From Shewanella sp. 10N.286.48.A6 (GTDB taxonomy: Bacteria > Pseudomonadota > Gammaproteobacteria > Enterobacterales > Shewanellaceae), in contig NZ_MCVI01000009.1 of the NCBI RefSeq assembly GCF_002873135.1, positions 1-64,000 on the forward strand: a DNA stretch of 64,000 bases. The letters are read 5' to 3'. This document shows positions 1-64,000 of this stretch, in pieces. The position numbers and the translations under genes were made by a program. The notes beneath the pieces were generated by a model. The model saw only the letters and a list, made by a program, of their open reading frames with translations, searched no databases and was not told the DNA's origin. How positions within the stretch are numbered: position 1 is the first letter of the stretch; each line of letters starts with the position of its first letter.

Positions 1-2
1 CT

Positions 3-59
3 GTGCGGCTTGGCCTGCGAATGGCCACTATTAACCAGTACGAAAGCATGAAGCTATAA
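3..59 (+). CDS. possible C-terminal end of an upstream gene (partial)
   Basis: The frame starting at base 3 is open from the window edge and stops with TAA at 57-59, giving a tail that ends QYESMKL. The other two forward frames also stop within the first 51 bases, so this choice rests only on being the longest. No family can be recognised from 18 residues. A gene here would run toward the minus-strand gene that begins its 3' end at 253. Confidence 0.25.
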   Translation: MRLGLRMATINQYESMKL

Positions 60-112
60 CTGTAAAACAGAGTATCCGAATTGACGTTAAGTACTATGAG
101 ACCTGTGACTTG

Positions 113-142
113 GCAGCGAGTATTGTTAGTTGTACTCGCTGC
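113..142. other. perfect 10-bp inverted repeat (hairpin)
   Basis: GCAGCGAGTA at 113-122 and TACTCGCTGC at 133-142 are exact reverse complements around a 10-base loop. There is no T-run on either side, so it is not a textbook intrinsic terminator. It lies between two apparently convergent genes, where a bidirectional stop would be expected. Confidence 0.5.
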
Positions 143-252
143 AACATCCTTAACCCAAGCTAGATAAGATTAAGGTGTGAGTTTGTGCTTACTTACATTT
201 GCTTACCTTTTACTTATTTAGGGGGGGTCAGTTAGTTAGCTTATTGAAGTGG

Positions 253-2337
253 TTAACAAGACGCATTAATACGATTTCTGCCATTGGCTTTGGCGCGATA
301 CAATGCGGTGTCTGCAGCGCATAACAAGGCTTTAGCCGTTCGAAACTGGCTATTGATTTCACATGCATAGCCTTGGCTTACACTAATGCTGACTGATTCA
401 TCCAAACCAATATCAATAAAAGTTAGGGCCTTGATATTTTGTTGAACGAGTAAGGCTATTTGCTCCACCTCTACAGTGCTTAAATTTGGCAATATCAGTG
501 CAAACTCTTCGCCGCCATATCTGGCCACGGTGCATTCGTTATTAGGCACAGAGGCTTTAATGGCGTCGGCGACTTTTTGCCAGCGCTGACGTTTTTCATG
601 GTTATTGGAGGCGCTGATTAATGCCAACTCTTGTGGTGTTAGATCTTGAGCAAACAACGGGTTATGTTTAAGTGCTTGGGCTTCTTTTAGCGGTTTTCCT
701 TCTGCTAGCAAATAGGCTTTATGCTTATTTTCTGCCAGCCAGCGTTTAGTCAGATGATGTAAGCGACTTTTTATTCGCAGGCTATCATTGTGTTCGCTAA
801 TCCAGGCGGTTGCCCGTGGCCAGCGCCTTAATAATGCTTCGTGGGCAATGCTAAAACAGGCTTGGCCATTTTGCAGGTGGGACACAAATAAGCGGCTATT
901 GACCATGGCCTGGGTCAATGTGTGCTGTTCTTTGCTTTGCAGTTGTGACCAGGTTGCGGTGCGGCTAGTGATGGAGGTTTCATCCTCTCGCAGCGTCACC
1001 AGTAGGGACAATACCTGTGGTAAACAGGCTTGTTGTGAGTCAGTTAATTGTGCCATGGCGTCGTCGGCATTTTTACCTATTGCGCCTTCGATACCGCCTA
1101 ATTGTTGGTAAACGCTAAACAGTAATTGATTGTCTTTACTGCGTTGCAGGTATAGCGCTTGCAACATGTATTGCAACATAGGTAATGCATCAGGGTTACT
1201 GGCGGCCTCTGTACAGAGTATTTCATCTAGCGGCATGGCTGTTTCAGGATCGACACTCCAGCTTAAATTGGCTGCAATTGCTGGCAGGCGGATCATTTGC
1301 AGTAATTCATTACGCGAAGGCGACGCTAAATCAAAATGAGCCCCTTTACCTTTACCCGCCATTAAACTGGGATAAGTCACTAGTAATGGGTAAAACTCAT
1401 TACGACAAGCACTGATAATCAATACCACAGAAGAGTTGGCCAGTTTTTCTAAGATCTCAATAAATGCATAACGTTGATCATCTGTAAAGATCGGCGATGA
1501 CAGAAAGACTTCTAAGCGATCAATAAACAATGCTAAGTGAGTTTCGTTAGTGCTGCTGAGTTTGATGGCCTGCTGACATTGCTCAATAATGGTGGGCATA
1601 TCTGTTATTAGCTTGTGCGACAGGGTTTCGGCGCTGTCACCACTAAATACTGGAATATCGTTGATTTCCCAGTCCAGCATAATACTGGCCAGTTCGGAAA
1701 ATAATTGTGTTTTAGCCACATTGGCAAAATCTAAATGGCTATAGCTGGCAACCTTTACCCCGTTGTAAACCGTATTAGCCATTAAATTGGGCATGATTCC
1801 GGCATTAATGAGTGATGATTTTCCGCTGCCGCTAGGGCCTAAAACTAAACAAAATCCGCGGCCATATTTAACTTGTACACTGATGCGTTCAAGCAAGGTG
1901 GCAATTTGTTTGCTGCGACCAAAAAACACCTCGGCGTAATTGGCGCTATAGGCTTGTAAGCCCGGAAAGGGTGATCCTGCTTGCCACGTCTGGCTGTCGG
2001 CCACGGTTTCATGGCCAATGGGGAAATTTACCTTAGCAAGAGTGCGATAGCCGCGCTTGCGAATGGTTTCAATATAGCTGGGTTCAGTGGCTTTATCGCC
2101 CAATGCGCGGCGTAATTGGTTAATGACTTTATGCAGTGGATTATCGCCAATATCGGCTTCTGGCCAGCATTGATTGACAATGTCATCACTGCTGAGTACC
2201 TCGCCTTGCTGTTGACATAACAGCAATAAAACATCCATTGCCTTAGGCTCAAGTTGTTTGGTTTTTTTACCTTGTCTAAGGGCGTTACTATTAGGGTCAA
2301 CCTGCCAGTCACCAAAGAAAAATATATCTTTGCTCAT
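253..2337 (-). CDS. winged-helix / STAND NTPase protein with truncated GGDEF domain
   Basis: 694 residues. Residues 1-105 form an OmpR/CadC-type winged helix (transcriptional regulatory C-terminal family). From about 121 an nSTAND-type NTPase module follows, with Walker A GPSGSGKSS at 167-175 and a Walker B-like strand (ALFID) further on. The last ~110 residues are the second half of a GGDEF domain: RYGGEEF at 606-612 and the closing ALYRAKANGRNR. The first half, with the helix containing DxLTGLxNRR and the metal-binding D-x-FK segment, is absent; the helix ending WQKVADAIKAS follows the NTPase region directly. Known role of the parts: DNA binding, signal-dependent NTPase switching and c-di-GMP synthesis. 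With half the catalytic domain missing, cyclase activity is unlikely; the remnant may be structural. Likely cytoplasmic, since no membrane segment is evident. No operon partner. Confidence 0.85.
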   Translation of the reverse strand: MSKDIFFFGDWQVDPNSNALRQGKKTKQLEPKAMDVLLLLCQQQGEVLSSDDIVNQCWPEADIGDNPLHKVINQLRRALGDKATEPSYIETIRKRGYRTLAKVNFPIGHETVADSQTWQAGSPFPGLQAYSANYAEVFFGRSKQIATLLERISVQVKYGRGFCLVLGPSGSGKSSLINAGIMPNLMANTVYNGVKVASYSHLDFANVAKTQLFSELASIMLDWEINDIPVFSGDSAETLSHKLITDMPTIIEQCQQAIKLSSTNETHLALFIDRLEVFLSSPIFTDDQRYAFIEILEKLANSSVVLIISACRNEFYPLLVTYPSLMAGKGKGAHFDLASPSRNELLQMIRLPAIAANLSWSVDPETAMPLDEILCTEAASNPDALPMLQYMLQALYLQRSKDNQLLFSVYQQLGGIEGAIGKNADDAMAQLTDSQQACLPQVLSLLVTLREDETSITSRTATWSQLQSKEQHTLTQAMVNSRLFVSHLQNGQACFSIAHEALLRRWPRATAWISEHNDSLRIKSRLHHLTKRWLAENKHKAYLLAEGKPLKEAQALKHNPLFAQDLTPQELALISASNNHEKRQRWQKVADAIKASVPNNECTVARYGGEEFALILPNLSTVEVEQIALLVQQNIKALTFIDIGLDESVSISVSQGYACEINSQFRTAKALLCAADTALYRAKANGRNRINASC

Positions 2338-2639
2338 TATTACAATCCATTGAATATCAGCTATTTTTCAATGTCGTGAGTTAAAAAACGACAAGTTTTT
2401 AAATGCAAAATTAGTACATTAGACATTAGTTATATCAATAAATGGTTGTTTTTGTAAGCGATCGCCAAGCAAACAGAGTGGATATCTTTGTCAGGCGACT
2501 TTGCTTGGCTTTTATTCTGTAGATTTTGCGAGGCTAGTTTTTATCGCTATGTCTTTTGTCGCTATGCTTGTTAATAAAACCGTTGTTATCTAGATAGTCG
2601 TTGTCGATATTGTCCTTAAAAAGTCACTAGTAGGTTTGG
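2338..2639. other. intergenic, no feature seen
   Basis: About 300 bases between two minus-strand genes. It presumably holds the promoter of the winged-helix/NTPase gene. I see no terminator hairpin, convincing operator or small gene. Confidence 0.4.
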
Positions 2640-3686
2640 CTACTTTGATGATGTCGTTAGCTGGCTTAAGGCCTGTGCGGTTAACATTTCTGTATAAGCG
2701 TTTATTTTGACATGCTTTGGGCTCCAGCCTTTAATAAAGCGCTGAAAATCGGCCCATGCTATGCAATACAAAGGGCGCCAAGTTTGTTCAACCTCTTTAG
2801 GATTAATATCTGGCTGATGGAGATTAATGCTGCTGGCGAGCTGACTAAAATAGTAATCCAAATATTGCTCGATTAGTTTATGTGGTTCGGTAAATGTCAG
2901 CGTACTGCTTAGCAGTAAAATCACATCTTTCATGCCGCAACCTTGGCCCACATATTGAAAGTCCACCGCAGCAGCTTTGTCGTGGTGAGTATTAAAACAA
3001 AAGTTAGCGAGTTTGGCATCGCCGTGGATTATTGTTTGGTATGGCGTCTGTTTTAAAGCGCGATCGATTGTATTGGCTGCCATTTTTAACGGCTGATCGC
3101 TGAGTGCCTGTAATTCATCGGGGCGAGTATCTAAATGCCAGTAGCTGCCTGTGGGCCATAGGTCGGTGGTATTCACGGTTGATGGCTGGCTAGTTGTAAA
3201 TTGATTAGCCATAAATTGGCCGTGAAAATGCCCCAGCCATTTAAGGCTGGCCAAAATGGCTGTGTGATCGGCATGGGTTAATACTTGATCGAAACCTAAA
3301 GTATGTAAGTCTTCAAGGATCAGTAAGGTTTCTAGTTCGCTGCGCTGAATGTATAAACATTGAGGCACGCTGTTTTCGCTTTGACGATCATTATCACAGC
3401 CACTGCCACATAGCTGAGCGTAGTGCTGATACCAGTTAGCTTCAACTTGATAAGATTTGAGTTTACGTTGATGTGATAGGGCGCTATTCCAGCCCTTGGG
3501 ATGCGACTCTGGCTGTGGCAGTTTAATGTGTTTAACGATAACAGATGAATATTGGCTACCAGTAAGCTTAGCGCGAAATAGTTCGCCATAACCGCCCCAT
3601 AGGGATTGAATTACCTCAATCTCGCTTATACTTTGAGCTTTTAATGCCGTGGTAATCTTGCTAATAACTGCTTTATCTATCGTCAT
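2640..3686 (-). CDS. kinase-fold phosphotransferase (APH/CHK-like)
   Basis: 348 residues from the chosen ATG at 3686. A longer frame opens with GTG at 3722, but AAGG sits 7-8 bases before the internal ATG, so I prefer MTIDKAVISK as the start. The Brenner-type catalytic motif IIHGDAKLAN (about residue 218) and the downstream metal-binding VDFQ (about 242) identify the aminoglycoside phosphotransferase / ecdysteroid-kinase-like (CHK) superfamily. These enzymes transfer the ATP gamma-phosphate to small-molecule hydroxyls; the substrate cannot be inferred here. Cytoplasmic, no signal peptide. It stands alone, divergent from the small DUF5062 gene. Confidence 0.75.
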   Translation of the reverse strand: MTIDKAVISKITTALKAQSISEIEVIQSLWGGYGELFRAKLTGSQYSSVIVKHIKLPQPESHPKGWNSALSHQRKLKSYQVEANWYQHYAQLCGSGCDNDRQSENSVPQCLYIQRSELETLLILEDLHTLGFDQVLTHADHTAILASLKWLGHFHGQFMANQFTTSQPSTVNTTDLWPTGSYWHLDTRPDELQALSDQPLKMAANTIDRALKQTPYQTIIHGDAKLANFCFNTHHDKAAAVDFQYVGQGCGMKDVILLLSSTLTFTEPHKLIEQYLDYYFSQLASSINLHQPDINPKEVEQTWRPLYCIAWADFQRFIKGWSPKHVKINAYTEMLTAQALSQLTTSSK

Positions 3687-3909
3687 TAAACCCTTACTTT
3701 CCCTTTTTGATGTTGTAGCCACTTCATAAAACCATAATCTAGCTATTGTGCCAGAATTTTACTTAATAGCTAAAGTGATAAGCTAATCGATTGATAATTG
3801 CTCAACTAAGAATAAAACAAGTTATTGGCTGCTGTTTTTACGCAGCAGTGATTGAATTTTATCCCCAATAGCGTAGTTTTAGCGTAAAGCCCCAAACGAG
3901 AGTGGTTAT

Positions 3910-4170
3910 ATGAAGCCAGGTAAGAACGATACTAAATTGCTTAAACTCGCAATGGAAATTGGTGAGGGTTATGCAAAACGTCGCGGTTTTGAAAACTTTG
4001 GTGTTGGTATATCGCCAAAAGATAAAGTGGAATGTATTTACCGTTTATTGGTGCAAGATGGGCTAATTCAAGCATTAGCTGAAGATAATGATGATGGCCC
4101 AAATCGTAAGCATAAATTGATTTTGTGGATCAGTCGCCAACTTCCTGAAGATCATCCCCTTAAAAACTAA
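3910..4170 (+). CDS. DUF5062 family small protein
   Basis: 86 residues, charged and soluble, with no signal peptide or membrane segment. The pattern (LKLAMEIGEGYAKRRGF near the N terminus, VECIYRLLVQDGLI in the middle, HKLILWISRQLP near the end) matches my memory of the DUF5062 family of Shewanella and Vibrio. Function unknown. A strong hairpin terminator follows 35 bases after the stop. Confidence 0.65.
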   Translation: MKPGKNDTKLLKLAMEIGEGYAKRRGFENFGVGISPKDKVECIYRLLVQDGLIQALAEDNDDGPNRKHKLILWISRQLPEDHPLKN

Positions 4171-4205
4171 CCCATGGGTGAGTTGCTTAGTTATTCCGAT
4201 TACGT

Positions 4206-4232
4206 AAAAAGCCGAGATGTTCTCGGCTTTTT
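4206..4232. terminator. bidirectional intrinsic terminator
   Basis: GCCGAGA (4211-4217), loop TGT, TCTCGGC (4221-4227), flanked by an A-run on the left and a T-run on the right. It serves the DUF5062 gene on the plus strand and the MscS-type gene on the minus strand. Confidence 0.85.
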
Positions 4233-4254
4233 AATGGCGACTGGAATGTAAAAC

Positions 4255-6081
4255 TTATCCTTTCAGTTCTACTTCAATGTCAGTTTCTTCTGGTGATTTC
4301 ATCACATCTTTAGGTTTAGTGACACTGCCCACAGGTGGGTAGGGCACTGTGCCTTTAAATTCATCACGGGTAGTTTCGCTGTAATTGGGAAAAGGTAAGG
4401 CATCTTCCTCGATTAATTGTTTAATGGTTTGCTCCGCTTGTTGTTGTACCTCGACGTCTGCGCTGCTGGCATTTTGTAGCATGACATTTTGACCAATAGG
4501 GGCAATTTTAATGTCTAACTGCTTTAAAATATTCAGTAAGTGAAAGTTTAAATCCTCAGCAATACCAAAATATTCATTGATATCACCGGTATCGATATAG
4601 GCATTTACGTTGACGACAAACGCATCACGCTCAATGGCAAGAAAACGCGCCCGCTGAGCAATCTCTAACACTCTGGGGTGTGACAATAATAATTTTCGCA
4701 GTTCCATTAACAGCATTTGCAGTTGCTCTTTACTGGTATCAAGGCTAATGCGCAGATCGTGCTTATAGCGGCGACGATCGATAACAGAGAAGTTTTCTAA
4801 CTCTTGGGATGAAAATACCGAGTTAGGGATATGCACTACGGTGCGATCGAGTTTTCTGATCCGCGTCGAGCGTAAGCCAATTTCTTCAACTACGCCCATA
4901 GTGGTGCCAAAGCGGCAAAAATCCCCCGGTTTTATTGGTCTTGCAGCATATAAAGTTAATGCGCCGAAGACATTTTCTAATGGTTTTTGCGCCGCCAAGG
5001 CAATGGCTAAACTGCCGACACCTAGGCCGGTTAAAATGGTGGCCATGTTGTATCCTGAGCTTTCAAACCACATTAAGGCAATAACCACCACAATGACGAT
5101 TTTTAATATTGCTACCATAGGCCTGAGTAAGGCCACGGAGTAGCTTTTATCTTGATCGTTTAATTGCTTGGATTTTATTGCGGAATACAATTCCACTAAA
5201 CCTAAAATTAGAATGGTGTTGGCGATATACAGCAAGGTGCTGTTATCAAACCAAACCCTTGCCCTAATCGATAAACCTAATGACAGCGCCACATATTGCA
5301 AGCTCGAAAGATATAAAAACCAGCGCAAGCTGTTGCCTGAAAAACGGGTTAATCCAGCCAGTTTATGTTCAAATTTAGCGGCAATGGTTTTGGCGGCAAT
5401 GCTGATTAATCCGGTGGCGATCCAACCAAAGAAAATACACAGAATAAAGATCAGCAGTTGCCAGTTTTCCATATGGAACATGGTGAATTGCGGTAAAACG
5501 TTAGCCAGTGCTTCGATTTGCGGGCTGTAGCCATATTCGTCCCATAGCTCAGGAACTTGGGCTATAGTGGCGTTAGAGATCTTCCAAATTTTGCCTTTTT
5601 TACCGTCTGGAACTCGCTGTAAATAGACCGGAACAGGGCCTTTACTGGTTTCTAGTACCCCTAACAAATCACGATAGCTTGGCAGTTTATCGTTAAGGTG
5701 TCCTTCTGGTTGATCGCTGATCTGCGAAAGGTCGAGGATGTTTTGTTTATTCCATAATATCGCCAGTTTACGCAGTAAATCGGCACCATCTTCGGGATTA
5801 ATATCTTTGGGCAGGTAACGCAGATCAATAAACTCAGTGGCAGCTTCCCAGTCGTTTTCTTGTACCGCTCGACCGATTTCAATGAGGGCTGATAAAGGAG
5901 TTTCGCCATCTCGGGCGAGGGTGAGTCCACCTTGAGCTTCGGCTATGGCTTCACTGCGCTTTTCTGCTTCAGCAACTTTTTTTAAATTGATATCGTCCGC
6001 AGCCATGGCGGTTGGCATTAGGCTCGACATCGATAACAACACAAAAGCAGTAAAAAGCGTTCGCCATGTTGTTTGCAGCAT
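4255..6081 (-). CDS. MscS-family mechanosensitive ion channel
   Basis: 608 residues with a signal peptide (about 1-28, ending MPTAMA) and a periplasmic N-terminal region to about residue 205. Several membrane helices follow. The pore-lining helix with small residues (TILTGLGVGSLAIALAAQ, about 345-365) and the following beta-domain signature (IKPGDFCRF...VVEEIGLRSTRIR...VHIPNSVF) are the hallmark of the MscS family. Such channels open under membrane tension and release solutes on hypo-osmotic shock. It is longer than E. coli MscS (286 aa) because of the N-terminal extension, as in MscK/YbdG-type relatives. TAGGGATAAAATC precedes the ATG as ribosome site. Monocistronic. Confidence 0.92.
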   Translation of the reverse strand: MLQTTWRTLFTAFVLLSMSSLMPTAMAADDINLKKVAEAEKRSEAIAEAQGGLTLARDGETPLSALIEIGRAVQENDWEAATEFIDLRYLPKDINPEDGADLLRKLAILWNKQNILDLSQISDQPEGHLNDKLPSYRDLLGVLETSKGPVPVYLQRVPDGKKGKIWKISNATIAQVPELWDEYGYSPQIEALANVLPQFTMFHMENWQLLIFILCIFFGWIATGLISIAAKTIAAKFEHKLAGLTRFSGNSLRWFLYLSSLQYVALSLGLSIRARVWFDNSTLLYIANTILILGLVELYSAIKSKQLNDQDKSYSVALLRPMVAILKIVIVVVIALMWFESSGYNMATILTGLGVGSLAIALAAQKPLENVFGALTLYAARPIKPGDFCRFGTTMGVVEEIGLRSTRIRKLDRTVVHIPNSVFSSQELENFSVIDRRRYKHDLRISLDTSKEQLQMLLMELRKLLLSHPRVLEIAQRARFLAIERDAFVVNVNAYIDTGDINEYFGIAEDLNFHLLNILKQLDIKIAPIGQNVMLQNASSADVEVQQQAEQTIKQLIEEDALPFPNYSETTRDEFKGTVPYPPVGSVTKPKDVMKSPEETDIEVELKG

Positions 6082-6349
6082 GATTTTATCCCTAAAAGTG
6101 CAATATCTAGCTCAAATATATGTGTTTTAGCCTCAGACTGCTAGGGCGGCACACTTCTAAGTAAGTAAAAGTTACATAAATGGGTGTCTCAACTTTATCA
6201 CCAAGATAACTTTTCATATGATACAGCTTCCCAAGGTTTTGTTATCGGCTGGGCAGCGTATTTTTAGCCTTAACTAACGATAAAGAGTTGGATGGATAAA
6301 GGGCGCCCTAATAGAAGTCGTTGGCGCTTTTTTTGTGCTTTGAATCCAA

Positions 6350-6880
6350 TTAATCAGCTGGCAGCGGATTACCTTTTAACGAGATTGCGTATCGTAGCAG
6401 GGTAAAACCTTCGTCTTCATATTGTCTGATAAACGTCATACCTAACTTTTCAATGATGTTGACTGAGCCAAGATTAAGGTTGACGACTTCGCCGTAAATA
6501 ATATCTAAATCCATATGTTTCTTAGCATACTCAATACTGGCAAGGTTAGCTTCTGTGGCATAGCCCTTACCCTAAAAATCTGGGTGTAAGCGATAGCCTA
6601 TATCTACTGCATTAATACGTAAATCATATTTAAACCCACAAAAGCCTATGACTTGTTTGGTTGCTTTTAATTCTACAGCCTAACGAGCCAAACCATATTT
6701 CTGGTATTCTGCTAACCAGATGTCCTGAATAATGTTTTTTGCATCTTCGATGTTATTACACATGCCTGCATCGCCAGTGTAGCGGTTGACTTCCTCTGAA
6801 TTAAACTCAAGCACAGCCTTTGTATCGCCAAGATTAAATTCACGAATGATTAGGCGTTCAGTTTCGATTATTATTGTCAC
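6350..6880 (-). pseudogene. GNAT acetyltransferase broken by two in-frame TAG codons
   Basis: Starting from GTG at 6880 (AAGGAAATAAAA before it), the minus-strand frame reads through 177 codons to TAA at 6350. It is interrupted by TAG at 6680-6682 and TAG at 6572-6574. The translation is otherwise a full RimJ/RimL-like acetyltransferase: IETERLIIREF at the start, VIGFCGFKYD in the middle, then RLHPDF-stop-GKGYATEA and a normal tail (NLGSVNIIEKLGMTFIR). In this family the second stop position is usually Trp (PDFWGKGYATEA), and Trp is also plausible at the first, so both look like TGG to TAG changes. No frameshift or deletion is seen. The start lies 2 bases after the cold-shock-domain gene, implying a former two-gene operon. 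Confidence 0.85.
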
Positions 6881-6882
6881 TT

Positions 6883-7329
6883 TTATTTCCTTGGTTCTTG
6901 GATTGGTGCATCTGCTCCAGATGCACCTGCTCCAGATGCATTAGTGATGTCATAGTAAGCTTGATAAGCAAAGCGGCCGATGGCGATAACGATCAGAATA
7001 ATAATGATCCGGCTCATGGTGCCAGAAGCTGTGGTGGCTTTTTGCATTTTGATCGGCGATCTTTTTTTGCCACTGTTATTTCGTGTTGAGTTTTGGTGAG
7101 CATGGCTGTCTGATTTTGTGGCAACTCCCACTATTTGCGCTTCGATCGCCTTAATTTTACCGTCAGCTTGCTGCGCTACGATATACGCAATTTGATCACC
7201 TTGAATGGGCTTTCTCGCCATATGTTTAAGGGTTGAAATATGAATAAACACGTCCTTGCCACCTTCATCAGGCTCAATAAAACCGAAGCCTTTACTGCTA
7301 TTCCAGCGAACTAATCGACCTGTTTCCAT
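6883..7329 (-). CDS. cold-shock-domain protein with one membrane helix
   Basis: About 148 residues from the ATG at 7329. The frame extends upstream to 7392, but AAAGGAAACATACTC precedes a GTG-ATG-ATG cluster at 7335-7327, and the domain begins right there (METGRLVRWN). Residues 1-65 are a cold-shock/S1-like OB fold: KGFGFIEPDEGGKDVFIHIS contains RNP-1 (KGFGFI) and RNP-2 (VFIHIS). A basic linker follows, then a single hydrophobic helix (IIIILIVIAIG) and a short tail. Known relatives pair this domain with DUF1294 membrane helices; here only one helix is present. Likely role: membrane-anchored RNA or single-stranded DNA binding (inference). The tail holds a 15-base direct repeat that encodes GAxGA-type residues. 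Confidence 0.8.
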   Translation of the reverse strand: METGRLVRWNSSKGFGFIEPDEGGKDVFIHISTLKHMARKPIQGDQIAYIVAQQADGKIKAIEAQIVGVATKSDSHAHQNSTRNNSGKKRSPIKMQKATTASGTMSRIIIILIVIAIGRFAYQAYYDITNASGAGASGADAPIQEPRK

Positions 7330-7500
7330 CATCACGAGTATGTTTCCTTTTTGAACGGCTAAATGTTTACAACACATTATAAAATTGACCAAGGCTATGC
7401 TAGGTTATTAATTCAATATAATAAATAGTAATTATCAGCGACTACGACTTTTAGCAGTCAAGCTTCTCAGTCAAGATGAACAGTCAACAAGGAAGACACC

Positions 7501-8853
7501 ATGACATTATCAGCACGCTTAACAGCCATACCAACAGCATTGTCGATATCACTGGCTTTAGCAGCAACGATAACCACCACCTCGTTACGCGCTGTAGATC
7601 TTGATGATTCAGTGACCAAAGCATTACCACAACTTGAACAGCTTTATACTCACCTTCATCAACACCCTGAACTGTCCTATCAAGAGAAAAATACCAGTGC
7701 CAGAATGGCAAAAGAGTTACGGCAATTAGGTTTTGAAGTCACTGATAATTATGGCGGCTACGGTGTGGTGGGCATATTCAAAAATGGCGACGGGCCTACG
7801 GTGATGATCCGCGCCGATATTGATGCTTTACCTATTATTGAACAAACGGGCAAAGCTTATGCATCGACAGTGACAACCCAAGATGCACATAACAATACTG
7901 TGGGCATTATGCATGGCTGTGGCCATGATATTCATATGACCAGCATGATTGGCGCAGCCGAGCAATTGATGTTGCACAAGTCAGCTTGGCAAGGCACTTT
8001 GATGATGGTAGCCCAGCCTGCAGAAGAAATGGGCGGCGGCGCAAAAGCCATGCTCAAGCAAGGTTTATTTAGCGAGTTTCCCACTCCTGATAAGGTGTTA
8101 GGTTTGCATGTCAGTGCATCTATTCCTGCTGGTAAAGTCGGCTCTATTAGTGGTTATGCATTGGCCAATGTGGATTCGGTGGATATCAGCATTAAAGGCA
8201 AAGGTGGCCATGGTGCTTACCCCCATTTAACTATCGATCCTGTGGTTCTGGCGGCGCGCACAGTATTAGCATTGCAAACCATTCCAAGCCGTGAAGTGTC
8301 ACCCCTTGAGCCAAACGTGGTCACAGTGGGTTCAATTCATGGCGGCTCAAAACATAATATTATTTCCAATGAAGTGAAGCTGCAATTAACTCTGCGATCA
8401 TATAACCCTGAAGTACGTGAGCAGCAAATCGCTGCCATAAAACGTATCACTAAGGGCATTGCGATTAGTGCGGGTTTACCTGATGAACTGATGCCTGAAG
8501 TGTATGTGCATGAAGATGAAAAAATACCTTCGACTTATAATGACCCAGCATTGGCTGCCCAAGTTAAGGCCAGCATTGAAGCTGAACTAGGAAAAGATAA
8601 TGTGGTGCTAGCGCCACAGGTTATGGCCGGAGAAGATTTTGGCTTATATGGCCGAACTGAGCAAAATATTCCGATCACTTTATTTTGGTTAGGGGCTGTT
8701 GAGCCAAGCGTGTATCAAGCCAGTATTGATAGCGGCGACAGCTTGCCATCATTGCATTCGAGTAAGTTTGCCCCAGATTATCCGTTAACTATCAGCACCG
8801 GCGTGCGGGCAATGACACGCGCGGCAATGGATTTGTTTAATAGTAGCAAATAA
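7501..8853 (+). CDS. exported M20 family amidohydrolase/peptidase
   Basis: 450 residues with an N-terminal signal-like hydrophobic segment (about 1-30). The metal-site motif HGCGHDIHMT, the downstream PAEEMGGGAKAML, and the late MAGEDFG segment define the M20D group (aminoacylase, IAA-amino-acid hydrolase, carboxypeptidase Ss1-like). These dimetal enzymes hydrolyse N-acyl or amide bonds of amino acid conjugates. Export suggests scavenging of N-acyl amino acids or short peptides in the periplasm (inference). AGGAAGACACC precedes the ATG. Next gene is ppiB, 101 bases downstream. Confidence 0.9.
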   Translation: MTLSARLTAIPTALSISLALAATITTTSLRAVDLDDSVTKALPQLEQLYTHLHQHPELSYQEKNTSARMAKELRQLGFEVTDNYGGYGVVGIFKNGDGPTVMIRADIDALPIIEQTGKAYASTVTTQDAHNNTVGIMHGCGHDIHMTSMIGAAEQLMLHKSAWQGTLMMVAQPAEEMGGGAKAMLKQGLFSEFPTPDKVLGLHVSASIPAGKVGSISGYALANVDSVDISIKGKGGHGAYPHLTIDPVVLAARTVLALQTIPSREVSPLEPNVVTVGSIHGGSKHNIISNEVKLQLTLRSYNPEVREQQIAAIKRITKGIAISAGLPDELMPEVYVHEDEKIPSTYNDPALAAQVKASIEAELGKDNVVLAPQVMAGEDFGLYGRTEQNIPITLFWLGAVEPSVYQASIDSGDSLPSLHSSKFAPDYPLTISTGVRAMTRAAMDLFNSSK

Positions 8854-8954
8854 GCTTACTTTATCTGACTTAAAGCATGACGCTTATTTATAGCCTGAAG
8901 CATAGGATAAACGCTATAATTGAGCTTAACTTTTCGTTGTTAAATTGAGATCCC

Positions 8955-9449
8955 ATGACCGTTATTTTTACCACCAATGTTGGCGATATCCATATTGAAC
9001 TGGATATGGAAAAAGCCCCTGTTAGTTCGAAGAATTTTTTACAGTACTGTCAGGATGGCTTTTATGATTACACTATTTTTCATCGGGTGATAAAAGGCTT
9101 TATGATCCAAGGGGGTGGTTTTACTGCCAAGATGAAAGAAAAGCCCACTCGCGATCCTATCGTTAATGAAGCTAATCGTGGCTTGAGTAACACACTTGGC
9201 ACCATAGCAATGGCAAGAACCGATGCGCCGCATTCGGCCACCGGGCAGTTTTTTATTAATACTGCTGATAATAGCTTTTTAGACCACACAGCGACCACCA
9301 ACAGCGGTTGGGGTTATGCGGTTTTTGGCAGAGTGGTTGCCGGTATTGAAGTGGTCAAAGAAATTGAAAAAGCTAAAACGGCCACGGTAGCAGGTCATGA
9401 CGATGTGCCTAAAACGGCGATAGTGATTGAGAAAGTCACCATTATCTAG
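8955..9449 (+). CDS. ppiB: peptidyl-prolyl cis-trans isomerase B (cyclophilin)
   Basis: 164 residues, the same length as E. coli PpiB. Cyclophilin core motifs are present: [13 protein letters not shown], the [15 protein letters not shown] active-site strand, and [16 protein letters not shown]. It catalyses isomerisation of X-Pro peptide bonds during folding. No signal peptide, so cytoplasmic. The EcsC-family gene begins 51 bases after the stop and may be co-transcribed. Confidence 0.95.
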
Positions 9450-9500
9450 TGAGCTATTAGCGCTGTTGTTAATCGTGCGGCTGTGAAAGAAGGGAAAGCC

Positions 9501-10280
9501 ATGAGTCTATCTGTAGAAGATAATGCCCAATTAGTGCAGGCTAAGCAGTTACTTGAAAACCCCGGCTTAGCAGCCAAAATCACAGATTTTATTGGCTCGC
9601 CCATTGAGCAAGGTTTTGCGCTACTGCCTAAAAGTGTCAGTAATGGTATTGGCAAAGTCACAGAAATGGCGTTGATGAAAGCCTCGGATGCGGCGCTATT
9701 TACCATGAAAAACATCCCCCATGAGCAATCTTCTGATCGTTGGCACAAACTCGGTGTTGCAGTGAGTGGTGGTGTGGGGGGCTTTTTCGGCTTAAGCGCA
9801 TTGGCATTAGAGCTACCGATTTCAACCACCATCATGTTGCGATCCATTGCCGATATTGCTCGCAGTGAGGGTGAACAACTCGATGAAGTGGCCACTAAAA
9901 TGGCCTGCATAGAAGTCTTTGCCCTAGGGGGTGAGTCAAATGATGACGATCAAGCTGAAAAAGGCTACTTTGCGGTGCGCACCGTGTTAGCCAATTCAAT
10001 TGCTGAAGCCGCTGAATACGTTGCCACTAAAGGCTTTAGTAAAGAAGCTGCGCCAATGATGGTTAAATTAGTGACCGTGGTGGCAGAGCGCTTTGGCGTG
10101 CAGGTGACTCAAAAGGTGGCCGCTCAAGCTGTACCTGCCATAGGCGCTGCGGGTGGGGCGATCATTAACACCTTATTTATCGATCATTTTCAAGACATGG
10201 CAAGAGGCCACTTTATCGTGCGTCGATTAGAAAGGAAATATACTCAGGCCGTCGTTCGTCAAGTATACGATGGGCTATAA
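9501..10280 (+). CDS. EcsC family protein
   Basis: 259 residues from the ATG at 9501; AGAAGGGAAAGCC just before it is a good ribosome site, so the longer GTG start at 9483 is rejected. The sequence has the EcsC pattern: an amphipathic N terminus, a glycine-rich segment (VAVSGGVGGFFGLSALALELPISTTIMLRSIADIAR), an acidic FALGGES segment, and a second glycine/alanine-rich segment (VPAIGAAGGAIINTLF). EcsC is named after the third gene of the Bacillus ecs ABC-transporter locus; its biochemical role is unknown. Probably membrane-associated. No ABC transporter is adjacent. Confidence 0.85.
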   Translation: MSLSVEDNAQLVQAKQLLENPGLAAKITDFIGSPIEQGFALLPKSVSNGIGKVTEMALMKASDAALFTMKNIPHEQSSDRWHKLGVAVSGGVGGFFGLSALALELPISTTIMLRSIADIARSEGEQLDEVATKMACIEVFALGGESNDDDQAEKGYFAVRTVLANSIAEAAEYVATKGFSKEAAPMMVKLVTVVAERFGVQVTQKVAAQAVPAIGAAGGAIINTLFIDHFQDMARGHFIVRRLERKYTQAVVRQVYDGL

Positions 10281-10600
10281 CATAGTTAACAGCGATGCTT
10301 TTGTAGTTGATAACACTATATTATTTGCCAGTTTTGACAAGTATTAGCGGATTTGAAGCATAAAACTTAGCTATAGTTCCTGATTGTTTCGCTCCGAGTC
10401 ATATCCTCATTTTTAGTGGTAGCTAAGTCAACCTATGTTGTTTGATTGATGTTGCAATTTTGTTGGTTTTATTTCAATTGAATCAATTGGTTACGTTTTA
10501 TTATTTTGTGGTTCTAGTCGTTTATTTTATTATATTTTTGCTATAAGGTTTTAGCTTGTTTGAATTTCTTCAAATAAACTAACCCAACAGCGAGCCTGAA
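10281..10600. other. intergenic, AT-rich promoter region
   Basis: 320 bases before the lipoprotein gene. CAATTGAATCAATTG (around 10475) is a short imperfect palindrome, and a GCTATAAGG stretch near 10540 could be a -10 region. Nothing else stands out. Confidence 0.35.
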
Positions 10601-12421
10601 ATGAAAAAAACAACAATAGCCCTTTCTGTATTGTCTGCTATCACTTTTTTATCCGCCTGTAGTAGTGATGATGATAAAAAGCCTGAAGCACCTAAGTCCA
10701 TCACCGCGACATTTATCGATAGCGAAGTAGCGGGATTAGCATTTACTTGTGGTGATGATAGTGGTGTTACAGATACTAATGGTGAATTTACCTTTATTGA
10801 AAATACTGCCTGTGCGTTCGAATTAGGTGGTTTTAAAATAGGCACATCAGCGACGTTGACTGAAGCAGATACAGTGATAACTCCTTATGATATTGCTGAA
10901 AATGCAGACGAAGGTGTCAGAATCGCCTCGCTACTTCAAACGGTTAATATCAAAGGTGATCCTGAAAATGGTATTGATGTGACAGGCTTTGACGGTGGAG
11001 TATTACCAACAAACTTGCTGTCTATGGATGATGATACGTTTATTGCTGAATTAGAAAAGTCTACAGATTTAGTAGCTGTGTCTATTGAAGATGCGAAAGA
11101 ACATTTAGATGGCAATGTGGGGAAATCAAAAGGCTATCATAGTGAGGCTGTTCAAGCGGTTGTTGATGATGCGATAAGCATTGCCGTTGAATTTGAAAAG
11201 GCCAATTATCAATCTAAATTAGCTGAATATCACGCTATTTTAGACAAAGGCGATGACAGTAATAATGCCGATATTGAAACGCTAAAAGCACTTATTGCCA
11301 TTGCTGAGGTGGTGAATGACCCGTTAGTTGCTGAACGTTTAGACATTGAACAAACTGAATTTAACTATACTGAAATGTTGCCTAAGGTTATAGATTCGGT
11401 CATTAATTCGGCTAAAGCTACCTTTGTTGAAGATATTCAAGGTACTACGGATGATATCTCTGCAATATTCTTTAGCATGGCACAAAGATTAGTTGAAGCC
11501 AGTGACAAACTGGGTGTGAGCTTTGTTGATGAAAACTATGTTGCTATGTACCAACAAGATGGTAGTGCAAATATTACCTATAATGATGCACAAAGTATTC
11601 GTGCATCAGCATTGGTACTCGCTAATGGCTTAAGTACTTTTGCAGCGTATCAATTGGGTTCTGATGAGTATTTCTTACCGCAACAGGACACTTTTGAACT
11701 TGATGTTATCAAGAGAACGAGTTCATACGATTCTTCCGGTTCACACTATTATCAGCTTGAAGAAATCAAAATGGATATCGATACTGAATATGACTCCATG
11801 AGTATTAATTCTGGCCTTTACTTAAACGATCCATCAGTGGGACTTTTACGTGAAGACTCGCAGTATTTTGCCTTAGCCCAAAAAGCCCTTACTGAAGCTG
11901 CTGAAATAGGCTTGACAGTTGATCTTGAGCAATTAGGCTTAGAAGCAGATGAAGCTAAAGAGTTACGTCTTTATTTAACGGACTTAAATGCACATTTATC
12001 AGCTGAAGATGGCGTAGCTACTCCATTAGTGATTGCTGACGGTGATCTTAGTTACAGCCTGAACTTGCATGCCTTTTATAATATGGATACAGCAATAGAT
12101 CGAAATGACTTTAGTATTCACGCATATATTGTATGTGATACCAAAGGTAATGAGTGGTCTGAGAAGCTTTCAAAAGTGGTTAATTATGGACTCTGTGGTT
12201 CAGAAGAAAAAGACTATCTGAATAATGGAAGTCTGAACTATAGCTACGTGACTGAGTTCTCCAGTGGTATTGATGATGATGGTCAACGCTACTCGCTTTA
12301 TCTCAAAGGTTATCAATCTTATGCAGATGGCGATATTGAAGAATCTTCAACATCAACGATTGATGATGTCTTGTTAAGTTGTAAGCAGTCAGACGAGGTT
12401 ATTGATTGCAGAGAGTTATAA
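10601..12421 (+). CDS. large exported lipoprotein, unknown function
   Basis: 606 residues. A type II signal peptide ends in the lipobox LSAC with the acylated Cys at residue 20, followed by SSDDDKK; the acidic residues after Cys favour a surface or inner-membrane fate, which cannot be settled. Residues 35-150 form a compact start (FIDSEVAGLAFTCG...TDTNGEFTF...GGFKIGT) of a kind seen in many Shewanella lipoproteins, resembling a carboxypeptidase-regulatory-like beta sandwich. The remainder is acidic, mixed helical, with few cysteines near the end. I recognise no catalytic motif. The next gene overlaps its last 16 bases, so the two are probably translated together. Confidence 0.75.
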   Translation: MKKTTIALSVLSAITFLSACSSDDDKKPEAPKSITATFIDSEVAGLAFTCGDDSGVTDTNGEFTFIENTACAFELGGFKIGTSATLTEADTVITPYDIAENADEGVRIASLLQTVNIKGDPENGIDVTGFDGGVLPTNLLSMDDDTFIAELEKSTDLVAVSIEDAKEHLDGNVGKSKGYHSEAVQAVVDDAISIAVEFEKANYQSKLAEYHAILDKGDDSNNADIETLKALIAIAEVVNDPLVAERLDIEQTEFNYTEMLPKVIDSVINSAKATFVEDIQGTTDDISAIFFSMAQRLVEASDKLGVSFVDENYVAMYQQDGSANITYNDAQSIRASALVLANGLSTFAAYQLGSDEYFLPQQDTFELDVIKRTSSYDSSGSHYYQLEEIKMDIDTEYDSMSINSGLYLNDPSVGLLREDSQYFALAQKALTEAAEIGLTVDLEQLGLEADEAKELRLYLTDLNAHLSAEDGVATPLVIADGDLSYSLNLHAFYNMDTAIDRNDFSIHAYIVCDTKGNEWSEKLSKVVNYGLCGSEEKDYLNNGSLNYSYVTEFSSGIDDDGQRYSLYLKGYQSYADGDIEESSTSTIDDVLLSCKQSDEVIDCREL

Positions 12422-13008
12422 TCACAAAGTTAAACCTGCGTATGATTGCGCAGGTTTTATTGATTATAGGGCTTATATTCTGCCAATCTGTTTATGCTTC
12501 GGTGCGTGGAGTAACCCAGATTGGCATTGAAGTGGATGATATTTCTGTTCGCCAATTTGTTTCAACCCAAAATGGCGCAGAACTCTTCTATACCTTGCAG
12601 GCCCAAACTCAATTACGCACCTTAGAGACTAAAATTCGGTTTGGTTTTTTTCTCTTGCAAGAATCTGCTATGGCTAAGCTTAATCATTATGTTAATGGCA
12701 AATTTATCATTGCTAACCAGCAGTATGAATTCGAAAAGGCCTATTGGTTTCAGGGGGAACTCATTTTACTCGCTGTAACTGCAGATATGGAACGAGGTCG
12801 TTTTAACACTGAAAAACTACGGTTTAATCCAGTATCTCGGCGTTTGTCGGCTGACCGTTTTCAACTCGTGACTCCAACGACTTTTGTCCGTAAATCTAAT
12901 TGGATGGTGTCTGTAGACAATGAAAATTTTTTACCTGAACCAAAAGAAAATATTGATTTAATAAAGCGAACCCCCCCTCAATTTAACCCTCTGGCATTAT
13001 TGCTGTAG
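12406..13008 (+). CDS. small exported protein, unknown function
   Basis: 200 residues from a TTG at 12406 that overlaps the end of the preceding lipoprotein gene; GAGG lies 7 bases before it. An in-frame ATG at 12442 is the alternative. The N terminus is a signal peptide (MIAQVLLIIGLIFCQSVYA, cleavage before SVRG). The mature part is soluble and rich in beta-type sequence, with FQLVTPTTFVRKSNWMV near the end. No family recognised. The overlap indicates coupling to the lipoprotein, so the two may form an envelope pair. Confidence 0.65.
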   Translation: MQRVIITKLNLRMIAQVLLIIGLIFCQSVYASVRGVTQIGIEVDDISVRQFVSTQNGAELFYTLQAQTQLRTLETKIRFGFFLLQESAMAKLNHYVNGKFIIANQQYEFEKAYWFQGELILLAVTADMERGRFNTEKLRFNPVSRRLSADRFQLVTPTTFVRKSNWMVSVDNENFLPEPKENIDLIKRTPPQFNPLALLL

Positions 13009-13321
13009 TTATCATTTCTGTTAAACAGTAGCAATTTGTAAAGTGACTTATCGTCATTCATTTAAGCACTTTTGACACAATTTTACTGAATCAAACTATC
13101 ATCTTGGTGGTCAGCTAATTTAAATGCTTAAATTATTATGCACATAGCTGCTGATTTTTACGCAATAGAATGTAATTTACTATCTGAATTTTATAGAAAT
13201 TATATAGTAACAAATTAATTGTATGAACTTTCACCGCCCCTCGTTATCCTAGTCATTAAGCAACTGATATTATCGATGTTAAATTATTAATTTCGCTAAA
13301 TTTTAAGGATATGTTTTCAGG
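13009..13321. other. intergenic, no feature seen
   Basis: About 313 AT-rich bases. I found no hairpin with a T-run and no recognisable operator. AAGGATATG near 13304 may serve the next gene as ribosome site. Confidence 0.35.
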
Positions 13322-14995
13322 ATGAATAAGTTAACCCGTGCACTATTGGCATCAAGCTGCTGTATTTTACCTTTTTTCCATCCAGCTTTTGCCGCAGATA
13401 CAGAGCTAAAATTCACCACTTTTACAGTTGATACCGAATTTGAACTGACCCATCCAGTATTAAGCGTTAACTTACTCGATAATGAGGGCAATGAGTTACT
13501 AGCACTGGGTGTTGATGATGAACATCAGCGCTGGTTTGCTGTATACGGCATTGTCGATAAGCAATTAGTGATGCTAGATAAAGTATTATTAAACAAAGAT
13601 ATTTATAGCTTTGATATTAATGAAGTCGACAGTAACACTGATAGCATGCTTGCGCTGCAACAGCTGTATTTCGTCACTGCAGAGCAATTACTACGTTATG
13701 CCCCAGTTACGGCTAATAGCGCTATTAACAAGCTAGATGTGAGTATGCTCCCAGCAGATGCGATCTCCGCTGATGACATGCTAGTGCAAGATCCTTCAGC
13801 TTCACTTTCACCTAAACAAATTACCAGCCAACAAACAGATACTGCAGCAAAACCGCTTTCTGGTGAGTTAGTTGCCGTTGCTGATATTAATTCATTAGCT
13901 GTTACAGGCCATGCTGATTTTATCTCTCGTGGTGATTTTGTCAGTGATATTAATAATGATGATATTGCTGATGTACTGATAAGTGACTTTAGAGAAATGC
14001 ATGTATTGCTCGGTGCTGGTAATACTCAATTCATCCGACAATCACTGCCGTTACTGCCTCAAGTTGAGCTGACCAATAATGGCGCTGAATATAGCCGCGC
14101 TACGCTTTATCACAGTGATATGAACTTTGATGGTCGCGATGATATTGTCAAAGTCGGTGAGGGCTCGCTCGAAGTGTATTATCAAAACGATCAAGGGCAG
14201 TTCGCCGCGATCGCAGAATATATTTCGGTGAGTCAACCCATCAGTGGTATTGATTGGTGGAATAAGCGTGATGCCTATGGCAAATCGTTAGATCAAAGTG
14301 ATTTACTGTACCGTAAAGTTGAGCGTATTGGTGATGTGAATGGCGATGAGATTACTGACTTGGTGGTCAGATATACCAAAAGCTCTGGGGTGTTTGATCG
14401 TACCAATGACTATGAAATTTACTTAGGACGTAATAACGATGGCGTGGTGGCTTTTGGCCGCGAACCTGAGACGATTATTAAAGCTGAAGGTACCTTAACA
14501 GGGCTACGTTTTGATGATATTGATAATGACAATGTCGATGAGGTGATTGTGTCAGGTTTTGATATTAGTATTTCGCAGATCGTCAGCGCCTTGCTGTCTG
14601 GCAGTATTGATCAAGATGTTCATGTGTTTAAAATGAATAGTGCGAATAAATTTGGTGAAAAGGCCAATGCCAGTAAAGAAGTTGAATTAAACTTCAGCCT
14701 AAGTTCTGGCCAAAGTGGTGAGCCTGTCGTGGCCTTAGCGGATATCAATGGCGATGGTTATAAAGAGTTATTGTTGTCTGATGATAATGAAACCTTAGAT
14801 ATTTATTTGGGTCAGGCAGGTAGCGCGCCTTTTAGTAAACGATCTCAGCAATGGGATATGATCATTCCAGTTGAAGGTTCGATGCTGTCGGCAACCGATA
14901 TCAATGCCGATGGTAAAGATGATTTATTAGTTAAATTTGGCAAACAAGATCCTGACAATCTGCAGCGAAGCTTCTCAGTACTATTGACGCAGTAA
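13322..14995 (+). CDS. exported FG-GAP/VCBS-repeat beta-propeller protein
   Basis: 557 residues with a signal peptide (about 1-24, ending PAFA). From about residue 200 there are at least six calcium-loop repeats of the type D-x-N-x-D-x-x-D-x-h: DINNDDIADVLIS, DMNFDGRDDIV, DVNGDEITDLVV, DIDNDNVDEVIVS, DINGDGYKELLLS and DINADGKDDLLV. These are the metal loops of FG-GAP/VCBS (integrin-alpha-like) propeller blades. Such proteins act as extracellular or periplasmic binding or adhesion scaffolds; the ligand is unknown. A strong terminator follows. Confidence 0.88.
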   Translation: MNKLTRALLASSCCILPFFHPAFAADTELKFTTFTVDTEFELTHPVLSVNLLDNEGNELLALGVDDEHQRWFAVYGIVDKQLVMLDKVLLNKDIYSFDINEVDSNTDSMLALQQLYFVTAEQLLRYAPVTANSAINKLDVSMLPADAISADDMLVQDPSASLSPKQITSQQTDTAAKPLSGELVAVADINSLAVTGHADFISRGDFVSDINNDDIADVLISDFREMHVLLGAGNTQFIRQSLPLLPQVELTNNGAEYSRATLYHSDMNFDGRDDIVKVGEGSLEVYYQNDQGQFAAIAEYISVSQPISGIDWWNKRDAYGKSLDQSDLLYRKVERIGDVNGDEITDLVVRYTKSSGVFDRTNDYEIYLGRNNDGVVAFGREPETIIKAEGTLTGLRFDDIDNDNVDEVIVSGFDISISQIVSALLSGSIDQDVHVFKMNSANKFGEKANASKEVELNFSLSSGQSGEPVVALADINGDGYKELLLSDDNETLDIYLGQAGSAPFSKRSQQWDMIIPVEGSMLSATDINADGKDDLLVKFGKQDPDNLQRSFSVLLTQ

Positions 14996-15037
14996 TCAGT
15001 TTTAAGGCTTATAACGCCTCAAAACACACACGAAAAG

Positions 15038-15064
15038 AACCAGCAATCACTTGCTGGTTTTTTT
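15038..15064 (+). terminator. intrinsic terminator after the FG-GAP gene
   Basis: AACCAGCAA and TTGCTGGTT form a 9-bp stem with a TCAC loop, followed by a run of T. Confidence 0.88.
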
Positions 15065-15176
15065 GTGCTTTCAATTTGGTTTTGGCGATTAAATGAACTA
15101 CAAAATGACTAATTAAATGATGCCTTTATTGATAAAACCGATGTGAATAGGGCTAAATATTAGTGAATGCTGAAAC

Positions 15177-15188
15177 TGATCTAGATCA
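15177..15188. promoter_or_regulatory. FNR/CRP-type site upstream of hcp
   Basis: TGATCTAGATCA is a perfect palindrome matching the FNR/EtrA/CRP core TGAT-N4-ATCA. It is centred about 112 bases before the hcp ATG. The outer positions (C before, T after) do not separate FNR from CRP. It fits anaerobic activation of hcp. Confidence 0.6.
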
Positions 15189-15254
15189 TAAAATCGATTA
15201 AATATTGTAAAAATCAGTTTAGATTTTTGCTGATCTAAGTACACTGCATCTAAA

Positions 15255-15273
15255 CATGTAAATATTATGCATG
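15255..15273. promoter_or_regulatory. NsrR-like operator upstream of hcp
   Basis: CATGTAAATATTATGCATG agrees with the NsrR pattern ATGYA-N-ATRCAT in both half sites. It ends 21 bases before the hcp ATG, a repressor-type position. In many gammaproteobacteria NsrR, the nitric-oxide-sensing Fe-S repressor, controls hcp-hcr; assigning it here is inference from the motif. Confidence 0.5.
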
Positions 15274-15294
15274 ATTAAATTCAGGAGCAAAGTG

Positions 15295-16956
15295 ATGTTT
15301 TGTATTCAATGCGAACAAACAGTTAGAACCCCAGCAGGCAACGGTTGTAGTTATTCTCAAGGTATGTGCGGTAAGTTAGCATCTACGTCAGATCTACAAG
15401 ATTTATTAATCTACATGTTGCAGGGCGTTTCTGCTTATGCGGTTAAGGCGCGTCAGTTCGATATCATCGATGCCGAGATTGATACCTTTGTTCCTAAGGC
15501 ATTTTTTGCCACATTAACTAATGTGAACTTTGATGATGGACGTTTAGCTGATTACGCACATCAAGCTCAAACTTACCGTAACAAGTTAAAAGCGGCATAC
15601 GAACAAGCCTGCGCTGAAAAAGACGTTGCTGCTGAAGAAGTGATAGCTCAAGCTGAATTTAACTTAGCGGCTTCTCAGCCTGAAATGCTACTACAAGCTC
15701 CAGTTGCACTGCCAAACCGTGGTGACGATGTTAATGAAGACATCATGGGCTTACGTTTACTTTGCTTATATGGCCTTAAAGGCGCAGCAGCTTACATGGA
15801 GCATGCACGTGTACTTGAGCAAACTGATGCCGATGTGGCCGGTGAATTTCACCAAATCATGTCATTCCTTGGCGAAGACTCAGTTGATGGCGACAAGCTA
15901 TTTGCTACCGCAATGGAAATCGGTCAATTAAACTATCGCGTAATGGCGATGTTAGATGCGGGTGAAACGACGGCATTTGGCCACCCTGAGCCAACTGAAG
16001 TAAACACCAAATCATTTAAAGGTAAGGCTATTTTAGTGTCAGGTCATGACATGAAAGATTTAGAACTTATCTTAGAGCAAACTCAAGGTAAGGGCATTAA
16101 CGTCTATACCCATGGCGAAATGTTACCGGCATTAGCTTATCCTGCATTTAAAAAGTTCCCACACTTAGTGGGTAACTACGGCAGCGCATGGCAGAACCAA
16201 CAGCGTGAATTTGGCACTTTCCCAGGCGCTGTTGTGATGACCTCAAACTGTATTATTGACCCTAATGTGGGCGATTATTCAGATCGTATATTCACCCGTA
16301 GCATTGTTGGCTGGCCTGGTGTTGCTCACATCGAAGGTGAAGACTTTAGCGCTGTGATTGACAAAGCCCTTGAGCTTGAAGGTTTTAGCTACGATGAAAT
16401 CCCACATGCTATTACGATTGGTTTTGCACGTAATGCCTTAATGGAAGCGGCACCAACAGTAGTTGAGAACGTGAAAAATGGGTCTATTAAGCACTTTTTC
16501 TTAATCGGTGGTTGTGACGGCGATAAATCTGAACGTAGCTACTTTACTGACTTAGCTAAATCAGTGCCTGATGACACCATTATCCTGACCTTAGGGTGTG
16601 GTAAGTACAAGTTCAACAAACTTGAGTTTGGCGATATTAATGGTATTCCACGTTTATTAGATGTGGGTCAATGTAACGATGCTTACTCTGCTATACAGTT
16701 AGCCTTAGCATTAAAAGATATTTTTGACTGTGATATCAATGAACTGCCTTTAAGCTTGGTACTGTCTTGGTTTGAGCAAAAAGCGATTGTGGTGTTACTG
16801 ACACTATTATCACTGGGCGTTAAAAACATTCGTACAGGCCCAACTCCGCCAGCGTTTTTGACTGAAAACTTAGCAAAAGTGTTAGAAGACCAATTTGGTT
16901 TACGTAACACCACTGATGTTGAGTCAGATCTTAAAGCGATGATTAATGCGGCTTAA
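15295..16956 (+). CDS. hcp: hybrid-cluster protein (hydroxylamine / NO reductase)
   Basis: 553 residues from the ATG at 15295, chosen because AGGAG lies 8 bases before it; a frame from 15271 is longer but would overlap the putative NsrR site. The N-terminal cysteines follow C-X2-C-X11-C-X6-C (C3, C6, C18, C25), the pattern of class II Hcp with a [2Fe-2S] cluster, as in E. coli. Later segments [24 protein letters not shown] and DVGQCNDA carry ligands of the hybrid Fe-S-O cluster. Hcp reduces NO (and hydroxylamine in vitro) and supports protein S-nitrosylation. Hcr, its electron donor, is the next gene after a hairpin. Confidence 0.97.
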
Positions 16957-16969
16957 ATAGTGGTTATTG

Positions 16970-17004
16970 GGTGATATAGGCTTAGCGCTTATATCACCTT
17001 TTTA
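16970..17004 (+). terminator. hairpin with T-run between hcp and hcr
   Basis: GGTGATATA (16970-16978) pairs with TATATCACC (16990-16998), followed by TTTTTA. It lies in the 102-base gap between hcp and hcr, so it may be a partial terminator that lowers hcr relative to hcp. Confidence 0.75.
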
Positions 17005-17058
17005 TTGTCTGTTTTTTACTTTCTACTTCTAACACATGGTTTCCCATACAGGTGCAAT

Positions 17059-18321
17059 ATGAGTTCATCAGGATTTTCATTTTCAGCAGCGTTATCAGCC
17101 GCCCAATCAACAAAAGATGACAACAAAAAGTCAGTTGCTAAGGTCAGCGCTGCGCCGAGTTTTTCAATATCGGGTGCATTGGCTGCCACAGCAAAGAAAA
17201 CGGCTGAGGTTACAACTACTGCTGAAGCAAAAAAATCCATCAATGCAAATCAGTTATTATTAAATGCTGATGAGTGGCAACGTGGTGAAGTGCAATTGCG
17301 CTGTACTGAAAAATGGCATGAAACCCATGATGTAGTGAGCTTTCGTTTTCAAGGTTTAACCCCTGTTAAGTTTAACTACAAACCGGGGCAATTTATTACC
17401 TTCAAATTAGAGATTGAAGGCGAAATAGTTTATCGCAGTTATACCATGTCATCGTCTCCATCTAGACCTTATTCAATTGTGGTCACGGTGAAGCGCATTG
17501 CTGGTGGCAAAGTGTCAAACTTTTTAGCTGATAAGGTTAATCAAGGCGATATCATCACCTTAGTCGGCCCAGATGGCGCCTTTAACTTAGTGGATATAGC
17601 GGCTGAAAAGTATTTATTTTTAAGTGCTGGCAGTGGCATTACCCCAATGTATTCAATGTCACGTTGGCTGCTCGATACCAAAGTAGGCAGTGATATTGCC
17701 TTTGTGCACAGCGCTCGAACAGATGAAGATATTATCTTTGCTGATAGCTTAGGTGCGATGGCTTATCGCAGTGCTCAATTTCAATTAAGTTACCTGCTTG
17801 AAAATGCAGATGAGCTTGTTGAAGGCGTTAATCATACTGGCAACGACAGCCGTATGTTAGGCCGTATCGATATTGAAAAGCTGCAAGCATTAGTGCCTGA
17901 TTTTATGACTCGCACCATTTTTGTGTGTGGCCCAGAGCCTTACATGGTGTCAGTTAAATCCTTGATTGAAACCAGTGGTTTCGAGATGAAAAACTTCCAT
18001 CAAGAAAGCTTTACTGGCGCGGTTAAATCACCCCCAAGCAGCACAAACACTGCGGCTACAACTAGCAACTTCATGCTTTCAATTAAGGATAAAAAAGTTG
18101 CATTATCGGCTGAGCAAACCTTACTTGATGGCATAGAGTCTGAAGGGCTACCGATAATCGCAGCGTGCCGAAGTGGTGTGTGCGGCGCCTGTAAGTGCCA
18201 GGTGACCTCAGGGACTACTGAATCTAGCAGTACCATGACATTAACAGCTGAAGAAATTGCCGCAGGGTATGTATTAGCGTGCTCGACTAAAATCACTTCA
18301 GATGTCAGCTTAAAAATGTAA
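17059..18321 (+). CDS. hcr: NADH oxidoreductase partner of Hcp
   Basis: 420 residues from the ATG at 17059 (AGGTG just before); an upstream frame start at 17005 lies too close to the hairpin. Order of domains: a Ser/Ala/Lys-rich N-terminal extension (1-70); an FAD-binding ferredoxin-reductase domain with RSYTMSSSP; an NAD(P) domain with SAGSGITPMYSMSRW and CGPEPYM; a C-terminal plant-type [2Fe-2S] ferredoxin domain with CRSGVCGACKC and a fourth Cys in VLACSTK. It passes electrons from NADH to Hcp. The extension contains two similar segments, FSFSAALSAA and FSISGALAAT, not part of the catalytic core. Confidence 0.93.
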   Translation: MSSSGFSFSAALSAAQSTKDDNKKSVAKVSAAPSFSISGALAATAKKTAEVTTTAEAKKSINANQLLLNADEWQRGEVQLRCTEKWHETHDVVSFRFQGLTPVKFNYKPGQFITFKLEIEGEIVYRSYTMSSSPSRPYSIVVTVKRIAGGKVSNFLADKVNQGDIITLVGPDGAFNLVDIAAEKYLFLSAGSGITPMYSMSRWLLDTKVGSDIAFVHSARTDEDIIFADSLGAMAYRSAQFQLSYLLENADELVEGVNHTGNDSRMLGRIDIEKLQALVPDFMTRTIFVCGPEPYMVSVKSLIETSGFEMKNFHQESFTGAVKSPPSSTNTAATTSNFMLSIKDKKVALSAEQTLLDGIESEGLPIIAACRSGVCGACKCQVTSGTTESSSTMTLTAEEIAAGYVLACSTKITSDVSLKM

Positions 18322-18349
18322 GCTAATTTGCAGCAAGATTTAATTTAAG

Positions 18350-18374
18350 AACAGTCAGCTATGCTGACTGTTTT
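18350..18374 (+). terminator. intrinsic terminator after hcr
   Basis: AACAGTCAGC and GCTGACTGTT form a 10-bp stem around TAT, followed by TTTT. Confidence 0.85.
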
Positions 18375-18427
18375 GCTTTGTGGCAAAAATAATAAATGGG
18401 GCGCCTTATCCCCTTAGCTAAGAATGA

Positions 18428-18754
18428 TCAGTTTGCTTGCAGGACATGAGATGCAATAAATCCGACCCAACTGGCGATAAGCAACACCCAGGGTAAATAT
18501 GACTTCTGAGACTGTGGCGGCTGCTGCTGTTCAACTACATCATGGTTGAGCTGGTTTTTAGCTTTAAGATTCTGTTTCCGCTGTTTATCAGCCCCACGAG
18601 CTTTGGCTTTCTGCAACTTCTTATATTCAGCTATACCTTTCTCAATACCTTGAGCGATGAGTTTGGTCTGTTCTTTGGTTTGTGAAGGTTTTTGAGTAGC
18701 CTTAGCCATTTTCATTGCTTCAGCTTGGTTTTCTTGAGAGATACTTTTTGCCAT
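18428..18754 (-). CDS. DUF2956 family membrane-anchored protein
   Basis: 108 residues. A Lys/Gln-rich soluble N terminus (MKMAKATQKPSQTKEQTKLIAQGIEKGI within 14-42) is followed by one C-terminal hydrophobic helix (LPWVLLIASWVGFIASHVL, about 87-105). The pattern matches the DUF2956 family of Shewanella and Vibrio as I recall it. Likely tail-anchored with a cytoplasmic basic domain. Function unknown. Confidence 0.7.
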   Translation of the reverse strand: MAKSISQENQAEAMKMAKATQKPSQTKEQTKLIAQGIEKGIAEYKKLQKAKARGADKQRKQNLKAKNQLNHDVVEQQQPPQSQKSYLPWVLLIASWVGFIASHVLQAN

Positions 18755-18940
18755 GTTGCTCTACTTCTTGATTAGATTGCTGCTTAGTTACTACTTTAAC
18801 AGCCTCGTGGGCGGCTCACTATAGCCAATCAGCGGCTAGATGATAATTCAGTAGGTTAATTTTTGTTAAACCATGAGCTAACGCAATAGTGGAATAGTGA
18901 TTGTGTCGTAAAATAGCTTTTTAACTGTTGAGGAATTCTA

Positions 18941-19207
18941 ATGTCAAAATCAATTCATGGTCGTAACGTTATCAAATTGATGAAAGATCAAAATACCCCG
19001 CAGCCACAACAACAATGGCTGGCGTTGATGGCAGCAGAATTTGGTGAAAATGCAGAGTTTCATACTTGTCGTGCCAGTGATATGAGCGCCGCACAGTTAG
19101 TTGAACTGTTTATTAGCAACGGTCGTTTAACTGAAACTGAAGCTGGTTTTGTGATTAATCAATGTGGTCACTGTGCAGGTAAAGAAACCCAAGAGGCAAC
19201 GGCTTAG
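18941..19207 (+). CDS. YecH-family small metal-binding protein (DUF2492)
   Basis: 88 residues. SIHGRNVIKLM at the start, FHTCRASDMSAAQLVELF in the middle and a C-terminal INQCGHCAGK follow the E. coli YecH pattern, which keeps conserved His and Cys residues. Probably binds a metal through HTC and CGHC; the physiological role is unknown. TTGAGGAATTCTA provides the ribosome site. A strong terminator follows. Confidence 0.8.
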   Translation: MSKSIHGRNVIKLMKDQNTPQPQQQWLALMAAEFGENAEFHTCRASDMSAAQLVELFISNGRLTETEAGFVINQCGHCAGKETQEATA

Positions 19208-19233
19208 TCGCGGATTCGGTTTTCTTTAAGGCA

Positions 19234-19262
19234 AAAATGCCAGTCACTGACTGGCATTTTTG
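19234..19262. terminator. intrinsic terminator
   Basis: ATGCCAGTCA and TGACTGGCAT form a long GC-rich stem with an A-run before and T-run after, between the YecH gene and gltS, which converge. Confidence 0.88.
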
Positions 19263-19321
19263 TATCTGTGTTTAGCTTTAACTAAGCCCTAAAGCGAGCG
19301 GTTAAACTCGCGTATTAAGCG

Positions 19322-20545
19322 CTAGCCCATAAAGCTTAAATAGCCTTGCAAGATAATGGCATTCACAATATCAATAAAGAATGCCCCTACAATAGGCACT
19401 ACCATAAAGGCTTGTGGCGACGGACCTGTACGTGAAACTAATGCGCCCATGTTCATTACCGCAGTTGGGGTTGCGCCCATACCAAAACCACAATGACCAC
19501 CAGCCATCACTGCAGCGTCATAGTTTGAGCCCATTAATCTAAAGGTAACAAAGTAGGCAAACACCGCTAAAATAGCCGCTTGAGACACTAAGATGATTAA
19601 TAGCGGTACCGCTAAATCAAATATTTCCCACAGCTTTAGGTTCATCAATGCCATTGCTAAAAACAGTGACAAGGACACAGTACCTAAAATATCAACACAT
19701 TCACTGTTGATTTTGTAGCCGCGACTCAACTCAGTGGCGTTGGTGATGACCACGCCAAAGAATAAGGCATAAACAAAGTCAGGCATTTTTAACCATGCAA
19801 TATCCATGGAGCTAACAAATTTGCCGAACCACTTAGCCCCAGCCACACATAGCAGCAGAATGAATAGCACTTCTAAAATTTTCTTACCGGTAACGCGATC
19901 AATTTCTAATTGGTCATAGGTTACTAAGTCAGGATGATCTACGTGATGATTACCACCCACACCATATGAAGAAACAAGGTTATGTTTATTGATAAGGCGC
20001 TGGGCAACTGGACCACCAATAATACCGCCCATGACTAGACCAAAGGTGGCCGCTGCCATGGCAAACTCTAAAGTATTAATACCATAGTTGTCTTGGAAGG
20101 TTTGCGCCCAAGCAGCACCCGTGCCGTGACCACCTGATAAGGTAATTGAACCAGCGATTAAGCCCATTATCGGCTCTAGCCCTAAAGCGCTGGCTAAGCT
20201 AACGCCCACCGCATTTTGAATAATGATATATAAAGATGCAATGCCTAAAAAGACAATGACCTTAGTACCGCCTTTCATTAATAGCTTATAACTTGCCGCT
20301 AACCCCACGGTACTGAAAAACATCAGCATCAAGGTATTTTGCATTGAAAGAGTAAATTCTAAACTGATTTTGTTGAAGTGTAATATGGTGATTACGCCTG
20401 CAACGATAAGTCCACCCACGATGGGTTCTGGGATATTATATTTTCTGAAAGAAGGTACGTGTCGATTAATTGTATGGCCAATGAATAGTACCAAAATTGC
20501 CACGAGGAAAGATTCAAGCTCTCCAATAGAATAAACAGTATTCAT
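19322..20545 (-). CDS. gltS: sodium/glutamate symporter
   Basis: 407 residues from the ATG at 20545 (AAAAGGAGTTCC before it), close to the 401 of E. coli GltS. About ten hydrophobic helices with the GltS hallmarks: PEPIVGGL near residue 47, ITLSGGHGTGAAWA, and the second repeat AGGHCGFGMGATPTAVMNM. These inverted-repeat GG(H)-G-G loops bind substrate and Na+. Imports glutamate at the inner membrane. A TGTGA/TCACA inverted repeat lies 38-54 bases upstream of the start. Confidence 0.95.
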   Translation of the reverse strand: MNTVYSIGELESFLVAILVLFIGHTINRHVPSFRKYNIPEPIVGGLIVAGVITILHFNKISLEFTLSMQNTLMLMFFSTVGLAASYKLLMKGGTKVIVFLGIASLYIIIQNAVGVSLASALGLEPIMGLIAGSITLSGGHGTGAAWAQTFQDNYGINTLEFAMAAATFGLVMGGIIGGPVAQRLINKHNLVSSYGVGGNHHVDHPDLVTYDQLEIDRVTGKKILEVLFILLLCVAGAKWFGKFVSSMDIAWLKMPDFVYALFFGVVITNATELSRGYKINSECVDILGTVSLSLFLAMALMNLKLWEIFDLAVPLLIILVSQAAILAVFAYFVTFRLMGSNYDAAVMAGGHCGFGMGATPTAVMNMGALVSRTGPSPQAFMVVPIVGAFFIDIVNAIILQGYLSFMG

Positions 20546-20582
20546 GGAACTCCTTTTGTTTTGCACTGAATGAGTTACACAA

Positions 20583-20599
20583 TGTGATTAGATATCACA
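20583..20599. promoter_or_regulatory. CRP-like inverted repeat upstream of gltS
   Basis: TGTGATTAGATATCACA has perfect TGTGAT/ATCACA arms. The spacing between TGTGA and TCACA is 7, one base more than the canonical CRP site. Confidence 0.4.
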
Positions 20600-21112
20600 A
20601 TTAGATATGCATAAATATTTTGCTTTAATTTATTAGTTATATTGATTATAGAGGAACTTAGCGGTAAATATCATGGGGATTGCCTTGAAAGGCCAAGTGT
20701 CGTTCATTTGTCGAGCTGATTTAACAAGTTATTAAAAGCTAAACCCTTGATGTTAATTGTAAAGGTGGTTTCGTTAGCTTAATTGCACTGCTTATGTTGT
20801 GAATTTGCAGGTGGAGAATCTGAGTTTTGAGGAATAAAAAGTCACTTTAGTGACTGTATCTGGCTCTGTTTAAGATAAATAATTGCCGCTAGACTCAATC
20901 AAAGCAGATTACATAGTATGTTTTATGGTGTGTGCTATTTATTCTAAAACTGAAAAATTGCTCATTGGAGTGGTTTGCCGATGCTGATGTTTATAGATAT
21001 ATGAGCGAAATAAAAGGAAGTTCATTTCGCTCATATAGCGCTGGCTAAAGCGGGCGAATAGGTACTTTTATGTACTTTAAATAAACCTGTAACAGCCAAA
21101 TGCTAAAGGGTA
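20600..21112. other. intergenic with two hairpins
   Basis: About 510 bases between gltS and the molbindin gene. AGTCACTTTAGTGACT (20840-20855) has 7-bp arms. A second, larger repeat lies at 20998-21037 and is listed separately. I see no open frame with a ribosome site. Confidence 0.5.
20998..21037. repeat. perfect 14-bp inverted repeat
   Basis: TATATGAGCGAAAT and ATTTCGCTCATATA are exact reverse complements around a 12-base loop. It sits about 75 bases past the molbindin stop (minus strand). There is no T-run, so its role as a terminator is doubtful. Confidence 0.75.
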
Positions 21113-21322
21113 TTAATCAACAGCAACCATGACATTGCTAGCTTTAATAATCGCGTAAGCATTGCCGCCCACGGTTAAGCCAAGTTGCTGACAAGACTTT
21201 TTAGTGACTACTGATGTGATCTCAACTCCTGGTGCAAGTTCAATGACCACTTCATTGTTTACAGAACCCTCTTCGATTGAGGTGATTTTACCAACCAGTG
21301 AATTACGAGCGCTGATTTTCAT
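21113..21322 (-). CDS. molybdopterin/molybdate-binding TOBE protein (molbindin)
   Basis: 69 residues forming one Mop/TOBE domain: SARNSLVGKITSIEEGSVNNEVVIELAPGVEITSVVTKKS, then the GNAYAIIKASNVMVAVD strand. Single-domain molbindins oligomerise and store or buffer molybdate or tungstate in the cytoplasm. No other molybdenum gene is adjacent, so it stands alone here. Confidence 0.9.
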   Translation of the reverse strand: MKISARNSLVGKITSIEEGSVNNEVVIELAPGVEITSVVTKKSCQQLGLTVGGNAYAIIKASNVMVAVD

Positions 21323-21784
21323 AATATTTAAATTTCCTATTAATGAGTCAATATGCTGATATTAATTATAAAAATAAGGTATTTATAATTTTTAAAGCGA
21401 AATGTATGGCCCGTTCCACTGTGCGTAAAAATGAACCATGAGCCTAAGTTTAATTGATAAATTCAATTTTGCTTGTTCAGAGGTTAACTTTTGCGAGGGA
21501 TAAGTACGAAGAAATAGTAAAACTTAATGGGTTAAACGATGAGCGTTATTAAGGGTAAATAATTATAGGGCTTAAGGTGAAATGTTCAATTAATCAAGTG
21601 TTTACACTTAAGGTGGTAAGTACTAGACGTCATCAAGTATAGGCTTCCTTTATCAGGATTGGGCTAATGAATGTATTTGTCTCATATCAAAATCATGTTA
21701 GCTTAATTTTTACACATGTGAGTCGCTACATGTGCTGAGTGATTAAGTTGAGTGAAGATATGCTTAAGGAGAAGGGTTTACAGG
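21323..21784. other. intergenic region between divergent genes, several short palindromes
   Basis: AAGTGTTTACACTT (21596-21609) is a palindrome with 6-bp arms. CTTAAGGTG occurs twice (21571 and 21607). CACATGTG (21713-21720) is followed by ACATGTG (21728-21734), 40-60 bases before the next gene. No regulator can be named. Confidence 0.4.
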
Positions 21785-22993
21785 ATGTTTATCAAACAAG
21801 AGATATACCGATTTAGTATCGTTGTCATCAGTCTATTGAGCTTATCTGCGTGCAGTTCAATGTCCCAAAAAAACTTATCAGTTGATGTGAAAATGCCTGC
21901 TGCGAGTAGTTTACTCCAACTTCAAGCCAGCAAATATACTGTGCCATCCATTGAGAGTTTGACTCAACTAACACCGATACAAGAGCGGGAGTTATTGGCG
22001 TTTATTGCCGATGAAGAAATTGCTGCTTTACCCAATAGAAAAAAAGTGAGTCAATTTATTGGTCAAAAAATGGTTAATTTTAACTATGAAGGTTCAAACT
22101 TTAATGCCAGTGATGCGTGGTTAAATAAATCTGGTAATTGTATGTCTCTAGCTATGTTGACCTATGGCGTCGCAAAATTCTTAAATGTTAAAGCTGTTTT
22201 TCAAGTAGTGCATAGTGCGCCCCTTGTGACCGTCATCACCAAGGATTTGATGGTGTCATCGGATCATGTCCGTACCTTTCTTTATGAGGTTGATAGCAGT
22301 GATTCAAAATCAAATTTATATCTATATGGCGGAGAGTTCTCTGTGATTGATTACTTTCCTGATCGTAACGACCGCAATGGTGGCGTGGTATCAGACCGTC
22401 AATTTTTAGCCATGTTTTACCGTAATTTAGCTGCTGATGCCTTATTGGATGATAAGCTTGAATTAGCTTTTGCGTTAATGCAAAAAGGCCTGTCATTAGC
22501 ACCGGATTATGTACCCTTGATTAATATGATGGCAGTAGTACACCGCCGTATTGAAGCCTATGATATTGCCGAAGCCTATTATCAGTATGGTTTGCAATTT
22601 AAGCCTAACTCACTAAGTCTATTAAGTAATTACAGCTTTGTTCTGAATTCTCAAGGTCGAATAGATGAAGCGCAGAGTATTAGTCAGCAATTATTGGATC
22701 TGGAAAATGAAAGCCCTTATGGCTGGTATAGCATGGGAATAGAAGCGTTAGCGTTAAAAGATTACCGAGCAGCAGAGATATTCTTTAGAAAATTCATCAA
22801 AAATAGCCCTTATTTCCATCAGGCCTATTATGAGTTAGCCAAGGCGCTCAATGCACAGGGAAAACCCTATGCAGCTAAGCAGAGCTTGAAAGAGGCGTTG
22901 ACGTTAACATCCCTAGGGGAAAACCAGCAGAAATATTTAGCCAAACTCAATTGGTTAAACTCAGTTGCTAGAAAAGGGCTTGCTGAGCAGTAG
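21785..22993 (+). CDS. lipoprotein with transglutaminase-like and TPR domains
   Basis: 402 residues from the ATG at 21785, preceded by AAGGAGAAGGG; a GTG start 33 bases upstream is rejected. Lipobox LSAC gives an acylated Cys at about residue 23. Residues ~95-210 resemble a transglutaminase-like cysteine-protease fold: a candidate Cys in SGNCMSLAMLTYGVAKFL, a His in SSDHVRTFLYEV and an Asp in VIDYFPD. From about 225 to 380 there are four or more TPR-type helical repeats (YYQYGLQFKPNSLSLLSNYSF and similar). Likely outer-membrane scaffold with peptidase- or transglutaminase-like activity; the triad assignment is inference. Confidence 0.75.
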   Translation: MFIKQEIYRFSIVVISLLSLSACSSMSQKNLSVDVKMPAASSLLQLQASKYTVPSIESLTQLTPIQERELLAFIADEEIAALPNRKKVSQFIGQKMVNFNYEGSNFNASDAWLNKSGNCMSLAMLTYGVAKFLNVKAVFQVVHSAPLVTVITKDLMVSSDHVRTFLYEVDSSDSKSNLYLYGGEFSVIDYFPDRNDRNGGVVSDRQFLAMFYRNLAADALLDDKLELAFALMQKGLSLAPDYVPLINMMAVVHRRIEAYDIAEAYYQYGLQFKPNSLSLLSNYSFVLNSQGRIDEAQSISQQLLDLENESPYGWYSMGIEALALKDYRAAEIFFRKFIKNSPYFHQAYYELAKALNAQGKPYAAKQSLKEALTLTSLGENQQKYLAKLNWLNSVARKGLAEQ

Positions 22994-23012
22994 GTTATTA
23001 CGATTTAAAAAG

Positions 23013-23053
23013 AAAAAGCCAGCTTGCATCATAGAGGTCAGCTGGCTTTTTTA
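23013..23053. terminator. bidirectional intrinsic terminator
   Basis: AAAAAGCCAGCT and AGCTGGCTTTTT flank a loop between the convergent lipoprotein and methyltransferase genes. Confidence 0.85.
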
Positions 23054-23067
23054 TCATTATGAATTAA

Positions 23068-24093
23068 TTAATCAATAGTTAGTGCGACAATCTTAAGGGG
23101 ATGGTTGTCATCAAAAGAAGGGAAGTCTTCATGGCAATTTAACCATTCAATTGAGCTGACACTGCGGCCTTGTTTTTCAACACAGCGCACTAAGCTGTTG
23201 AGCCAGGCTTGTCGTTCCACTTTGGCGACATTGTTACAGCACACTATGGTGCCACCACTTTTTGTTGTTAGCATTGCAGGCTTAAATAAGCCTTGGTAAT
23301 CATTAATCAGGTCAACGGTGCCAAATGGGCTTTTTGCAAAACGTGGCGGATCTAAAAATACCAAATCAAATTGAGTCGCAGCTAACTTCGGGTACTTAGG
23401 TAATTTTTGCCCGCGGCGCCCACCAACCTTAAGACCAGCTAATTGACGCAGCGCAGGAAAGGCATCGCTTTGAATGAACTCACAAGTATCGGCCACCTCA
23501 TTGAGCTCAGCATTCTTTTTACCCGCAGCCAAAGCAAATGATGAGAAGTCCACATTAACTGCCCGAGTTGCACCGCCCATGGCTGCTGCAGTGCCAATAC
23601 CGCAAGTGTATGAAAATAGGTTTAGCACGGTTTTGCCTTGGCTATTGGCTCTTACATATTCTCTACCGATACGCATATCGAGAAACAATAACGGGTCTTG
23701 GCCTTCATGGCGTAATTTTGAGGTGAACTTGATGCCATTTTCTTGGATAACTTGCTCTGAGCAGGCAAAGTCATTGAAGTCATCAGCAAGATTATTTTCA
23801 ATGCGTGAATTACGTTTAGCACGGTCATTGTAGATAATAGGTAACTCAAGATGTGCGTTAAGGATTTCGGTTATTTGCGTAAGTTGTTGCTCAGTTAAGG
23901 TCTGATGGAATGTTTGAATGAGCCACGCATTACCATAACGGTCAATATTAAGCCCATTTTCGCCTTCAACAGTGCCATGAAATACCCGAAAACAATCGGT
24001 TTGTTGAAGCGCCGCTTGTTGAAAAAATTCAGCGCGTTGATTAATGGCGTGAGTAAGAGAAGACTGCAATGACATAGTTGTGCTCGTTAGCAT
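23068..24093 (-). CDS. class I SAM-dependent methyltransferase (RlmI/RlmK-like)
   Basis: 341 residues from 24093; an internal ATG at 24075 is also possible and neither has a strong ribosome site. SAM-binding motif I is VLNLFSYTCGIGTAAAMGGA, followed by VNVDFSSFAL and the catalytic-region FDLVFLDPPRFAKSPFG. The N-terminal half (FHGTVEGENGLNIDRYGNAWLIQ) resembles the segment before the catalytic domain in RlmI/RlmK rRNA methyltransferases; the N-terminal PUA domain of RlmI is not evident. Target probably rRNA (inference). Confidence 0.82.
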   Translation of the reverse strand: MLTSTTMSLQSSLTHAINQRAEFFQQAALQQTDCFRVFHGTVEGENGLNIDRYGNAWLIQTFHQTLTEQQLTQITEILNAHLELPIIYNDRAKRNSRIENNLADDFNDFACSEQVIQENGIKFTSKLRHEGQDPLLFLDMRIGREYVRANSQGKTVLNLFSYTCGIGTAAAMGGATRAVNVDFSSFALAAGKKNAELNEVADTCEFIQSDAFPALRQLAGLKVGGRRGQKLPKYPKLAATQFDLVFLDPPRFAKSPFGTVDLINDYQGLFKPAMLTTKSGGTIVCCNNVAKVERQAWLNSLVRCVEKQGRSVSSIEWLNCHEDFPSFDDNHPLKIVALTID

Positions 24094-24517
24094 GAAAAGG
24101 CAAAAACAGATTATACCAAGCTTATAGCGGCTTGTCGGTATGTGTTAGAGCTTGTAAGTGAGCTTTTATTGACTCGCCACATTTTACAGTAGCAACAAGC
24201 ACTGATAATACGCTTACAATTTACTATTCAAAAGTAACAAATTGTAGCTTAGCCCTATGTTTTAATTGAATTTGGCGACTTGCTGTAAGTAAATATGTTA
24301 TCTTTTATATACTGTAAATGTATGAAATTAATAACAATAGTTTTTTATATCGTGATTACCGAGCTACATAGCAGATAATGCTTTTGGGGCTTGTTGGCTC
24401 ACCTATGTTGCCGTTAAATTTAGACTTTACCGTGACGGTTATTAGCTTTAGTTATGCCAACTGTTTTTTATTCGATTTACTCATCCGACACATTCAGTCT
24501 AAAACGACGAGGTTCAT
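24094..24517. other. intergenic, no feature seen
   Basis: About 420 AT-rich bases between divergent genes, presumably holding both promoters. I see no notable palindrome or small gene. Confidence 0.35.
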
Positions 24518-26476
24518 TTGAATCATCTGCTGCGCCATTCACTATTACCCGTATTATTGCTTTTTTTTTGCGGTATTTTTTCGACCGCAGCAACTGCAGC
24601 AAAGCCGCCAGTTTTCGATTTATTAGATGAGATTGCCAGCATTGAACACGGGCCGCAATTAACGGCGTTATATCTTGGGGCTGATAAAGACCCTGAAGGC
24701 ACCTTAACGGCTTTAGAGCAACTAAAATCCCAAGGTGTTATCGATGGTAATGACTATTTTAAAACCATTTATTATCTGATCCTTTATAACGTTCAATTTG
24801 TACTGTCTGATGTTGAGGCGGCAGAAAAAACCACTAAAACCTTATATCAATTTGGCCTAGATAGCGGCCAAGACTGGATTGTGGCCGAAGGCCTAACCAT
24901 TAAAGGCACCTTGGCGGCGAGAAAAAGTGAAGGTAAAAAAGCGCTGCGACTGATAGAGCAAGCGATCAGCTTAGCCGAACAACTGCATTATGACCGCTTA
25001 CTGGCTCGTGCACTTAATATACGAGGCATAATTCACTCACGTAGTTTAGCTTATGAATTAGCGATTGAGGATTATCAAAGAGCGATTAAACTGGCTGAAA
25101 CCACCAATAATAGCGATTTTGTATTTAAGTTATATTCAAATATATCAGTGCTTTATTCTATGGTTGAAGATTGGCCTAGCGCGATTGAATACAATAAAAA
25201 AGCCACTGAGTTATATCTTAAAAGTGATAATGTCAGCTTTGAGTACTTAGTGATCCTATACAGTAATGCTAGTAACAATATGCTAGAAATTAATGATATA
25301 GAAGCGGCGACCCAATACAGTGAAAAAAGCATTGCCGTGGCACGGGAGTCCAATAATAACCAGCTTATTGTCAACGCCTTAATGACCCAGACCCACTTAT
25401 TAATTAGTCAGCAACTCTTTGCTGAGGCTGAGCCAGTGGCAATGGAATGTGTTGAGCTCGCGAAGCAAGTGCATGATCAATTACCTTATAACGAATGCTT
25501 AATGGGTCTCGGCGAGGTCAGTTTATTTAAGGGTGATAGCGCCACTGCTGGTGATTATGCCAACAATGCCATGGCCGGGCTTAAGGCCATTGATAACCAG
25601 GACTCACTATTAAAGTCCTATGAATTATTGGCGCGAGTCTATCAAGCACAGCAGCGATACCCTGAGGCCATTGAGCAATTAACCACTTATTATGAAGGCA
25701 CCCAAAAGCTGCTTTTCAATCAGCGTGAAGAACAGTTATTTGCCTTAAAAGCCTTGTATGAAGGCCAACTTCAAGATGAAAAAATTGCCTTATTAACCGC
25801 AGAGAATGAGCTGAAGGCCGCCACCCTTGATAAAAAAGAGCTACAAGAAAGAATATGGTTGTTAGCTTTGGCTATTTTAGCTATTGGCTTAGTGTTATTA
25901 ATTAGACGTTACTTTTTAAGTGAAAAGAACATCGATAGCCTGCGAACATCAAATAAAAGTTTGTATAAAGCTTCAAATAACGATCAACTCACAGGACTAC
26001 ACAACCGCCGCTATATCGAGCACTTTATTCATCATGAGCTAACCGCATTTCCGAATGCTTATTATTGTATGTTGATGATTGACTGCGATAAATTTAAAAA
26101 TGTCAACGATACTTATGGTCATGATACTGGGGATATCGTGCTCACAGAAATTGCCAAGCGTTTATCGAACAGCATTCGAAAAGGGGATGTATTAGTACGA
26201 TGGGGCGGTGAAGAGTTTATTATATTATTGCAAGTTGACGAAGCCGACCCCACCTCTCTGGATGAAGTGTTAAGCCGTTTTAATCAGGCTATTAGCACTG
26301 AAGCCGTTATAACTCCAGCTGCTGATTTAGTGGTGACAGTATCGATTGGCGCAAGTCGACCGACAACAGCCAAAAGGCTAGTCGAAGAGTGGGATACAAT
26401 ACTAAAACTTGCTGATACCGCGTTATACCAAGCTAAACAAGCTGGACGCAATTGCGCGGTTATTGCGGAAAAATAA
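24518..26476 (+). CDS. exported-sensor TPR diguanylate cyclase
   Basis: 652 residues from a TTG start (GAGG 7 bases before). A signal peptide (about 1-30) is followed by a helical periplasmic region with TPR-type repeats (about 80-400), a coiled-coil stretch, one membrane helix (IWLLALAILAIGLVLLI, about 446-462), and a cytoplasmic GGDEF domain. The active site reads RWGGEEF, the metal Asp is in MLMIDCDKFKNVNDTYGH, and an inhibitory-site RKGD lies five residues before GGEEF. It should make c-di-GMP from GTP and be product-inhibited. The signal sensed by the TPR region is unknown. Confidence 0.92.
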   Translation: MNHLLRHSLLPVLLLFFCGIFSTAATAAKPPVFDLLDEIASIEHGPQLTALYLGADKDPEGTLTALEQLKSQGVIDGNDYFKTIYYLILYNVQFVLSDVEAAEKTTKTLYQFGLDSGQDWIVAEGLTIKGTLAARKSEGKKALRLIEQAISLAEQLHYDRLLARALNIRGIIHSRSLAYELAIEDYQRAIKLAETTNNSDFVFKLYSNISVLYSMVEDWPSAIEYNKKATELYLKSDNVSFEYLVILYSNASNNMLEINDIEAATQYSEKSIAVARESNNNQLIVNALMTQTHLLISQQLFAEAEPVAMECVELAKQVHDQLPYNECLMGLGEVSLFKGDSATAGDYANNAMAGLKAIDNQDSLLKSYELLARVYQAQQRYPEAIEQLTTYYEGTQKLLFNQREEQLFALKALYEGQLQDEKIALLTAENELKAATLDKKELQERIWLLALAILAIGLVLLIRRYFLSEKNIDSLRTSNKSLYKASNNDQLTGLHNRRYIEHFIHHELTAFPNAYYCMLMIDCDKFKNVNDTYGHDTGDIVLTEIAKRLSNSIRKGDVLVRWGGEEFIILLQVDEADPTSLDEVLSRFNQAISTEAVITPAADLVVTVSIGASRPTTAKRLVEEWDTILKLADTALYQAKQAGRNCAVIAEK

Positions 26477-26477
26477 C

Positions 26478-26870
26478 TTATTCAGGCAAATGCACTTTAA
26501 AGGTTTTATCGGCGATAACTTTGCCGTTTAGCTCTAGGGTCATGCGCCAGTTGCCGACTTTGTTGTCAATTGGCGCCCAAATACAGTCTCCAAGGTAAAA
26601 CTTCCAATCGTTTTCTTTGATGTACACTTCACCATCGAAAGGCGCTTGAATATTGCCTTCTGCATCGGGAATATCGGGGTGATAAATACAGTAACCTAAC
26701 ACTTGATTTTTGGCTTTGCGAATACGGGTGACAAAGCCAAATTCAATGTCTATTTCAGCAGGCACATGTACGGTGGCTTTTAAAAATCTTGGCAGTTCAT
26801 CACTATCAGAATCCCATTGACTGAAAATCCCCGCTTGAATAATACTGACATCTGCTTTTAATTTACTCAT
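26478..26870 (-). CDS. DUF3859 family protein
   Basis: 130 residues, no signal peptide, beta-rich: ADVSIIQAGIFSQW near the start, IDIEFGFVTRIRKA in the middle and NWRMTLELNGKVIADKTFKV near the end. Matches the DUF3859 pattern as I recall it. Function unknown. It starts 37 bases after aroQ on the same strand, so co-transcription is likely. Confidence 0.75.
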   Translation of the reverse strand: MSKLKADVSIIQAGIFSQWDSDSDELPRFLKATVHVPAEIDIEFGFVTRIRKAKNQVLGYCIYHPDIPDAEGNIQAPFDGEVYIKENDWKFYLGDCIWAPIDNKVGNWRMTLELNGKVIADKTFKVHLPE

Positions 26871-26907
26871 ATCTTGTAGATCTCTATAGCTAACGCTAGT
26901 CCTTTCT

Positions 26908-27351
26908 TTAATCCTTGCTCAGCTGGCTAATAGCGGCTTGCATTGCAAACTCATAGCCCTGAATGCCTAAGCCGCAAATTACCCCGACCGCTTTATCTGA
27001 TAAATAAGAATGATGTCTAAAAGGCTCGCGAGCATGAACATTTGAAATATGGACTTCAATAAACGGAATATTCACCCCAAGCAGTGCATCACGCAGGGCG
27101 ACACTGGTGTGGGTAAAGGCGGCAGGATTGATCACAATAAACTTGGCATCAGTGGCATGAATCGCATTGATAAGTGCATGTTCGGCATTAGACTGGATAT
27201 GATCAAAGTCTAATTCGGCACCATGGGCTTGAGACTGACACTTTGCCACAATGGTGTCTAAGTTATCGCTGCCATAAAGGCCTGGCTCACGACGGCCTAA
27301 TAAATTTAAATTAGGGCCATTAACTAGTAAAATCTTGGCTTTGGGCGTCAT
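26908..27351 (-). CDS. aroQ: type II 3-dehydroquinate dehydratase
   Basis: 147 residues, usual length. [21 protein letters not shown] carries the N-terminal Asn, the catalytic Arg and the Tyr of the flexible lid; [34 protein letters not shown] and [11 protein letters not shown] complete the active site. Converts 3-dehydroquinate to 3-dehydroshikimate in the shikimate pathway. AAGGAAAGTGC precedes the ATG. Here it is followed by DUF3859, not by accB-accC as in many gammaproteobacteria. Confidence 0.96.
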
Positions 27352-27480
27352 GCACTTTCCTTAAAATTGCTACTGATGAGTATTGATAATACCGAATAAG
27401 GTTAATTTATCATGTAATTATTGCCATAAGTGGATAAATTTTCATGGCTGTATTAAGGCGAGTTTGAAAACGATTGCAGC

Positions 27481-27897
27481 TTAATAATCAGATTTGTTTT
27501 TTCGTAGCGCTTTCGTAGCGCCGCGTTGCTTTTTGGCATCGACTCTGCGGCGTTGACTGCCTTTAGTCGCTTTGGTGGCAATACGTTTTTTTTGCACTAT
27601 ACCGACACTTTTTACTAGCTCAATAAACTGCTCTAATGCCAGCTGACGATTAAAATCTTGGCTGCGGCTTTGTTGGCATTTTATGATCACTTTACCGCTC
27701 TTAGTAATGCGATGATCGGCTTTGGCTAATAGCTTTTGCTGATAAAACTCAGGTAGCGATGACTGACGTATGTCAAAAATAATCTGCGCTGCAGTGGAAA
27801 CTTTATTAATGTGCTGCCCACCAGCGCCGCTTGAACGGATAAATTGCCATTCAATTTCATTATTTTCGATGCTGACGCTGTTGGTTATCTTGATCAT
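27481..27897 (-). CDS. arfB: alternative ribosome-rescue factor (peptidyl-tRNA hydrolase)
   Basis: 138 residues, close to E. coli ArfB/YaeJ (140). The catalytic GGQ is in RSSGAGGQHINKVST near residue 27. A basic C-terminal tail (RIATKATKGSQRRRVDAKKQRGATKALRKNK) enters the mRNA channel of stalled ribosomes in this family. It releases nascent chains from ribosomes lacking a stop codon. No strong ribosome site. Confidence 0.94.
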   Translation of the reverse strand: MIKITNSVSIENNEIEWQFIRSSGAGGQHINKVSTAAQIIFDIRQSSLPEFYQQKLLAKADHRITKSGKVIIKCQQSRSQDFNRQLALEQFIELVKSVGIVQKKRIATKATKGSQRRRVDAKKQRGATKALRKNKSDY

Positions 27898-28069
27898 TAT
27901 ATGATTCTACTTTTTACCATTTACTTGGGTCTATTTAAGGGGGCTGATTCGAGTTTATTGTTTGTTACCACTTGAGTTTAACAAACTTTTGTTTAGTACT
28001 GCGGATAAGATTTGTTACTATCAATAATTATCTAGAAACTAGGCCACATTGACCGTTTGGAGTTGCTTT

Positions 28070-28423
28070 ATGTTGTGCCAAATCCCCGATATCGCTAAAG
28101 GCGTTATTAGCTTATTCGTTAGTGGGCGTTTATCTACCCAAGACTATCGCACTCAACTACAACCTTTAATCACAGACTATCGCGAGCAAACTGGTAAGGT
28201 TTTCTTATACATAGAGGCGGACGTGTTACTTGAAGGTTGGGATGTCAGCTCCTTGTCTGGGGGCGATAAAGTGCAATTACCCCATTTTGATGCATTAGTG
28301 TTTGTCGGTGGCCCTGACTGGGTAGGCAATGCGGTTAATTTACTGGGTCCTTTCATGCAAGGTGAGGTGGCTTGGTTTCCATTAGAGCAAAAACAGCAAG
28401 CCATAGCCTGGCTACAACAATAA
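28070..28423 (+). CDS. STAS/SpoIIAA-like protein
   Basis: 117 residues from the ATG at 28070; GGAG lies 8 bases before it, so the frame start at 28049 is rejected. The pattern GVISLFVSGRLSTQDYRTQLQPLI, VFLYIEADVLLEGWD, FDALVFVGGPDW and GEVAWFPLEQKQQAIAWL follows the SpoIIAA-like (DUF3478) fold. Function in Gram-negatives is unknown; sometimes proposed to bind lipids or regulators. Cytoplasmic. Confidence 0.75.
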   Translation: MLCQIPDIAKGVISLFVSGRLSTQDYRTQLQPLITDYREQTGKVFLYIEADVLLEGWDVSSLSGGDKVQLPHFDALVFVGGPDWVGNAVNLLGPFMQGEVAWFPLEQKQQAIAWLQQ

Positions 28424-28457
28424 TTTATTTGATTAACCATTCAGGGAATTAGAAAGT

Positions 28458-28643
28458 ATGTCATTAACTCAATCATCTTCAAAAATAGCGGCAGTATTAA
28501 GCGCAGGTTTATTAATTATCGGTCTAAGTGCCTGTTCACCAGAAGTAGGCAGTGAGGCGTGGTGTAAGCAAATGAAAGAAAAACCTAGCGGTGATTGGAC
28601 TGCTAATGAAGCTGCCGATTATGCCAAGCATTGCGTGTTTTAA
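28458..28643 (+). CDS. DUF3012 family small lipoprotein
   Basis: 61 residues. Signal peptide ends in lipobox LSAC with acylated Cys about 26, followed by SPEVGSEAWCKQMKEKPSGDW and ANEAADYAKHCVF, the DUF3012 pattern. Two further cysteines may pair. Function unknown. TTCAGGGAATTAGAAAGT precedes the ATG. A UUCG-loop terminator follows. Confidence 0.85.
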   Translation: MSLTQSSSKIAAVLSAGLLIIGLSACSPEVGSEAWCKQMKEKPSGDWTANEAADYAKHCVF

Positions 28644-28711
28644 GTTGATACTCACGTCGCTTTAGCAATAAATAACGTCAGCATAACCGCAACGTTAAAT
28701 ACATTAGTGTC

Positions 28712-28742
28712 AAAAAAGCCCAATCTTCGGATTGGGCTTTTT
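28712..28742 (+). terminator. intrinsic terminator with TTCG loop
   Basis: GCCCAATC-TTCG-GATTGGGC followed by a T-run. Confidence 0.9.
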
Positions 28743-28745
28743 GTT

Positions 28746-29354
28746 AATTATATCTTTATCTTTGCTATCAATTTTAATTTTACTATTGTGGTTGTTAATG
28801 TTTTAAAAAACTCCAATGATGAAAGATATATTTTAATTAAAATGATGTTTACTTGGAATGCTAATTAATTATTTAGTTTATTAGTTGTTACTACTATTGT
28901 ATTTATGAATTCTCATTCACAATTTGATTTTTATTGCTTAGTATTTCGATGTTAAAAGTAACTTAATACAATTGGTATTAAATTAAGTTTCAGTTAAGGT
29001 TAAATTAAGTTTTATTCTATTTTGATTTTTAATTATTCGTTTACTATTCGCTTGTTTTTATTTTGTTGATTATTATATGTTTTTTGTTTTTAATTGTTTT
29101 TTCTAATTTTTACAAAGATATGCGTATCATCATTGTCAAATATTGTTTTTTAAGAATTATAAATACCTATAAAGTGGTATAGCTCTGTAGCAAGGTTATT
29201 GTATTGGATTAGAACATTGTCACATTAATGATTTAAATAAATGTGAGTTTATATTTCCTGTGATATTACTTATTAAACTTTAATAAGTAAGTATTAAAGT
29301 TATAGCAATTGATGAATGCTAATAAATATAAATAAAGTTCCATTTGGAGTGATG
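28746..29354. other. very AT-rich 600-bp region upstream of nrfA
   Basis: Long gene-free stretch with visibly higher AT content than its surroundings. CACATT near 29221 and AATGTGA at 29240-29246 form inverted TCACATT/AATGTGA half sites, and a TGTGA recurs at about 29260; these could be CRP or FNR half sites. No open frame with a ribosome site was found. The composition suggests nucleoid-protein binding or an intrinsically bent promoter. Confidence 0.45.
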
Positions 29355-30908
29355 ATGAAATTACAAAAGCTAGCGCTAGCGGTGATGGTATCTGCAGTTT
29401 TTACAGGTACTGCAGTTGCTAAAGATGTTGATCTATACAAGAGTGAAAACTGGCAGCAAACCTTCCCTGAGCAATATAAAACTTGGGCTGAAACTGAGCA
29501 AAGTACCCCAGCCAATGGCGAGCTTGACGATCTTTTAGCGGCTAACCCAAACCTTGTTTCGGCTTGGGCGGGTTATGGTTTTGCTAAAGACTATAACCGT
29601 GCTCGTGGTCACCATTATGCATTAACAGATATTATTAAAACTCTGCGGGTAGGCCACCCTGTTGTTGGTCATGACGGCAAAGTGGTTGGTGAAGCAATGG
29701 CTGCTAGTTGTTGGTCATGTAAAACCCCTGATGTTGCTCGCATGTATGACGAAGTAGGTGAAGGTAAATTCTCTGACAATGCTTGGTCAACTTGGGGTCA
29801 TGAAATGTCTAACACAATCGGCTGTGCTGATTGTCATGAGTTAGGTAAAGAAGAGCTTAGATTGAGCCGTCCGTATGCCGATCGTGCGATGAAAACAATT
29901 GGTAAAGATTTCGCGAAGCAAGATTCAACCATGCAAGCCAGTCAAACCTGTGCTCAGTGTCATGTTGAATACTACTTTGACGGCACTGATAGCAAAAAAG
30001 TGAAATACCCAATGGATTACTGGGTACCAGGCGTTGAAACTGATTACAAAAAGTTTGTTAATTACACAGGTACTGACGGTTTATATGTAGGTTTTGCTGC
30101 TGAAGCACAACTTGCGTATTTTGACCAACGCGGCTTTAAAGATTGGACCAACGCAGTATCTGGTGCGCCAATGATTAAAGCGCAGCATCCAGAATTTGAA
30201 AACATGTTAGATAGAACAGAACATGCAATGGATGACCATTTAGAGTTTGGTTGTACCACTTGTCATATGCCGAAAGCGACTAACGCTAAAGGCGCTGAAT
30301 TCTCTAACCATAAAGTGACTTTTGAAGCTGATAAATTGCCAGCAGACTGTCAATCTTGTCATGAAGCCGGTGACTTTAAAGAGATCCTTGATGAGCGTAA
30401 AGCTGAGATCACTAAGTTACGTTTCGATGCTAATGGCACCGACCCACGGTTAACTGAAGTACACTTTAAAGCACAAGCTATTTGGGCTGCTAATGGCATT
30501 AAAGGCCTAGAAGCTGGTCAAACTATTCCACAAGCAAAAGGCAACTATGAAGCTGCACTTAAAGCGAAAACACCATTAGCCGGTGAAATGAATAGCTTAC
30601 TGACTAAAGTCAGAAATGCGCAATGGTTCTGGGATAGTGCAACAGCATCTCACGGTATTCATGCGCATAACCCGACTGAAGCAGTACGTTTGCTTGAAAA
30701 ATCTAATAGCATTTTAGATGCAGCATTGACTGAAGCTAATGCATTACTAGCCAAGTACGCACCTAGCTACAAGTATGATGCGACTAAGTACGACACTAAA
30801 GCGAAGGTACAACCTTTAGTGGGTCTTGACTTAGAAGCAATGCAAGCGTCTAAAGAAATATTCTTAGATAAGCGCGTTAAAAAAGAATGGCCAGCAGAGC
30901 TTAAGTAA
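29355..30908 (+). CDS. nrfA: pentaheme cytochrome c nitrite reductase
   Basis: 517 residues from the ATG at 29355 (GGAG 5 bases before); the frame start at 29316 is rejected because the signal peptide (MKLQKLALAVMVSAVFTG) begins here. The catalytic heme is CWSCK at 119-123, with Lys as axial ligand; the four other hemes are CADCH 157-161, CAQCH 199-203, CTTCH 300-304 and CQSCH 332-336. VEYYF and KAQHPEFE supply the active-site Tyr and His. It reduces nitrite to ammonium in the periplasm with six electrons. It is longer than E. coli NrfA (478). No nrfB/nrfH partner is adjacent, so electrons probably come from another periplasmic carrier such as CymA (known for Shewanella). Confidence 0.97.
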   Translation: MKLQKLALAVMVSAVFTGTAVAKDVDLYKSENWQQTFPEQYKTWAETEQSTPANGELDDLLAANPNLVSAWAGYGFAKDYNRARGHHYALTDIIKTLRVGHPVVGHDGKVVGEAMAASCWSCKTPDVARMYDEVGEGKFSDNAWSTWGHEMSNTIGCADCHELGKEELRLSRPYADRAMKTIGKDFAKQDSTMQASQTCAQCHVEYYFDGTDSKKVKYPMDYWVPGVETDYKKFVNYTGTDGLYVGFAAEAQLAYFDQRGFKDWTNAVSGAPMIKAQHPEFENMLDRTEHAMDDHLEFGCTTCHMPKATNAKGAEFSNHKVTFEADKLPADCQSCHEAGDFKEILDERKAEITKLRFDANGTDPRLTEVHFKAQAIWAANGIKGLEAGQTIPQAKGNYEAALKAKTPLAGEMNSLLTKVRNAQWFWDSATASHGIHAHNPTEAVRLLEKSNSILDAALTEANALLAKYAPSYKYDATKYDTKAKVQPLVGLDLEAMQASKEIFLDKRVKKEWPAELK

Positions 30909-30990
30909 GCTCGCTAGTTGATTGAAATGAAATAGACTTTCCATACTGTTTATTTAAATTCAATCACAGTACAGGTAGCCATTAAAACCA

Positions 30991-31023
30991 ATGCCAGTCG
31001 ATGTAAATCGACTGGCATTTTTG
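30991..31023 (+). terminator. intrinsic terminator after nrfA
   Basis: GCCAGTCGAT and ATCGACTGGC around GTAA, followed by a T-run. Confidence 0.9.
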
Positions 31024-31141
31024 TTTTGATTTGCATCACTTTATTGTCGCTTAAGCTGCATTTTCACTTACTGGCATGTTGGCCATAGTCTCCATTTACG
31101 AATATAGCTGTTCAAAAAAACTGCAAATAAGGTGTTGCTTA

Positions 31142-31192
31142 ATTAGGATTACGATTGTAATCTTAATTGGAGATTACAACCGTAATCCTAAT
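31142..31192. promoter_or_regulatory. double BlaI-type operator
   Basis: Two copies of GATTAC-N4-GTAATC, at 31147-31162 and 31172-31187, centres 25 bases apart. The two are arranged as one near-perfect palindrome of about 50 bases (ATTAGGATTAC at the left, GTAATCCTAAT at the right). BlaI/MecI dimers bind dyads of the TACA-N-TGTA kind, and this block lies upstream of the BlaI-like gene, so autorepression is likely. Confidence 0.75.
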
Positions 31193-31208
31193 GTTTGAAG
31201 CAAACTTT

Positions 31209-31303
31209 ATTGAAAGAAGCAGTATTTCAAACATCTTTTATCCAACACTGCATTGAAAAAACAGTATTGAAAAAATAGCATCGAAAACAAATAGCATTGG
31301 AAG
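31209..31303 (+). repeat. degenerate ~14-bp tandem repeats in the leader
   Basis: CATTGAAAAAACAG (31251), TATTGAAAAAATAG (31265), CATCGAAAACAAATAG (31279) and a partial CATTGGAAG (31295) are back to back; TATTGAAAGAAGCAG at 31209 is a further relative. They end just before the BlaI-like start codon. Confidence 0.6.
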
Positions 31304-31309
31304 TAAACG

Positions 31310-31684
31310 ATGAAAGACATCAGCAATAGCGAACTATTAGTCCTTAAACAACTTTGGCAACGGGCACCTTTAACATCAACTGAAGTGGTTGATGCTCTGG
31401 CATTAAGTCATGACATGCATGAAAAAACCGTTAAAACCTTAATTAACCGCTTAGTAAAAAAGCAGGCGATTAGTTTTGAGAAGCAAGGTCGGGTTTACCA
31501 TTATTCACCATTGATTGTTGAGCATGACTACACAGCTAAAGAGTCCGAATCATTTGTTGAACGTATGTTCTCTGGCAAGTTAACCCCTTTAGTGGCGGGT
31601 TTTGCAAAGAACAATAAGTTATCAGCTGAAGATGTTGCTGAATTAAAGTCATTACTTGATGATTGGCAGCAGGAGCAAAAATGA
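31310..31684 (+). CDS. BlaI/MecI/CopY family repressor
   Basis: 124 residues. A winged helix occupies the first ~75 residues (NSELLVLKQLW...LTSTEVVDAL...KTVKTLINRLVKKQAI...GRVYHYSPLI) and a helical dimerisation segment follows (ESFVERMFSGKLTPLVAGF...LSAEDVAELKSLLDDW). In the family the repressor is cleaved or released when the membrane peptidase is activated. The stop overlaps the ATG of the M56 gene (ATGA at 31681-31684), so the pair is translationally coupled. Operators lie upstream. Confidence 0.93.
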   Translation: MKDISNSELLVLKQLWQRAPLTSTEVVDALALSHDMHEKTVKTLINRLVKKQAISFEKQGRVYHYSPLIVEHDYTAKESESFVERMFSGKLTPLVAGFAKNNKLSAEDVAELKSLLDDWQQEQK

Positions 31685-32907
31685 TGCTGAATTGGTTTAT
31701 GGAACAAACCGTAATATTAACGCTATTTTGTTTACCGATGATGGTGTTTCATCGGGTTATTTTGGCAAAAATCGGTGCCCATTATACTTATGTGTTATGG
31801 AGTTCAGTGCCGATACTATTGCTAATTTCAGTAGGTCAGCTGTGGTTTCCTGAGGGCTTTATGCACCTAAAGCTTTCATGGTTGTCATTGCCTGAGCCTG
31901 CTGCAGTCATGCAGCATTATCAAGTGCTTGCCACTGATACTATCAAGCTATCTTCTATGCTCATTAGCTCACTGTATCTCGACTACTTATACATCGCGAT
32001 TATGAGCTTGTTATTATTGAGTATGGTGTACCAACAGACTCAATTTAATCCCATTGTGGCCTCAGCGGTTAAAGTCGCTGAAACCAATAAGGGGGTTGAT
32101 ATATTGGCTCATGAATCCGTTCAGTCTCCAATGCTGGTGGGGTTATTGTCACCTTGTATTCTGGTGCCGTTAAATTTCAAATCATTAGATATTAATCAAC
32201 AGCAAGCAATCATCGCTCATGAAGCGTTCCATCATCAGCGTAAAGACTTATGGTGCAATGTCATTGGTTGTAGCGTGCTATTGATGTTCTGGTTTAATCC
32301 GTTGATGTGGTTTGCTTACAGGCGTTTTAGACATGACCAAGAGTTGTCGTGTGATGCTCAAGTAACATCAGAAATGGATAAAAATAATAAAATTGCCTAT
32401 AGCCATGCGCTATTGGCCTACTCGCAACATGTTCCTTTGAGCATGTTACACACTCACTATGGAGATAAAACCATCTTAAAAGAAAGGATTATACAGATGA
32501 AAAAACAGCACGGAAAAAACACACTCGTCATCATGGGGATCACCCTAGCATTAGGTATCAGTGGATTAATAATAAACCAGCAAGTTCATGCCGGTTCACA
32601 AGCTAAGCAAGCGGAGACACATGTTGTCCCTACAATGCGTATAGACCCTATTTATCCTGCTAAAGCGGCAACTGCAGGGCTCAATGGCTATGTGCAACTG
32701 GAGTTTGATATTAGTCAATCCGGTAAAGTGTCGAATGTTGCAGTGATTAAGTCATCTCCTACAGGTGTATTTGACCAATCAGCTAAAGATGCCTTATCAC
32801 AATGGGTTTATAACCAATCAGAAAATGGCGTTAAAAATGCACAAGTGCAGCTTGATTTTGTCATCCATGAGCCTGCTGCAGATGTAGAGCGCATTAAAGT
32901 GAACTAA
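31681..32907 (+). CDS. BlaR1-like M56 membrane metallopeptidase with TonB-type C-terminal domain
   Basis: 408 residues from the ATG at 31681, with AGGAG 5 bases before it. Several N-terminal membrane helices surround a cytoplasmic M56 domain with the zinc motif HEAFH (180-184) and the downstream RHDQELSCDA segment. A further helix (LVIMGITLALGISGLII) leads to a periplasmic TonB C-terminal domain (MRIDPIYPAKAATAGLNGYVQLEFDIS...LSQWVYN). BlaR1 itself ends in a penicillin-binding sensor; that is absent, so the signal is not expected to be a beta-lactam. A TonB-type end suggests contact with an envelope partner. Confidence 0.9.
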   Translation: MMLNWFMEQTVILTLFCLPMMVFHRVILAKIGAHYTYVLWSSVPILLLISVGQLWFPEGFMHLKLSWLSLPEPAAVMQHYQVLATDTIKLSSMLISSLYLDYLYIAIMSLLLLSMVYQQTQFNPIVASAVKVAETNKGVDILAHESVQSPMLVGLLSPCILVPLNFKSLDINQQQAIIAHEAFHHQRKDLWCNVIGCSVLLMFWFNPLMWFAYRRFRHDQELSCDAQVTSEMDKNNKIAYSHALLAYSQHVPLSMLHTHYGDKTILKERIIQMKKQHGKNTLVIMGITLALGISGLIINQQVHAGSQAKQAETHVVPTMRIDPIYPAKAATAGLNGYVQLEFDISQSGKVSNVAVIKSSPTGVFDQSAKDALSQWVYNQSENGVKNAQVQLDFVIHEPAADVERIKVN

Positions 32908-32921
32908 TGATAAGTGTCAGC

Positions 32922-32975
32922 AATACTCGTTTTTTTGAGTATTAACTGAGAGGTTTAGCTTGATCACCTAAACCT
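32922..32975 (+). other. two hairpins after the M56 gene
   Basis: AATACTC/GAGTATT (32922-32943) and AGGTTTAG/CTAAACCT (32951-32975). The T-run is inside the first loop, not after the stem, so neither is a classical terminator, although they follow the operon closely. Confidence 0.4.
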
Positions 32976-33045
32976 GAATTGATCATAAATTAGCATGTGA
33001 TATATAGGTTGTTGGTTAAGATAAGGCTTATTTATTATCCCCATC

Positions 33046-33315
33046 ATGATGGCTTACACTGATTTACTTAACCCTGATGCCGGTTTAATGGCGTTTACGT
33101 TTGCCATAGTGCAAACCGCGACCTTAATTGTCGTGATAGCCATTTCGATAGAAGGTTATCTATTACGACCGCTTAAACCGATTGAGCGAGTGCTGGCAAT
33201 AGCCGTGGTACCTTGGGTATTGTTTAACCCGTTAAGTACTGGCTTTGTGGGCGTATTAGTGATTTTAGGTCTGATTGGCGTGCAGTGGAAAACACGTGCT
33301 GTGGTAGCGGCTTAA
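33046..33315 (+). CDS. small membrane protein resembling the tail of a TRAP fused permease
   Basis: 89 residues with two or three hydrophobic helices. The order F-A-I-V-Q...IEGYLLRPLKPIERVLAI...GFVGVLVILGLIGVQW resembles the extreme C terminus of the fused 4TM/12TM TRAP permeases (DUF3394-type tail). The other ~600 residues expected for a TRAP permease are not present upstream. It may be a real small membrane protein or a relic of a deleted permease gene. No clear ribosome site. Confidence 0.45.
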   Translation: MMAYTDLLNPDAGLMAFTFAIVQTATLIVVIAISIEGYLLRPLKPIERVLAIAVVPWVLFNPLSTGFVGVLVILGLIGVQWKTRAVVAA

Positions 33316-33763
33316 ATCGAAATAATAGCGAACCAGTTTATTCTAAAATACTGTTATTAAGCAGTATTTTTAGGCTATTTTAATAAATCGGTTTGTTGTG
33401 TATCTTGCGTTTAATTTTCATTCCAACCTCAAATCTGCTTAGGGCAGTAACAATTGTCTAATTGAATGATGACTATATTGATAATTCAATTATTAATGAT
33501 AAAACGTCACTTATTCAACTCAAAAAACAGACTTTTTCAACTCCAAAAAACACACCACAAGACACCTAGGTAAAATAATTGTTAATAATGTGACAATAAA
33601 AAGTAACTCAACCACTCAGTAAGTCTCTGTTTTTATTATCTATTAATATTTACATCATATTAGTGAAACCTTGCTGTCATTTTAACGCAGTCTTTTTGTC
33701 ATTTTTGCGGGTTAGTTTGTCGTCCATTGAAACAACTTAACTCGCTTACACCCGTCTTCGGAG
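33316..33763. other. intergenic with direct repeats; candidate regulatory region
   Basis: About 450 bases. TTCAACTC followed by an A-run occurs twice about 22 bases apart (33513-33552). The TGTCAT repeats closer to the next gene are listed separately. No small gene seen. Confidence 0.4.
33674..33706 (+). promoter_or_regulatory. possible Pho-box-like direct repeats
   Basis: CTGTCATTTTA (33674) and TTGTCATTTTT (33696) are 22 bases apart, that is two 11-base turns, with a weaker ACGCAGTCTTT between them. PhoB binds 11-base direct repeats based on CTGTCAT. The middle repeat is poor, so the assignment is tentative. It lies about 60-90 bases before the next start codon. Confidence 0.35.
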
Positions 33764-36604
33764 ATGACAATGGAACTGAAAAAAATGTTTAAACTTAGTG
33801 CTGTATCAGCTGCGCTTTCTGCAACCTTATTACTTGCGGGCTGTGGTGGCGATATCAATATTGATACGGGTTCACAAGAGCCGACTAACCCTACAAATCC
33901 AACGGATCCAACCACACCGACTGAAACGGACCAACAACTTGCTTACGGCGGCTTTGCAGAAAAAAGCACTACGATAGCGGCTATCGATGGTAAAGAAGTG
34001 TGGGTGTTAACAGGCACACTGGCACCTTCTACTGCAGCTTCAACAGTAAAGGTAGGTGGTCAAGATGGCGCGAACATCATTTTAGGAAACGATGTGGTGT
34101 GGATGCTTGATGGTGCAGTTATCGCTGGCGGCGATAAAGCTGACTCGGTTGAATTATCAATTATGGCTGGCACTAAAATTATTGGTGGTAGCGAGTCTTA
34201 TTTAGTCATTAGCCGTGATTCAAAAATTATGGCCGAAGGCACAGCTGACGCGCCAATCGTATTTACTTCCCTTGAAGCGGCGCTAGGCCAAACTGGCGAA
34301 GCGGGTCAATGGGGCGGCTTAGTCGTTTTAGGTAACGCACCTGTTAACTCATGCCCTGATTTAACCAGTTGTGATGCTGCATTTGAAGTGGGTAACCACA
34401 ACTACGGTGGTGATAACACTGAAGATAACTCAGGTGTTATTCAGTATGTTCGGGTTGAGTTTGGTGGCTTTAAAATCAACGACACCCAAGAAATGAACGG
34501 TATTAGTTTCGCGGCAGTTGGCGCAGGTACAACTGTTGATCATATCCAAATTCATAAAAATAACGATGACGGTGTTGAGTTTTGGGGCGGTAACGTTTCG
34601 CTTTCACATGTGGTGTTAACTGAAAACTTTGATGACTCTCTAGATTGGACTAACGGTTGGCAAGGTAGTGCCCAGCACGTTTATATCCGTCAAGAGGATA
34701 ACGGTTCAAACCGTGGTATCGAAGGTGACAGCAACAGCAGCGCTGATGCTGAACCACAGTCTATGCCTACATTAGCTAACTTCACCATTGAAGTGGCTAA
34801 CGGCACTAACAGTGGTGGTGATGACGCTGAAGGTATTTTACTGCGCAAAGGCACGGCTGTTAACGCATACAACATGCTGGTTAAAGGCGATGTTGATTCT
34901 GGCGAATGTTTAGAAATCAATGACGACAATACAGTTGATACCGCTGAAGCTGGCAACTTAAACATGCAAAACAGCTTAATCGATTGTGTTGAGCCGTTTA
35001 AGAGTGCCAAGGTTGATGCTGATAAAGGTTACACCAAAGCTTACGACGTTGAAGCTTGGTTTATGGCCCAAGAAGGTAACTTAGCCGGTGCTGCAGATTT
35101 ATCAGGGTATATGCCTAATTCATCTTCTGTTGCTTTAACTGGCGGCGCAGCTGATTTAGCTAACATGGATGACCGTTTAGATGATGCCCAATATATCGGT
35201 GCATTTAATGGCAGCACTGACTGGACGGAAGGCTGGACCACGGCCATTCATGAAGATGCAGCGCCTGCACCAACTGAATTACCAGTTTTAACATCTTGCC
35301 CTGTAGGCACAACTTCAGAAGATGTGGTTGCAGGCCTTTATAAAGATGACAGCGTGACTTTAGTCTGTTCAATCGAAGGTAACATCACCACCAATACAAC
35401 ACTGCTTGCTGGTCAAAACGTGATGTACAAAGTAGATGGCGGCGCGGTGATTGTAGGTGGTGATAACGCAGACTCTGCAACACTGGCAATTCAAGCGGGT
35501 ACGCAATTATTTGCGACCGACAACAGCTACATCGCCATTAGTCGTGGCTCTAAAATCATGGCCCAAGGCAGTGCTGAGCATCCAATCGTTATGACCTCTC
35601 AGCAAGATGTAATAGCTGGCGCAGAAGGTGAGCGTGGTCAGTGGGGCGGTTTAGTTATTCTGGGTAATGGCGAAACCAACAAGTGTCCTGATAAAGACAA
35701 CTGTGATGTGTCATTTGAAGTGGGCGACTTCCCATACGGCGGTAATGACAATGCTGATAACAGCGGTCAAATCAGCTATGTGGTAGTCAAATATGCCGGC
35801 TTTAAAGTCAATGATACCCAAGAAATGAACGGCATCTCATTTGCGGCAGTGGGCAGTGGAACCCAAGTTGACCATATTCAAGTCCATGCAAATGGCGATG
35901 ATGGTGTTGAGTTTTGGGGCGGTGCAGTCAATCTTAAATATGTTTACCTAACGGATAACTTTGATGACAGCTTAGATTGGACTAACGGCTGGCAGGGTAA
36001 AGCACAGTACGTGTATATCACCCATGAAGATGGTCAAGCTAACCGTGGTATTGAAGGCGATAGTCATAAAGGCACTGACGATACGCCGATTTCAAACCCA
36101 ACTATCTCTAACGTAACAATTCTTCCTGGTGCTGATATTGAAAATGCCAGTGGCGATAAAGGCGAAGGCATCATTCTTCGTGTTGCTACTCGTGCATCAA
36201 TTCACAACCTATTGATTCAAGGTCGCAAAGGTGCAACTTCTGAGACTGAATCAGGTGAGTGTTTAGAACTAGACGGTACTTACGCAGGTCTTGTTACCAA
36301 CGTTAACGATGAAACATTAGTGATGTCTCACTCTGTTATCGACTGTAACGAGCCATTCAAATACAGCTCTGACAACACAGATACAACCGATGCGGTAGAC
36401 ACGCAGGCCTGGTTCTTAGCTCAAACAGGTAACTCTGCTCAAGAAGTGACGTTAACTAATGGCATGCCTGCTGGCACTGACACTGTGTTATTGGGTACGG
36501 GTCTTGATATGAGTACGACTGACACCTTCTTCGAATCAACTGATTATATCGGTGCATTCGATGGCCAAACTGATTGGCGTGAAGGTTGGGCTTTTATTAA
36601 ATAA
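33764..36604 (+). CDS. large lipoprotein with two homologous beta-helix-like halves
   Basis: 946 residues. The first ATG is at 33764 but the signal peptide core (MFKLSAVSAALSATLLLAGC) begins at the internal Met about residue 8; lipobox LAGC. A Thr/Pro/Asn linker (EPTNPTNPTDPTTPTE) follows. The rest is two copies of a ~420-residue domain, about 60-485 and 510-946. Each contains an opening DGGAVI/LDGAVI strand, RDSKIMAEGT or RGSKIMAQGS, GQWGGLVVLGN, NDTQEMNGISFAAVG, DDGVEFWGG, NFDDSLDWTNGWQG and NRGIEGDS, and each ends in YIGAFxGxTDW. The regular short strands suggest a right-handed parallel beta helix. Secreted or surface-exposed; function unknown. It pairs with the TonB-dependent receptor downstream. 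Confidence 0.85.
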   Translation: MTMELKKMFKLSAVSAALSATLLLAGCGGDINIDTGSQEPTNPTNPTDPTTPTETDQQLAYGGFAEKSTTIAAIDGKEVWVLTGTLAPSTAASTVKVGGQDGANIILGNDVVWMLDGAVIAGGDKADSVELSIMAGTKIIGGSESYLVISRDSKIMAEGTADAPIVFTSLEAALGQTGEAGQWGGLVVLGNAPVNSCPDLTSCDAAFEVGNHNYGGDNTEDNSGVIQYVRVEFGGFKINDTQEMNGISFAAVGAGTTVDHIQIHKNNDDGVEFWGGNVSLSHVVLTENFDDSLDWTNGWQGSAQHVYIRQEDNGSNRGIEGDSNSSADAEPQSMPTLANFTIEVANGTNSGGDDAEGILLRKGTAVNAYNMLVKGDVDSGECLEINDDNTVDTAEAGNLNMQNSLIDCVEPFKSAKVDADKGYTKAYDVEAWFMAQEGNLAGAADLSGYMPNSSSVALTGGAADLANMDDRLDDAQYIGAFNGSTDWTEGWTTAIHEDAAPAPTELPVLTSCPVGTTSEDVVAGLYKDDSVTLVCSIEGNITTNTTLLAGQNVMYKVDGGAVIVGGDNADSATLAIQAGTQLFATDNSYIAISRGSKIMAQGSAEHPIVMTSQQDVIAGAEGERGQWGGLVILGNGETNKCPDKDNCDVSFEVGDFPYGGNDNADNSGQISYVVVKYAGFKVNDTQEMNGISFAAVGSGTQVDHIQVHANGDDGVEFWGGAVNLKYVYLTDNFDDSLDWTNGWQGKAQYVYITHEDGQANRGIEGDSHKGTDDTPISNPTISNVTILPGADIENASGDKGEGIILRVATRASIHNLLIQGRKGATSETESGECLELDGTYAGLVTNVNDETLVMSHSVIDCNEPFKYSSDNTDTTDAVDTQAWFLAQTGNSAQEVTLTNGMPAGTDTVLLGTGLDMSTTDTFFESTDYIGAFDGQTDWREGWAFIK

Positions 36605-36624
36605 AAGCGAGTAGTAAACCTTAG

Positions 36625-36652
36625 GCATCGGGGAGTGAGTACTCCTCGATGC
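36625..36652 (+). other. hairpin between lipoprotein and receptor genes
   Basis: GCATCGGGGAGT and ACTCCTCGATGC form a 12-bp stem with one mismatch around GAGT. No T-run follows. It may stabilise the upstream message or limit read-through. Confidence 0.55.
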
Positions 36653-36765
36653 TGCTTAAAGTCCGATTAGATAATCAAAATAGTTAGTTAAATTTACATT
36701 AATTGTCACCGGTGTATCACATCTTAGTGGCGCGACCTGAACTGTGTACAGGATTGAAAAACGTT

Positions 36766-39438
36766 ATGAAAACCAAGCCGAGTTTTATCGCTAATAAGCT
36801 AAGCCTAGCTGTTGTTACTGCTATTTCTGCAGCTTCTCTTTTTGCAACACTACCAGCTTACTCGGAAGAGACACCAGCTTATGATCCTGGTGAAGATTTC
36901 CCTATTGAAGTCATTGCGGTAACTGGGCGTTTACGTAGCTCTGCCTCAGAAGCGATGGAAGAGCGCCGTGAGCAACCCGCCGTGGTTGATATTATGGGCG
37001 CAGACCAGATTTCTCGCACCGGAGATAGTGATGCCGCCGCCGCGCTTCGACGTGTTACCGGATTAACCCTGAAGGATGGCAAGTTCATTTATGTACGTGG
37101 TTTAGGTGAGCGCTATTCTAGTACATCATTAAATGGTGCGGTTGTACCATCGCCAGACCCTACCCGTAATGTGGTACCGCTGGATATGTTCCCAGCCTCT
37201 ATCATTGAATCTTTATCAGTACAAAAATCCAGTTCAGCCAGCACGCCAGCTGCATTTGGCGGTGGTCATGTTGATATTCGTACTAAATCTATTCCTGCAG
37301 ACTTTTTCTTTAAAGCGTCAATAGGTGGCCGTTATAACACTAATGATAGCGATGACACTTATACCTATAACGGTGGCGGCGATGATTGGACTGGCCAAGA
37401 TGATGGCACTCGGGCAATGCCAAACAGCATTAACGAGGTGACCAATCAATATGGCGGAATTAGCCCCATTGATATTGTTACTGGTTCAAATGGCACAATT
37501 GATTTTGCCAGTGCTCAAGCCATTAACCGTGGTTTAGCCAATGATATGTATCGCGACATGACGGTATTTACTGAAAGTACGGACCCTGGAGTTCGCGGTA
37601 ATATCGCCATTGGCGATCGCTGGGACTTAAGCGATGACATCATTTTCGGGATGATGGCAGCAGGCTCATATAAACAACAAGCTGAAAACTACACCAAGCG
37701 CGAAGTTGAGCTAGATGGTGATGAGAACAAGGTACAAATCGAAAACTCAAAAGACGTCATGGGCACCGATTCAATTGTACAAATGTCAGGCATGGTTAAC
37801 TTAGGTTTAGAAATTGGTTACGACCATAAAATTCAAACCTTCTCGACTTATTTACGTGATACATCTGATGATGTTTCAGTGGCCATCGAAGAAACCATTG
37901 ATACCATCGCCGAGCCTAATGCGTTGCAGGTTTATGATATTGCTTATGAAGAACGTAACCTTATCAGCAATCAAATTCAAGGTGAGCATTTCTTTGAATA
38001 TCTGTGGGATTTAGAAGCCAACTGGATGTATTCAAACGCCAGATCAAAGCGCTATGCACCGAGCGAATTATCTTACACTTACAATGTAATACTTGATGAT
38101 GCAGATGGTATTACTAGCCGTAACTTAAATACCCAAGATGCGCCTAAATATGTTTATAGCCGCCTTGATGATAATACTGAAAACTACAAATTTGATTTAA
38201 CCCTACCCTTTGAATTTGGCATGAACGTGCTAAAAATCAGTGGTGGTTATGAGTACTTTGAACGTACCCGTGAAAGCTTTGCCACGCGATTGGGCTTTGA
38301 TGTCGGCTTAAGCCCAACAGACCCCAATGGCGATATTCTAGCGGGTGACTTTGACAATATATTTTCTGATGACAACATTGCCAATGACACGCTTGATTTA
38401 GAATTAAAAGACGCCTCAACCGACACCGAAGATTATGTCGCCGCTGAAATGATAGACGCCAGTTTTGTCAATTTTGATGTGGATTTTGATGATGTATGGC
38501 GCTTAACCGCAGGTGTGCGTTATGAAGATTTTCGCCGCGTGACATTGCCATTAACCCCAGATGGTGAGATTTCAGATGAAGGTGGTCGTTACGATATTGA
38601 AGACTACGCAATTGCAGAAGACGGCTGGTTTCCTTCATTGGCATTAACCTGGAAATCATCAGATGAAAGCCAATGGCGCTTTGGTGCCAGTAAAACCTTG
38701 GTTCGCCCAGACTTACGTGAAGTGGCGCCAGTGCGGTTTCAAGACCCAATTACCGGATTTGATTTCTTTGGTAACCCAGAACTTGAAAGCTCAGATATCT
38801 ATAACCTAGATGTACGCTGGGAATACTACTCAGAAGATGGCGCAAACTTAAGTGTTGGTGGCTTTTATAAAGACGTTGCAGCACCCATAGAAGCGATTCA
38901 ACGTATCTCAGAAGCGGGTCGTCAGCTTAAGTTTTACAACGCTGAGTCAGGTTATACCTACGGTATCGAAACTGAGTTTTTACATGACTTAGGCTTTATT
39001 GGCAGCAATGGTAGTGTTTGGGAAGACTTTTTCGTAGCGGGTAACTTAACCCTAAGTGACTCAGAAATTGAAATTGCCAGTAATGGTGAAATTGACCCAA
39101 CCAATAATAAGCGCCGCATGACAGGCCATTCTGAGTGGGTTGCCAACATGCAGTTAAGCTTTGATTCGTCTAATGAGTCTCACAGTGCCACCTTAGTGTA
39201 TAACGTGTTTGGTGAGCGCATAGCCTATGGTGGCCGTGGCGGTTTAGATGATGTGTACGAGCAACCCTTTCACAGCTTAGATTTTAGCTATAGCTTTTTA
39301 CCTACTGAAAGCTTTGGGGTGAAATTTAAAGTGAAAAATATCCTAGGTGAAACCACCGAATACGACCAACAAGATGTGGTGGTATACGCGAAAGAGCCTG
39401 GCACAGAATTCACTCTGCAATTTGATTATCAATACTAA
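36766..39438 (+). CDS. TonB-dependent outer-membrane receptor
   Basis: 890 residues from the ATG at 36766; the longer frame from 36703 adds a non-signal stretch. A signal peptide (ending LPAYS) precedes a TonB-box-like EVIAVTGR, then the plug (VVDIMGADQISRTGDSDAAAALRRVTGL...GLGERYSSTSLNGAVVPSPDP...VPLDMFP). The 22-stranded barrel follows, ending in the aromatic LQFDYQY. The SLNGAVVPSPDPTRNVVPLD plug sequence places it in a TBDT subgroup widespread in marine proteobacteria. It imports a large or scarce substrate with TonB energy. The paired lipoprotein and the possible Pho-like box are consistent with phosphorus-linked uptake (weak inference). Confidence 0.92.
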   Translation: MKTKPSFIANKLSLAVVTAISAASLFATLPAYSEETPAYDPGEDFPIEVIAVTGRLRSSASEAMEERREQPAVVDIMGADQISRTGDSDAAAALRRVTGLTLKDGKFIYVRGLGERYSSTSLNGAVVPSPDPTRNVVPLDMFPASIIESLSVQKSSSASTPAAFGGGHVDIRTKSIPADFFFKASIGGRYNTNDSDDTYTYNGGGDDWTGQDDGTRAMPNSINEVTNQYGGISPIDIVTGSNGTIDFASAQAINRGLANDMYRDMTVFTESTDPGVRGNIAIGDRWDLSDDIIFGMMAAGSYKQQAENYTKREVELDGDENKVQIENSKDVMGTDSIVQMSGMVNLGLEIGYDHKIQTFSTYLRDTSDDVSVAIEETIDTIAEPNALQVYDIAYEERNLISNQIQGEHFFEYLWDLEANWMYSNARSKRYAPSELSYTYNVILDDADGITSRNLNTQDAPKYVYSRLDDNTENYKFDLTLPFEFGMNVLKISGGYEYFERTRESFATRLGFDVGLSPTDPNGDILAGDFDNIFSDDNIANDTLDLELKDASTDTEDYVAAEMIDASFVNFDVDFDDVWRLTAGVRYEDFRRVTLPLTPDGEISDEGGRYDIEDYAIAEDGWFPSLALTWKSSDESQWRFGASKTLVRPDLREVAPVRFQDPITGFDFFGNPELESSDIYNLDVRWEYYSEDGANLSVGGFYKDVAAPIEAIQRISEAGRQLKFYNAESGYTYGIETEFLHDLGFIGSNGSVWEDFFVAGNLTLSDSEIEIASNGEIDPTNNKRRMTGHSEWVANMQLSFDSSNESHSATLVYNVFGERIAYGGRGGLDDVYEQPFHSLDFSYSFLPTESFGVKFKVKNILGETTEYDQQDVVVYAKEPGTEFTLQFDYQY

Positions 39439-39677
39439 TATTGATAATGAGTTCGCGATTAACAGAGTGACAACAGGTACTGGTTTTTAGCATTTTTACC
39501 TCATCCTTTAAATGCTAAAAGCCAAGTGCACAGTGTGATATCTAGGTGTTTGGAACACGCCAATATCGCACGCTTCTTTATCAGTAAGCGTTATTTAAGA
39601 CTACGTGACTTAACAAAGAAGTTGGCAGCTTTGCAAAAGGCTGTATGCAGTATGTAAAATAAGCTGTAAAAGTAACA
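39439..39677. other. intergenic, no feature before the terminator
   Basis: About 240 bases between the receptor stop and the terminator, part of a 349-base gap. No gene or operator seen. Confidence 0.35.
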
Positions 39678-39713
39678 GGCCACTTTCTTTTGGAACAAGA
39701 AAGTGGCCTTTTT
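39678..39713 (+). terminator. intrinsic terminator after the receptor gene
   Basis: GGCCACTTTCTT and AAGAAAGTGGCC form a 12-bp stem, followed by TTTTT. Confidence 0.85.
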
Positions 39714-39787
39714 ATTGGCTAGCGCTATTAGTTATAAGCGCTGTGAGTTATAAAATTAGCTCGTTAGCTATGAGCCTTAATAGCAGA

Positions 39788-41722
39788 TCATTCTTCACTG
39801 CTGTCGATCAGATTGCTAATCGCTTTTGAGATCAGATCTTTTTTCATGCTAGTGCGAGCGACACCTTGTTCAAACCAAAAACTCATCGGCTGATCAAACC
39901 CAATACCATGCATGTAATTGTAAATCGCTTTACGCAGCCCTTCACCTAACATCTCATGATCAGTACCGGTAGGATCGCTAAAATCGACATCATTTTCAGC
40001 GAATAAAACTTCAGGGCGATCGCTAAGAGTAATACCAAATTTTTCTGGATTCATACCAACAGGGCTGTGGATCGTGGCCACAAAACGGTGCCAATAGGCA
40101 GACTGGAAACAACCTTGCTGCATCATCTGTCGCACCATTTCCAATGAATCCACCGTTTCTTGCTCGGTTTGAGTCGGAAAGCCATACATCAAATATGCGT
40201 GCACCATAATACCGGCATCGCTAAAGGCTTTAGTGACTTGGGCAACGCGCTCAACACTGACGCCTTTTTTCATCAGTTTCAATAAACGATCAGACGCCAC
40301 TTCAAGGCCGCCACTGACCGCGATACAACCAGAGTCGGCTAGCAATTGACAGCGGGCTTGGCTAAAGGTTCTTTCAAAACGGATATTACCCCACCAACTG
40401 ATCACCACGTTGCGCTCAATTAAGCGTTTTGCAAAGGCAAATAAGGTTTTTGGTGGCAGCGCTTCATCGACAAAATGGAACCCTGTTTGTCCGGTTTCTT
40501 CAATGAGTTGCTCAATGCGATCAACCAGAATATCAGCGCCAGCAGTATCGTAGCGATCGATATAGTCCAAACTGACATCACAAAAGCTACATTTACGCCA
40601 GTAACAGCCATGGGCGATGGTGAGTTTATTCCAGCGGCCATCACTCCAAATACGGTGCATTGGGTTGAGCATTTCACACAAAGACAGATATTCGCTCAAT
40701 GGCAAGCCATCGTATATCGGAGCGCCGACTTCCACCTGCGGGATATCGTGGAGTTCTGGGTTTTCATTAAAGTGAACGTAAGGCTCGCCATTGTCATCTT
40801 CGGCAAGGAAGTAAGTTCGCACTAAATCATCGACTTCACGTTGGCCTTGAAAGTATTCCAGCAGGGTGATTAACGGGCGTTCGCCGTCATCAAGACAGAT
40901 AAAGTCGATAAACTCAAATACCCGAGGATCTTTGAGTGCCCGTAGTTCGGTATTGATAAAACCACCGCCGATGATGATGGGGATCTCTGGATTAATGGCT
41001 TTACAGGTTTGGGCAATACGTAACGCGCCGAGCATATTACCGGGAAAAGGCACGGTTAAGGCTACAACGCTAGGTTGGGTTTCTTCTAAATAGTGCTCAA
41101 CCAATTGCGCTAAAATTTCTGAGCTAAAGGTTGGCTCGTCCATCAAGGTATCGTAAAGGTTATCAAAGCTGGGATTAGCCGCAGCTAACTGCTCGCCATA
41201 GCGGCTCACTTCAAAGTAAGGATCAACCCCTTGAGTGATGACGCTGGAGAGATCGTTAATAAATAAGGTCGCGAGATATTTGGCTTTATCTTGAACGCCA
41301 AGATTACCAAAAGCGGCTTGCAGTACATCGCCTGATACCGCTTCCATTTGCGCAATGGCTTCAAATGCTGGGCCTTCAGGTAAAAATCGGCGCGAGTTAA
41401 TCCGCAGTGCAAGACTGGGATCTTTACCCTGTAAAAACCGAATCGCGCTCTCAACAGTCAAATGATAACGATCAAATTCAGCCAGAAAATTATGAATAGC
41501 ATCAGGTAATTCATCGTCTTCAAAGTGCTCGAAATTAGCTTCCACATGTTGACGAATAATGTCCAGCGCAGGCGCTGTCATCATTTCTAGGAAAAGCTCA
41601 ATGGCAGGATCACGTTGCTCCGCCTCATAACCTCGAGAACGCAAAAAACCAGTTAAATACGCAGTTGCCGGATAGGGCGTATTTAATTGGGTCATAGGTG
41701 GAGTCATTAGAAGAACGGTCAT
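39788..41722 (-). CDS. B12-binding-domain radical SAM protein
   Basis: 644 residues. The N-terminal region contains a cobalamin-binding-type Rossmann fold (VVALTVPFPGNMLGALRIAQTCKAI, IPIIIGGGFINTEL, DDGERPL). The radical SAM cluster motif is C-X4-C-X2-C in HGCYWRKCSFCDVS (about 371-381). Typical downstream segments follow (FHFVDEALPP, WWGNIRFERTF, GCIAVSGGLEVASDRLLKLMKKG). Members use S-adenosylmethionine and often cobalamin to methylate or rearrange unactivated carbons. Substrate unknown. AAAGGCAGGCT precedes the ATG. It is monocistronic. Confidence 0.88.
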   Translation of the reverse strand: MTVLLMTPPMTQLNTPYPATAYLTGFLRSRGYEAEQRDPAIELFLEMMTAPALDIIRQHVEANFEHFEDDELPDAIHNFLAEFDRYHLTVESAIRFLQGKDPSLALRINSRRFLPEGPAFEAIAQMEAVSGDVLQAAFGNLGVQDKAKYLATLFINDLSSVITQGVDPYFEVSRYGEQLAAANPSFDNLYDTLMDEPTFSSEILAQLVEHYLEETQPSVVALTVPFPGNMLGALRIAQTCKAINPEIPIIIGGGFINTELRALKDPRVFEFIDFICLDDGERPLITLLEYFQGQREVDDLVRTYFLAEDDNGEPYVHFNENPELHDIPQVEVGAPIYDGLPLSEYLSLCEMLNPMHRIWSDGRWNKLTIAHGCYWRKCSFCDVSLDYIDRYDTAGADILVDRIEQLIEETGQTGFHFVDEALPPKTLFAFAKRLIERNVVISWWGNIRFERTFSQARCQLLADSGCIAVSGGLEVASDRLLKLMKKGVSVERVAQVTKAFSDAGIMVHAYLMYGFPTQTEQETVDSLEMVRQMMQQGCFQSAYWHRFVATIHSPVGMNPEKFGITLSDRPEVLFAENDVDFSDPTGTDHEMLGEGLRKAIYNYMHGIGFDQPMSFWFEQGVARTSMKKDLISKAISNLIDSSEE

Positions 41723-42029
41723 AGCCTGCCTTTAATAGTAAAACTTGAGTGTACTGAACTAAACTGATTGTCAGCCCGAGCTAGGTAAAGAATGTGGCAA
41801 TAATACAGTTGCCAAAAAATAAGCTGGGATTCTAACAAATGGCCAAGGGAAAAACCCGTAAATTAGCCAATTGAAGATTAATTTATCACTGTCTGTTTGT
41901 TTGTTTTTAGATCGAATTTAATCTCTTTCAAGCACAGTCTAGATTTAAATATTAGCAAGGCGGTTAAATATCACGCTAACTGTGTCATTATCAAATTTCG
42001 CATCTCAGCTAATGGATTAGGTTTGACAC
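41723..42029. other. intergenic, no feature seen
   Basis: About 307 bases between divergent genes; presumably both promoters. No clear operator. Confidence 0.35.
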
Positions 42030-43058
42030 ATGGCCGCAAAATGTCTAAATCAGTTTTTACGTCTCTGTTTGTATTTACTGTTTGCCCTTGTTATTACGGC
42101 GTGTTCGGTCAAAACCGAGCAAGCTAACATTCGCCAAGTGGGCAATATTAGCCATAAAAAAATTGCTGAAGCCAGTGGCTTAGCTTACTCAAATATACAC
42201 CATGATGTGCTGTGGCTGCACAATGATGGCGGTGATAGCGCCGCAGTGTATGCGATAAATTTATCCGGTGAGTTGCTGGCGACGGTGAACATTGAAGGGG
42301 TAAAAAATATCGATTGGGAAGATATGAGCTCGTTTGTTATCGATGGTAAAGCGTATCTGTTAATCGCCGATGTGGGTGATAATCGTGCTAATCGCAGTCA
42401 ATATTTCATTCATATTATTGCAGAGCCTGATGTCAGTAAACTTGCGTTAGCCGCATCTATCAAGGTCACGCCATTAGTGTCATTGGCATTTAATTACCCA
42501 GATGGTCCAAAGGATTGTGAGTCTGTTGCTGTTGATGTGGTTAACCAGCAAATTGTATTACTGAGTAAGCGGCAAACCCCACAAACCCTATATCAATTGC
42601 CGTTACAGTTAGAGTTAGCGCAATCACCGGCGTTGTTGCCTTCAGAGTTGCCTTCGCAATTACCTATGCCATTACCTAAGCAAGAAAGGGACACGCTAGT
42701 GGCAACACCTTTAGGGGCACCGCCGGCATTACCAGAATCATTCTCAGATTATTTCGGCAGTATACGCTTAGCACTTTTTGCCGGAAACTCGACAGCAATG
42801 AGTTTTTCAAAGGATGGCTTATCTGCGGTGGTGTTAACCTATGGTCATGCTTATTACTTTCAGCAGCAACAGCCTACTGGCGCTTTAACACTGTTATCAA
42901 CCACGCCAAAAATTATTGATTTTCCGACACTATTTCAAGCAGAAGCGGTGAGCTTTAATCACGATGCCAGCCGCTTTTATATCACCTCAGAGGGTAGCCC
43001 AGCGCCGATATATGAAGTGAATATCGCCGCTTTGTTGGCTAATTCTGATAACTACTAA
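42030..43058 (+). CDS. exported lipoprotein with beta-propeller-like sequence, unknown function
   Basis: 342 residues. A type II signal peptide with lipobox ITAC (Cys about 25) is followed by ASGLAYSNIHHDVLWLHNDGGDSAAVYAINLSGELLATVNIEG, a strand pattern typical of propeller blades, and DVGDNRANRSQ, which could be a metal loop. The second half has a Pro/Leu/Gln-rich insert (SELPSQLPMPLPKQ) and a closing blade (GSPAPIYEVNI). No catalytic motif recognised. Envelope-located. Confidence 0.65.
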   Translation: MAAKCLNQFLRLCLYLLFALVITACSVKTEQANIRQVGNISHKKIAEASGLAYSNIHHDVLWLHNDGGDSAAVYAINLSGELLATVNIEGVKNIDWEDMSSFVIDGKAYLLIADVGDNRANRSQYFIHIIAEPDVSKLALAASIKVTPLVSLAFNYPDGPKDCESVAVDVVNQQIVLLSKRQTPQTLYQLPLQLELAQSPALLPSELPSQLPMPLPKQERDTLVATPLGAPPALPESFSDYFGSIRLALFAGNSTAMSFSKDGLSAVVLTYGHAYYFQQQQPTGALTLLSTTPKIIDFPTLFQAEAVSFNHDASRFYITSEGSPAPIYEVNIAALLANSDNY

Positions 43059-43091
43059 GGTAGTTATCAGAATGAGTACTTTTTACATTAA

Positions 43092-43832
43092 TTACTTTTT
43101 AAAAAATGCTTCATTAGTACCATATGGGCCTAAGTTAAGATCGCGCTTACGGATTTCATCTACGCGGTCAAAGGCTTCTTCTGCAACGCGTAGGTTTTTC
43201 ACATCACGGCGCCAGTAGTATTTGAACCCATCGAAGTGAGCATTGTTTGGATACCAGTACATTACACCAAGGCCTTTATCTTCAAGAATTGGCGTGTTAT
43301 GGATCGCATTGCCTGGGATATAGAAATATTGCCCTTTTTCTAATGGTTGGAACTTGTTTTCTGCAAGCGTTTTACTGCCACCGTTTACTACGTAATAACA
43401 CTCAGGTTGGCCGTGGAAATGAGGCTCATGATCTGATTTACCACCGTTAGTAATACCAATAACCACAGGTGAGTCAGCTAAGTCTTTCCAGATGTATCCT
43501 ACTGGAGAGTTAGCTACTTCACAGTTTTTAGCTTCAAGTACGTTGCCTTCATTATCAAGCGTCTTACAAAAACGTTGTTCTTTAGCGATGCTGTCATTGG
43601 CTTGGATTGTGTTGAAGTCAATTTTACCAGCTTCCCAATCAGCGATATAGGCTTCAACTTCTGGGTTACTACACTGCACTGGCATAGTGTTTTGAGGTGC
43701 ATGAACACTGCTGTCAAATGGGACTGGCGTTGTTTGTTGGTATGGAAGCTGTGCATGGTTACATTGTGGACCTTGCGCAACTGCAGCTGTTGATGCAAGT
43801 GCTGCGATACCAAAAATCATTTTAAGTTTCAT
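43092..43832 (-). CDS. secreted single-domain cupin, possible lyase
   Basis: 246 residues; signal peptide about 1-19 (STAAVA). Four cysteines lie in the N-terminal part (24, 54, 89, 104), probably disulfides. The cupin core begins near 105: motif 1 is H138-x-H140-x3-E144-x6-G within HFHGQPECYYVVNG, and motif 2 is GQYFYIPGNAIHN with H178. Together these give a complete 3-His/1-Glu metal site. The H-x3-E-x-Y pattern is also shared by cupin DMSP lyases, but the length is far below that of DddY (~400) and I cannot assign a substrate. Its position beside porins, a tetraheme cytochrome and a flavoprotein suggests it makes or binds the substrate of that system. ATAGGATAAACA precedes the ATG. Confidence 0.75.
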   Translation of the reverse strand: MKLKMIFGIAALASTAAVAQGPQCNHAQLPYQQTTPVPFDSSVHAPQNTMPVQCSNPEVEAYIADWEAGKIDFNTIQANDSIAKEQRFCKTLDNEGNVLEAKNCEVANSPVGYIWKDLADSPVVIGITNGGKSDHEPHFHGQPECYYVVNGGSKTLAENKFQPLEKGQYFYIPGNAIHNTPILEDKGLGVMYWYPNNAHFDGFKYYWRRDVKNLRVAEEAFDRVDEIRKRDLNLGPYGTNEAFFKK

Positions 43833-43911
43833 TGTTTATCCTATTTGGAACTGTGAGATATTAATATTTTTTTGCTATGCCGTAACTATAAATTCATCTT
43901 GGTAACATAAA

Positions 43912-43927
43912 GGTGAAACAGATCACG
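43912..43927. promoter_or_regulatory. CRP-like site upstream of the cupin gene
   Basis: GGTGAAACAGATCACG has GGTGA and TCACG with the canonical 6-base spacing (consensus TGTGA-N6-TCACA), four of five matches in each arm. It lies 80-95 bases before the start codon. Confidence 0.45.
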
Positions 43928-43942
43928 CACGTATAGCAACGA

Positions 43943-43957
43943 CAATTTTATTCGTGA
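43943..43957. promoter_or_regulatory. shared 15-base motif, copy 1 (cupin promoter)
   Basis: CAATTTTATTCGTGA. The identical 15 bases lie at 48525-48539 upstream of the flavoprotein operon, in the same orientation relative to the gene (both genes on the minus strand), 111-125 bases before the cupin start. Confidence 0.65.
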
Positions 43958-44122
43958 CTAGCATCGCTAAATTCCCTGATTTGCGAATGCTTGCAAATAT
44001 TCATTTAATTTATTGTAGTGGATCAATATTTATCAATTTTTTTTGTTAAATCTTAGGGGGGATTCGAAACTCGTTTATCTAACAGATAGATTTATAACAA
44101 GTTATCTATTTTTACTTATTTG

Positions 44123-45205
44123 TTACCTAAATGCGTATTGCATACTGAGTTGCGCGTATTGAGAATGACCAGTGTCTACTTGCTCATTACTGTAACTCGG
44201 TGATTTATCGTTTATTGAGTATTGTCCAATTTCAAATCCAACAGAAAGTTCAGGGGTTAGGTTGGTAAATAAATTCACACCAATGTGATTACGACGAGTT
44301 TGTTCAACCTCTGTAGTGGAATGGCCAATAAAAATCGAACTTCGAAGACGTTGTGTCCAGAAATGACGATAAGCCATCATAGCTGACAACGTGGTTTCTA
44401 ATTCACCATCAATAATATCTTTTGCAACATCAGTCCCAACATAACGCCCTAAATGGCCATAATGCAGTTGCAACCTAAAATCATCTTTACCAAAGGTTCG
44501 AAACTTTCCTGCAATAGAAATCCCTTTGCTCAATTGCTTTGTATCGCCTGGGTCTAAATAACGAATAATGCCTGATGCTGATATATTGCCCCAGTCCCCT
44601 TTCTTGTTATAGCGTACGATGAGGTCAGGAACATAGTCGTTGCGGGTATCAATCCATTCTTGCTGACTTGGCGCGCTACTATTTACAGCATCGGTGCCGT
44701 AGGTATAAGGGTTCTCAAGTGCAAATTGCCAATCGTTATAGGTATAGCGAATTAAAGCTTGTCTGACCATGGCTTGACCAACTAACGGTCCACCTAAATC
44801 AGCTGTTTCAGCAAAAGCAGATGTATTTACCAATGTTGACCAAGTTTGTCCTGCAACCACATCTTGATATTCGATAAAAGCATGTCGTAATCGAGGGCTG
44901 TAGGAATTTGAAATAACAGGGTTGCCTTGGGATGAACCGACAAAGTCCATTTCGATAAACCCTGTTACCTCATTTGATGACACTGCGAGATTTAACCGTG
45001 ATTCTTGCGCGCTGAATTGAGTGCGTTTTGTGGGCTCAGAGATTGAACCTCCGCCTGTCCAAAGGTCTTGAAACTCGACATCACCATTCACGTGGCGAGC
45101 ATTCATTTTTAGAAAACCGCCAAGTTCGACATCCATGGCATGTGAAGAATGAGTAACTACCACCATACAGGCCAGTAGAGGCAGTTTAACAGAAGGTGTT
45201 TTCAT
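44123..45205 (-). CDS. DcaP-like outer-membrane porin
   Basis: 360 residues with a signal peptide (about 1-23, ending SSHA). Features of a 16-stranded porin: MDVELGGFLKMNARHVNG at the start, QESRLNLAVSS, DFVGSSQGNPVISNSYSPRLRHAFIEY, a GQTWSTL strand and a terminal YAQLSMQYAFR with aromatic last residues. DcaP-type porins take up small organic acids, including dicarboxylates. It lies between the cupin and the second porin, with its own upstream region (about 120 bases plus a terminator). That region holds CGGCATCAATT, also found in the flavoprotein promoter. Confidence 0.75.
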   Translation of the reverse strand: MKTPSVKLPLLACMVVVTHSSHAMDVELGGFLKMNARHVNGDVEFQDLWTGGGSISEPTKRTQFSAQESRLNLAVSSNEVTGFIEMDFVGSSQGNPVISNSYSPRLRHAFIEYQDVVAGQTWSTLVNTSAFAETADLGGPLVGQAMVRQALIRYTYNDWQFALENPYTYGTDAVNSSAPSQQEWIDTRNDYVPDLIVRYNKKGDWGNISASGIIRYLDPGDTKQLSKGISIAGKFRTFGKDDFRLQLHYGHLGRYVGTDVAKDIIDGELETTLSAMMAYRHFWTQRLRSSIFIGHSTTEVEQTRRNHIGVNLFTNLTPELSVGFEIGQYSINDKSPSYSNEQVDTGHSQYAQLSMQYAFR

Positions 45206-45283
45206 AGTGGGAATCGGTGCTATTTAGTGGCAAATGACATCGGCATCAATTGAATGTGCCAATGATTGATTTGAAAGGGTGGC

Positions 45284-45326
45284 AAAAAAACAGGCAGAAA
45301 CTAAGAAGTAAAATTTTCTGCCTGCT
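45284..45326 (-). terminator. intrinsic terminator of the flavoprotein-cytochrome-porin operon
   Basis: On the minus strand CAGGCAGAAA and TTTCTGCCTG form a 10-bp stem followed by a run of seven T. It separates the porin at 45378-46508 from the next porin. Confidence 0.88.
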
Positions 45327-45377
45327 TGAGAGGCTATTTCATTAACCGTTTTATTAACGGATTTGGTTATGACTTAA

Positions 45378-46508
45378 TTAGAAGTAGTAACCAAAGTTAA
45401 TGTTAATACGTTTGTCCCAATCATCGCCAAGCTCAGGCAAGCCTACGTGGTCATTATTAGCGGTAGAAAACGTCATGTTTTTACCAAGAATAAAGTCAAT
45501 CATGGTGTAAGTCGCACCCGCTGAAATTGCACAACCAGTGACGTTTTGCATGCTGTTGTCATAGCGGTCATCAGCAACGTCAGGCGTCATTAAACCGAAA
45601 TCGTTGTAACATTTTACGCTACCGAAATCAGTGGCAAAGGTTTTAGCGATGTTAGCGCTATAGGCTTGGCCTTTAGAGGCGATTTCATATTGCCAGCTCA
45701 CGACAGCAATACCGATTTTATTGTCGTCAGCAGAATCGGCCGCGTCATATTCGTATTGCATAGCTTGCAGTTGCAAGTTCCAGCCTTTGTAAGTGCTGTC
45801 TAAATGAAGGGCAGCAGCATAACGGTCGCCCATGTTACCTGTGTCACTGTTATAGATTTGACCGTATTGAACAGAACCGCCAAATGTAGTTGAACCGCCT
45901 TCATATTCAGAAGTATAGGTTTGTCTAAAGTTAAAGCCATTGGTTTCTTCGTTGTGGTATTCAGTGCCATTGATTTCGCCACTGAATAATGACGCTGAAT
46001 AACGCTTGTTTTCAGTTGCACTGTAAACAGGATTTTTGTAGAACGCGAGATCAGTATTCCAGCCGTTATTGTCGTATGAAGCTTTAATACCTACATCATG
46101 ATTATCTTCAAAACCTAGGTAGTAAGGTAAACCAAACCACCAACTGTTAGAGATAAACTCTGGGTTACCAAAAGGCACTTTGTTGATACCAAATTGAAGT
46201 TCCCAGTTAGGATTAATCTCATAGTAACCATAACCTGATTTGATGTAATTACTGCCAGCGGTAAAACGATATTCTGCGGCTAAACCCCAGTCACCTTTTT
46301 TACCATCAAACGTAATCGCAGCCATATCAAAATCTAATGTACCTAATTTATCTTTATTAGATTCATCATAGTCTCTGTAAGCGTAGTTTACGCGAACAGC
46401 ACCTCCGATATTAATCCCATCTTCTTGCTCTTCTGCCATAACAGGCGCAGAAGACATAGCAACAGCTGTGGCCACCATCGACAACATAAATTTGGCGGTT
46501 TTTTTCAT
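45378..46508 (-). CDS. outer-membrane porin (OprP/OprO-like phosphate-selective type)
   Basis: 376 residues from the internal ATG at 46508, preceded by ATAGGAATGATA. Signal peptide to about residue 26 (MSSAPVMA). The mature part has repeated alternating strands (IGGAVRVNYAYRDYDES, DWGLAAEYRFTAGSNYI, GINKVPFGNPEF) and ends in NINFGYYF. The fold resembles OprP/OprO-type trimeric porins, though substrate need not be phosphate. It begins 33-39 bases after the cytochrome gene, so it shares the operon with the flavoprotein. Confidence 0.78.
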   Translation of the reverse strand: MKKTAKFMLSMVATAVAMSSAPVMAEEQEDGINIGGAVRVNYAYRDYDESNKDKLGTLDFDMAAITFDGKKGDWGLAAEYRFTAGSNYIKSGYGYYEINPNWELQFGINKVPFGNPEFISNSWWFGLPYYLGFEDNHDVGIKASYDNNGWNTDLAFYKNPVYSATENKRYSASLFSGEINGTEYHNEETNGFNFRQTYTSEYEGGSTTFGGSVQYGQIYNSDTGNMGDRYAAALHLDSTYKGWNLQLQAMQYEYDAADSADDNKIGIAVVSWQYEIASKGQAYSANIAKTFATDFGSVKCYNDFGLMTPDVADDRYDNSMQNVTGCAISAGATYTMIDFILGKNMTFSTANNDHVGLPELGDDWDKRININFGYYF

Positions 46509-46546
46509 TATCATTCCTATAAAATCATTGTTATTTTATTGTGGTG

Positions 46547-46915
46547 TTACATTTCATGGAACCAAGTACGGTGACAGTCAGCACAAATCGGAGCTTTCTT
46601 TTTATGCTCGCTATGACATGCTAAACAGCTTGCGCCTTCGTTATAATGCAAAGACTTGTGTGGGTGTGCTTCTGGTACTGCTAAAATTGATTCATCAATT
46701 TCAATTGTTTCAACAGTGCCATGACATGCCACGCAGGCCTCATCTGTGGTATTCGCTCTTGGTGAACCTTGATGGCAAGCATTACAGCCATCTTGATAAA
46801 GCATCTCGTGGTTCACCCTGCCTTGTGTTTTCCCTTTGACGGTATAAAGCTCACCCGCATTAGCGGTGGCTAAAAACGCAGTAGATAAAAAAGCGACTAG
46901 TAATAATTTTTTCAT
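46547..46915 (-). CDS. periplasmic tetraheme cytochrome c
   Basis: 122 residues; signal peptide 1-20. Four heme motifs: CNACH 44-48, CVACH 61-65, CLACH 97-101 and CADCH 111-115, with free His nearby (HPHKSLHY, HSEH) for bis-His ligation. The layout matches the heme domain of the flavocytochrome c family (FccA, UrdA) and the separate cytochrome subunit of the methacrylate reductase type. It should carry electrons, probably from CymA, to the flavoprotein encoded 11 bases upstream. Envelope electron carrier by family knowledge. Confidence 0.92.
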   Translation of the reverse strand: MKKLLLVAFLSTAFLATANAGELYTVKGKTQGRVNHEMLYQDGCNACHQGSPRANTTDEACVACHGTVETIEIDESILAVPEAHPHKSLHYNEGASCLACHSEHKKKAPICADCHRTWFHEM

Positions 46916-46926
46916 GGTGGTTCAGC

Positions 46927-48438
46927 CTACAAATCAGATTTAACGGTTTCAGAAACGATAATGCCCATTGCTAAGCACTCAAGACATGAGGTCGAACTTA
47001 AGCGAGCTTCACCATGAATGCCGCCAGTTGACTCACCGATGGCATACATTTTTCTAATCGGTTTCATTGACCGACCATCAATCACGCGGCCACCTAAATC
47101 TGTTTTTAATCCGCCCATGCAGTAATGCACTTTTGGCCAAATACGTGACACAACAAATGGTCCTGTTAGTACTTCAGCAGTGTCCATCTTACGGTTGAAT
47201 AACGGATCGTTTCTGTCTACAACATGCTGGTTATATTCAGCAATTGTCTTTTTAAGTTCTGTTACTGAAATATCAAACTTCTCGGCAACGTCATCTAGAG
47301 TGTCCAATTTCCAAGCCATTTCATCGCGTATTGAACGAACAACACGGTCATCGTCTTTGTAGTTTTCGTAATTGAACAATACAATCGGATAAGCTGGACT
47401 GTTGTCTTCGTAACGATTTTTCATAATCGCTTCTGAGCAGGTTTTGCGATCTGCACGCTCATCCATAAAGCGTTTACCGTTTAACACACTGATCGCAGCG
47501 CCTTGATGCCAGCCGATTGATAGTAGGGCATTAGACCAACCAAAACCGCCTTCATCAGGTGAGCCCCAATGACCAGTTTGGATTAAGTTCATGTGAACAG
47601 GTAACGCGCCATTAGCCATTGCAGTTAAGGTGACTTCACCTGTTGCACCGTGGGCATTGGTACAATCTAATGTTGGATCAAGTGATGGGTCGACAACTTG
47701 GCGTAATTCCATATTCTGGGCAAAACCACCGTGGGCGAGAATAACGGCTTTGTTGGCCTTGATATAGATTGTTTTACCGGTTTTAAGATCTGGGTAACGA
47801 TAATTCTGTCTTACCTTCACACCAACGATCTCTTGACCGTTCATAATGAAATCTTCGATGTAATGTTGTAGGCGGTATTCCACGCCTGCTTTTTTACCTG
47901 CTTCGAATAATTTAGTGGTGATATCGCCGCCAGTACCGTGCTGGGTTCTGATTGCACGAGCTTTATTATGGCCACCTACTTGAATGTTAAAACCTTCGCG
48001 GAATTTCACACCGGTTTCGATACATAGGTCATACGAGTCTAATGAACGGTTAGCGATGGTTCTCAGCATATCGTCATTTTGCATGCCTCTGCCTGAGATG
48101 ATTTGGTCTTTAACTAACTCTTCTGGTGAGTCATCGTTAATACCTTGCGCTAATTGAATTGGATTTTGAGGAATAGCTAGCCAACCGCCATTAATTGCAG
48201 AGTTGCCACCAATTACTTGCATTTTCTCTAATACAAGTACGCTGCCAAGTTGTTGCTTTTTGGCATTAATAGCAGCCGATAAGCCAGCAAAACCAGAACC
48301 AACAACGAGAGTATCAACTGATTCATCCCAGTTAATTTCATTGCATTGACTTTGTTGTGCGCTAGCAGGCATTGCTACTGCTAATCCACCGATTGCGGCA
48401 CCAGCGCTTAATTTTAAAAAGTTACGTCTGTTTTGCAT
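46927..48438 (-). CDS. Tat-exported flavoprotein reductase of the fumarate-reductase type
   Basis: 503 residues. A Tat signal (RRNFLK at 4-9, then hydrophobic and PASAQ) sends the folded protein to the periplasm. FAD binding: VVGSGFAGLSAA (GSGFAG 47-52). Fumarate-reductase-type catalytic elements: R331 in DERADRK (proton-donor Arg in FccA), H438 in KVHYCMGG and R479 in GIHGEARL. The segment corresponding to the FccA QxHPT loop reads LIQTGHWGSP, so the substrate pocket differs from fumarate. Reduces an activated C=C bond with electrons from the neighbouring tetraheme cytochrome (inference from family). GCGAGGAAAGATAA precedes the ATG. First gene of the operon. Confidence 0.88.
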   Translation of the reverse strand: MQNRRNFLKLSAGAAIGGLAVAMPASAQQSQCNEINWDESVDTLVVGSGFAGLSAAINAKKQQLGSVLVLEKMQVIGGNSAINGGWLAIPQNPIQLAQGINDDSPEELVKDQIISGRGMQNDDMLRTIANRSLDSYDLCIETGVKFREGFNIQVGGHNKARAIRTQHGTGGDITTKLFEAGKKAGVEYRLQHYIEDFIMNGQEIVGVKVRQNYRYPDLKTGKTIYIKANKAVILAHGGFAQNMELRQVVDPSLDPTLDCTNAHGATGEVTLTAMANGALPVHMNLIQTGHWGSPDEGGFGWSNALLSIGWHQGAAISVLNGKRFMDERADRKTCSEAIMKNRYEDNSPAYPIVLFNYENYKDDDRVVRSIRDEMAWKLDTLDDVAEKFDISVTELKKTIAEYNQHVVDRNDPLFNRKMDTAEVLTGPFVVSRIWPKVHYCMGGLKTDLGGRVIDGRSMKPIRKMYAIGESTGGIHGEARLSSTSCLECLAMGIIVSETVKSDL

Positions 48439-48761
48439 TTATCTTTCCTCGCATTTTGATGCGACTAAGATAAACAAATTGATGCCGTCCAAATTTGAAT
48501 GGCATCACGCTTTTTTTGGGGGGGCAATTTTATTCGTGAAGTGGGTCAAGAACATTGTTCATGAGCTACTGAGTTATCAATGCGTTTTTACGTGAATAAA
48601 CGGGAGTTAATTATCACTATTGAAATAAGATATGAGCTGAATCACAAAGACCAATGAAAAAGCTTAATGAGCGTGAACTTAATCCCGATTATCTACCGAT
48701 GTTATACCTATAAAGAGTAATAAGGATGATAATTGAGTTAATCAAATATTAGGTATGCATT
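48439..48761. promoter_or_regulatory. divergent promoter region of flavoprotein operon and tetR
   Basis: GATGCC (48481-48486) and GGCATC (48501-48506) bound an almost perfect 26-base palindrome whose centre is CAAATTTG; it lies 43-68 bases before the flavoprotein start and is the best TetR operator candidate. Further: the shared 15-base motif at 48525-48539; GAACATTGTTC at 48550-48560; and GAATAAA at 48594-48600 facing TTTATTC at 48529-48535. Confidence 0.6.
48525..48539. promoter_or_regulatory. shared 15-base motif, copy 2 (flavoprotein promoter)
   Basis: CAATTTTATTCGTGA, identical to 43943-43957, located 87-101 bases before the flavoprotein start. Confidence 0.65.
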
Positions 48762-49547
48762 ATGAAATGTCCTACAGAACCATTGACGCAACTTAGATGC
48801 GATCAAATTTTAGATGTTGCCGAAGGCCTAATTGAATCTCAAGGAATAGTGTCATTTAAATTTTCACAAATTGCTAAAGATGTTGGTTGCTCAACAGGCA
48901 CTTTATATAAGTTATTCGAGCGTAAAGAAGATGTATTAGTGTGTTTGTTCTTACGCAGTGCCACCTCTAATTATATGCCATTATTTGTTGAAAAAAATCC
49001 AGAGTTGACGGCGCAAGAAAGATTATTACTGCCTATTTTATTTACTTTTGAAACCATCAAAAGAAGCAAAAGTTTTTTTACGCTAAGATCGGTTTCCGTC
49101 AATGCGATGATTTGGAAACTCGCTAGCGACAATAAAGTAAAGATGTTTAAACAGCGAATTAATTCGTTTTGGCAATGGTTAACTGATGCTGTGAATTTAG
49201 CGATTGAAAATGGCGAATTAGAAGCAACGCCACTGCAAGCTAAGGAGTTGGTTCAGGGAATTACCTTTTATTTAACAGGCTCTCTTACTCAGTTTGAAAG
49301 TAAGCTTATTTCTTCAGAATTTTTATCTGATCAAAGTACCACTTGCTATAGACACCTTTCCAGATTAATGGCGCAATATAATTGGAGAACGCCACTGACT
49401 CAGGAGCTATTTTCTAGTCTTGAATCTAGAACAGCTTCATTTTTTCATAAGAACTACAAAAAGCACCTTACTTGCCGTGCCTGTAAGGACTTATCTGATT
49501 CATTAGATGCGGCCGGCCGTGGTTACTCGGGATGTTCTAACTGTTAA
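48762..49547 (+). CDS. TetR family regulator with C-terminal cysteine pairs
   Basis: 261 residues, longer than the usual ~200. The N-terminal HTH is standard (ILDVAEGLIESQGIVSFKFSQIAKDVGCSTGTLYKLFERKEDVL). A ligand-binding helical domain follows. The last 25 residues are unusual: CRAC (238-241) and CSNC (258-261), two CXXC pairs separated by 16 residues, giving a potential zinc or Fe-S or redox centre. It is divergent from the flavoprotein operon, so local control is likely; the signal could be the substrate, redox state or metal. A perfect inverted repeat overlaps its stop codon. Confidence 0.88.
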   Translation: MKCPTEPLTQLRCDQILDVAEGLIESQGIVSFKFSQIAKDVGCSTGTLYKLFERKEDVLVCLFLRSATSNYMPLFVEKNPELTAQERLLLPILFTFETIKRSKSFFTLRSVSVNAMIWKLASDNKVKMFKQRINSFWQWLTDAVNLAIENGELEATPLQAKELVQGITFYLTGSLTQFESKLISSEFLSDQSTTCYRHLSRLMAQYNWRTPLTQELFSSLESRTASFFHKNYKKHLTCRACKDLSDSLDAAGRGYSGCSNC

Positions 49548-49567
49548 ATTTCTTAACAGTTTTCTTT
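49539..49567 (+). terminator. intrinsic terminator overlapping the tetR stop
   Basis: AACTGTTAA (the TAA is the stop codon) and TTAACAGTT form a 9-bp stem, then TTCTTT. Confidence 0.75.
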
Positions 49568-49590
49568 AAGTATGAGCCGACTAAGCCATG

Positions 49591-50220
49591 TTATTGTGTA
49601 GAATATTTCTGTTTTACTTCTTCAATTAACTTGTTCCATTGCGGGTATTTAGCAAAGCTTTGGGGTAAATCGCCCCAAGGTGATAACGCTTGGTTCATGG
49701 CATTTTCTGAGTGATCAGCGCCTTGGCTTAGTTGATATAAATAGTAAAAAGCCGAGGCGCGATAATTTAACGCACAATGGACTAAAATCGATTTATCGTT
49801 ATTGCGCTCCATGATGCTAATAAACTGCGCTACATCTTCCATGGTGGGTTGCTGCCAGTCGACTTCAATGTTGTGGTAAACCATACCAGCATCTGTGACC
49901 AGTCTATCTTCAGCCGCTAAATAGTTTGAGTTGTCTTTGGGGATCAAATTGATCACCACCTCGACCCCTGAATGTTTAAGTGTCTGAAATTGCGCTGCAG
50001 TAGGCAAGCCTGCAGTAATCACCTGGCTGTTATTGAGCTTGATCGCTTTGATGTTATCAAGCTGACTAGGGTCAATTTGCGCCGCCGCAGGGTTGACTAA
50101 ACTAACGCTTAATAAGCTGCTGGTTACTATTGTCATTAACGCTGCTCCGGTCATGCTGTTTTTAAAAGCCATTAGCGATCTTTTATATTGCATAAGCTGG
50201 CTGTTGAGGCGGTTTTTCAT
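49591..50220 (-). CDS. exported tyrosine/dual-specificity-phosphatase-like protein
   Basis: 209 residues. A long positively charged N terminus (about 28 residues) precedes a hydrophobic segment and AAA-type cleavage site (NPAAAQ). The catalytic loop is HCALNYRAS (C-x5-R, Cys about 148), with an upstream general-acid candidate Asp in VDWQQPTMEDV. This is the bacterial PTP-like family often annotated as beta-lactamase-hydrolase-like. Substrate unknown. AAAAGGATTACTG precedes the ATG. It begins 23 bases after the aldo/keto reductase gene; likely same operon. Confidence 0.8.
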   Translation of the reverse strand: MKNRLNSQLMQYKRSLMAFKNSMTGAALMTIVTSSLLSVSLVNPAAAQIDPSQLDNIKAIKLNNSQVITAGLPTAAQFQTLKHSGVEVVINLIPKDNSNYLAAEDRLVTDAGMVYHNIEVDWQQPTMEDVAQFISIMERNNDKSILVHCALNYRASAFYYLYQLSQGADHSENAMNQALSPWGDLPQSFAKYPQWNKLIEEVKQKYSTQ

Positions 50221-50243
50221 CAGTAATCCTTTTATTTGAGCAG

Positions 50244-51257
50244 TTACTTAAGAATGTCATCAATGGCGGCCAACTCTGCAGCACTAAAGTTGAGATTATC
50301 TAGCGCTGCCACCGAATCCACAACTTGTGCAGGCCGACTTGCACCAATCAAGCAACTGGTTACCGCATCATTGTTAAGGTTCCATGCGATCGCCATTTGC
50401 GCCAATGATTGCTCCCGTGTCAGGGCAAGGGCATTTAATGCCTGCACCTTGGCTATTTTCTCTGGAGTAACATCGTTATCAGCTAAATAAATTTGGTGAG
50501 CTTGGGCTGCGCGCGAGTCTTTGGGAATACCATTGAGGTATTTATCAGTGAGCACACCTTGAGCCAATGGGGAGAATACAATTGAGCCAACGCCTTGATC
50601 TTTTAATACATCAGTTAAGCCATCTTCAATCCAGCGATCAAACATATTGTAGCGTGGCTGGTGGATTAATAATGGCGTGCCCAGCTGTTTTAAGATACTG
50701 ATAGCTTGCTGAGTTTCTGCTGGCTGATAGTTTGAAATGCCCACATACATCGCCCGGCCTGAGCGGACAATATAATCCAGCGCTTGCATGGTTTCTTCAA
50801 TAGGAGTGTCAGGATCCATGCAGTGGTGATAAAAAATATCAAAGTAATCTAACCCAGTACGCTTAAGGCTTTGATCGCAACTGGCGATCAAATATTTTCT
50901 CGAGCCGCCAATACCATAAGGCCCTGGCCACATGTCGTAACCGGCTTTACTGGAAACGATCAGCTCATCTCGATATGGCTTAAAGTCTTGTTTGAAAATA
51001 TCACCAAAGGTGGACTCAGCCGCGCCGTAATGGGGACCATAATTATTGGCTAAATCAAAGTGGGTAATACCGGCATCAAAAGCTGTTTGCAGGATGTTTC
51101 TCGCATTCGATTGGGGGTCTGATGCGCCAAAGTTTTGCCATAAGCCTAATGAAATTTTTGGTAAGCGTATTCCGCTTTTACCACAACGGGCATAAGCCAT
51201 TTTTTGATAACGATCTGAGTTAACTGTGTACTGAGGGTTTGGCTGCTGGGTAATCAT
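50244..51257 (-). CDS. aldo/keto reductase (YghZ-like)
   Basis: 337 residues. Starts YARCGKSGIRLPKISLGLWQNFG; catalytic Asp/Tyr/Lys/His elements are in FDLANNYGPHYGAAES, SSKAGYDMWPGPYG and DYFDIFYHHCMDPDTP; NADPH site at IGASRPAQVVDS. Closest to E. coli YghZ, which reduces L-glyceraldehyde 3-phosphate and methylglyoxal. Role here: detoxification of reactive carbonyls (inference). AGGATGATAA precedes the ATG. Confidence 0.9.
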   Translation of the reverse strand: MITQQPNPQYTVNSDRYQKMAYARCGKSGIRLPKISLGLWQNFGASDPQSNARNILQTAFDAGITHFDLANNYGPHYGAAESTFGDIFKQDFKPYRDELIVSSKAGYDMWPGPYGIGGSRKYLIASCDQSLKRTGLDYFDIFYHHCMDPDTPIEETMQALDYIVRSGRAMYVGISNYQPAETQQAISILKQLGTPLLIHQPRYNMFDRWIEDGLTDVLKDQGVGSIVFSPLAQGVLTDKYLNGIPKDSRAAQAHQIYLADNDVTPEKIAKVQALNALALTREQSLAQMAIAWNLNNDAVTSCLIGASRPAQVVDSVAALDNLNFSAAELAAIDDILK

Positions 51258-51672
51258 TTATCATCCTACAAATGAGTTGTTTGAATTAAGACACTTATTT
51301 TAGTGCTTATGTTAGCGCTGTTTTAAGCAAATATAAGAATACCGCAGGTTGAATAGTTAGTTACTAGATTATTACAGTTAGGCTTTGAATTCATCCTAAA
51401 AGTGAGTTCATGCCAGTTGAGCTTATCTGTCCAAACTGCGTTTGGATTAAGATATCAAGATGCCACCCTATTCTAGCCAAAAGGGGAGCAGCGTGATTCC
51501 CTTTTTGTGAAAATACCTATCTAATTTATCATTAGCTAAATTAGCATTAATTTTAATAAAGACTTATATAACAGGTATTTGTAATACTAGTTTTTTGATG
51601 GAATGTTGGACATTAGCTGCTCTTAATGATAAAAACGTGATCTACATCACATTTGTTGAAGGGAATATAATA
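51258..51672. other. intergenic region with two hairpins and a CRP-type site
   Basis: CCAAAC-TGC-GTTTGG (51431-51445) is a perfect hairpin. CAAAAGGGGA (51478-51487) and TCCCTTTTTG (51498-51507) form a terminator-like stem on the plus strand. Together they could end a small RNA, but no promoter is defined. The CRP-type site near the next gene is listed separately. TATATAA near 51566 could be a -10 element. Confidence 0.4.
51633..51654. promoter_or_regulatory. near-consensus CRP site overlapping the leader
   Basis: The core GTGATCTACATCAC with flanking AAAC and ATTT matches 20 of 22 positions of the E. coli CRP consensus by my count. It ends 18 bases before the ATG of the next gene, so it lies within or next to the ribosome site region. 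Confidence 0.7.
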
Positions 51673-51972
51673 ATGAAAAAAATGACGACTCCACTAATGA
51701 TAGCTACACTGCTTTTCTCCGCCTCAAGTGTCGCTGGAATGAATTCAATTGCACAATGCAATGATTGTTCACCATCCATGGCGTTAGGGGCAGCGACAGA
51801 GTTTGGAAGTGATAGTGTATATGTTGTTGATTTTGTGAACCGTACCGCTAAAAAATATGTTGCTAACAGCAAAGGTAATAAAGTTATTGCCAAGATGAGC
51901 ATTGGCGAAATCACTCACCTAAATCGCAAGTTTGATTATCGTAAAACTTATCTTCATGCTGTTAACCAATAA
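51673..51972 (+). CDS. small exported protein, unknown function
   Basis: 99 residues from the ATG at 51673 (GAAGGGAATATAATA before it). Signal peptide to about residue 22 (SASSVAG). CNDC in the mature N terminus could be a redox pair or metal site. The rest is short beta-type sequence (VYVVDFVNRTAKKYVANSK). No family recognised. A near-consensus CRP site sits just upstream. Confidence 0.6.
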   Translation: MKKMTTPLMIATLLFSASSVAGMNSIAQCNDCSPSMALGAATEFGSDSVYVVDFVNRTAKKYVANSKGNKVIAKMSIGEITHLNRKFDYRKTYLHAVNQ

Positions 51973-52104
51973 TTGAAGCGTTAATTAACTGCTCTTGAGC
52001 ATATGTTAAAGAGCGGTTACAGATGAAGTAATCCCATTATTTTCAAATGATTAGAACTTTAGTTTATTGTGGCTGAATAATCACAATTAAACATGGAGTC
52101 AAAG

Positions 52105-52188
52105 GTGAAAGAATTATTGAGCAATAAAGCTTTTGTGACATTCGTTGCAGGGGCGTTATTGAGTACAATATTAGTTTTTTGGATGTAG
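52105..52188 (+). CDS. candidate 27-residue membrane microprotein
   Basis: A GTG at 52105, with GGAG about 9 bases before it, opens a 27-codon frame: a short charged start, then a hydrophobic stretch (FVTFVAGALLSTILVFWM) ending in TAG. An in-frame ATG at 52093 would give 31 residues. The strong hydrophobic run and ribosome site make it plausible, but at this length there is no other evidence. Confidence 0.4.
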   Translation: MKELLSNKAFVTFVAGALLSTILVFWM

Positions 52189-52234
52189 CTTTAAACTTTG
52201 ATCATTACCTCTGATTTTAGGGGTATTTTAAAGC

Positions 52235-52597
52235 TTACTTTACATCTACAGCATTAGAACAATCATAAGCATTGCCCAATATCGTCACTGAAGTGGTAAA
52301 CGACTGCGGCTTAAGCAAATAAACCGTATTTGCCCCTAGCGTTAATGCTTCATTTCTCAGCTGATTAATCGCCCCTTGAGTTAAATCCTTATTCGAAATA
52401 AACAAGTAATCATACCAATGCCCTTGGGAGCCAATTATTGGCCCTTTTAGTTGGCAATCATCAAGCTGTTGTCCTTGCCATAAAATTTGCACATGTTCGC
52501 TTTGATAATGAGGGACGTTAATACAAGCCGTGAGTCCTATTGGCATGAGTATCATTAATAACCCCATTAATCTGGCACTGCGATTGACTGGATTCAT
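52235..52597 (-). CDS. DUF4156-like lipoprotein
   Basis: 120 residues; lipobox LTAC (Cys about 25). The mature part (VQILWQGQQLDDCQLKGPIIGSQGHWYDYLFISNKDLTQGAINQLRNEALTLGANTVYL) follows the DUF4156 pattern with two further cysteines (CQLKG and YDC). Envelope lipoprotein of unknown function. Confidence 0.7.
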   Translation of the reverse strand: MNPVNRSARLMGLLMILMPIGLTACINVPHYQSEHVQILWQGQQLDDCQLKGPIIGSQGHWYDYLFISNKDLTQGAINQLRNEALTLGANTVYLLKPQSFTTSVTILGNAYDCSNAVDVK

Positions 52598-52763
52598 ATA
52601 GGCCTTAAAAATTTGCTGTTAATTACGCCATGTTCATATAGCAAGTCTATACTTAATCAGCAGCGTAGTAGAGTTAAAGTCAACTTACTTGGTTAAGCTT
52701 CGCTATGCAATCAGCATGTTGGCGTTCACTGTTTCATGAAAGAGTAAACATAGGGATATACAC

Positions 52764-53081
52764 ATGGGTAGCATCAATTTAGCCAATGAAACCGTGATTA
52801 AGTCTACTTTTGCTACTGCGCAAAACGGTGCCTTTAGCGGTGATGGACAACTATATTTGACTGAAACACGGTTATGTTTTGAAGCCTTTAATAAAATCTT
52901 TGAAATGGGTCCTTATGAGATAGACCTTGAGGATATTGTTAGTGTTGAAAAATGTTGGGGGACCGGTGGTGGAGTGTTACCCCTTACCGCAGATGCGATT
53001 AAAGTGGAACTTAAAAACCATCAGTCCTATAAATTTATGGTGGCTGACTCTGCTGAATGGCTGGAGCGATTGAATCGTTAA
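52764..53081 (+). CDS. GRAM-domain-like small protein
   Basis: 105 residues, no signal peptide. GDGQLYLTETRLCFEAFNKIFEMGPYEIDLEDIVSVEKC and DAIKVELKNHQSYKFMVADSAEWLERL fit a single GRAM/PH-like fold, which often binds lipids or peptides. AGGGATATACAC precedes the ATG. A terminator follows. Function unknown. Confidence 0.65.
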   Translation: MGSINLANETVIKSTFATAQNGAFSGDGQLYLTETRLCFEAFNKIFEMGPYEIDLEDIVSVEKCWGTGGGVLPLTADAIKVELKNHQSYKFMVADSAEWLERLNR

Positions 53082-53134
53082 CTCATTACCTTAAGCTATG
53101 TGAGAGCCGCTTACTGATGAATTTAGGGTAATAA

Positions 53135-53163
53135 AAAGCTGAATCATTGATTCAGCTTTTTAG
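53135..53163. terminator. bidirectional intrinsic terminator
   Basis: AAAGCTGAATCA and TGATTCAGCTTT form a long stem with A/T-runs, between the GRAM gene and ppaC, which converge. Confidence 0.87.
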
Positions 53164-53196
53164 TTGGGCGACTCGCTATATTGCTAAAAACGCATA

Positions 53197-54123
53197 TTAA
53201 GCGTTAGCAAATACATCTTGTAGCGATGGCACCACTTGCTTCTTACGGCTTAATACACCGTCTAGCCAGACTCGGCCTTCAACGGTTGCTTTACCGTAGG
53301 CTTTTTCAGTTAAGTCAGCGTCATCTGAAACCACTAACATTTCTGAGCCTTCTTTCATGATATCGGTTAGCAATAATAATACGCTGTGACGGTTACCTTC
53401 AGCTTTCAGCGCTGCGATATCAGCTTCTAAATCAGCTTTGATATCGTCAAATACTGATAAGTCGATAACTTCTAATTGACCGATACCCACTAGGTTACCG
53501 TTCATGTTGAAGTCTTTAAAATCACGCATGACTAAGTCACGTGCTGGCGTACCTTCAACAGCTGATTTAACTTTAAACATTTCCATGCCCACTGCTTTGA
53601 AGTCTTCAATACCGGCAATTTCAGCCAGCGCTTCAACGCAGCGGATATCAGCAGTAGTGCAGGTTGGAGATTTGAAAATCACAGTGTCACTTAAAATAGC
53701 GCACATCATGATGCCAGCAATGTTAGCTGGAATTTCTACTTGGTAGAAATCGTACATCATTTTAATCACTGTGTTACTACAACCTACTGGACGGATCCAG
53801 CACTCAAGCGGAGTAGAAGTGGTTAAGTCACCTAATTTATGGTGATCAACAATACCAACGATGGTCGCTTGGGCAATGTCATCTGGTGCTTGAGTTAATT
53901 CAGAGTGATCAACGATATACACTTCTTCGCCAGCGTAGCTTGTTTTGTACTCTGGTGCTTCAAAACCAAATCTATCAAGGATATAGGCTGTTTCTGGTGA
54001 AAGCTCACCTAAACGTGCTGCAATAGCAGGTTCTTCAATTTGATTTTTTAAGTAAGCAAGTGCGATTGCACCGCAGATTGAATCTGAATCAGGGATCTTA
54101 TGACCCACAACATACATTGCCAT
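53197..54123 (-). CDS. ppaC: manganese-dependent inorganic pyrophosphatase
   Basis: 308 residues, DHH family. VVGHKIPDSDSICGAIAL contains the first metal-binding His/Asp set, IVDHSE the next, and IVGIVDHHKLGD the DHH motif. The C-terminal DHHA2 domain is present, with SRKKQVVPSLQD near the end. Hydrolyses pyrophosphate to two phosphates in the cytoplasm. AGGAGCGTACCAA precedes the ATG. Confidence 0.95.
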   Translation of the reverse strand: MAMYVVGHKIPDSDSICGAIALAYLKNQIEEPAIAARLGELSPETAYILDRFGFEAPEYKTSYAGEEVYIVDHSELTQAPDDIAQATIVGIVDHHKLGDLTTSTPLECWIRPVGCSNTVIKMMYDFYQVEIPANIAGIMMCAILSDTVIFKSPTCTTADIRCVEALAEIAGIEDFKAVGMEMFKVKSAVEGTPARDLVMRDFKDFNMNGNLVGIGQLEVIDLSVFDDIKADLEADIAALKAEGNRHSVLLLLTDIMKEGSEMLVVSDDADLTEKAYGKATVEGRVWLDGVLSRKKQVVPSLQDVFANA

Positions 54124-54189
54124 TTGGTACGCTCCTATAAATTTTCAGCGATTTTAACAAGAAATAACCGCCTGACCAATCTTTACCAA

Positions 54190-54218
54190 TAAAAAAGCCC
54201 CAGAGAAAATTCTGGGGC
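54190..54218 (-). terminator. intrinsic terminator of the desulfurase fusion gene
   Basis: GCCCCAGA and TCTGGGGC with a T-run on the minus-strand side (A-run on plus), between the fusion gene and ppaC. Confidence 0.85.
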
Positions 54219-54301
54219 GATTCAAATCAAGCAATATACACCTTAAGTTGTCAGCAATTGGCTGGTTATTTACTCTGTGGTCAATGTATTCACAATGGCT
54301 G

Positions 54302-56689
54302 TTAACTTAAAGCATAACCACCTTTAAGGTGGGCAATATTATCAAAGCCTAAGCGCTGCATGGCTTGGGCTGCCACCATTGAGCGGCTACCACTACGGCA
54401 CACTAACACCCAAGGTTTATGTTTTTGGTGTTGGTGTTGCTGAATAAACTGCACTAAACGGGTTAGTGGCACATTCTCACTGGAGCTACTGGTGTGTTGC
54501 AGTGCGTATTCATGGGGCTCACGAATATCAATTAAGCTGACTTGTTGTGATGATAAAGCGCTGCTTAAGCTCTCTGTGTTGTATTCGGTAATATTCACTT
54601 TAGCTGCAGCGTTAGCTGGCAATGCGCCACAAAGAATTTCACTGCCTGACTTATCACACAACTGACTATCAAGCTGGGCTTTTAGGCTTTCAAATTGGCT
54701 TTGGCTTAATTGGCCATTTAAGGTGTTGGCCAGCAGTGCATTACGGCTAGATTCAGCTGCTAATGAGGTCGTAAACTCATTGTTATAGTCATGGCTGGCA
54801 CAAATCAGGGTGTTGTCACCGATCAGCTGATGCAGTCGCTTAAGGCTGGTAAACATCGCTTTAGCGCAGCTGCTGTCAAAGTTGGTTCTACCGAGACTGC
54901 CCATTAAAACGATGTCACCAGCAAAGGCAAAGCGGCATTGCAGATTAATTGGTTGAGAGGCCGATACTGCTTCAGGTGATTCATCAGTCGATTTATTAGG
55001 TAACTCATTAGGTAACTCATTAGGTAACTCATTAGATAATTCATTAGAAAATGGGTCACATAACAGCAAGCTAATACTGTCGGCAGTATGGCCTGGGGTG
55101 GCAACGTTAAGCAGTGCTTGATTGCCAATAGTGATGTACTCAAACAACTCGCCCGCTTGGGTGACGTTACTGCAGTTTTGCGGCCAGCCTAAATGATCAC
55201 TTAATTGATCCGGCAAATGTTTGTCGGCAAGGAATTGACGACTAGAGACATGATCGGCATGACCATGGGTGTCGATCACCGCCACTAATTCAAGTTGCTG
55301 ACATTGCAATAGGGTATCTAAGCGTTCATTTAGTTCTGGCAGCGGATCGATGATCACCGCTTGCTTACTTTGTTGATCGGCATAAATCCAACTACAGCTC
55401 GGGCCTGAGCGTAATTGAACCAAACCATTTAATGGCTGTTTTTCGCTTATTTCACCACTGTCTAAAATCATACAGCTATGGGTTAATGCATTGGCGGCAG
55501 ATTGAATTCTGATGCAGGCTTCATCCACCTGCGTTTGAGTCATGGCTGGGCCAAAAGACATTCTGATGGCTGATTCGCTTTGCCATTTGGGTAATCCCAT
55601 GGCATCTAATACAAAGCTACGGGTCACTTTTGATGAACAAGCCGAGCCTGAGCTGACGCGAATATTGGCGGCATCAAATAAATCCATAATCTCTTTGCTA
55701 CTAAAGCCTGCAATAGCAAAGTTGATGGTTGTTGGCACGCTATTGCTAAAACTGTGGTTAAACACTACGGCAGGAAAAGCACTTTTAAGGGTATCAATTA
55801 ATTGTTGTTGATAAGCCCTTAAGGTGTCGACATCGGCAAACTGGCTTTTATTGGTTGATTGCGAGTTATTTAACAGCATATCGAAAATGACATTTATGGC
55901 TGCCATGCCCGGTAAGTTTTCAGTACCCGAGCGCAGGCCGCTTTCTTGGCCGCCGCCAGCAATAATCGGCGTAAATGGAGCACCTTCGCGGATATAAACA
56001 AAGCCAATGCCTTTAGGGGCATACAGTTTATGGCCGCTAAAAGGCGCGTAATCGATACTGGTGTTGGCTAAGTTTAATGCCGTTTTACCCAGTGCTTGGA
56101 CACAATCAACTAACCAATAGATAGCTGGGTTGGCTTGGCGGATGATGCTATCAAGCTGAGTTAAGTCTTGGTAAACCCCGGTTTCATTGTTTACTGCCAT
56201 GGTGCAAATCATTAATGCATTGGGCGCTTCTTTAGCAATAAAGTCCTGATCAAGATTACCCATATGATCAACGGGGATCGCTTTAATTTCTGCGTTTATT
56301 TCAAGAAGGGCATTCCAATGCTTTAAGGATTCTGGCACCGCTTTATGCTCAGTGGCGCCATATAACAAGCTGTATGTTTGATCTTGCTTGAGGCTAGTTT
56401 TAGCGGCAGCTTTAGCCGCGACTAAGGCGGAAATGATCGCGGTTTGAATCCCTTCTGTGGCGCCGCTGGTAAAAATAACGGTACCTGTGTCAGCGCCAAT
56501 CACTTGTTTAGCTTTTACCCGAGTTTGCTCCATCAGGTTTTTGGCTTTAAGGCCGCTGATATGGCTACTACTTGGGTTACCAAATAGGGTTTCCATTGTA
56601 GTTAATGCTGCCGTTGCAGCTTGGGGTAGCACAGGAGTTGTGGCATTAGCATCGAGATATATTTGGCTTAGTTCAGTGGCGCTTTTCAT
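54302..56689 (-). CDS. fusion: cysteine desulfurase + ETHE1-like persulfide dioxygenase + rhodanese
   Basis: 795 residues in three domains. (1) 1-400, class V aminotransferase fold: IYLDANATTPV start, PLP lysine in PFSGHKLYAPKG (~218) and catalytic Cys in SSGSACSSK (~350), so a cysteine desulfurase. (2) ~420-665, metallo-beta-lactamase fold: DTHGHADH (~473), TPGHTADS, FAGDIVLMGSLGRTNF and CASHDYN match ETHE1-type persulfide dioxygenases. (3) ~695-795, rhodanese: active-site loop VCRSGSRS (~765). Expected flow: Cys sulfur becomes a persulfide, the middle domain oxidises persulfide to sulfite, the last transfers sulfane sulfur. A low-complexity insert (NELPNELPNEL) interrupts domain 2. There is no strong ribosome site. 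Cytoplasmic. Confidence 0.9.
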   Translation of the reverse strand: MKSATELSQIYLDANATTPVLPQAATAALTTMETLFGNPSSSHISGLKAKNLMEQTRVKAKQVIGADTGTVIFTSGATEGIQTAIISALVAAKAAAKTSLKQDQTYSLLYGATEHKAVPESLKHWNALLEINAEIKAIPVDHMGNLDQDFIAKEAPNALMICTMAVNNETGVYQDLTQLDSIIRQANPAIYWLVDCVQALGKTALNLANTSIDYAPFSGHKLYAPKGIGFVYIREGAPFTPIIAGGGQESGLRSGTENLPGMAAINVIFDMLLNNSQSTNKSQFADVDTLRAYQQQLIDTLKSAFPAVVFNHSFSNSVPTTINFAIAGFSSKEIMDLFDAANIRVSSGSACSSKVTRSFVLDAMGLPKWQSESAIRMSFGPAMTQTQVDEACIRIQSAANALTHSCMILDSGEISEKQPLNGLVQLRSGPSCSWIYADQQSKQAVIIDPLPELNERLDTLLQCQQLELVAVIDTHGHADHVSSRQFLADKHLPDQLSDHLGWPQNCSNVTQAGELFEYITIGNQALLNVATPGHTADSISLLLCDPFSNELSNELPNELPNELPNKSTDESPEAVSASQPINLQCRFAFAGDIVLMGSLGRTNFDSSCAKAMFTSLKRLHQLIGDNTLICASHDYNNEFTTSLAAESSRNALLANTLNGQLSQSQFESLKAQLDSQLCDKSGSEILCGALPANAAAKVNITEYNTESLSSALSSQQVSLIDIREPHEYALQHTSSSSENVPLTRLVQFIQQHQHQKHKPWVLVCRSGSRSMVAAQAMQRLGFDNIAHLKGGYALS
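54996..55043 (+). repeat. 12-base in-frame tandem repeat in the fusion gene
   Basis: TTAGGTAACTCA three times (54996-55007, 55008-55019, 55020-55031), then a diverged unit TTAGATAATTCA (55032-55043). On the coding strand it encodes NEL plus P or S, four residues per unit, inside the dioxygenase-like domain. Confidence 0.9.
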
Positions 56690-56729
56690 AGGGGTAAGAC
56701 TCGCATGTTGATTAGTTGTTATATAGCTT

Positions 56730-56743
56730 TTAGTTATAACTAA
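56730..56743. promoter_or_regulatory. 14-base perfect palindrome upstream of the fusion gene
   Basis: TTAGTTATAACTAA is a perfect palindrome, 41-54 bases before the start codon. GTTATA recurs at 56718 and 56753, so several half sites may be present. The regulator cannot be named. Confidence 0.45.
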
Positions 56744-56940
56744 TTTCTTGTGGTTATATTAACAGCTTAATAACAACGATCAAGATCACATTTTTGCTTA
56801 GATTAAAAAATACAGCTATAAATTGTCATTTTAGTAAAGAGAGTTTTTAAATTGGTGTGGCGGCAACTTTGTATGGAACCAAAGGTCACTAGAGTGAACT
56901 AAGATTTGAAGTTGTTTTGTTATTGATTTTAAGAACGATA

Positions 56941-56982
56941 AAAAAAAGGAATAAGGCGGTTAGCGCTTATTCCCTTTTTATT
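56941..56982 (-). terminator. intrinsic terminator of the YhcH gene
   Basis: GGAATAAG and CTTATTCC stems flanked by an A-run (plus strand), giving a T-run on the minus strand, 75 bases past the YhcH stop. Confidence 0.85.
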
Positions 56983-57055
56983 TGTGATGAGCAGACTAGG
57001 CTTAAGTTTTGCTTCAGATTTTGAAGCAGACGTAAACTCAACAGCTAACTGAAAC

Positions 57056-57517
57056 TCAAACTCTCACTTTGATGACTACTTTTCTGACATCTTTGGCTGT
57101 ATCACTGGTGCCGGGCATATGCATATCTTCAGGGAAGAAAATCGCAAACATACCCGCCTTTAAGGGTATAAAAGCCGCATTAGCTTTATTGGCTTCATAA
57201 TCGTACTTACTGTAATCATGCTCATTGTGATAAGGCGCTAACGGCGCTTGATCTGCAAGTGGTAAATAGCCAAATTCTTCTTCACCGCTAACCACAAATT
57301 GCACATCAATATAACGCTGATGACTTTCAAAAGACTCAGTGTGTTTCGGTTTGGTTTGGTAATCATTGACGATAGCAAATATATCTTTGCCTTCAATGGG
57401 GTAATTACCTAATTCATATTGGCTAAAATCAGTGGCTGCGAGGTGAGCAAGTGCAGTGGCTAATCTTGGGCTAATAGCATGATAAAGCTGATGATTTGCT
57501 AGGGTATCGACAATCAT
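57056..57517 (-). CDS. YhcH/YjgK/YiaL family protein (DUF386)
   Basis: 153 residues. Family segments: LENGKYPIEGKDIFAIV-like LGNYPIEGKDIFAIVNDYQTK, FESHQRYIDVQFVVSGEE, and GMFAIFFPEDMHMPG with metal-binding-type His/Glu. The fold is a cupin-like beta sandwich; members accompany sialic acid and other sugar catabolism genes. No such genes are adjacent here, so the substrate is unclear. Confidence 0.9.
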   Translation of the reverse strand: MIVDTLANHQLYHAISPRLATALAHLAATDFSQYELGNYPIEGKDIFAIVNDYQTKPKHTESFESHQRYIDVQFVVSGEEEFGYLPLADQAPLAPYHNEHDYSKYDYEANKANAAFIPLKAGMFAIFFPEDMHMPGTSDTAKDVRKVVIKVRV

Positions 57518-57675
57518 GATAAGTCTCTAAAAGTTAAGATAAGTCATTATCGCTTAATTTAGCATGCTGCACCATGACAGATATATTTATACAGGGCTGT
57601 GAAAATAATCAGCTTAGACAAAGCGGCGATCAGTTGGTTATGATGATAGTGCGGTTGACATGAATAGGATATCAA

Positions 57676-58731
57676 GTGGCAGCATTACGATTATTAGCAG
57701 GCAAAACGGCATTTGAACAAATTGAACAAAACGGCATACAGCAGTCGATGTTTACTCAATTGTTTGCAGCATCAGGTGGCCCCAAATGGATTGGCGTCGC
57801 AGGGCTCGATAAATACTTGTTCAGTGAGTTTTTTAGTGACAGGCAAGCACCACTTTATACCATGGGTGCTTCATCTGGAGCCTGGCGTTTAAGCTGTTTA
57901 GCGCAAAAGAATCCGTTAGAGGCCTATCATCGCTTTGAAGACTATTATATCGATCAGCGCTACGAGACTGTGCCTTCTCGTCAAGAGGTGACTGAGCAGG
58001 TAGAGCGAATTATTGCTGGCATATTAGGTGCTAATGGCGCCATGGATATAGTCAATAACCGTATTATTCAAAGTCATTTTGTGGTGTGTAAGGCCAAGCA
58101 TTTAAATGCTGGGCGTTCCAAGGGAAAATTAGCAATGGGGCTGGCTGCTACTGCAGTGTCTAATGCTGTTAGCCGTCGCAGTTTAGCTTGGCACTTTGAA
58201 AGACTGGTATTTAGTCATCAGCAAGTTAAATCGCCTTTTTCACAATTATCCGATCTGCCCACCGAGCATGCTCAATTAACTCGCAGTAATATCAATCAAG
58301 TGCTGCTAGCCACTGGCTCTATTCCATTACTGCTCTCGCCAGTGACCCAAATCAATGGCGTTAGTGACGGTCATTATTACGATGGCGGCATTACTGATTA
58401 TCACTTTGATATGCCTTTACCTGCCGCAGAAGGCTTAAGTTTATATCCGCACTTTTATCCTTACATGAGCCCTGGCTGGTTCGATAAATCACTAAAATGG
58501 CGCCGTGCTAAAAAGCATTATCATAATGCGCTGATCCTGGCGCCGACCCCAGAGTTTATTGCTTCTTTGCCTTACCAGAAAATTCCTGATCGTGAAGACT
58601 TTAAAAAGCTTGATAGCGACAGTCGTATCGCTTATTGGCGCGAGTCAGTTAAGCGCAGTGAGCAACTGGCGATTGAGTTTGCCGGCATCATTGAAAACCA
58701 GTCGGTGATGAGTCATTTAGAGCGGCTTTAA
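57676..58731 (+). CDS. patatin-like phospholipase family protein
   Basis: 351 residues from a GTG (ATAGGATATCAA before it). Patatin catalytic dyad: nucleophile Ser in GASSGAWRLS (G-x-S-x-G) and Asp in DGGITDYHFD; ASGGPKW supplies the oxyanion-hole glycines. No signal peptide. Likely hydrolyses acyl esters of lipids; substrate unknown. The middle segment (about 100-190) is specific to this subgroup. Confidence 0.82.
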   Translation: MAALRLLAGKTAFEQIEQNGIQQSMFTQLFAASGGPKWIGVAGLDKYLFSEFFSDRQAPLYTMGASSGAWRLSCLAQKNPLEAYHRFEDYYIDQRYETVPSRQEVTEQVERIIAGILGANGAMDIVNNRIIQSHFVVCKAKHLNAGRSKGKLAMGLAATAVSNAVSRRSLAWHFERLVFSHQQVKSPFSQLSDLPTEHAQLTRSNINQVLLATGSIPLLLSPVTQINGVSDGHYYDGGITDYHFDMPLPAAEGLSLYPHFYPYMSPGWFDKSLKWRRAKKHYHNALILAPTPEFIASLPYQKIPDREDFKKLDSDSRIAYWRESVKRSEQLAIEFAGIIENQSVMSHLERL

Positions 58732-59069
58732 GCTGCTTTATTGATTGTTTTTAACCTCCTATTTAAGGGTTATCTTAAGCGCTATCTGATCGCTTTTTGA
58801 AACTATTTCGTAAAACACCCTGTCTAATAATTAATCGCTTAAGTCTGCGTTATTTGTTAATTACAGCTATCATTAAAAAGAATGATAAGCGGATGGTGAC
58901 TAGCAAATAAACTATCAAGCACTAAACTTAATTTGCTCATATCTGTGACAACTAGTTGATTATATAGGCTGAAGCGAGCTAGTTGTCATCGGCGATATAA
59001 ATATGCTGCGCCTTGTGGTGTAAGCCCTAAATGAATATTTATCAGCATTTCTATGGTCTGGAGGCTGCT
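58732..59069. other. intergenic, one short inverted repeat
   Basis: About 338 bases. TATCATT (58869-58875) and AATGATA (58882-58888) are inverted around 6 bases. Nothing else stands out. Confidence 0.35.
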
Positions 59070-59660
59070 ATGAAAACATTAGAAATGGCCTTGGTTATTC
59101 AAGAGGCGGTTATTCTTCCTGGCGGCCGCCAAGAGATCAGAGTGGTATCGCCAAATCAGCTGTTAATGGTTGCTAGTGTGCTGAAAGGAGACTACCGCTT
59201 AGCCTTAGCTGCGAGCAAAAGTAGCGGTAAAGGTAATAGCAGTCCGCCATGTTATAGCACAGCAACAGAGTGTGAGATTATCGACTTTCATCAACTCGAC
59301 GATGACTCATTAAGTATTGTGATTGAAGGTCGCCAAAGGGTAAAAATTCTGTCTGCGGCGCAACTAAGGGATGGAAGTTGGATTGCGCGCACATTAGCCT
59401 GTCAAAATTGGCAAGATGAACCCATAGGCGAAAAGTTTGAAATTATCAGTGCCGCTTTAGAGCAATTCTATGAGGTAAACCCTGATTTATTGGAATTATA
59501 TAATCAGGTTCATTTAGAAGATGCCACCTGGGTGAGCCAGCGTTGGTTAGAAGTGTTACCTATGTATAACAAGGATAAATTACAGCTTGTTGAGCAACCT
59601 AATTGCCACAAGACTATGGCTTTTGTGCTGCAGCTATTAAAGTCCCATGTAGATGCCTAA
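59070..59660 (+). CDS. LON substrate-binding-domain protein
   Basis: 196 residues from the ATG at 59070 (GGAGGCTGCT before it); an upstream frame start at 59031 lacks a ribosome site. The order EMALVIQEAVILPGGRQEIRVVSPNQLLMV, ECEIIDFHQLDDDSLSIVIEGRQRVKIL and a helical C-terminal half resembles the N-terminal domain of Lon proteases (PF02190-type); ATPase and protease domains are absent. Role unknown; such stand-alone domains may bind substrates for Lon-like systems. Confidence 0.75.
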   Translation: MKTLEMALVIQEAVILPGGRQEIRVVSPNQLLMVASVLKGDYRLALAASKSSGKGNSSPPCYSTATECEIIDFHQLDDDSLSIVIEGRQRVKILSAAQLRDGSWIARTLACQNWQDEPIGEKFEIISAALEQFYEVNPDLLELYNQVHLEDATWVSQRWLEVLPMYNKDKLQLVEQPNCHKTMAFVLQLLKSHVDA

Positions 59661-59837
59661 GTTACCGCTTTACAGCAATGACGAGCAAGTCGCTGTGATT
59701 GTATTTAACTCGCCAAGTTTGGGCTAACTGTGCTGGATTTTACTTCAAGTGGCTCGTTAACAGGAAAGCTTAGGTTCATTTATATTACTCATGTCCGTTA
59801 TACTGACGGGATATGTAAGTCACTAATCATTGTAACT

Positions 59838-60803
59838 ATGTCTTCTGATACCTCAGCTAGAGCTGCACAACCTTCTTATGTGGTGTTACCACAACTGACT
59901 CATCCTTCGAAAAATGCAGCAGCAAGTTCAACAGCGCCAAAAACCGTGGTGGAATTTTTAGTGTCGCATTTTGCGCAAATCCCACCGCAGGTGTGGTTAA
60001 AGCGGATTGAGGACGGCAAAGTGCATTGGGCCGATGGCAGCTTAATTACTGTCGATACTGTCTATAGACCTGCAACAAGGGTGTATTACTACCGCGAAGT
60101 TGAGGCTGAAACTAAGATCCCTTTTGTGCAGAAAATTTTGCATCAAGATGAGCATTGTATGCTGGTGTTTAAACCACACTTTTTGCCAGTAACCCCCAGC
60201 GGAAACTTTGTTAATGAATGCTTAATCCATAGGCTAAGGATTGGCACCGGCATTGACACTATAGCTCCTGCCCACCGCCTTGATAGGCCAACTGCAGGCG
60301 TCATGCTAATGACAGTTAACCCTGAGTCTAGGCATGCGTATCATGCTCTTTTTAGTGATGGCAAAATTACAAAGCAATATCAAGCGATTGCTAAGTTAAC
60401 AGCGGCACTATTGGCACAATCCCAAGCGGGTGAATTAACCTTGCCAATACACTGGACGGTTAAAAATAGGATGGTGCGCTCAACCCCAAGCTTTTTAATG
60501 AAAGTGACCGAAGGTGAGCCCAATACCCATTCTGAAATTAGCCTTATTGCCATAAAAGGCGATAAAGGTTTATTTGAGCTGAGCCCGATCACCGGGAAAA
60601 TGCATCAACTTAGGGTACACATGATGTCGTTGGGAATGCCGTTAGAAAACGATACTAATTATCCTACTTTAGCGCCAAAGAGTGCCGATGATTTTTCAAA
60701 ACCGTTACGGTTAATTGCTAAATCACTGCAGTTTATTGACCCGATTAGCCATATTGAGCGTCAGCTGAGCTGCGAAGGCTATGAAGCTGAATTTGATCTT
60801 TAA
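59838..60803 (+). CDS. RluA-family pseudouridine synthase
   Basis: 321 residues from the ATG at 59838; the frame opens at 59730 but the extra N terminus looks non-native and neither start has a strong ribosome site. An N-terminal S4-like segment (VWLKRIEDGKVHWADG) precedes the catalytic domain; the catalytic Asp is in HRLDRPTAGVMLM, the usual HRLDxxTSG(L/I) slightly altered. TGKMHQLRVHMMSLGMPL forms the C-terminal core. It isomerises uridine to pseudouridine in rRNA or tRNA; target unknown. A related C-terminal fragment follows. Confidence 0.88.
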   Translation: MSSDTSARAAQPSYVVLPQLTHPSKNAAASSTAPKTVVEFLVSHFAQIPPQVWLKRIEDGKVHWADGSLITVDTVYRPATRVYYYREVEAETKIPFVQKILHQDEHCMLVFKPHFLPVTPSGNFVNECLIHRLRIGTGIDTIAPAHRLDRPTAGVMLMTVNPESRHAYHALFSDGKITKQYQAIAKLTAALLAQSQAGELTLPIHWTVKNRMVRSTPSFLMKVTEGEPNTHSEISLIAIKGDKGLFELSPITGKMHQLRVHMMSLGMPLENDTNYPTLAPKSADDFSKPLRLIAKSLQFIDPISHIERQLSCEGYEAEFDL

Positions 60804-60911
60804 CCTGCTTGATTAAATGCTATATCAGCATGAGTCACGCGCAGCGATAACTGTTTAGTGCGCTGAATATATGAATTTTATGAGCTGTGACGAACGACTG
60901 TCGACCAATGA

Positions 60912-61151
60912 CTCACTATTAGTGGTTTGTTTGAGCTTAGTCCGATTACAGGTAAAACTCATCAATTAAGAGTGCATATGCAAAGCATTGGTATGCCATT
61001 GCTTAACGACAGGTTTTACCCTGTGCTACAACCGAAAGGACCTGATAACTTTGCTAATCCACTAAAGTTATTGGCACAACGATTACAGTTTATTGATCCT
61101 ATTACACAGCAAAGTAATGATTGGTGCTGTGATGAATTAAATTTCAACTAA
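60912..61151 (+). pseudogene. C-terminal fragment of a second pseudouridine synthase
   Basis: About 79 residues from the first codon after an in-frame stop at 60909-60911. GLFELSPITGKTHQLRVHMQSIGMPLLND and the following LKLLAQRLQFIDPI align with the C terminus of the preceding gene (GLFELSPITGKMHQLRVHMMSLGMPLEND...SLQFIDPI). The catalytic domain is missing and there is no credible start. A remnant of a duplication or recombination. Confidence 0.8.
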
Positions 61152-61225
61152 TATAGATGTTTACACTACCGTAACAAACTCAGTCAGGTTATATTGTGAC
61201 TAATTTATAGGATTTAGGTGCTGTC

Positions 61226-62731
61226 ATGGAACGAATCACATATTGCCTGATTTTTTTAGTTGCATTACTTCTCAGTGTTGGTTTATTGCGTGGTGTCGAT
61301 CATTTCTTGGCCAAGCAAGTCATTGCCCGTGACGCAGCAATTTTAACGGATAAGTTTGAGCACTTAATTAAAACCAGTGCGGCAGAATTAAATACATTAC
61401 CCGAAATCACTTTTGATTCATTCGAGTGTACCCCACAGGCTGAGGCGCAGTTAAAGCGCACTGTATTTGATGCAAACTTTATTCGTTGGGTTGGCGTAAC
61501 GAAAGGGTTAAATATATATTGTGAATCTAATGAGATTATTCGAGAAATTCACAATGTGAAACATCATCAAATTAGTGAAACCTATAGTTTAGGCGTATTG
61601 GAGTCTGCCACTGAAGAGCAGCTTGAGTTGATCCTTATTCGCAATATGGGGGATATTTTTTACGTCGCGAGTTTAATCCCTTTAGCGCCGCGTTATTTTG
61701 TTCCTATGAGCTGTGAGTCTTGTTTAGAATATAAAATGTCATTCGACTCTAAACCTTTTTTAGTATTTGATTTTGAAAGTTTTGATGAGGAAGCTTTTAT
61801 TAGCGAAGTGGTCTCTCTAACTTCGCCCTATTTTGAGGCGGAGTTTGAATTATCTGGTAATCGTGATTTCTATGAGCAATATACCTACTTTTCATGGTGG
61901 GGTGTTTTAATCATTGCCAGCATTTTGGCTGCTTGGGTCACGTATATCGCCCGTTTATGGTTTAACCATAGTCAATCTGTTCATAGCCAAATTATTCAAG
62001 GGATTAAGCGGTCTGAGTTTATTCCTTTTTATCAGCCTATTGTCGATTCTCGCAGTCAAAAAGTCATTGGCGCAGAAGTGCTCATGCGTTGGCAACGGCA
62101 AGATGGCAGTTTAATGCCACCGAATCAGTTTATTCCTTACGCAGAAGCCAATGGCTTAATTGTTGATATGACCAAGGTGTTGTTGGCGCATGTTTTTAAT
62201 GATGTTAAGCAACTTGCGGTTACACGAGAACCATTATTTTTTAGCGTTAATATTGTGCCAGAACATTTAGATAATGATGATTTGTATCAATTGCTAAAAG
62301 GCGTTGTTGAATCAGGCGAGTTGAAACAACATCGCATTTCATTAGAAATCACTGAGCGTCATCCTATTAGTGACTTAGTTGCTGCGCGTAAAATGTTAGA
62401 TAAGTTTTATGCTATCGGCATAGATTTAAAATTAGATGATGCCGGCACGGGTTATGGGGGTTTTAGCTATGTGCAAAATTTAGGGATCAGTACCCTCAAA
62501 ATTGACAAAATGTTTGTTGATACTATCGGTCATCAAGATAACTTTAATGCGAAAACCATTGAAGCTATTATTTCATTTGCGCAAAAATCCAATTTAAACA
62601 TCATTGCAGAAGGTGTAGAAAGCCATGAGCAAGTGGCTTATTTAAGTGAGCATGGTGTTTACTCTATTCAAGGCTATGTGTTCTCTAAACCTTTATCATT
62701 TGATGATTTTTGTGCTGGTTACAGCGATTAA
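61226..62731 (+). CDS. membrane c-di-GMP phosphodiesterase with CSS and EAL domains
   Basis: 501 residues. Two membrane helices (about 8-28 and 225-246) flank a periplasmic CSS-motif domain (ECTPQAEAQL, CESN, MSCESCLEYK). The cytoplasmic EAL domain (~258-500) has EVLMRW in place of EALxRW, NIVPEHL, EITER, LDDAGTGYGG, LKIDKMFV, IIAEGVE and QGYVFSKPL, so all metal-binding and catalytic residues are present. It hydrolyses c-di-GMP to pGpG; CSS domains sense periplasmic redox or proteolysis in the E. coli Pde family. AGGTGCTGTC precedes the ATG. Confidence 0.93.
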   Translation: MERITYCLIFLVALLLSVGLLRGVDHFLAKQVIARDAAILTDKFEHLIKTSAAELNTLPEITFDSFECTPQAEAQLKRTVFDANFIRWVGVTKGLNIYCESNEIIREIHNVKHHQISETYSLGVLESATEEQLELILIRNMGDIFYVASLIPLAPRYFVPMSCESCLEYKMSFDSKPFLVFDFESFDEEAFISEVVSLTSPYFEAEFELSGNRDFYEQYTYFSWWGVLIIASILAAWVTYIARLWFNHSQSVHSQIIQGIKRSEFIPFYQPIVDSRSQKVIGAEVLMRWQRQDGSLMPPNQFIPYAEANGLIVDMTKVLLAHVFNDVKQLAVTREPLFFSVNIVPEHLDNDDLYQLLKGVVESGELKQHRISLEITERHPISDLVAARKMLDKFYAIGIDLKLDDAGTGYGGFSYVQNLGISTLKIDKMFVDTIGHQDNFNAKTIEAIISFAQKSNLNIIAEGVESHEQVAYLSEHGVYSIQGYVFSKPLSFDDFCAGYSD

Positions 62732-62773
62732 CAGTGAATGATATTAGCGACCAGTGCTTATTTTAACGTATGT

Positions 62774-62799
62774 AGCCGCGAGTGAATCGCGGCTTTTTA
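62774..62799 (+). terminator. intrinsic terminator after the EAL gene
   Basis: AGCCGCGA and TCGCGGCT around GTGAA, followed by TTTTT. Confidence 0.9.
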
Positions 62800-63081
62800 T
62801 TGTCAGTAATTTAACACTTACATCTGGTAATGTTTGACGTTTTATTGTGCTAAATGAAATGTAAATTGCATAAATATGGCTTAAATTGGAATGCTTTGTA
62901 GAGCGGGCTGACTATAAAAGCCGTTGCCGAGGCTGTTTAATTAATGATCATTGAGTGGGGAGGCTAAAGAGGTAAACTAAAATCGCTTACTCATTTTAAT
63001 GACAGTAATGTTTAGATTTTGGAAATAACTTTACGTTGTCGAGCTAACGTAGTGAACTGACGTATTTGATAGGGGGGTATA
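62800..63081. other. intergenic, no feature seen
   Basis: About 280 bases, part of a 350-base gap, AT-rich, presumably holding the promoter of the LpxR-type gene. Confidence 0.35.
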
Positions 63082-64000
63082 TTGAGCAGAAAAAGCCTAA
63101 ATGCGGCAGGTGTATTGCTGTTATCAGCGAGTTTAGCGCCGATTAGCGTAACAGCAGATCAAATTTATTTTAGCTTCGATAATGATATCGTTACCGGCTC
63201 AGATGGTGATTACTCCAATGGTTTTGTCATAGGTTGGCATGCAAAGCCAGAACACAATTTTTCAGCGGCATCATCGGTCTTTCAATGGCAGTCTGCACTT
63301 TTATTCCCCCAACAAACACAGCAAGCACACCGTGGGGCTCAGTTATATAGCCGAATGTGGACCCCAATTGAAATCGCCTATGACTATCCACAATCAGAAG
63401 AAAGACCTTATGCAGGTCTATTGGAGCTAGAAAGCTATACCGGTGTGTTTAGCCCATCACTGGCACAAAAAAATTGGTTGTCTGTTGGTGTTATGGGACC
63501 TGCGTCAGGGGCTGAAATGCTGCAATCAGTGGTGCATAAAATTACCTCATCAACTAAACCGGGTGGCTGGGATTATCAAATAGAGAATCAGCTGACATTT
63601 CAACTTGCCTATGAAGTCGAAGCTTTACTCACTCGTCAGCAAGCATTTGAAAATAGTCAGTGGGATTTAAGCGCATTTAATCATTCGATGGCTGGGAATT
63701 TTCGTTCTCAATCGAGTGTCGGTCTCACCTTGCGTTGGGGTGATGACTTAGACCAAACCTTTGGCCAACTTTCAAGTCAGGCTGGTCACTTAGGAAATTA
63801 TACTCATTCCGCTAACTCTGATGGTAGCTGGACGGCTTATGCAAGGGTGCAGGCTGGATATCGGTTTAATGATTTAACCATTGATGGTGATTTACCCTAT
63901 GACTCATCGCTTGAAATCAAGCATGAACAAGCGCAAGCAAGTTTAGGGGTGATATGGGCATTTCCCACATGGTCTGTGAGTTGGAGCTTTGATTTTTATA
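63082..64000 (+). CDS. lpxR: lipid A 3'-O-deacylase (LpxR family), partial at window end
   Basis: A TTG start at 63082, preceded by AGGGGGG (7-bp purine run), opens a frame that runs to the window edge (306 codons visible). The signal peptide ends ISVTA before DQIYF. The mature start FSFDNDIVTGSDGDYSNGFVIGW, then ERPYAGLLELESY and GPASGAEMLQSVVHKIT, match LpxR (DUF2219). LpxR is an outer-membrane barrel that removes the 3'-linked acyloxyacyl group from lipid A; the conserved Asn-Asp of NDI and His of VVHK are likely metal and catalytic residues. The C terminus lies outside the window. Confidence 0.85.
   Translation, partial: MSRKSLNAAGVLLLSASLAPISVTADQIYFSFDNDIVTGSDGDYSNGFVIGWHAKPEHNFSAASSVFQWQSALLFPQQTQQAHRGAQLYSRMWTPIEIAYDYPQSEERPYAGLLELESYTGVFSPSLAQKNWLSVGVMGPASGAEMLQSVVHKITSSTKPGGWDYQIENQLTFQLAYEVEALLTRQQAFENSQWDLSAFNHSMAGNFRSQSSVGLTLRWGDDLDQTFGQLSSQAGHLGNYTHSANSDGSWTAYARVQAGYRFNDLTIDGDLPYDSSLEIKHEQAQASLGVIWAFPTWSVSWSFDFY

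Follow-up and report, generated by a model that had tools for sequence, protein, structure and literature searches.

A conserved Shewanella gene module that groups a predicted DMSP-lyase-like cupin with a Tat flavoprotein and its tetraheme partner

Introduction

The acrylate reductase ArdAB of Shewanella woodyi, a Tat flavoprotein with a separate tetraheme subunit, has reportedly been described biochemically, and DMSP-lyase-like cupins are likewise said to have been studied. At DddY-ArdA/ArdB loci, DddY, a periplasmic DMSP lyase with an HxHxxxExY motif, stands beside this pair, and for Shewanella sp. MR4 the available part of one report draws a dddY-acuI-fccA-fccB linkage (PMC3338564). The SAR11 DMSP/DMSOP lyase DddK acts on DMSOP with higher efficiency than on DMSP, according to the available section of its description (PMC10686828). 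In the methacrylate redox system Mrd/Mcc of Geobacter sulfurreducens AM-1 the flavoprotein and the tetraheme cytochrome are also separate; the accessible text reports that in Mrd a Trp replaces a fumarate-binding His and the Arg pair is kept, and within that text no neighbouring lyase is mentioned (PMC4427408).

Here we describe a locus of Shewanella sp. 10N.286.48.A6 in which a different cupin accompanies a related reductase. Among the papers listed by a literature search that covered few subscription journals, none dealt with this cupin module and none combined acrylate reductase, flavocytochrome and Shewanella.

Results

The window is a 64,000-nucleotide stretch of contig NZ_MCVI01000009.1. 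Six of its ORFs were confirmed at the coordinates in Table 1, which bears out the adjacency claimed in the preliminary description: behind a divergent TetR gene follow the flavoprotein, the tetraheme cytochrome, two channel candidates and the cupin. From flavoprotein to cupin the intergenic gaps measure 11, 32, 172 and 290 bp; the flavoprotein and the TetR gene stand 323 bp apart.

Table 1. Genes and paired palindromic elements of the module (positions in the window)
Feature	Position	Strand	Remarks
Cupin gene	43092-43832	-	246 aa
Paired palindrome upstream of cupin	43912-43968	-	16-bp sites 43912-43927 and 43953-43968, 41 bp apart
porinA gene	44123-45205	-	DcaP-like outer-membrane channel
porinB gene	45378-46514	-	Outer-membrane channel candidate, conserved
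Tetraheme cytochrome c gene	46547-46915	-	Secreted; predicted electron donor
Flavoprotein gene	46927-48438	-	Tat-exported, FAD, flavocytochrome c family
Paired palindrome upstream of flavoprotein	48494-48550	-	Sites 48494-48509 and 48535-48550, 41 bp apart
Second pair, TetR side	48631-48687	-	Sites 48672-48687 and 48631-48646
TetR-family regulator gene	48762-49547	+	Divergent from flavoprotein

By reading of its sequence, the cupin carries an HxHxxxExY core and a Sec-type leader; it scores 26 bits against Cupin_2, slightly below the Pfam cut-off of 27.2. DddK is its best PDB match by sequence and came first in both fold comparisons, with isomerases, KdgF and quercetinases ranking after it in the fold list. 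All four DddK metal ligands are kept (H138, H140, E144 and H178), as are the two key tyrosines, Y146 (catalytic) and Y205 (carboxylate-binding), and these six residues are invariant among the cupin paralogues. Around the site, W193 and Y205 are invariant and F200 nearly so, Phe108 of the DddK aromatic cage corresponds to Met191, and DddK Tyr21 and Trp26 have no aligned counterpart. The two proteins are 23-26% identical. What sets the window cupin apart from DddK is a secretion leader, some 68 residues ahead of the aligned part and 32 behind it, and four cysteines, which are invariant in cupin1. The DMSP-lyase-like core proposed earlier is thus borne out, and the cupin is predicted to be a secreted, DMSP-lyase-like beta-eliminating lyase. 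It showed no match to the curated DMSP-lyase models of Pfam (PF16867) or NCBIfam at E 0.001.

Equally, the earlier remark that the protein is too short for DddY held up. Taking as DddY proteins of about 400 aa that match NF053571 or NF043049, we rejected the idea that the cupin is DddY or a fragment of it on length (246 versus 414 aa), on the lack of an NCBIfam match and on hhalign, which found no relation in a weak profile test with two DddY rows only. No DddY entry stood among the fold matches listed for the cupin, a result that excludes no relation.

The flavoprotein matches TIGR01813 with 516.6 bits (cut-off 285.45) and bears an RRNFLK Tat motif, identified by reading of the sequence. Its neighbor has four CxxCH motifs and matches Cytochrom_c3_2 above the cut-off, so that both components of the ArdAB layout are present in the module. 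TIGR01813 and an alignable FAD domain are shared with the fumarate reductases FccA/IfcA and the urocanate reductase UrdA (for UrdA, one alignment only). The heme domain is fused in the FccA- and IfcA-like proteins of the window genome itself, whereas the tetraheme protein of the module is separate. The comparison of active sites used fumarate reductase residue numbers that we take to be His365, His504, Thr377, Glu378 and Arg381. Neither fumarate-binding histidine, His365 or His504, was found in the flavoprotein, which has G289 and Y439 at those columns; together with R331 and R479 they form, in the alignment, a site like that of ArdA and unlike that of fumarate reductase. At the Thr377, Glu378 and Arg381 columns, where the alignment is uncertain, it has S302, N303 and W310, with Ser in IfcA too. 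The signature of S. woodyi ArdA (IQxGxWxSPDEGGFG, KVHYCxGG and the Arg pair) is present, and where Mrd, likened here by its description, has Trp for His, the flavoprotein has a G-H-W segment, again with the Arg pair.

Because both fumarate-binding histidines are replaced, fumarate would fit this site badly. Among the acids proposed in the preliminary description, acrylate or methacrylate-like acids would fit the active site. For urocanate and cinnamate we found no favouring evidence; the signature goes with ArdA, not with UrdA (from one alignment) or FccA. Phylogenetically the flavoprotein, about 40% identical to ArdA, belongs to a clade separate from ArdA with support of 100/100; subject to a long-branch warning, its sister group is the one that unites ArdA and flavo2. 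As a name, "Acrylate reductase flavoprotein subunit" goes back to a source label.

Of the two porins described earlier, porinA is supported by a DcaP match below the Pfam cut-off and by PDB 6eus (DcaP-like, E 1.1e-6). For porinB neither Pfam nor NCBIfam gave a match and the PDB gave none that was convincing, so its label as a candidate porin comes from reading of the sequence. Two further Shewanella loci, L066 and L073, have porinB copies, 63-66% identical, next to ArdA-ArdB-DddY.

The gene set is conserved in Shewanella and relatives. Full cupins occur in 45 of the 129 Shewanella genomes searched, a set that leaves out a truncated match (G068) and a fragment (G091); counting both, the table reads 46/1/7/75. 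All 45 genomes carry the flavoprotein clade (in G055 the match spans residues 181-502 only), at most 6 kb away in 43 of them, and outside this set it was found in only 8 of 84. In the genome records, flavoprotein and tetraheme cytochrome lie in the same cluster as the cupin at 37 of 42 loci, one of which (L015) has a broken flavoprotein frame; this linkage indicates that the grouping is more than chance. As for the other five, L016 and L032 stop at a contig edge, the matches in L049 are partial and lie nearly 10 kb off, and L046 and L047 showed no flavoprotein or tetraheme match at the cupin locus. The neighbors of these last two orphan cupins (Falsirhodobacter and Granulosicoccaceae, respectively) were considered as a clue to the substrate and set aside; read side by side they differ and have no common partner. 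The cupin of Falsirhodobacter alg1 lies ahead of an ORF that by reading is alginate-lyase-like. A third cupin paralogue lies among ectoine-utilisation-like genes, without a flavoprotein.

Flavoprotein loci without a cupin (L055-L062; eight loci in seven genomes) offered no clue to a replacement lyase among the ORFs read. PorinA is kept in L056, L057 and L058 and porinB in L055, and by reading an MFS-type transporter is encoded in L060 and L062. Two of the eight, L056 and L059, are contigs of no more than 6091 and 3390 bases. One of the seven genomes, G104, has a cupin-type element on another contig (C189), so its cupin may be missing merely from the assembly.

The TetR protein, which matches TetR_N above the cut-off, has conserved cysteines at positions 3, 13 and 61 and a C-terminal CxxC (238/241). 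A palindrome pattern was derived from the flavoprotein and TetR sides of 34 intergenic regions, 33 of them distinct (L064 is the contig of L017); cupin-side matches were not used in making it. After five overlapping double matches were merged (139 to 134), the paired palindrome was found to precede the cupin in 43 of the 45 full-cupin genomes (G047 and G055 had no strict match there) and the flavoprotein in 46 of 53, with matches elsewhere at background level. Ten matches lay elsewhere, including one before a decayed flavoprotein (G019) and a TetR-side pair beyond the 700-bp limit (G034). The sequences of two others, in G015 and G104, resemble module elements. The single stretch checked at each of eight Ferrimonas-type loci gave no clear pair.

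Since the pair fronts both cupin and flavoprotein and stands at background level elsewhere, the two are likely co-expressed; a lack of co-expression, earlier listed as refuting, is made improbable by this shared promoter element. The element may be either a TetR operator or a CRP site. Such palindromes were absent from seven TetR2-flavo2 intergenic regions, a point in favour of the module's own TetR as the binder. On the other side, the half-sites resemble CRP sites, the TetR-side site 48631-48646 being the nearer to the CRP consensus with one mismatch (we presume the CRP and FNR consensus sequences used here), and tandem CRP sites are known.

Discussion

Gene set, conservation, linkage, common cis-element, conserved catalytic residues and predicted fold all come from computation, and from them we infer, as the probable explanation, a co-regulated respiratory module of two transcription units in which a periplasmic lyase frees a 2-enoate that the flavoprotein respires. 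The channel proteins would admit a zwitterionic, DMSP-like onium carboxylate to the periplasm; there the cupin metal would bind its carboxylate and Tyr146 take the alpha proton. The cationic leaving group, held by an aromatic cage, would then depart by beta-elimination to leave acrylate or a close analogue. This enoate would serve as terminal electron acceptor, the Tat flavoprotein reducing it to the saturated acid; a NapC/CymA-type protein and then the tetraheme cytochrome would relay the electrons needed from the quinol pool. At the paired palindromes before both units, either the divergent TetR or CRP would act.

For such a pairing of periplasmic lyase and reductase, the linkage of DddY to ArdA is a direct precedent: DddY adjoins ArdA-like genes in at least 51 of 55 genomes, among the ArdA-like matches listed. 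The two kinds of locus also have porinB relatives in common (at two DddY loci). They differ in that the cupin and DddY are unrelated by profile, in their regulators (LysR- and TetR-like genes at ArdA loci, by reading) and in acuI, of which no similar ORF was noticed adjoining the module. The genomics, from the DddK-like cupin and ArdA-like site to linkage, cis-element and the DddY-ArdA parallel, thus gives good support to the coupling of cleavage and respiration put forward in the preliminary description; DMSP as the substrate is in some doubt, because 31 of the 45 full-cupin genomes also hold DddY, and the substrate may be another. The module would parallel the known DMSP route with different enzymes and perhaps a different compound.

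The module might instead be a second DMSP lyase/acrylate reductase system, equal in function to DddY-ArdAB except for a different affinity or mode of regulation; this is a special case of the explanation above, and the two probabilities overlap. The DddK-type catalytic residues and the presence of the porinB family at two DddY loci agree with it, and the window genome has an ArdAB orthologue and no DddY match, so that the cupin could supply acrylate. We nevertheless regard it as rather doubtful, given that DddY coexists with most full cupins and the flavoprotein clade stands fully supported apart from ArdA; lasting coexistence of two complete systems for one compound seems less likely. That the compound freed and respired is not DMSP-derived acrylate, and that the module so represents a precursor-fed acceptor not yet recognised beside DddY-ArdAB, is a reading we advance tentatively, at somewhat under even chances. 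One concrete candidate precursor is DMSOP; nitrogen betaines and branched sulfonio acids may be considered on a par with it. Were it DMSOP, cleavage would yield acrylate and DMSO, both of which could be respired; the window genome has two DmsA-type reductases above the family cut-off.

A cupin acting as isomerase, dioxygenase or sugar-acid enzyme, with the flavoprotein serving something else under a common regulator, appears unlikely: the fold is promiscuous, as the enzymes ranking after DddK illustrate, and the alginate-lyase-like and ectoine-utilisation-like neighborhoods would suit it, but the invariance of the DddK ligands and tyrosines across paralogues and the first rank of DddK by sequence and fold point to a lyase. 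Improbable as well, in our judgment, is a reductase that detoxifies the electrophilic enoate formed by the cupin instead of respiring it. A related reductase was suggested, in the available part of the Mrd report, to have evolved to convert toxic, lyase-formed acrylate to a less toxic compound (PMC4427408), and hypersensitivity to acrylate is described for YhdH mutants of E. coli in the accessible text of PMC3338564. Respiratory reductases such as Mrd, however, have just this layout of a periplasmic flavoprotein and a tetraheme donor of its own, and a cell making the enoate outside its cytoplasm would presumably gain little from detoxifying it.

If the module is indeed a lyase-reductase pair, about one in three Shewanella species (45 of the 129 genomes searched) are predicted to have a dedicated, co-regulated route, mostly alongside the DMSP route, by which a precursor resembling an osmolyte would become, within the periplasm, an electron acceptor for respiration. 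Should the substrate prove new, the turnover of marine osmolytes would gain a further tie to anaerobic respiration, and enzymes of the DMSP-lyase kind a new family.

Organization and conservation of the gene set

The window belongs to a Shewanella genome of 4.65 Mb in 104 contigs; of the named relatives that the search turned up, Shewanella sp. TC10 is nearest (98% cupin identity). The gene set of the preliminary description was confirmed, with six ORFs fitting the positions assigned to it. Gaps inside the minus-strand gene row measure 11, 32, 172 and 290 bp. Elsewhere in the window, a 795-aa ORF (54302-56689) looks, by reading only, like a cysteine desulfurase with metallo-beta-lactamase and rhodanese parts joined to it.

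Genes and promoter elements of the window module
Feature	Window position	Strand	Transcription order	Remarks
Tat-type flavoprotein		minus	first	503 aa
Tetraheme cytochrome		minus	second	122 aa, four CxxCH
PorinB		minus	third	candidate channel
PorinA		minus	fourth	DcaP-like
Secreted cupin		minus	last	246 aa
TetR gene	48762-49547			opposite direction to the other five genes
Element pair upstream of cupin	43912-43968			pattern match
Other element pairs	48494-48550 and 48631-48687			pattern matches

Scanning GTDB genomes with the cupin alignment yielded 42 loci, in 37 of which flavoprotein and tetraheme genes share a cluster with the cupin. Of the other five, two are cut off by the end of their contig, L049 shows partial matches almost 10 kb off, and two lack any match. 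In Ferrimonas the row runs flavoprotein, tetraheme, cupin, and porinB is often the next gene; most Shewanella loci have the divergent TetR gene and then flavoprotein, tetraheme, porinB, porinA, cupin. A full cupin was found in 45 of 129 Shewanella genomes, and the flavoprotein clade in all 45 of these and in 8 of the 84 others (Fisher p ~7e-27, a value that ignores relatedness). The pair lies within 6 kb in 43 of the 45 full-cupin genomes and on separate contigs in two.

A promoter element common to cupin and flavoprotein

Between TetR and flavoprotein, palindromes CGTGA-N6-TCACG were found in 34 intergenic regions (33 distinct), and the two nearest the flavoprotein stand 41 bp apart in all 34, with up to three mismatches. 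At one mismatch, 84 sites were observed, whereas 20 shuffles averaged 0.25. A strict pair pattern, built from the TetR and flavoprotein sides without cupin matches, was run over the 129 genomes and gave 134 matches once merged. In 43 of 45 genomes a match stands 82-109 bp upstream of the cupin (43 matches), in 46 of 53 there are matches at most 700 bp upstream of the flavoprotein (81 matches), and 10 fall elsewhere. The reversed pattern gave seven in total. Since the element precedes both genes and has few matches elsewhere, and since the pattern was designed without the cupin side, cupin and flavoprotein probably form one regulon, which, judged by this pattern, extends to almost no other locus.

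TetR and CRP are both candidate binders of the palindrome pairs. One TetR-side site is CRP-like, and the element is absent from seven intergenic regions beside TetR2, the TetR-type gene of a paralogous module (module 2). TetR has a C-terminal CxxC, and of the 46 relatives aligned, 43 to 46 keep its cysteines 3, 13, 61, 238 and 241; it may be a metal, redox or electrophile sensor.

The flavoprotein resembles acrylate reductase

The window flavoprotein is a TIGR01813 member. Among the best 120 matches listed, its clade holds at least 61% identity before a drop to 43%, and the next group includes an S. woodyi protein labelled at source 'Acrylate reductase flavoprotein subunit'. A 36-sequence tree, for which the tool warns of long branches, places it in a fully supported clade of 14, whose sister group combines ArdA and flavo2 (the module 2 flavoprotein), with an ArdA-like sequence from locus L069 outside both. 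That protein (519 aa, 49% to ArdA; genome G066) is accompanied by a tetraheme cytochrome and an ORF of 561 aa, and the set, at 8175-12024, may be a further enoate reductase.

In the active-site columns, by S. frigidimarina enzyme numbering (R402, R544, His365, His504, Thr377, Glu378, Arg381), both arginines are kept as R331 and R479, and His365 and His504 become G289 and Y439, as in ArdA. Thr377 is Ser, and Glu378 and Arg381 are replaced, in a stretch of uncertain alignment. IQxGxWxSPDEGGFG and KVHYCxGG are common to the clade and S. woodyi ArdA. These columns and motifs argue for a small monocarboxylic enoate as substrate and against a dicarboxylate such as fumarate. The window genome also has an ArdA orthologue, split across two contigs, as well as proteins like FccA and IfcA. 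Outside Gammaproteobacteria, a flavoprotein of Desulfuromonas versatilis (P0078) shares 70% identity with that of the window, suggesting horizontal transfer; among the cupin matches listed, none carries that species name.

Paralogous modules

Directly upstream of the window-type module in many species lies module 2, with flavo2 (35-37% identical to the window flavoprotein), tetraheme2, cupin2 (31-34% to the window cupin), a DUF3299 protein (Pfam run on one example) and often a second porinB. Cupin2 occurs in 12 of the 42 cupin loci and 24 of the 129 genomes; some loci, such as L026 and L036, have flavo2 and tetraheme2 without it. Homology between the window cupin's family and cupin2 covers the greater part of both sequences (177 columns, hhalign probability 99.9), so this cupin family is paired with an ArdA-like flavoprotein in two lineages. 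At L077 (G019, about 10.9 kb), the window-type module has decayed to a 176-aa flavoprotein remnant, with the promoter element still there, beside an apparently intact module 2.

In two Shewanella genomes (G041 and G110; loci L074 and L075), a third paralogue of the cupin, at 44% to cupin2, stands with TetR and a DUF3299-like gene; no flavoprotein was found with it. EutA/arylmalonate-decarboxylase-like, DoeA-like M24, DoeB2-like M20 and EamA genes flank it, a layout like ectoine utilisation, with ectoine-specific NCBIfam matches under their cut-offs. In Falsirhodobacter sp. alg1 (L046, 10001-12521), the ORF after the cupin looks, by reading only, like an alginate lyase of family 7 that carries an F5/8 type C domain; a flavoprotein match is absent near the cupin.

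A proposed route and its DddY-ArdA precedent

The precursor would enter through the channels, the DcaP-like porinA and porinB, a putative porin. Conserved residues suggest that Tyr146 would beta-eliminate the metal-bound carboxylate, and family and active site that flavoprotein and tetraheme would reduce the enoate. A CymA-like role of a NapC/NirT-type protein, three of which score over cut-off in the window genome, could provide the quinol link.

DddY of S. woodyi-type loci was identified by its match to PDB 5y4k (E 6.7e-63) and by an above-cut-off score for NCBIfam NF053571. Of the 129 Shewanella genomes, 55 have DddY, and in 51 of these an ArdA-like gene, among the matches listed, lies within 4 kb on the same strand; the remaining four DddY matches start less than 1.5 kb from the contig's first base. 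A dddY-acuI-fccA-fccB arrangement is already drawn for Shewanella sp. MR4 in PMC3338564, and PMC4427408 compares the two kinds of gene cluster. At DddY loci L066 and L073, DddY is followed by a porinB that shares 63-66% identity with that of the window. From this linkage and these porinB relatives, the window module is, as read from sequence, a second build of the DddY-ArdA plan with other enzymes. The closest kind is the DddY-ArdAB route, from which the module differs in its cupin family, in its reductase clade and in having a promoter element of its own.

Linkage, the ArdA-like active site and the common promoter element support the lyase-reductase interpretation in part, but the precursor may be other than DMSP. 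DddY, not found in the window genome, is also present in 31 of the 45 full-cupin genomes, and this coexistence suggests, without proving, that the cupin's substrate differs from DddY's. A precursor other than DMSP is the boldest reading still standing.
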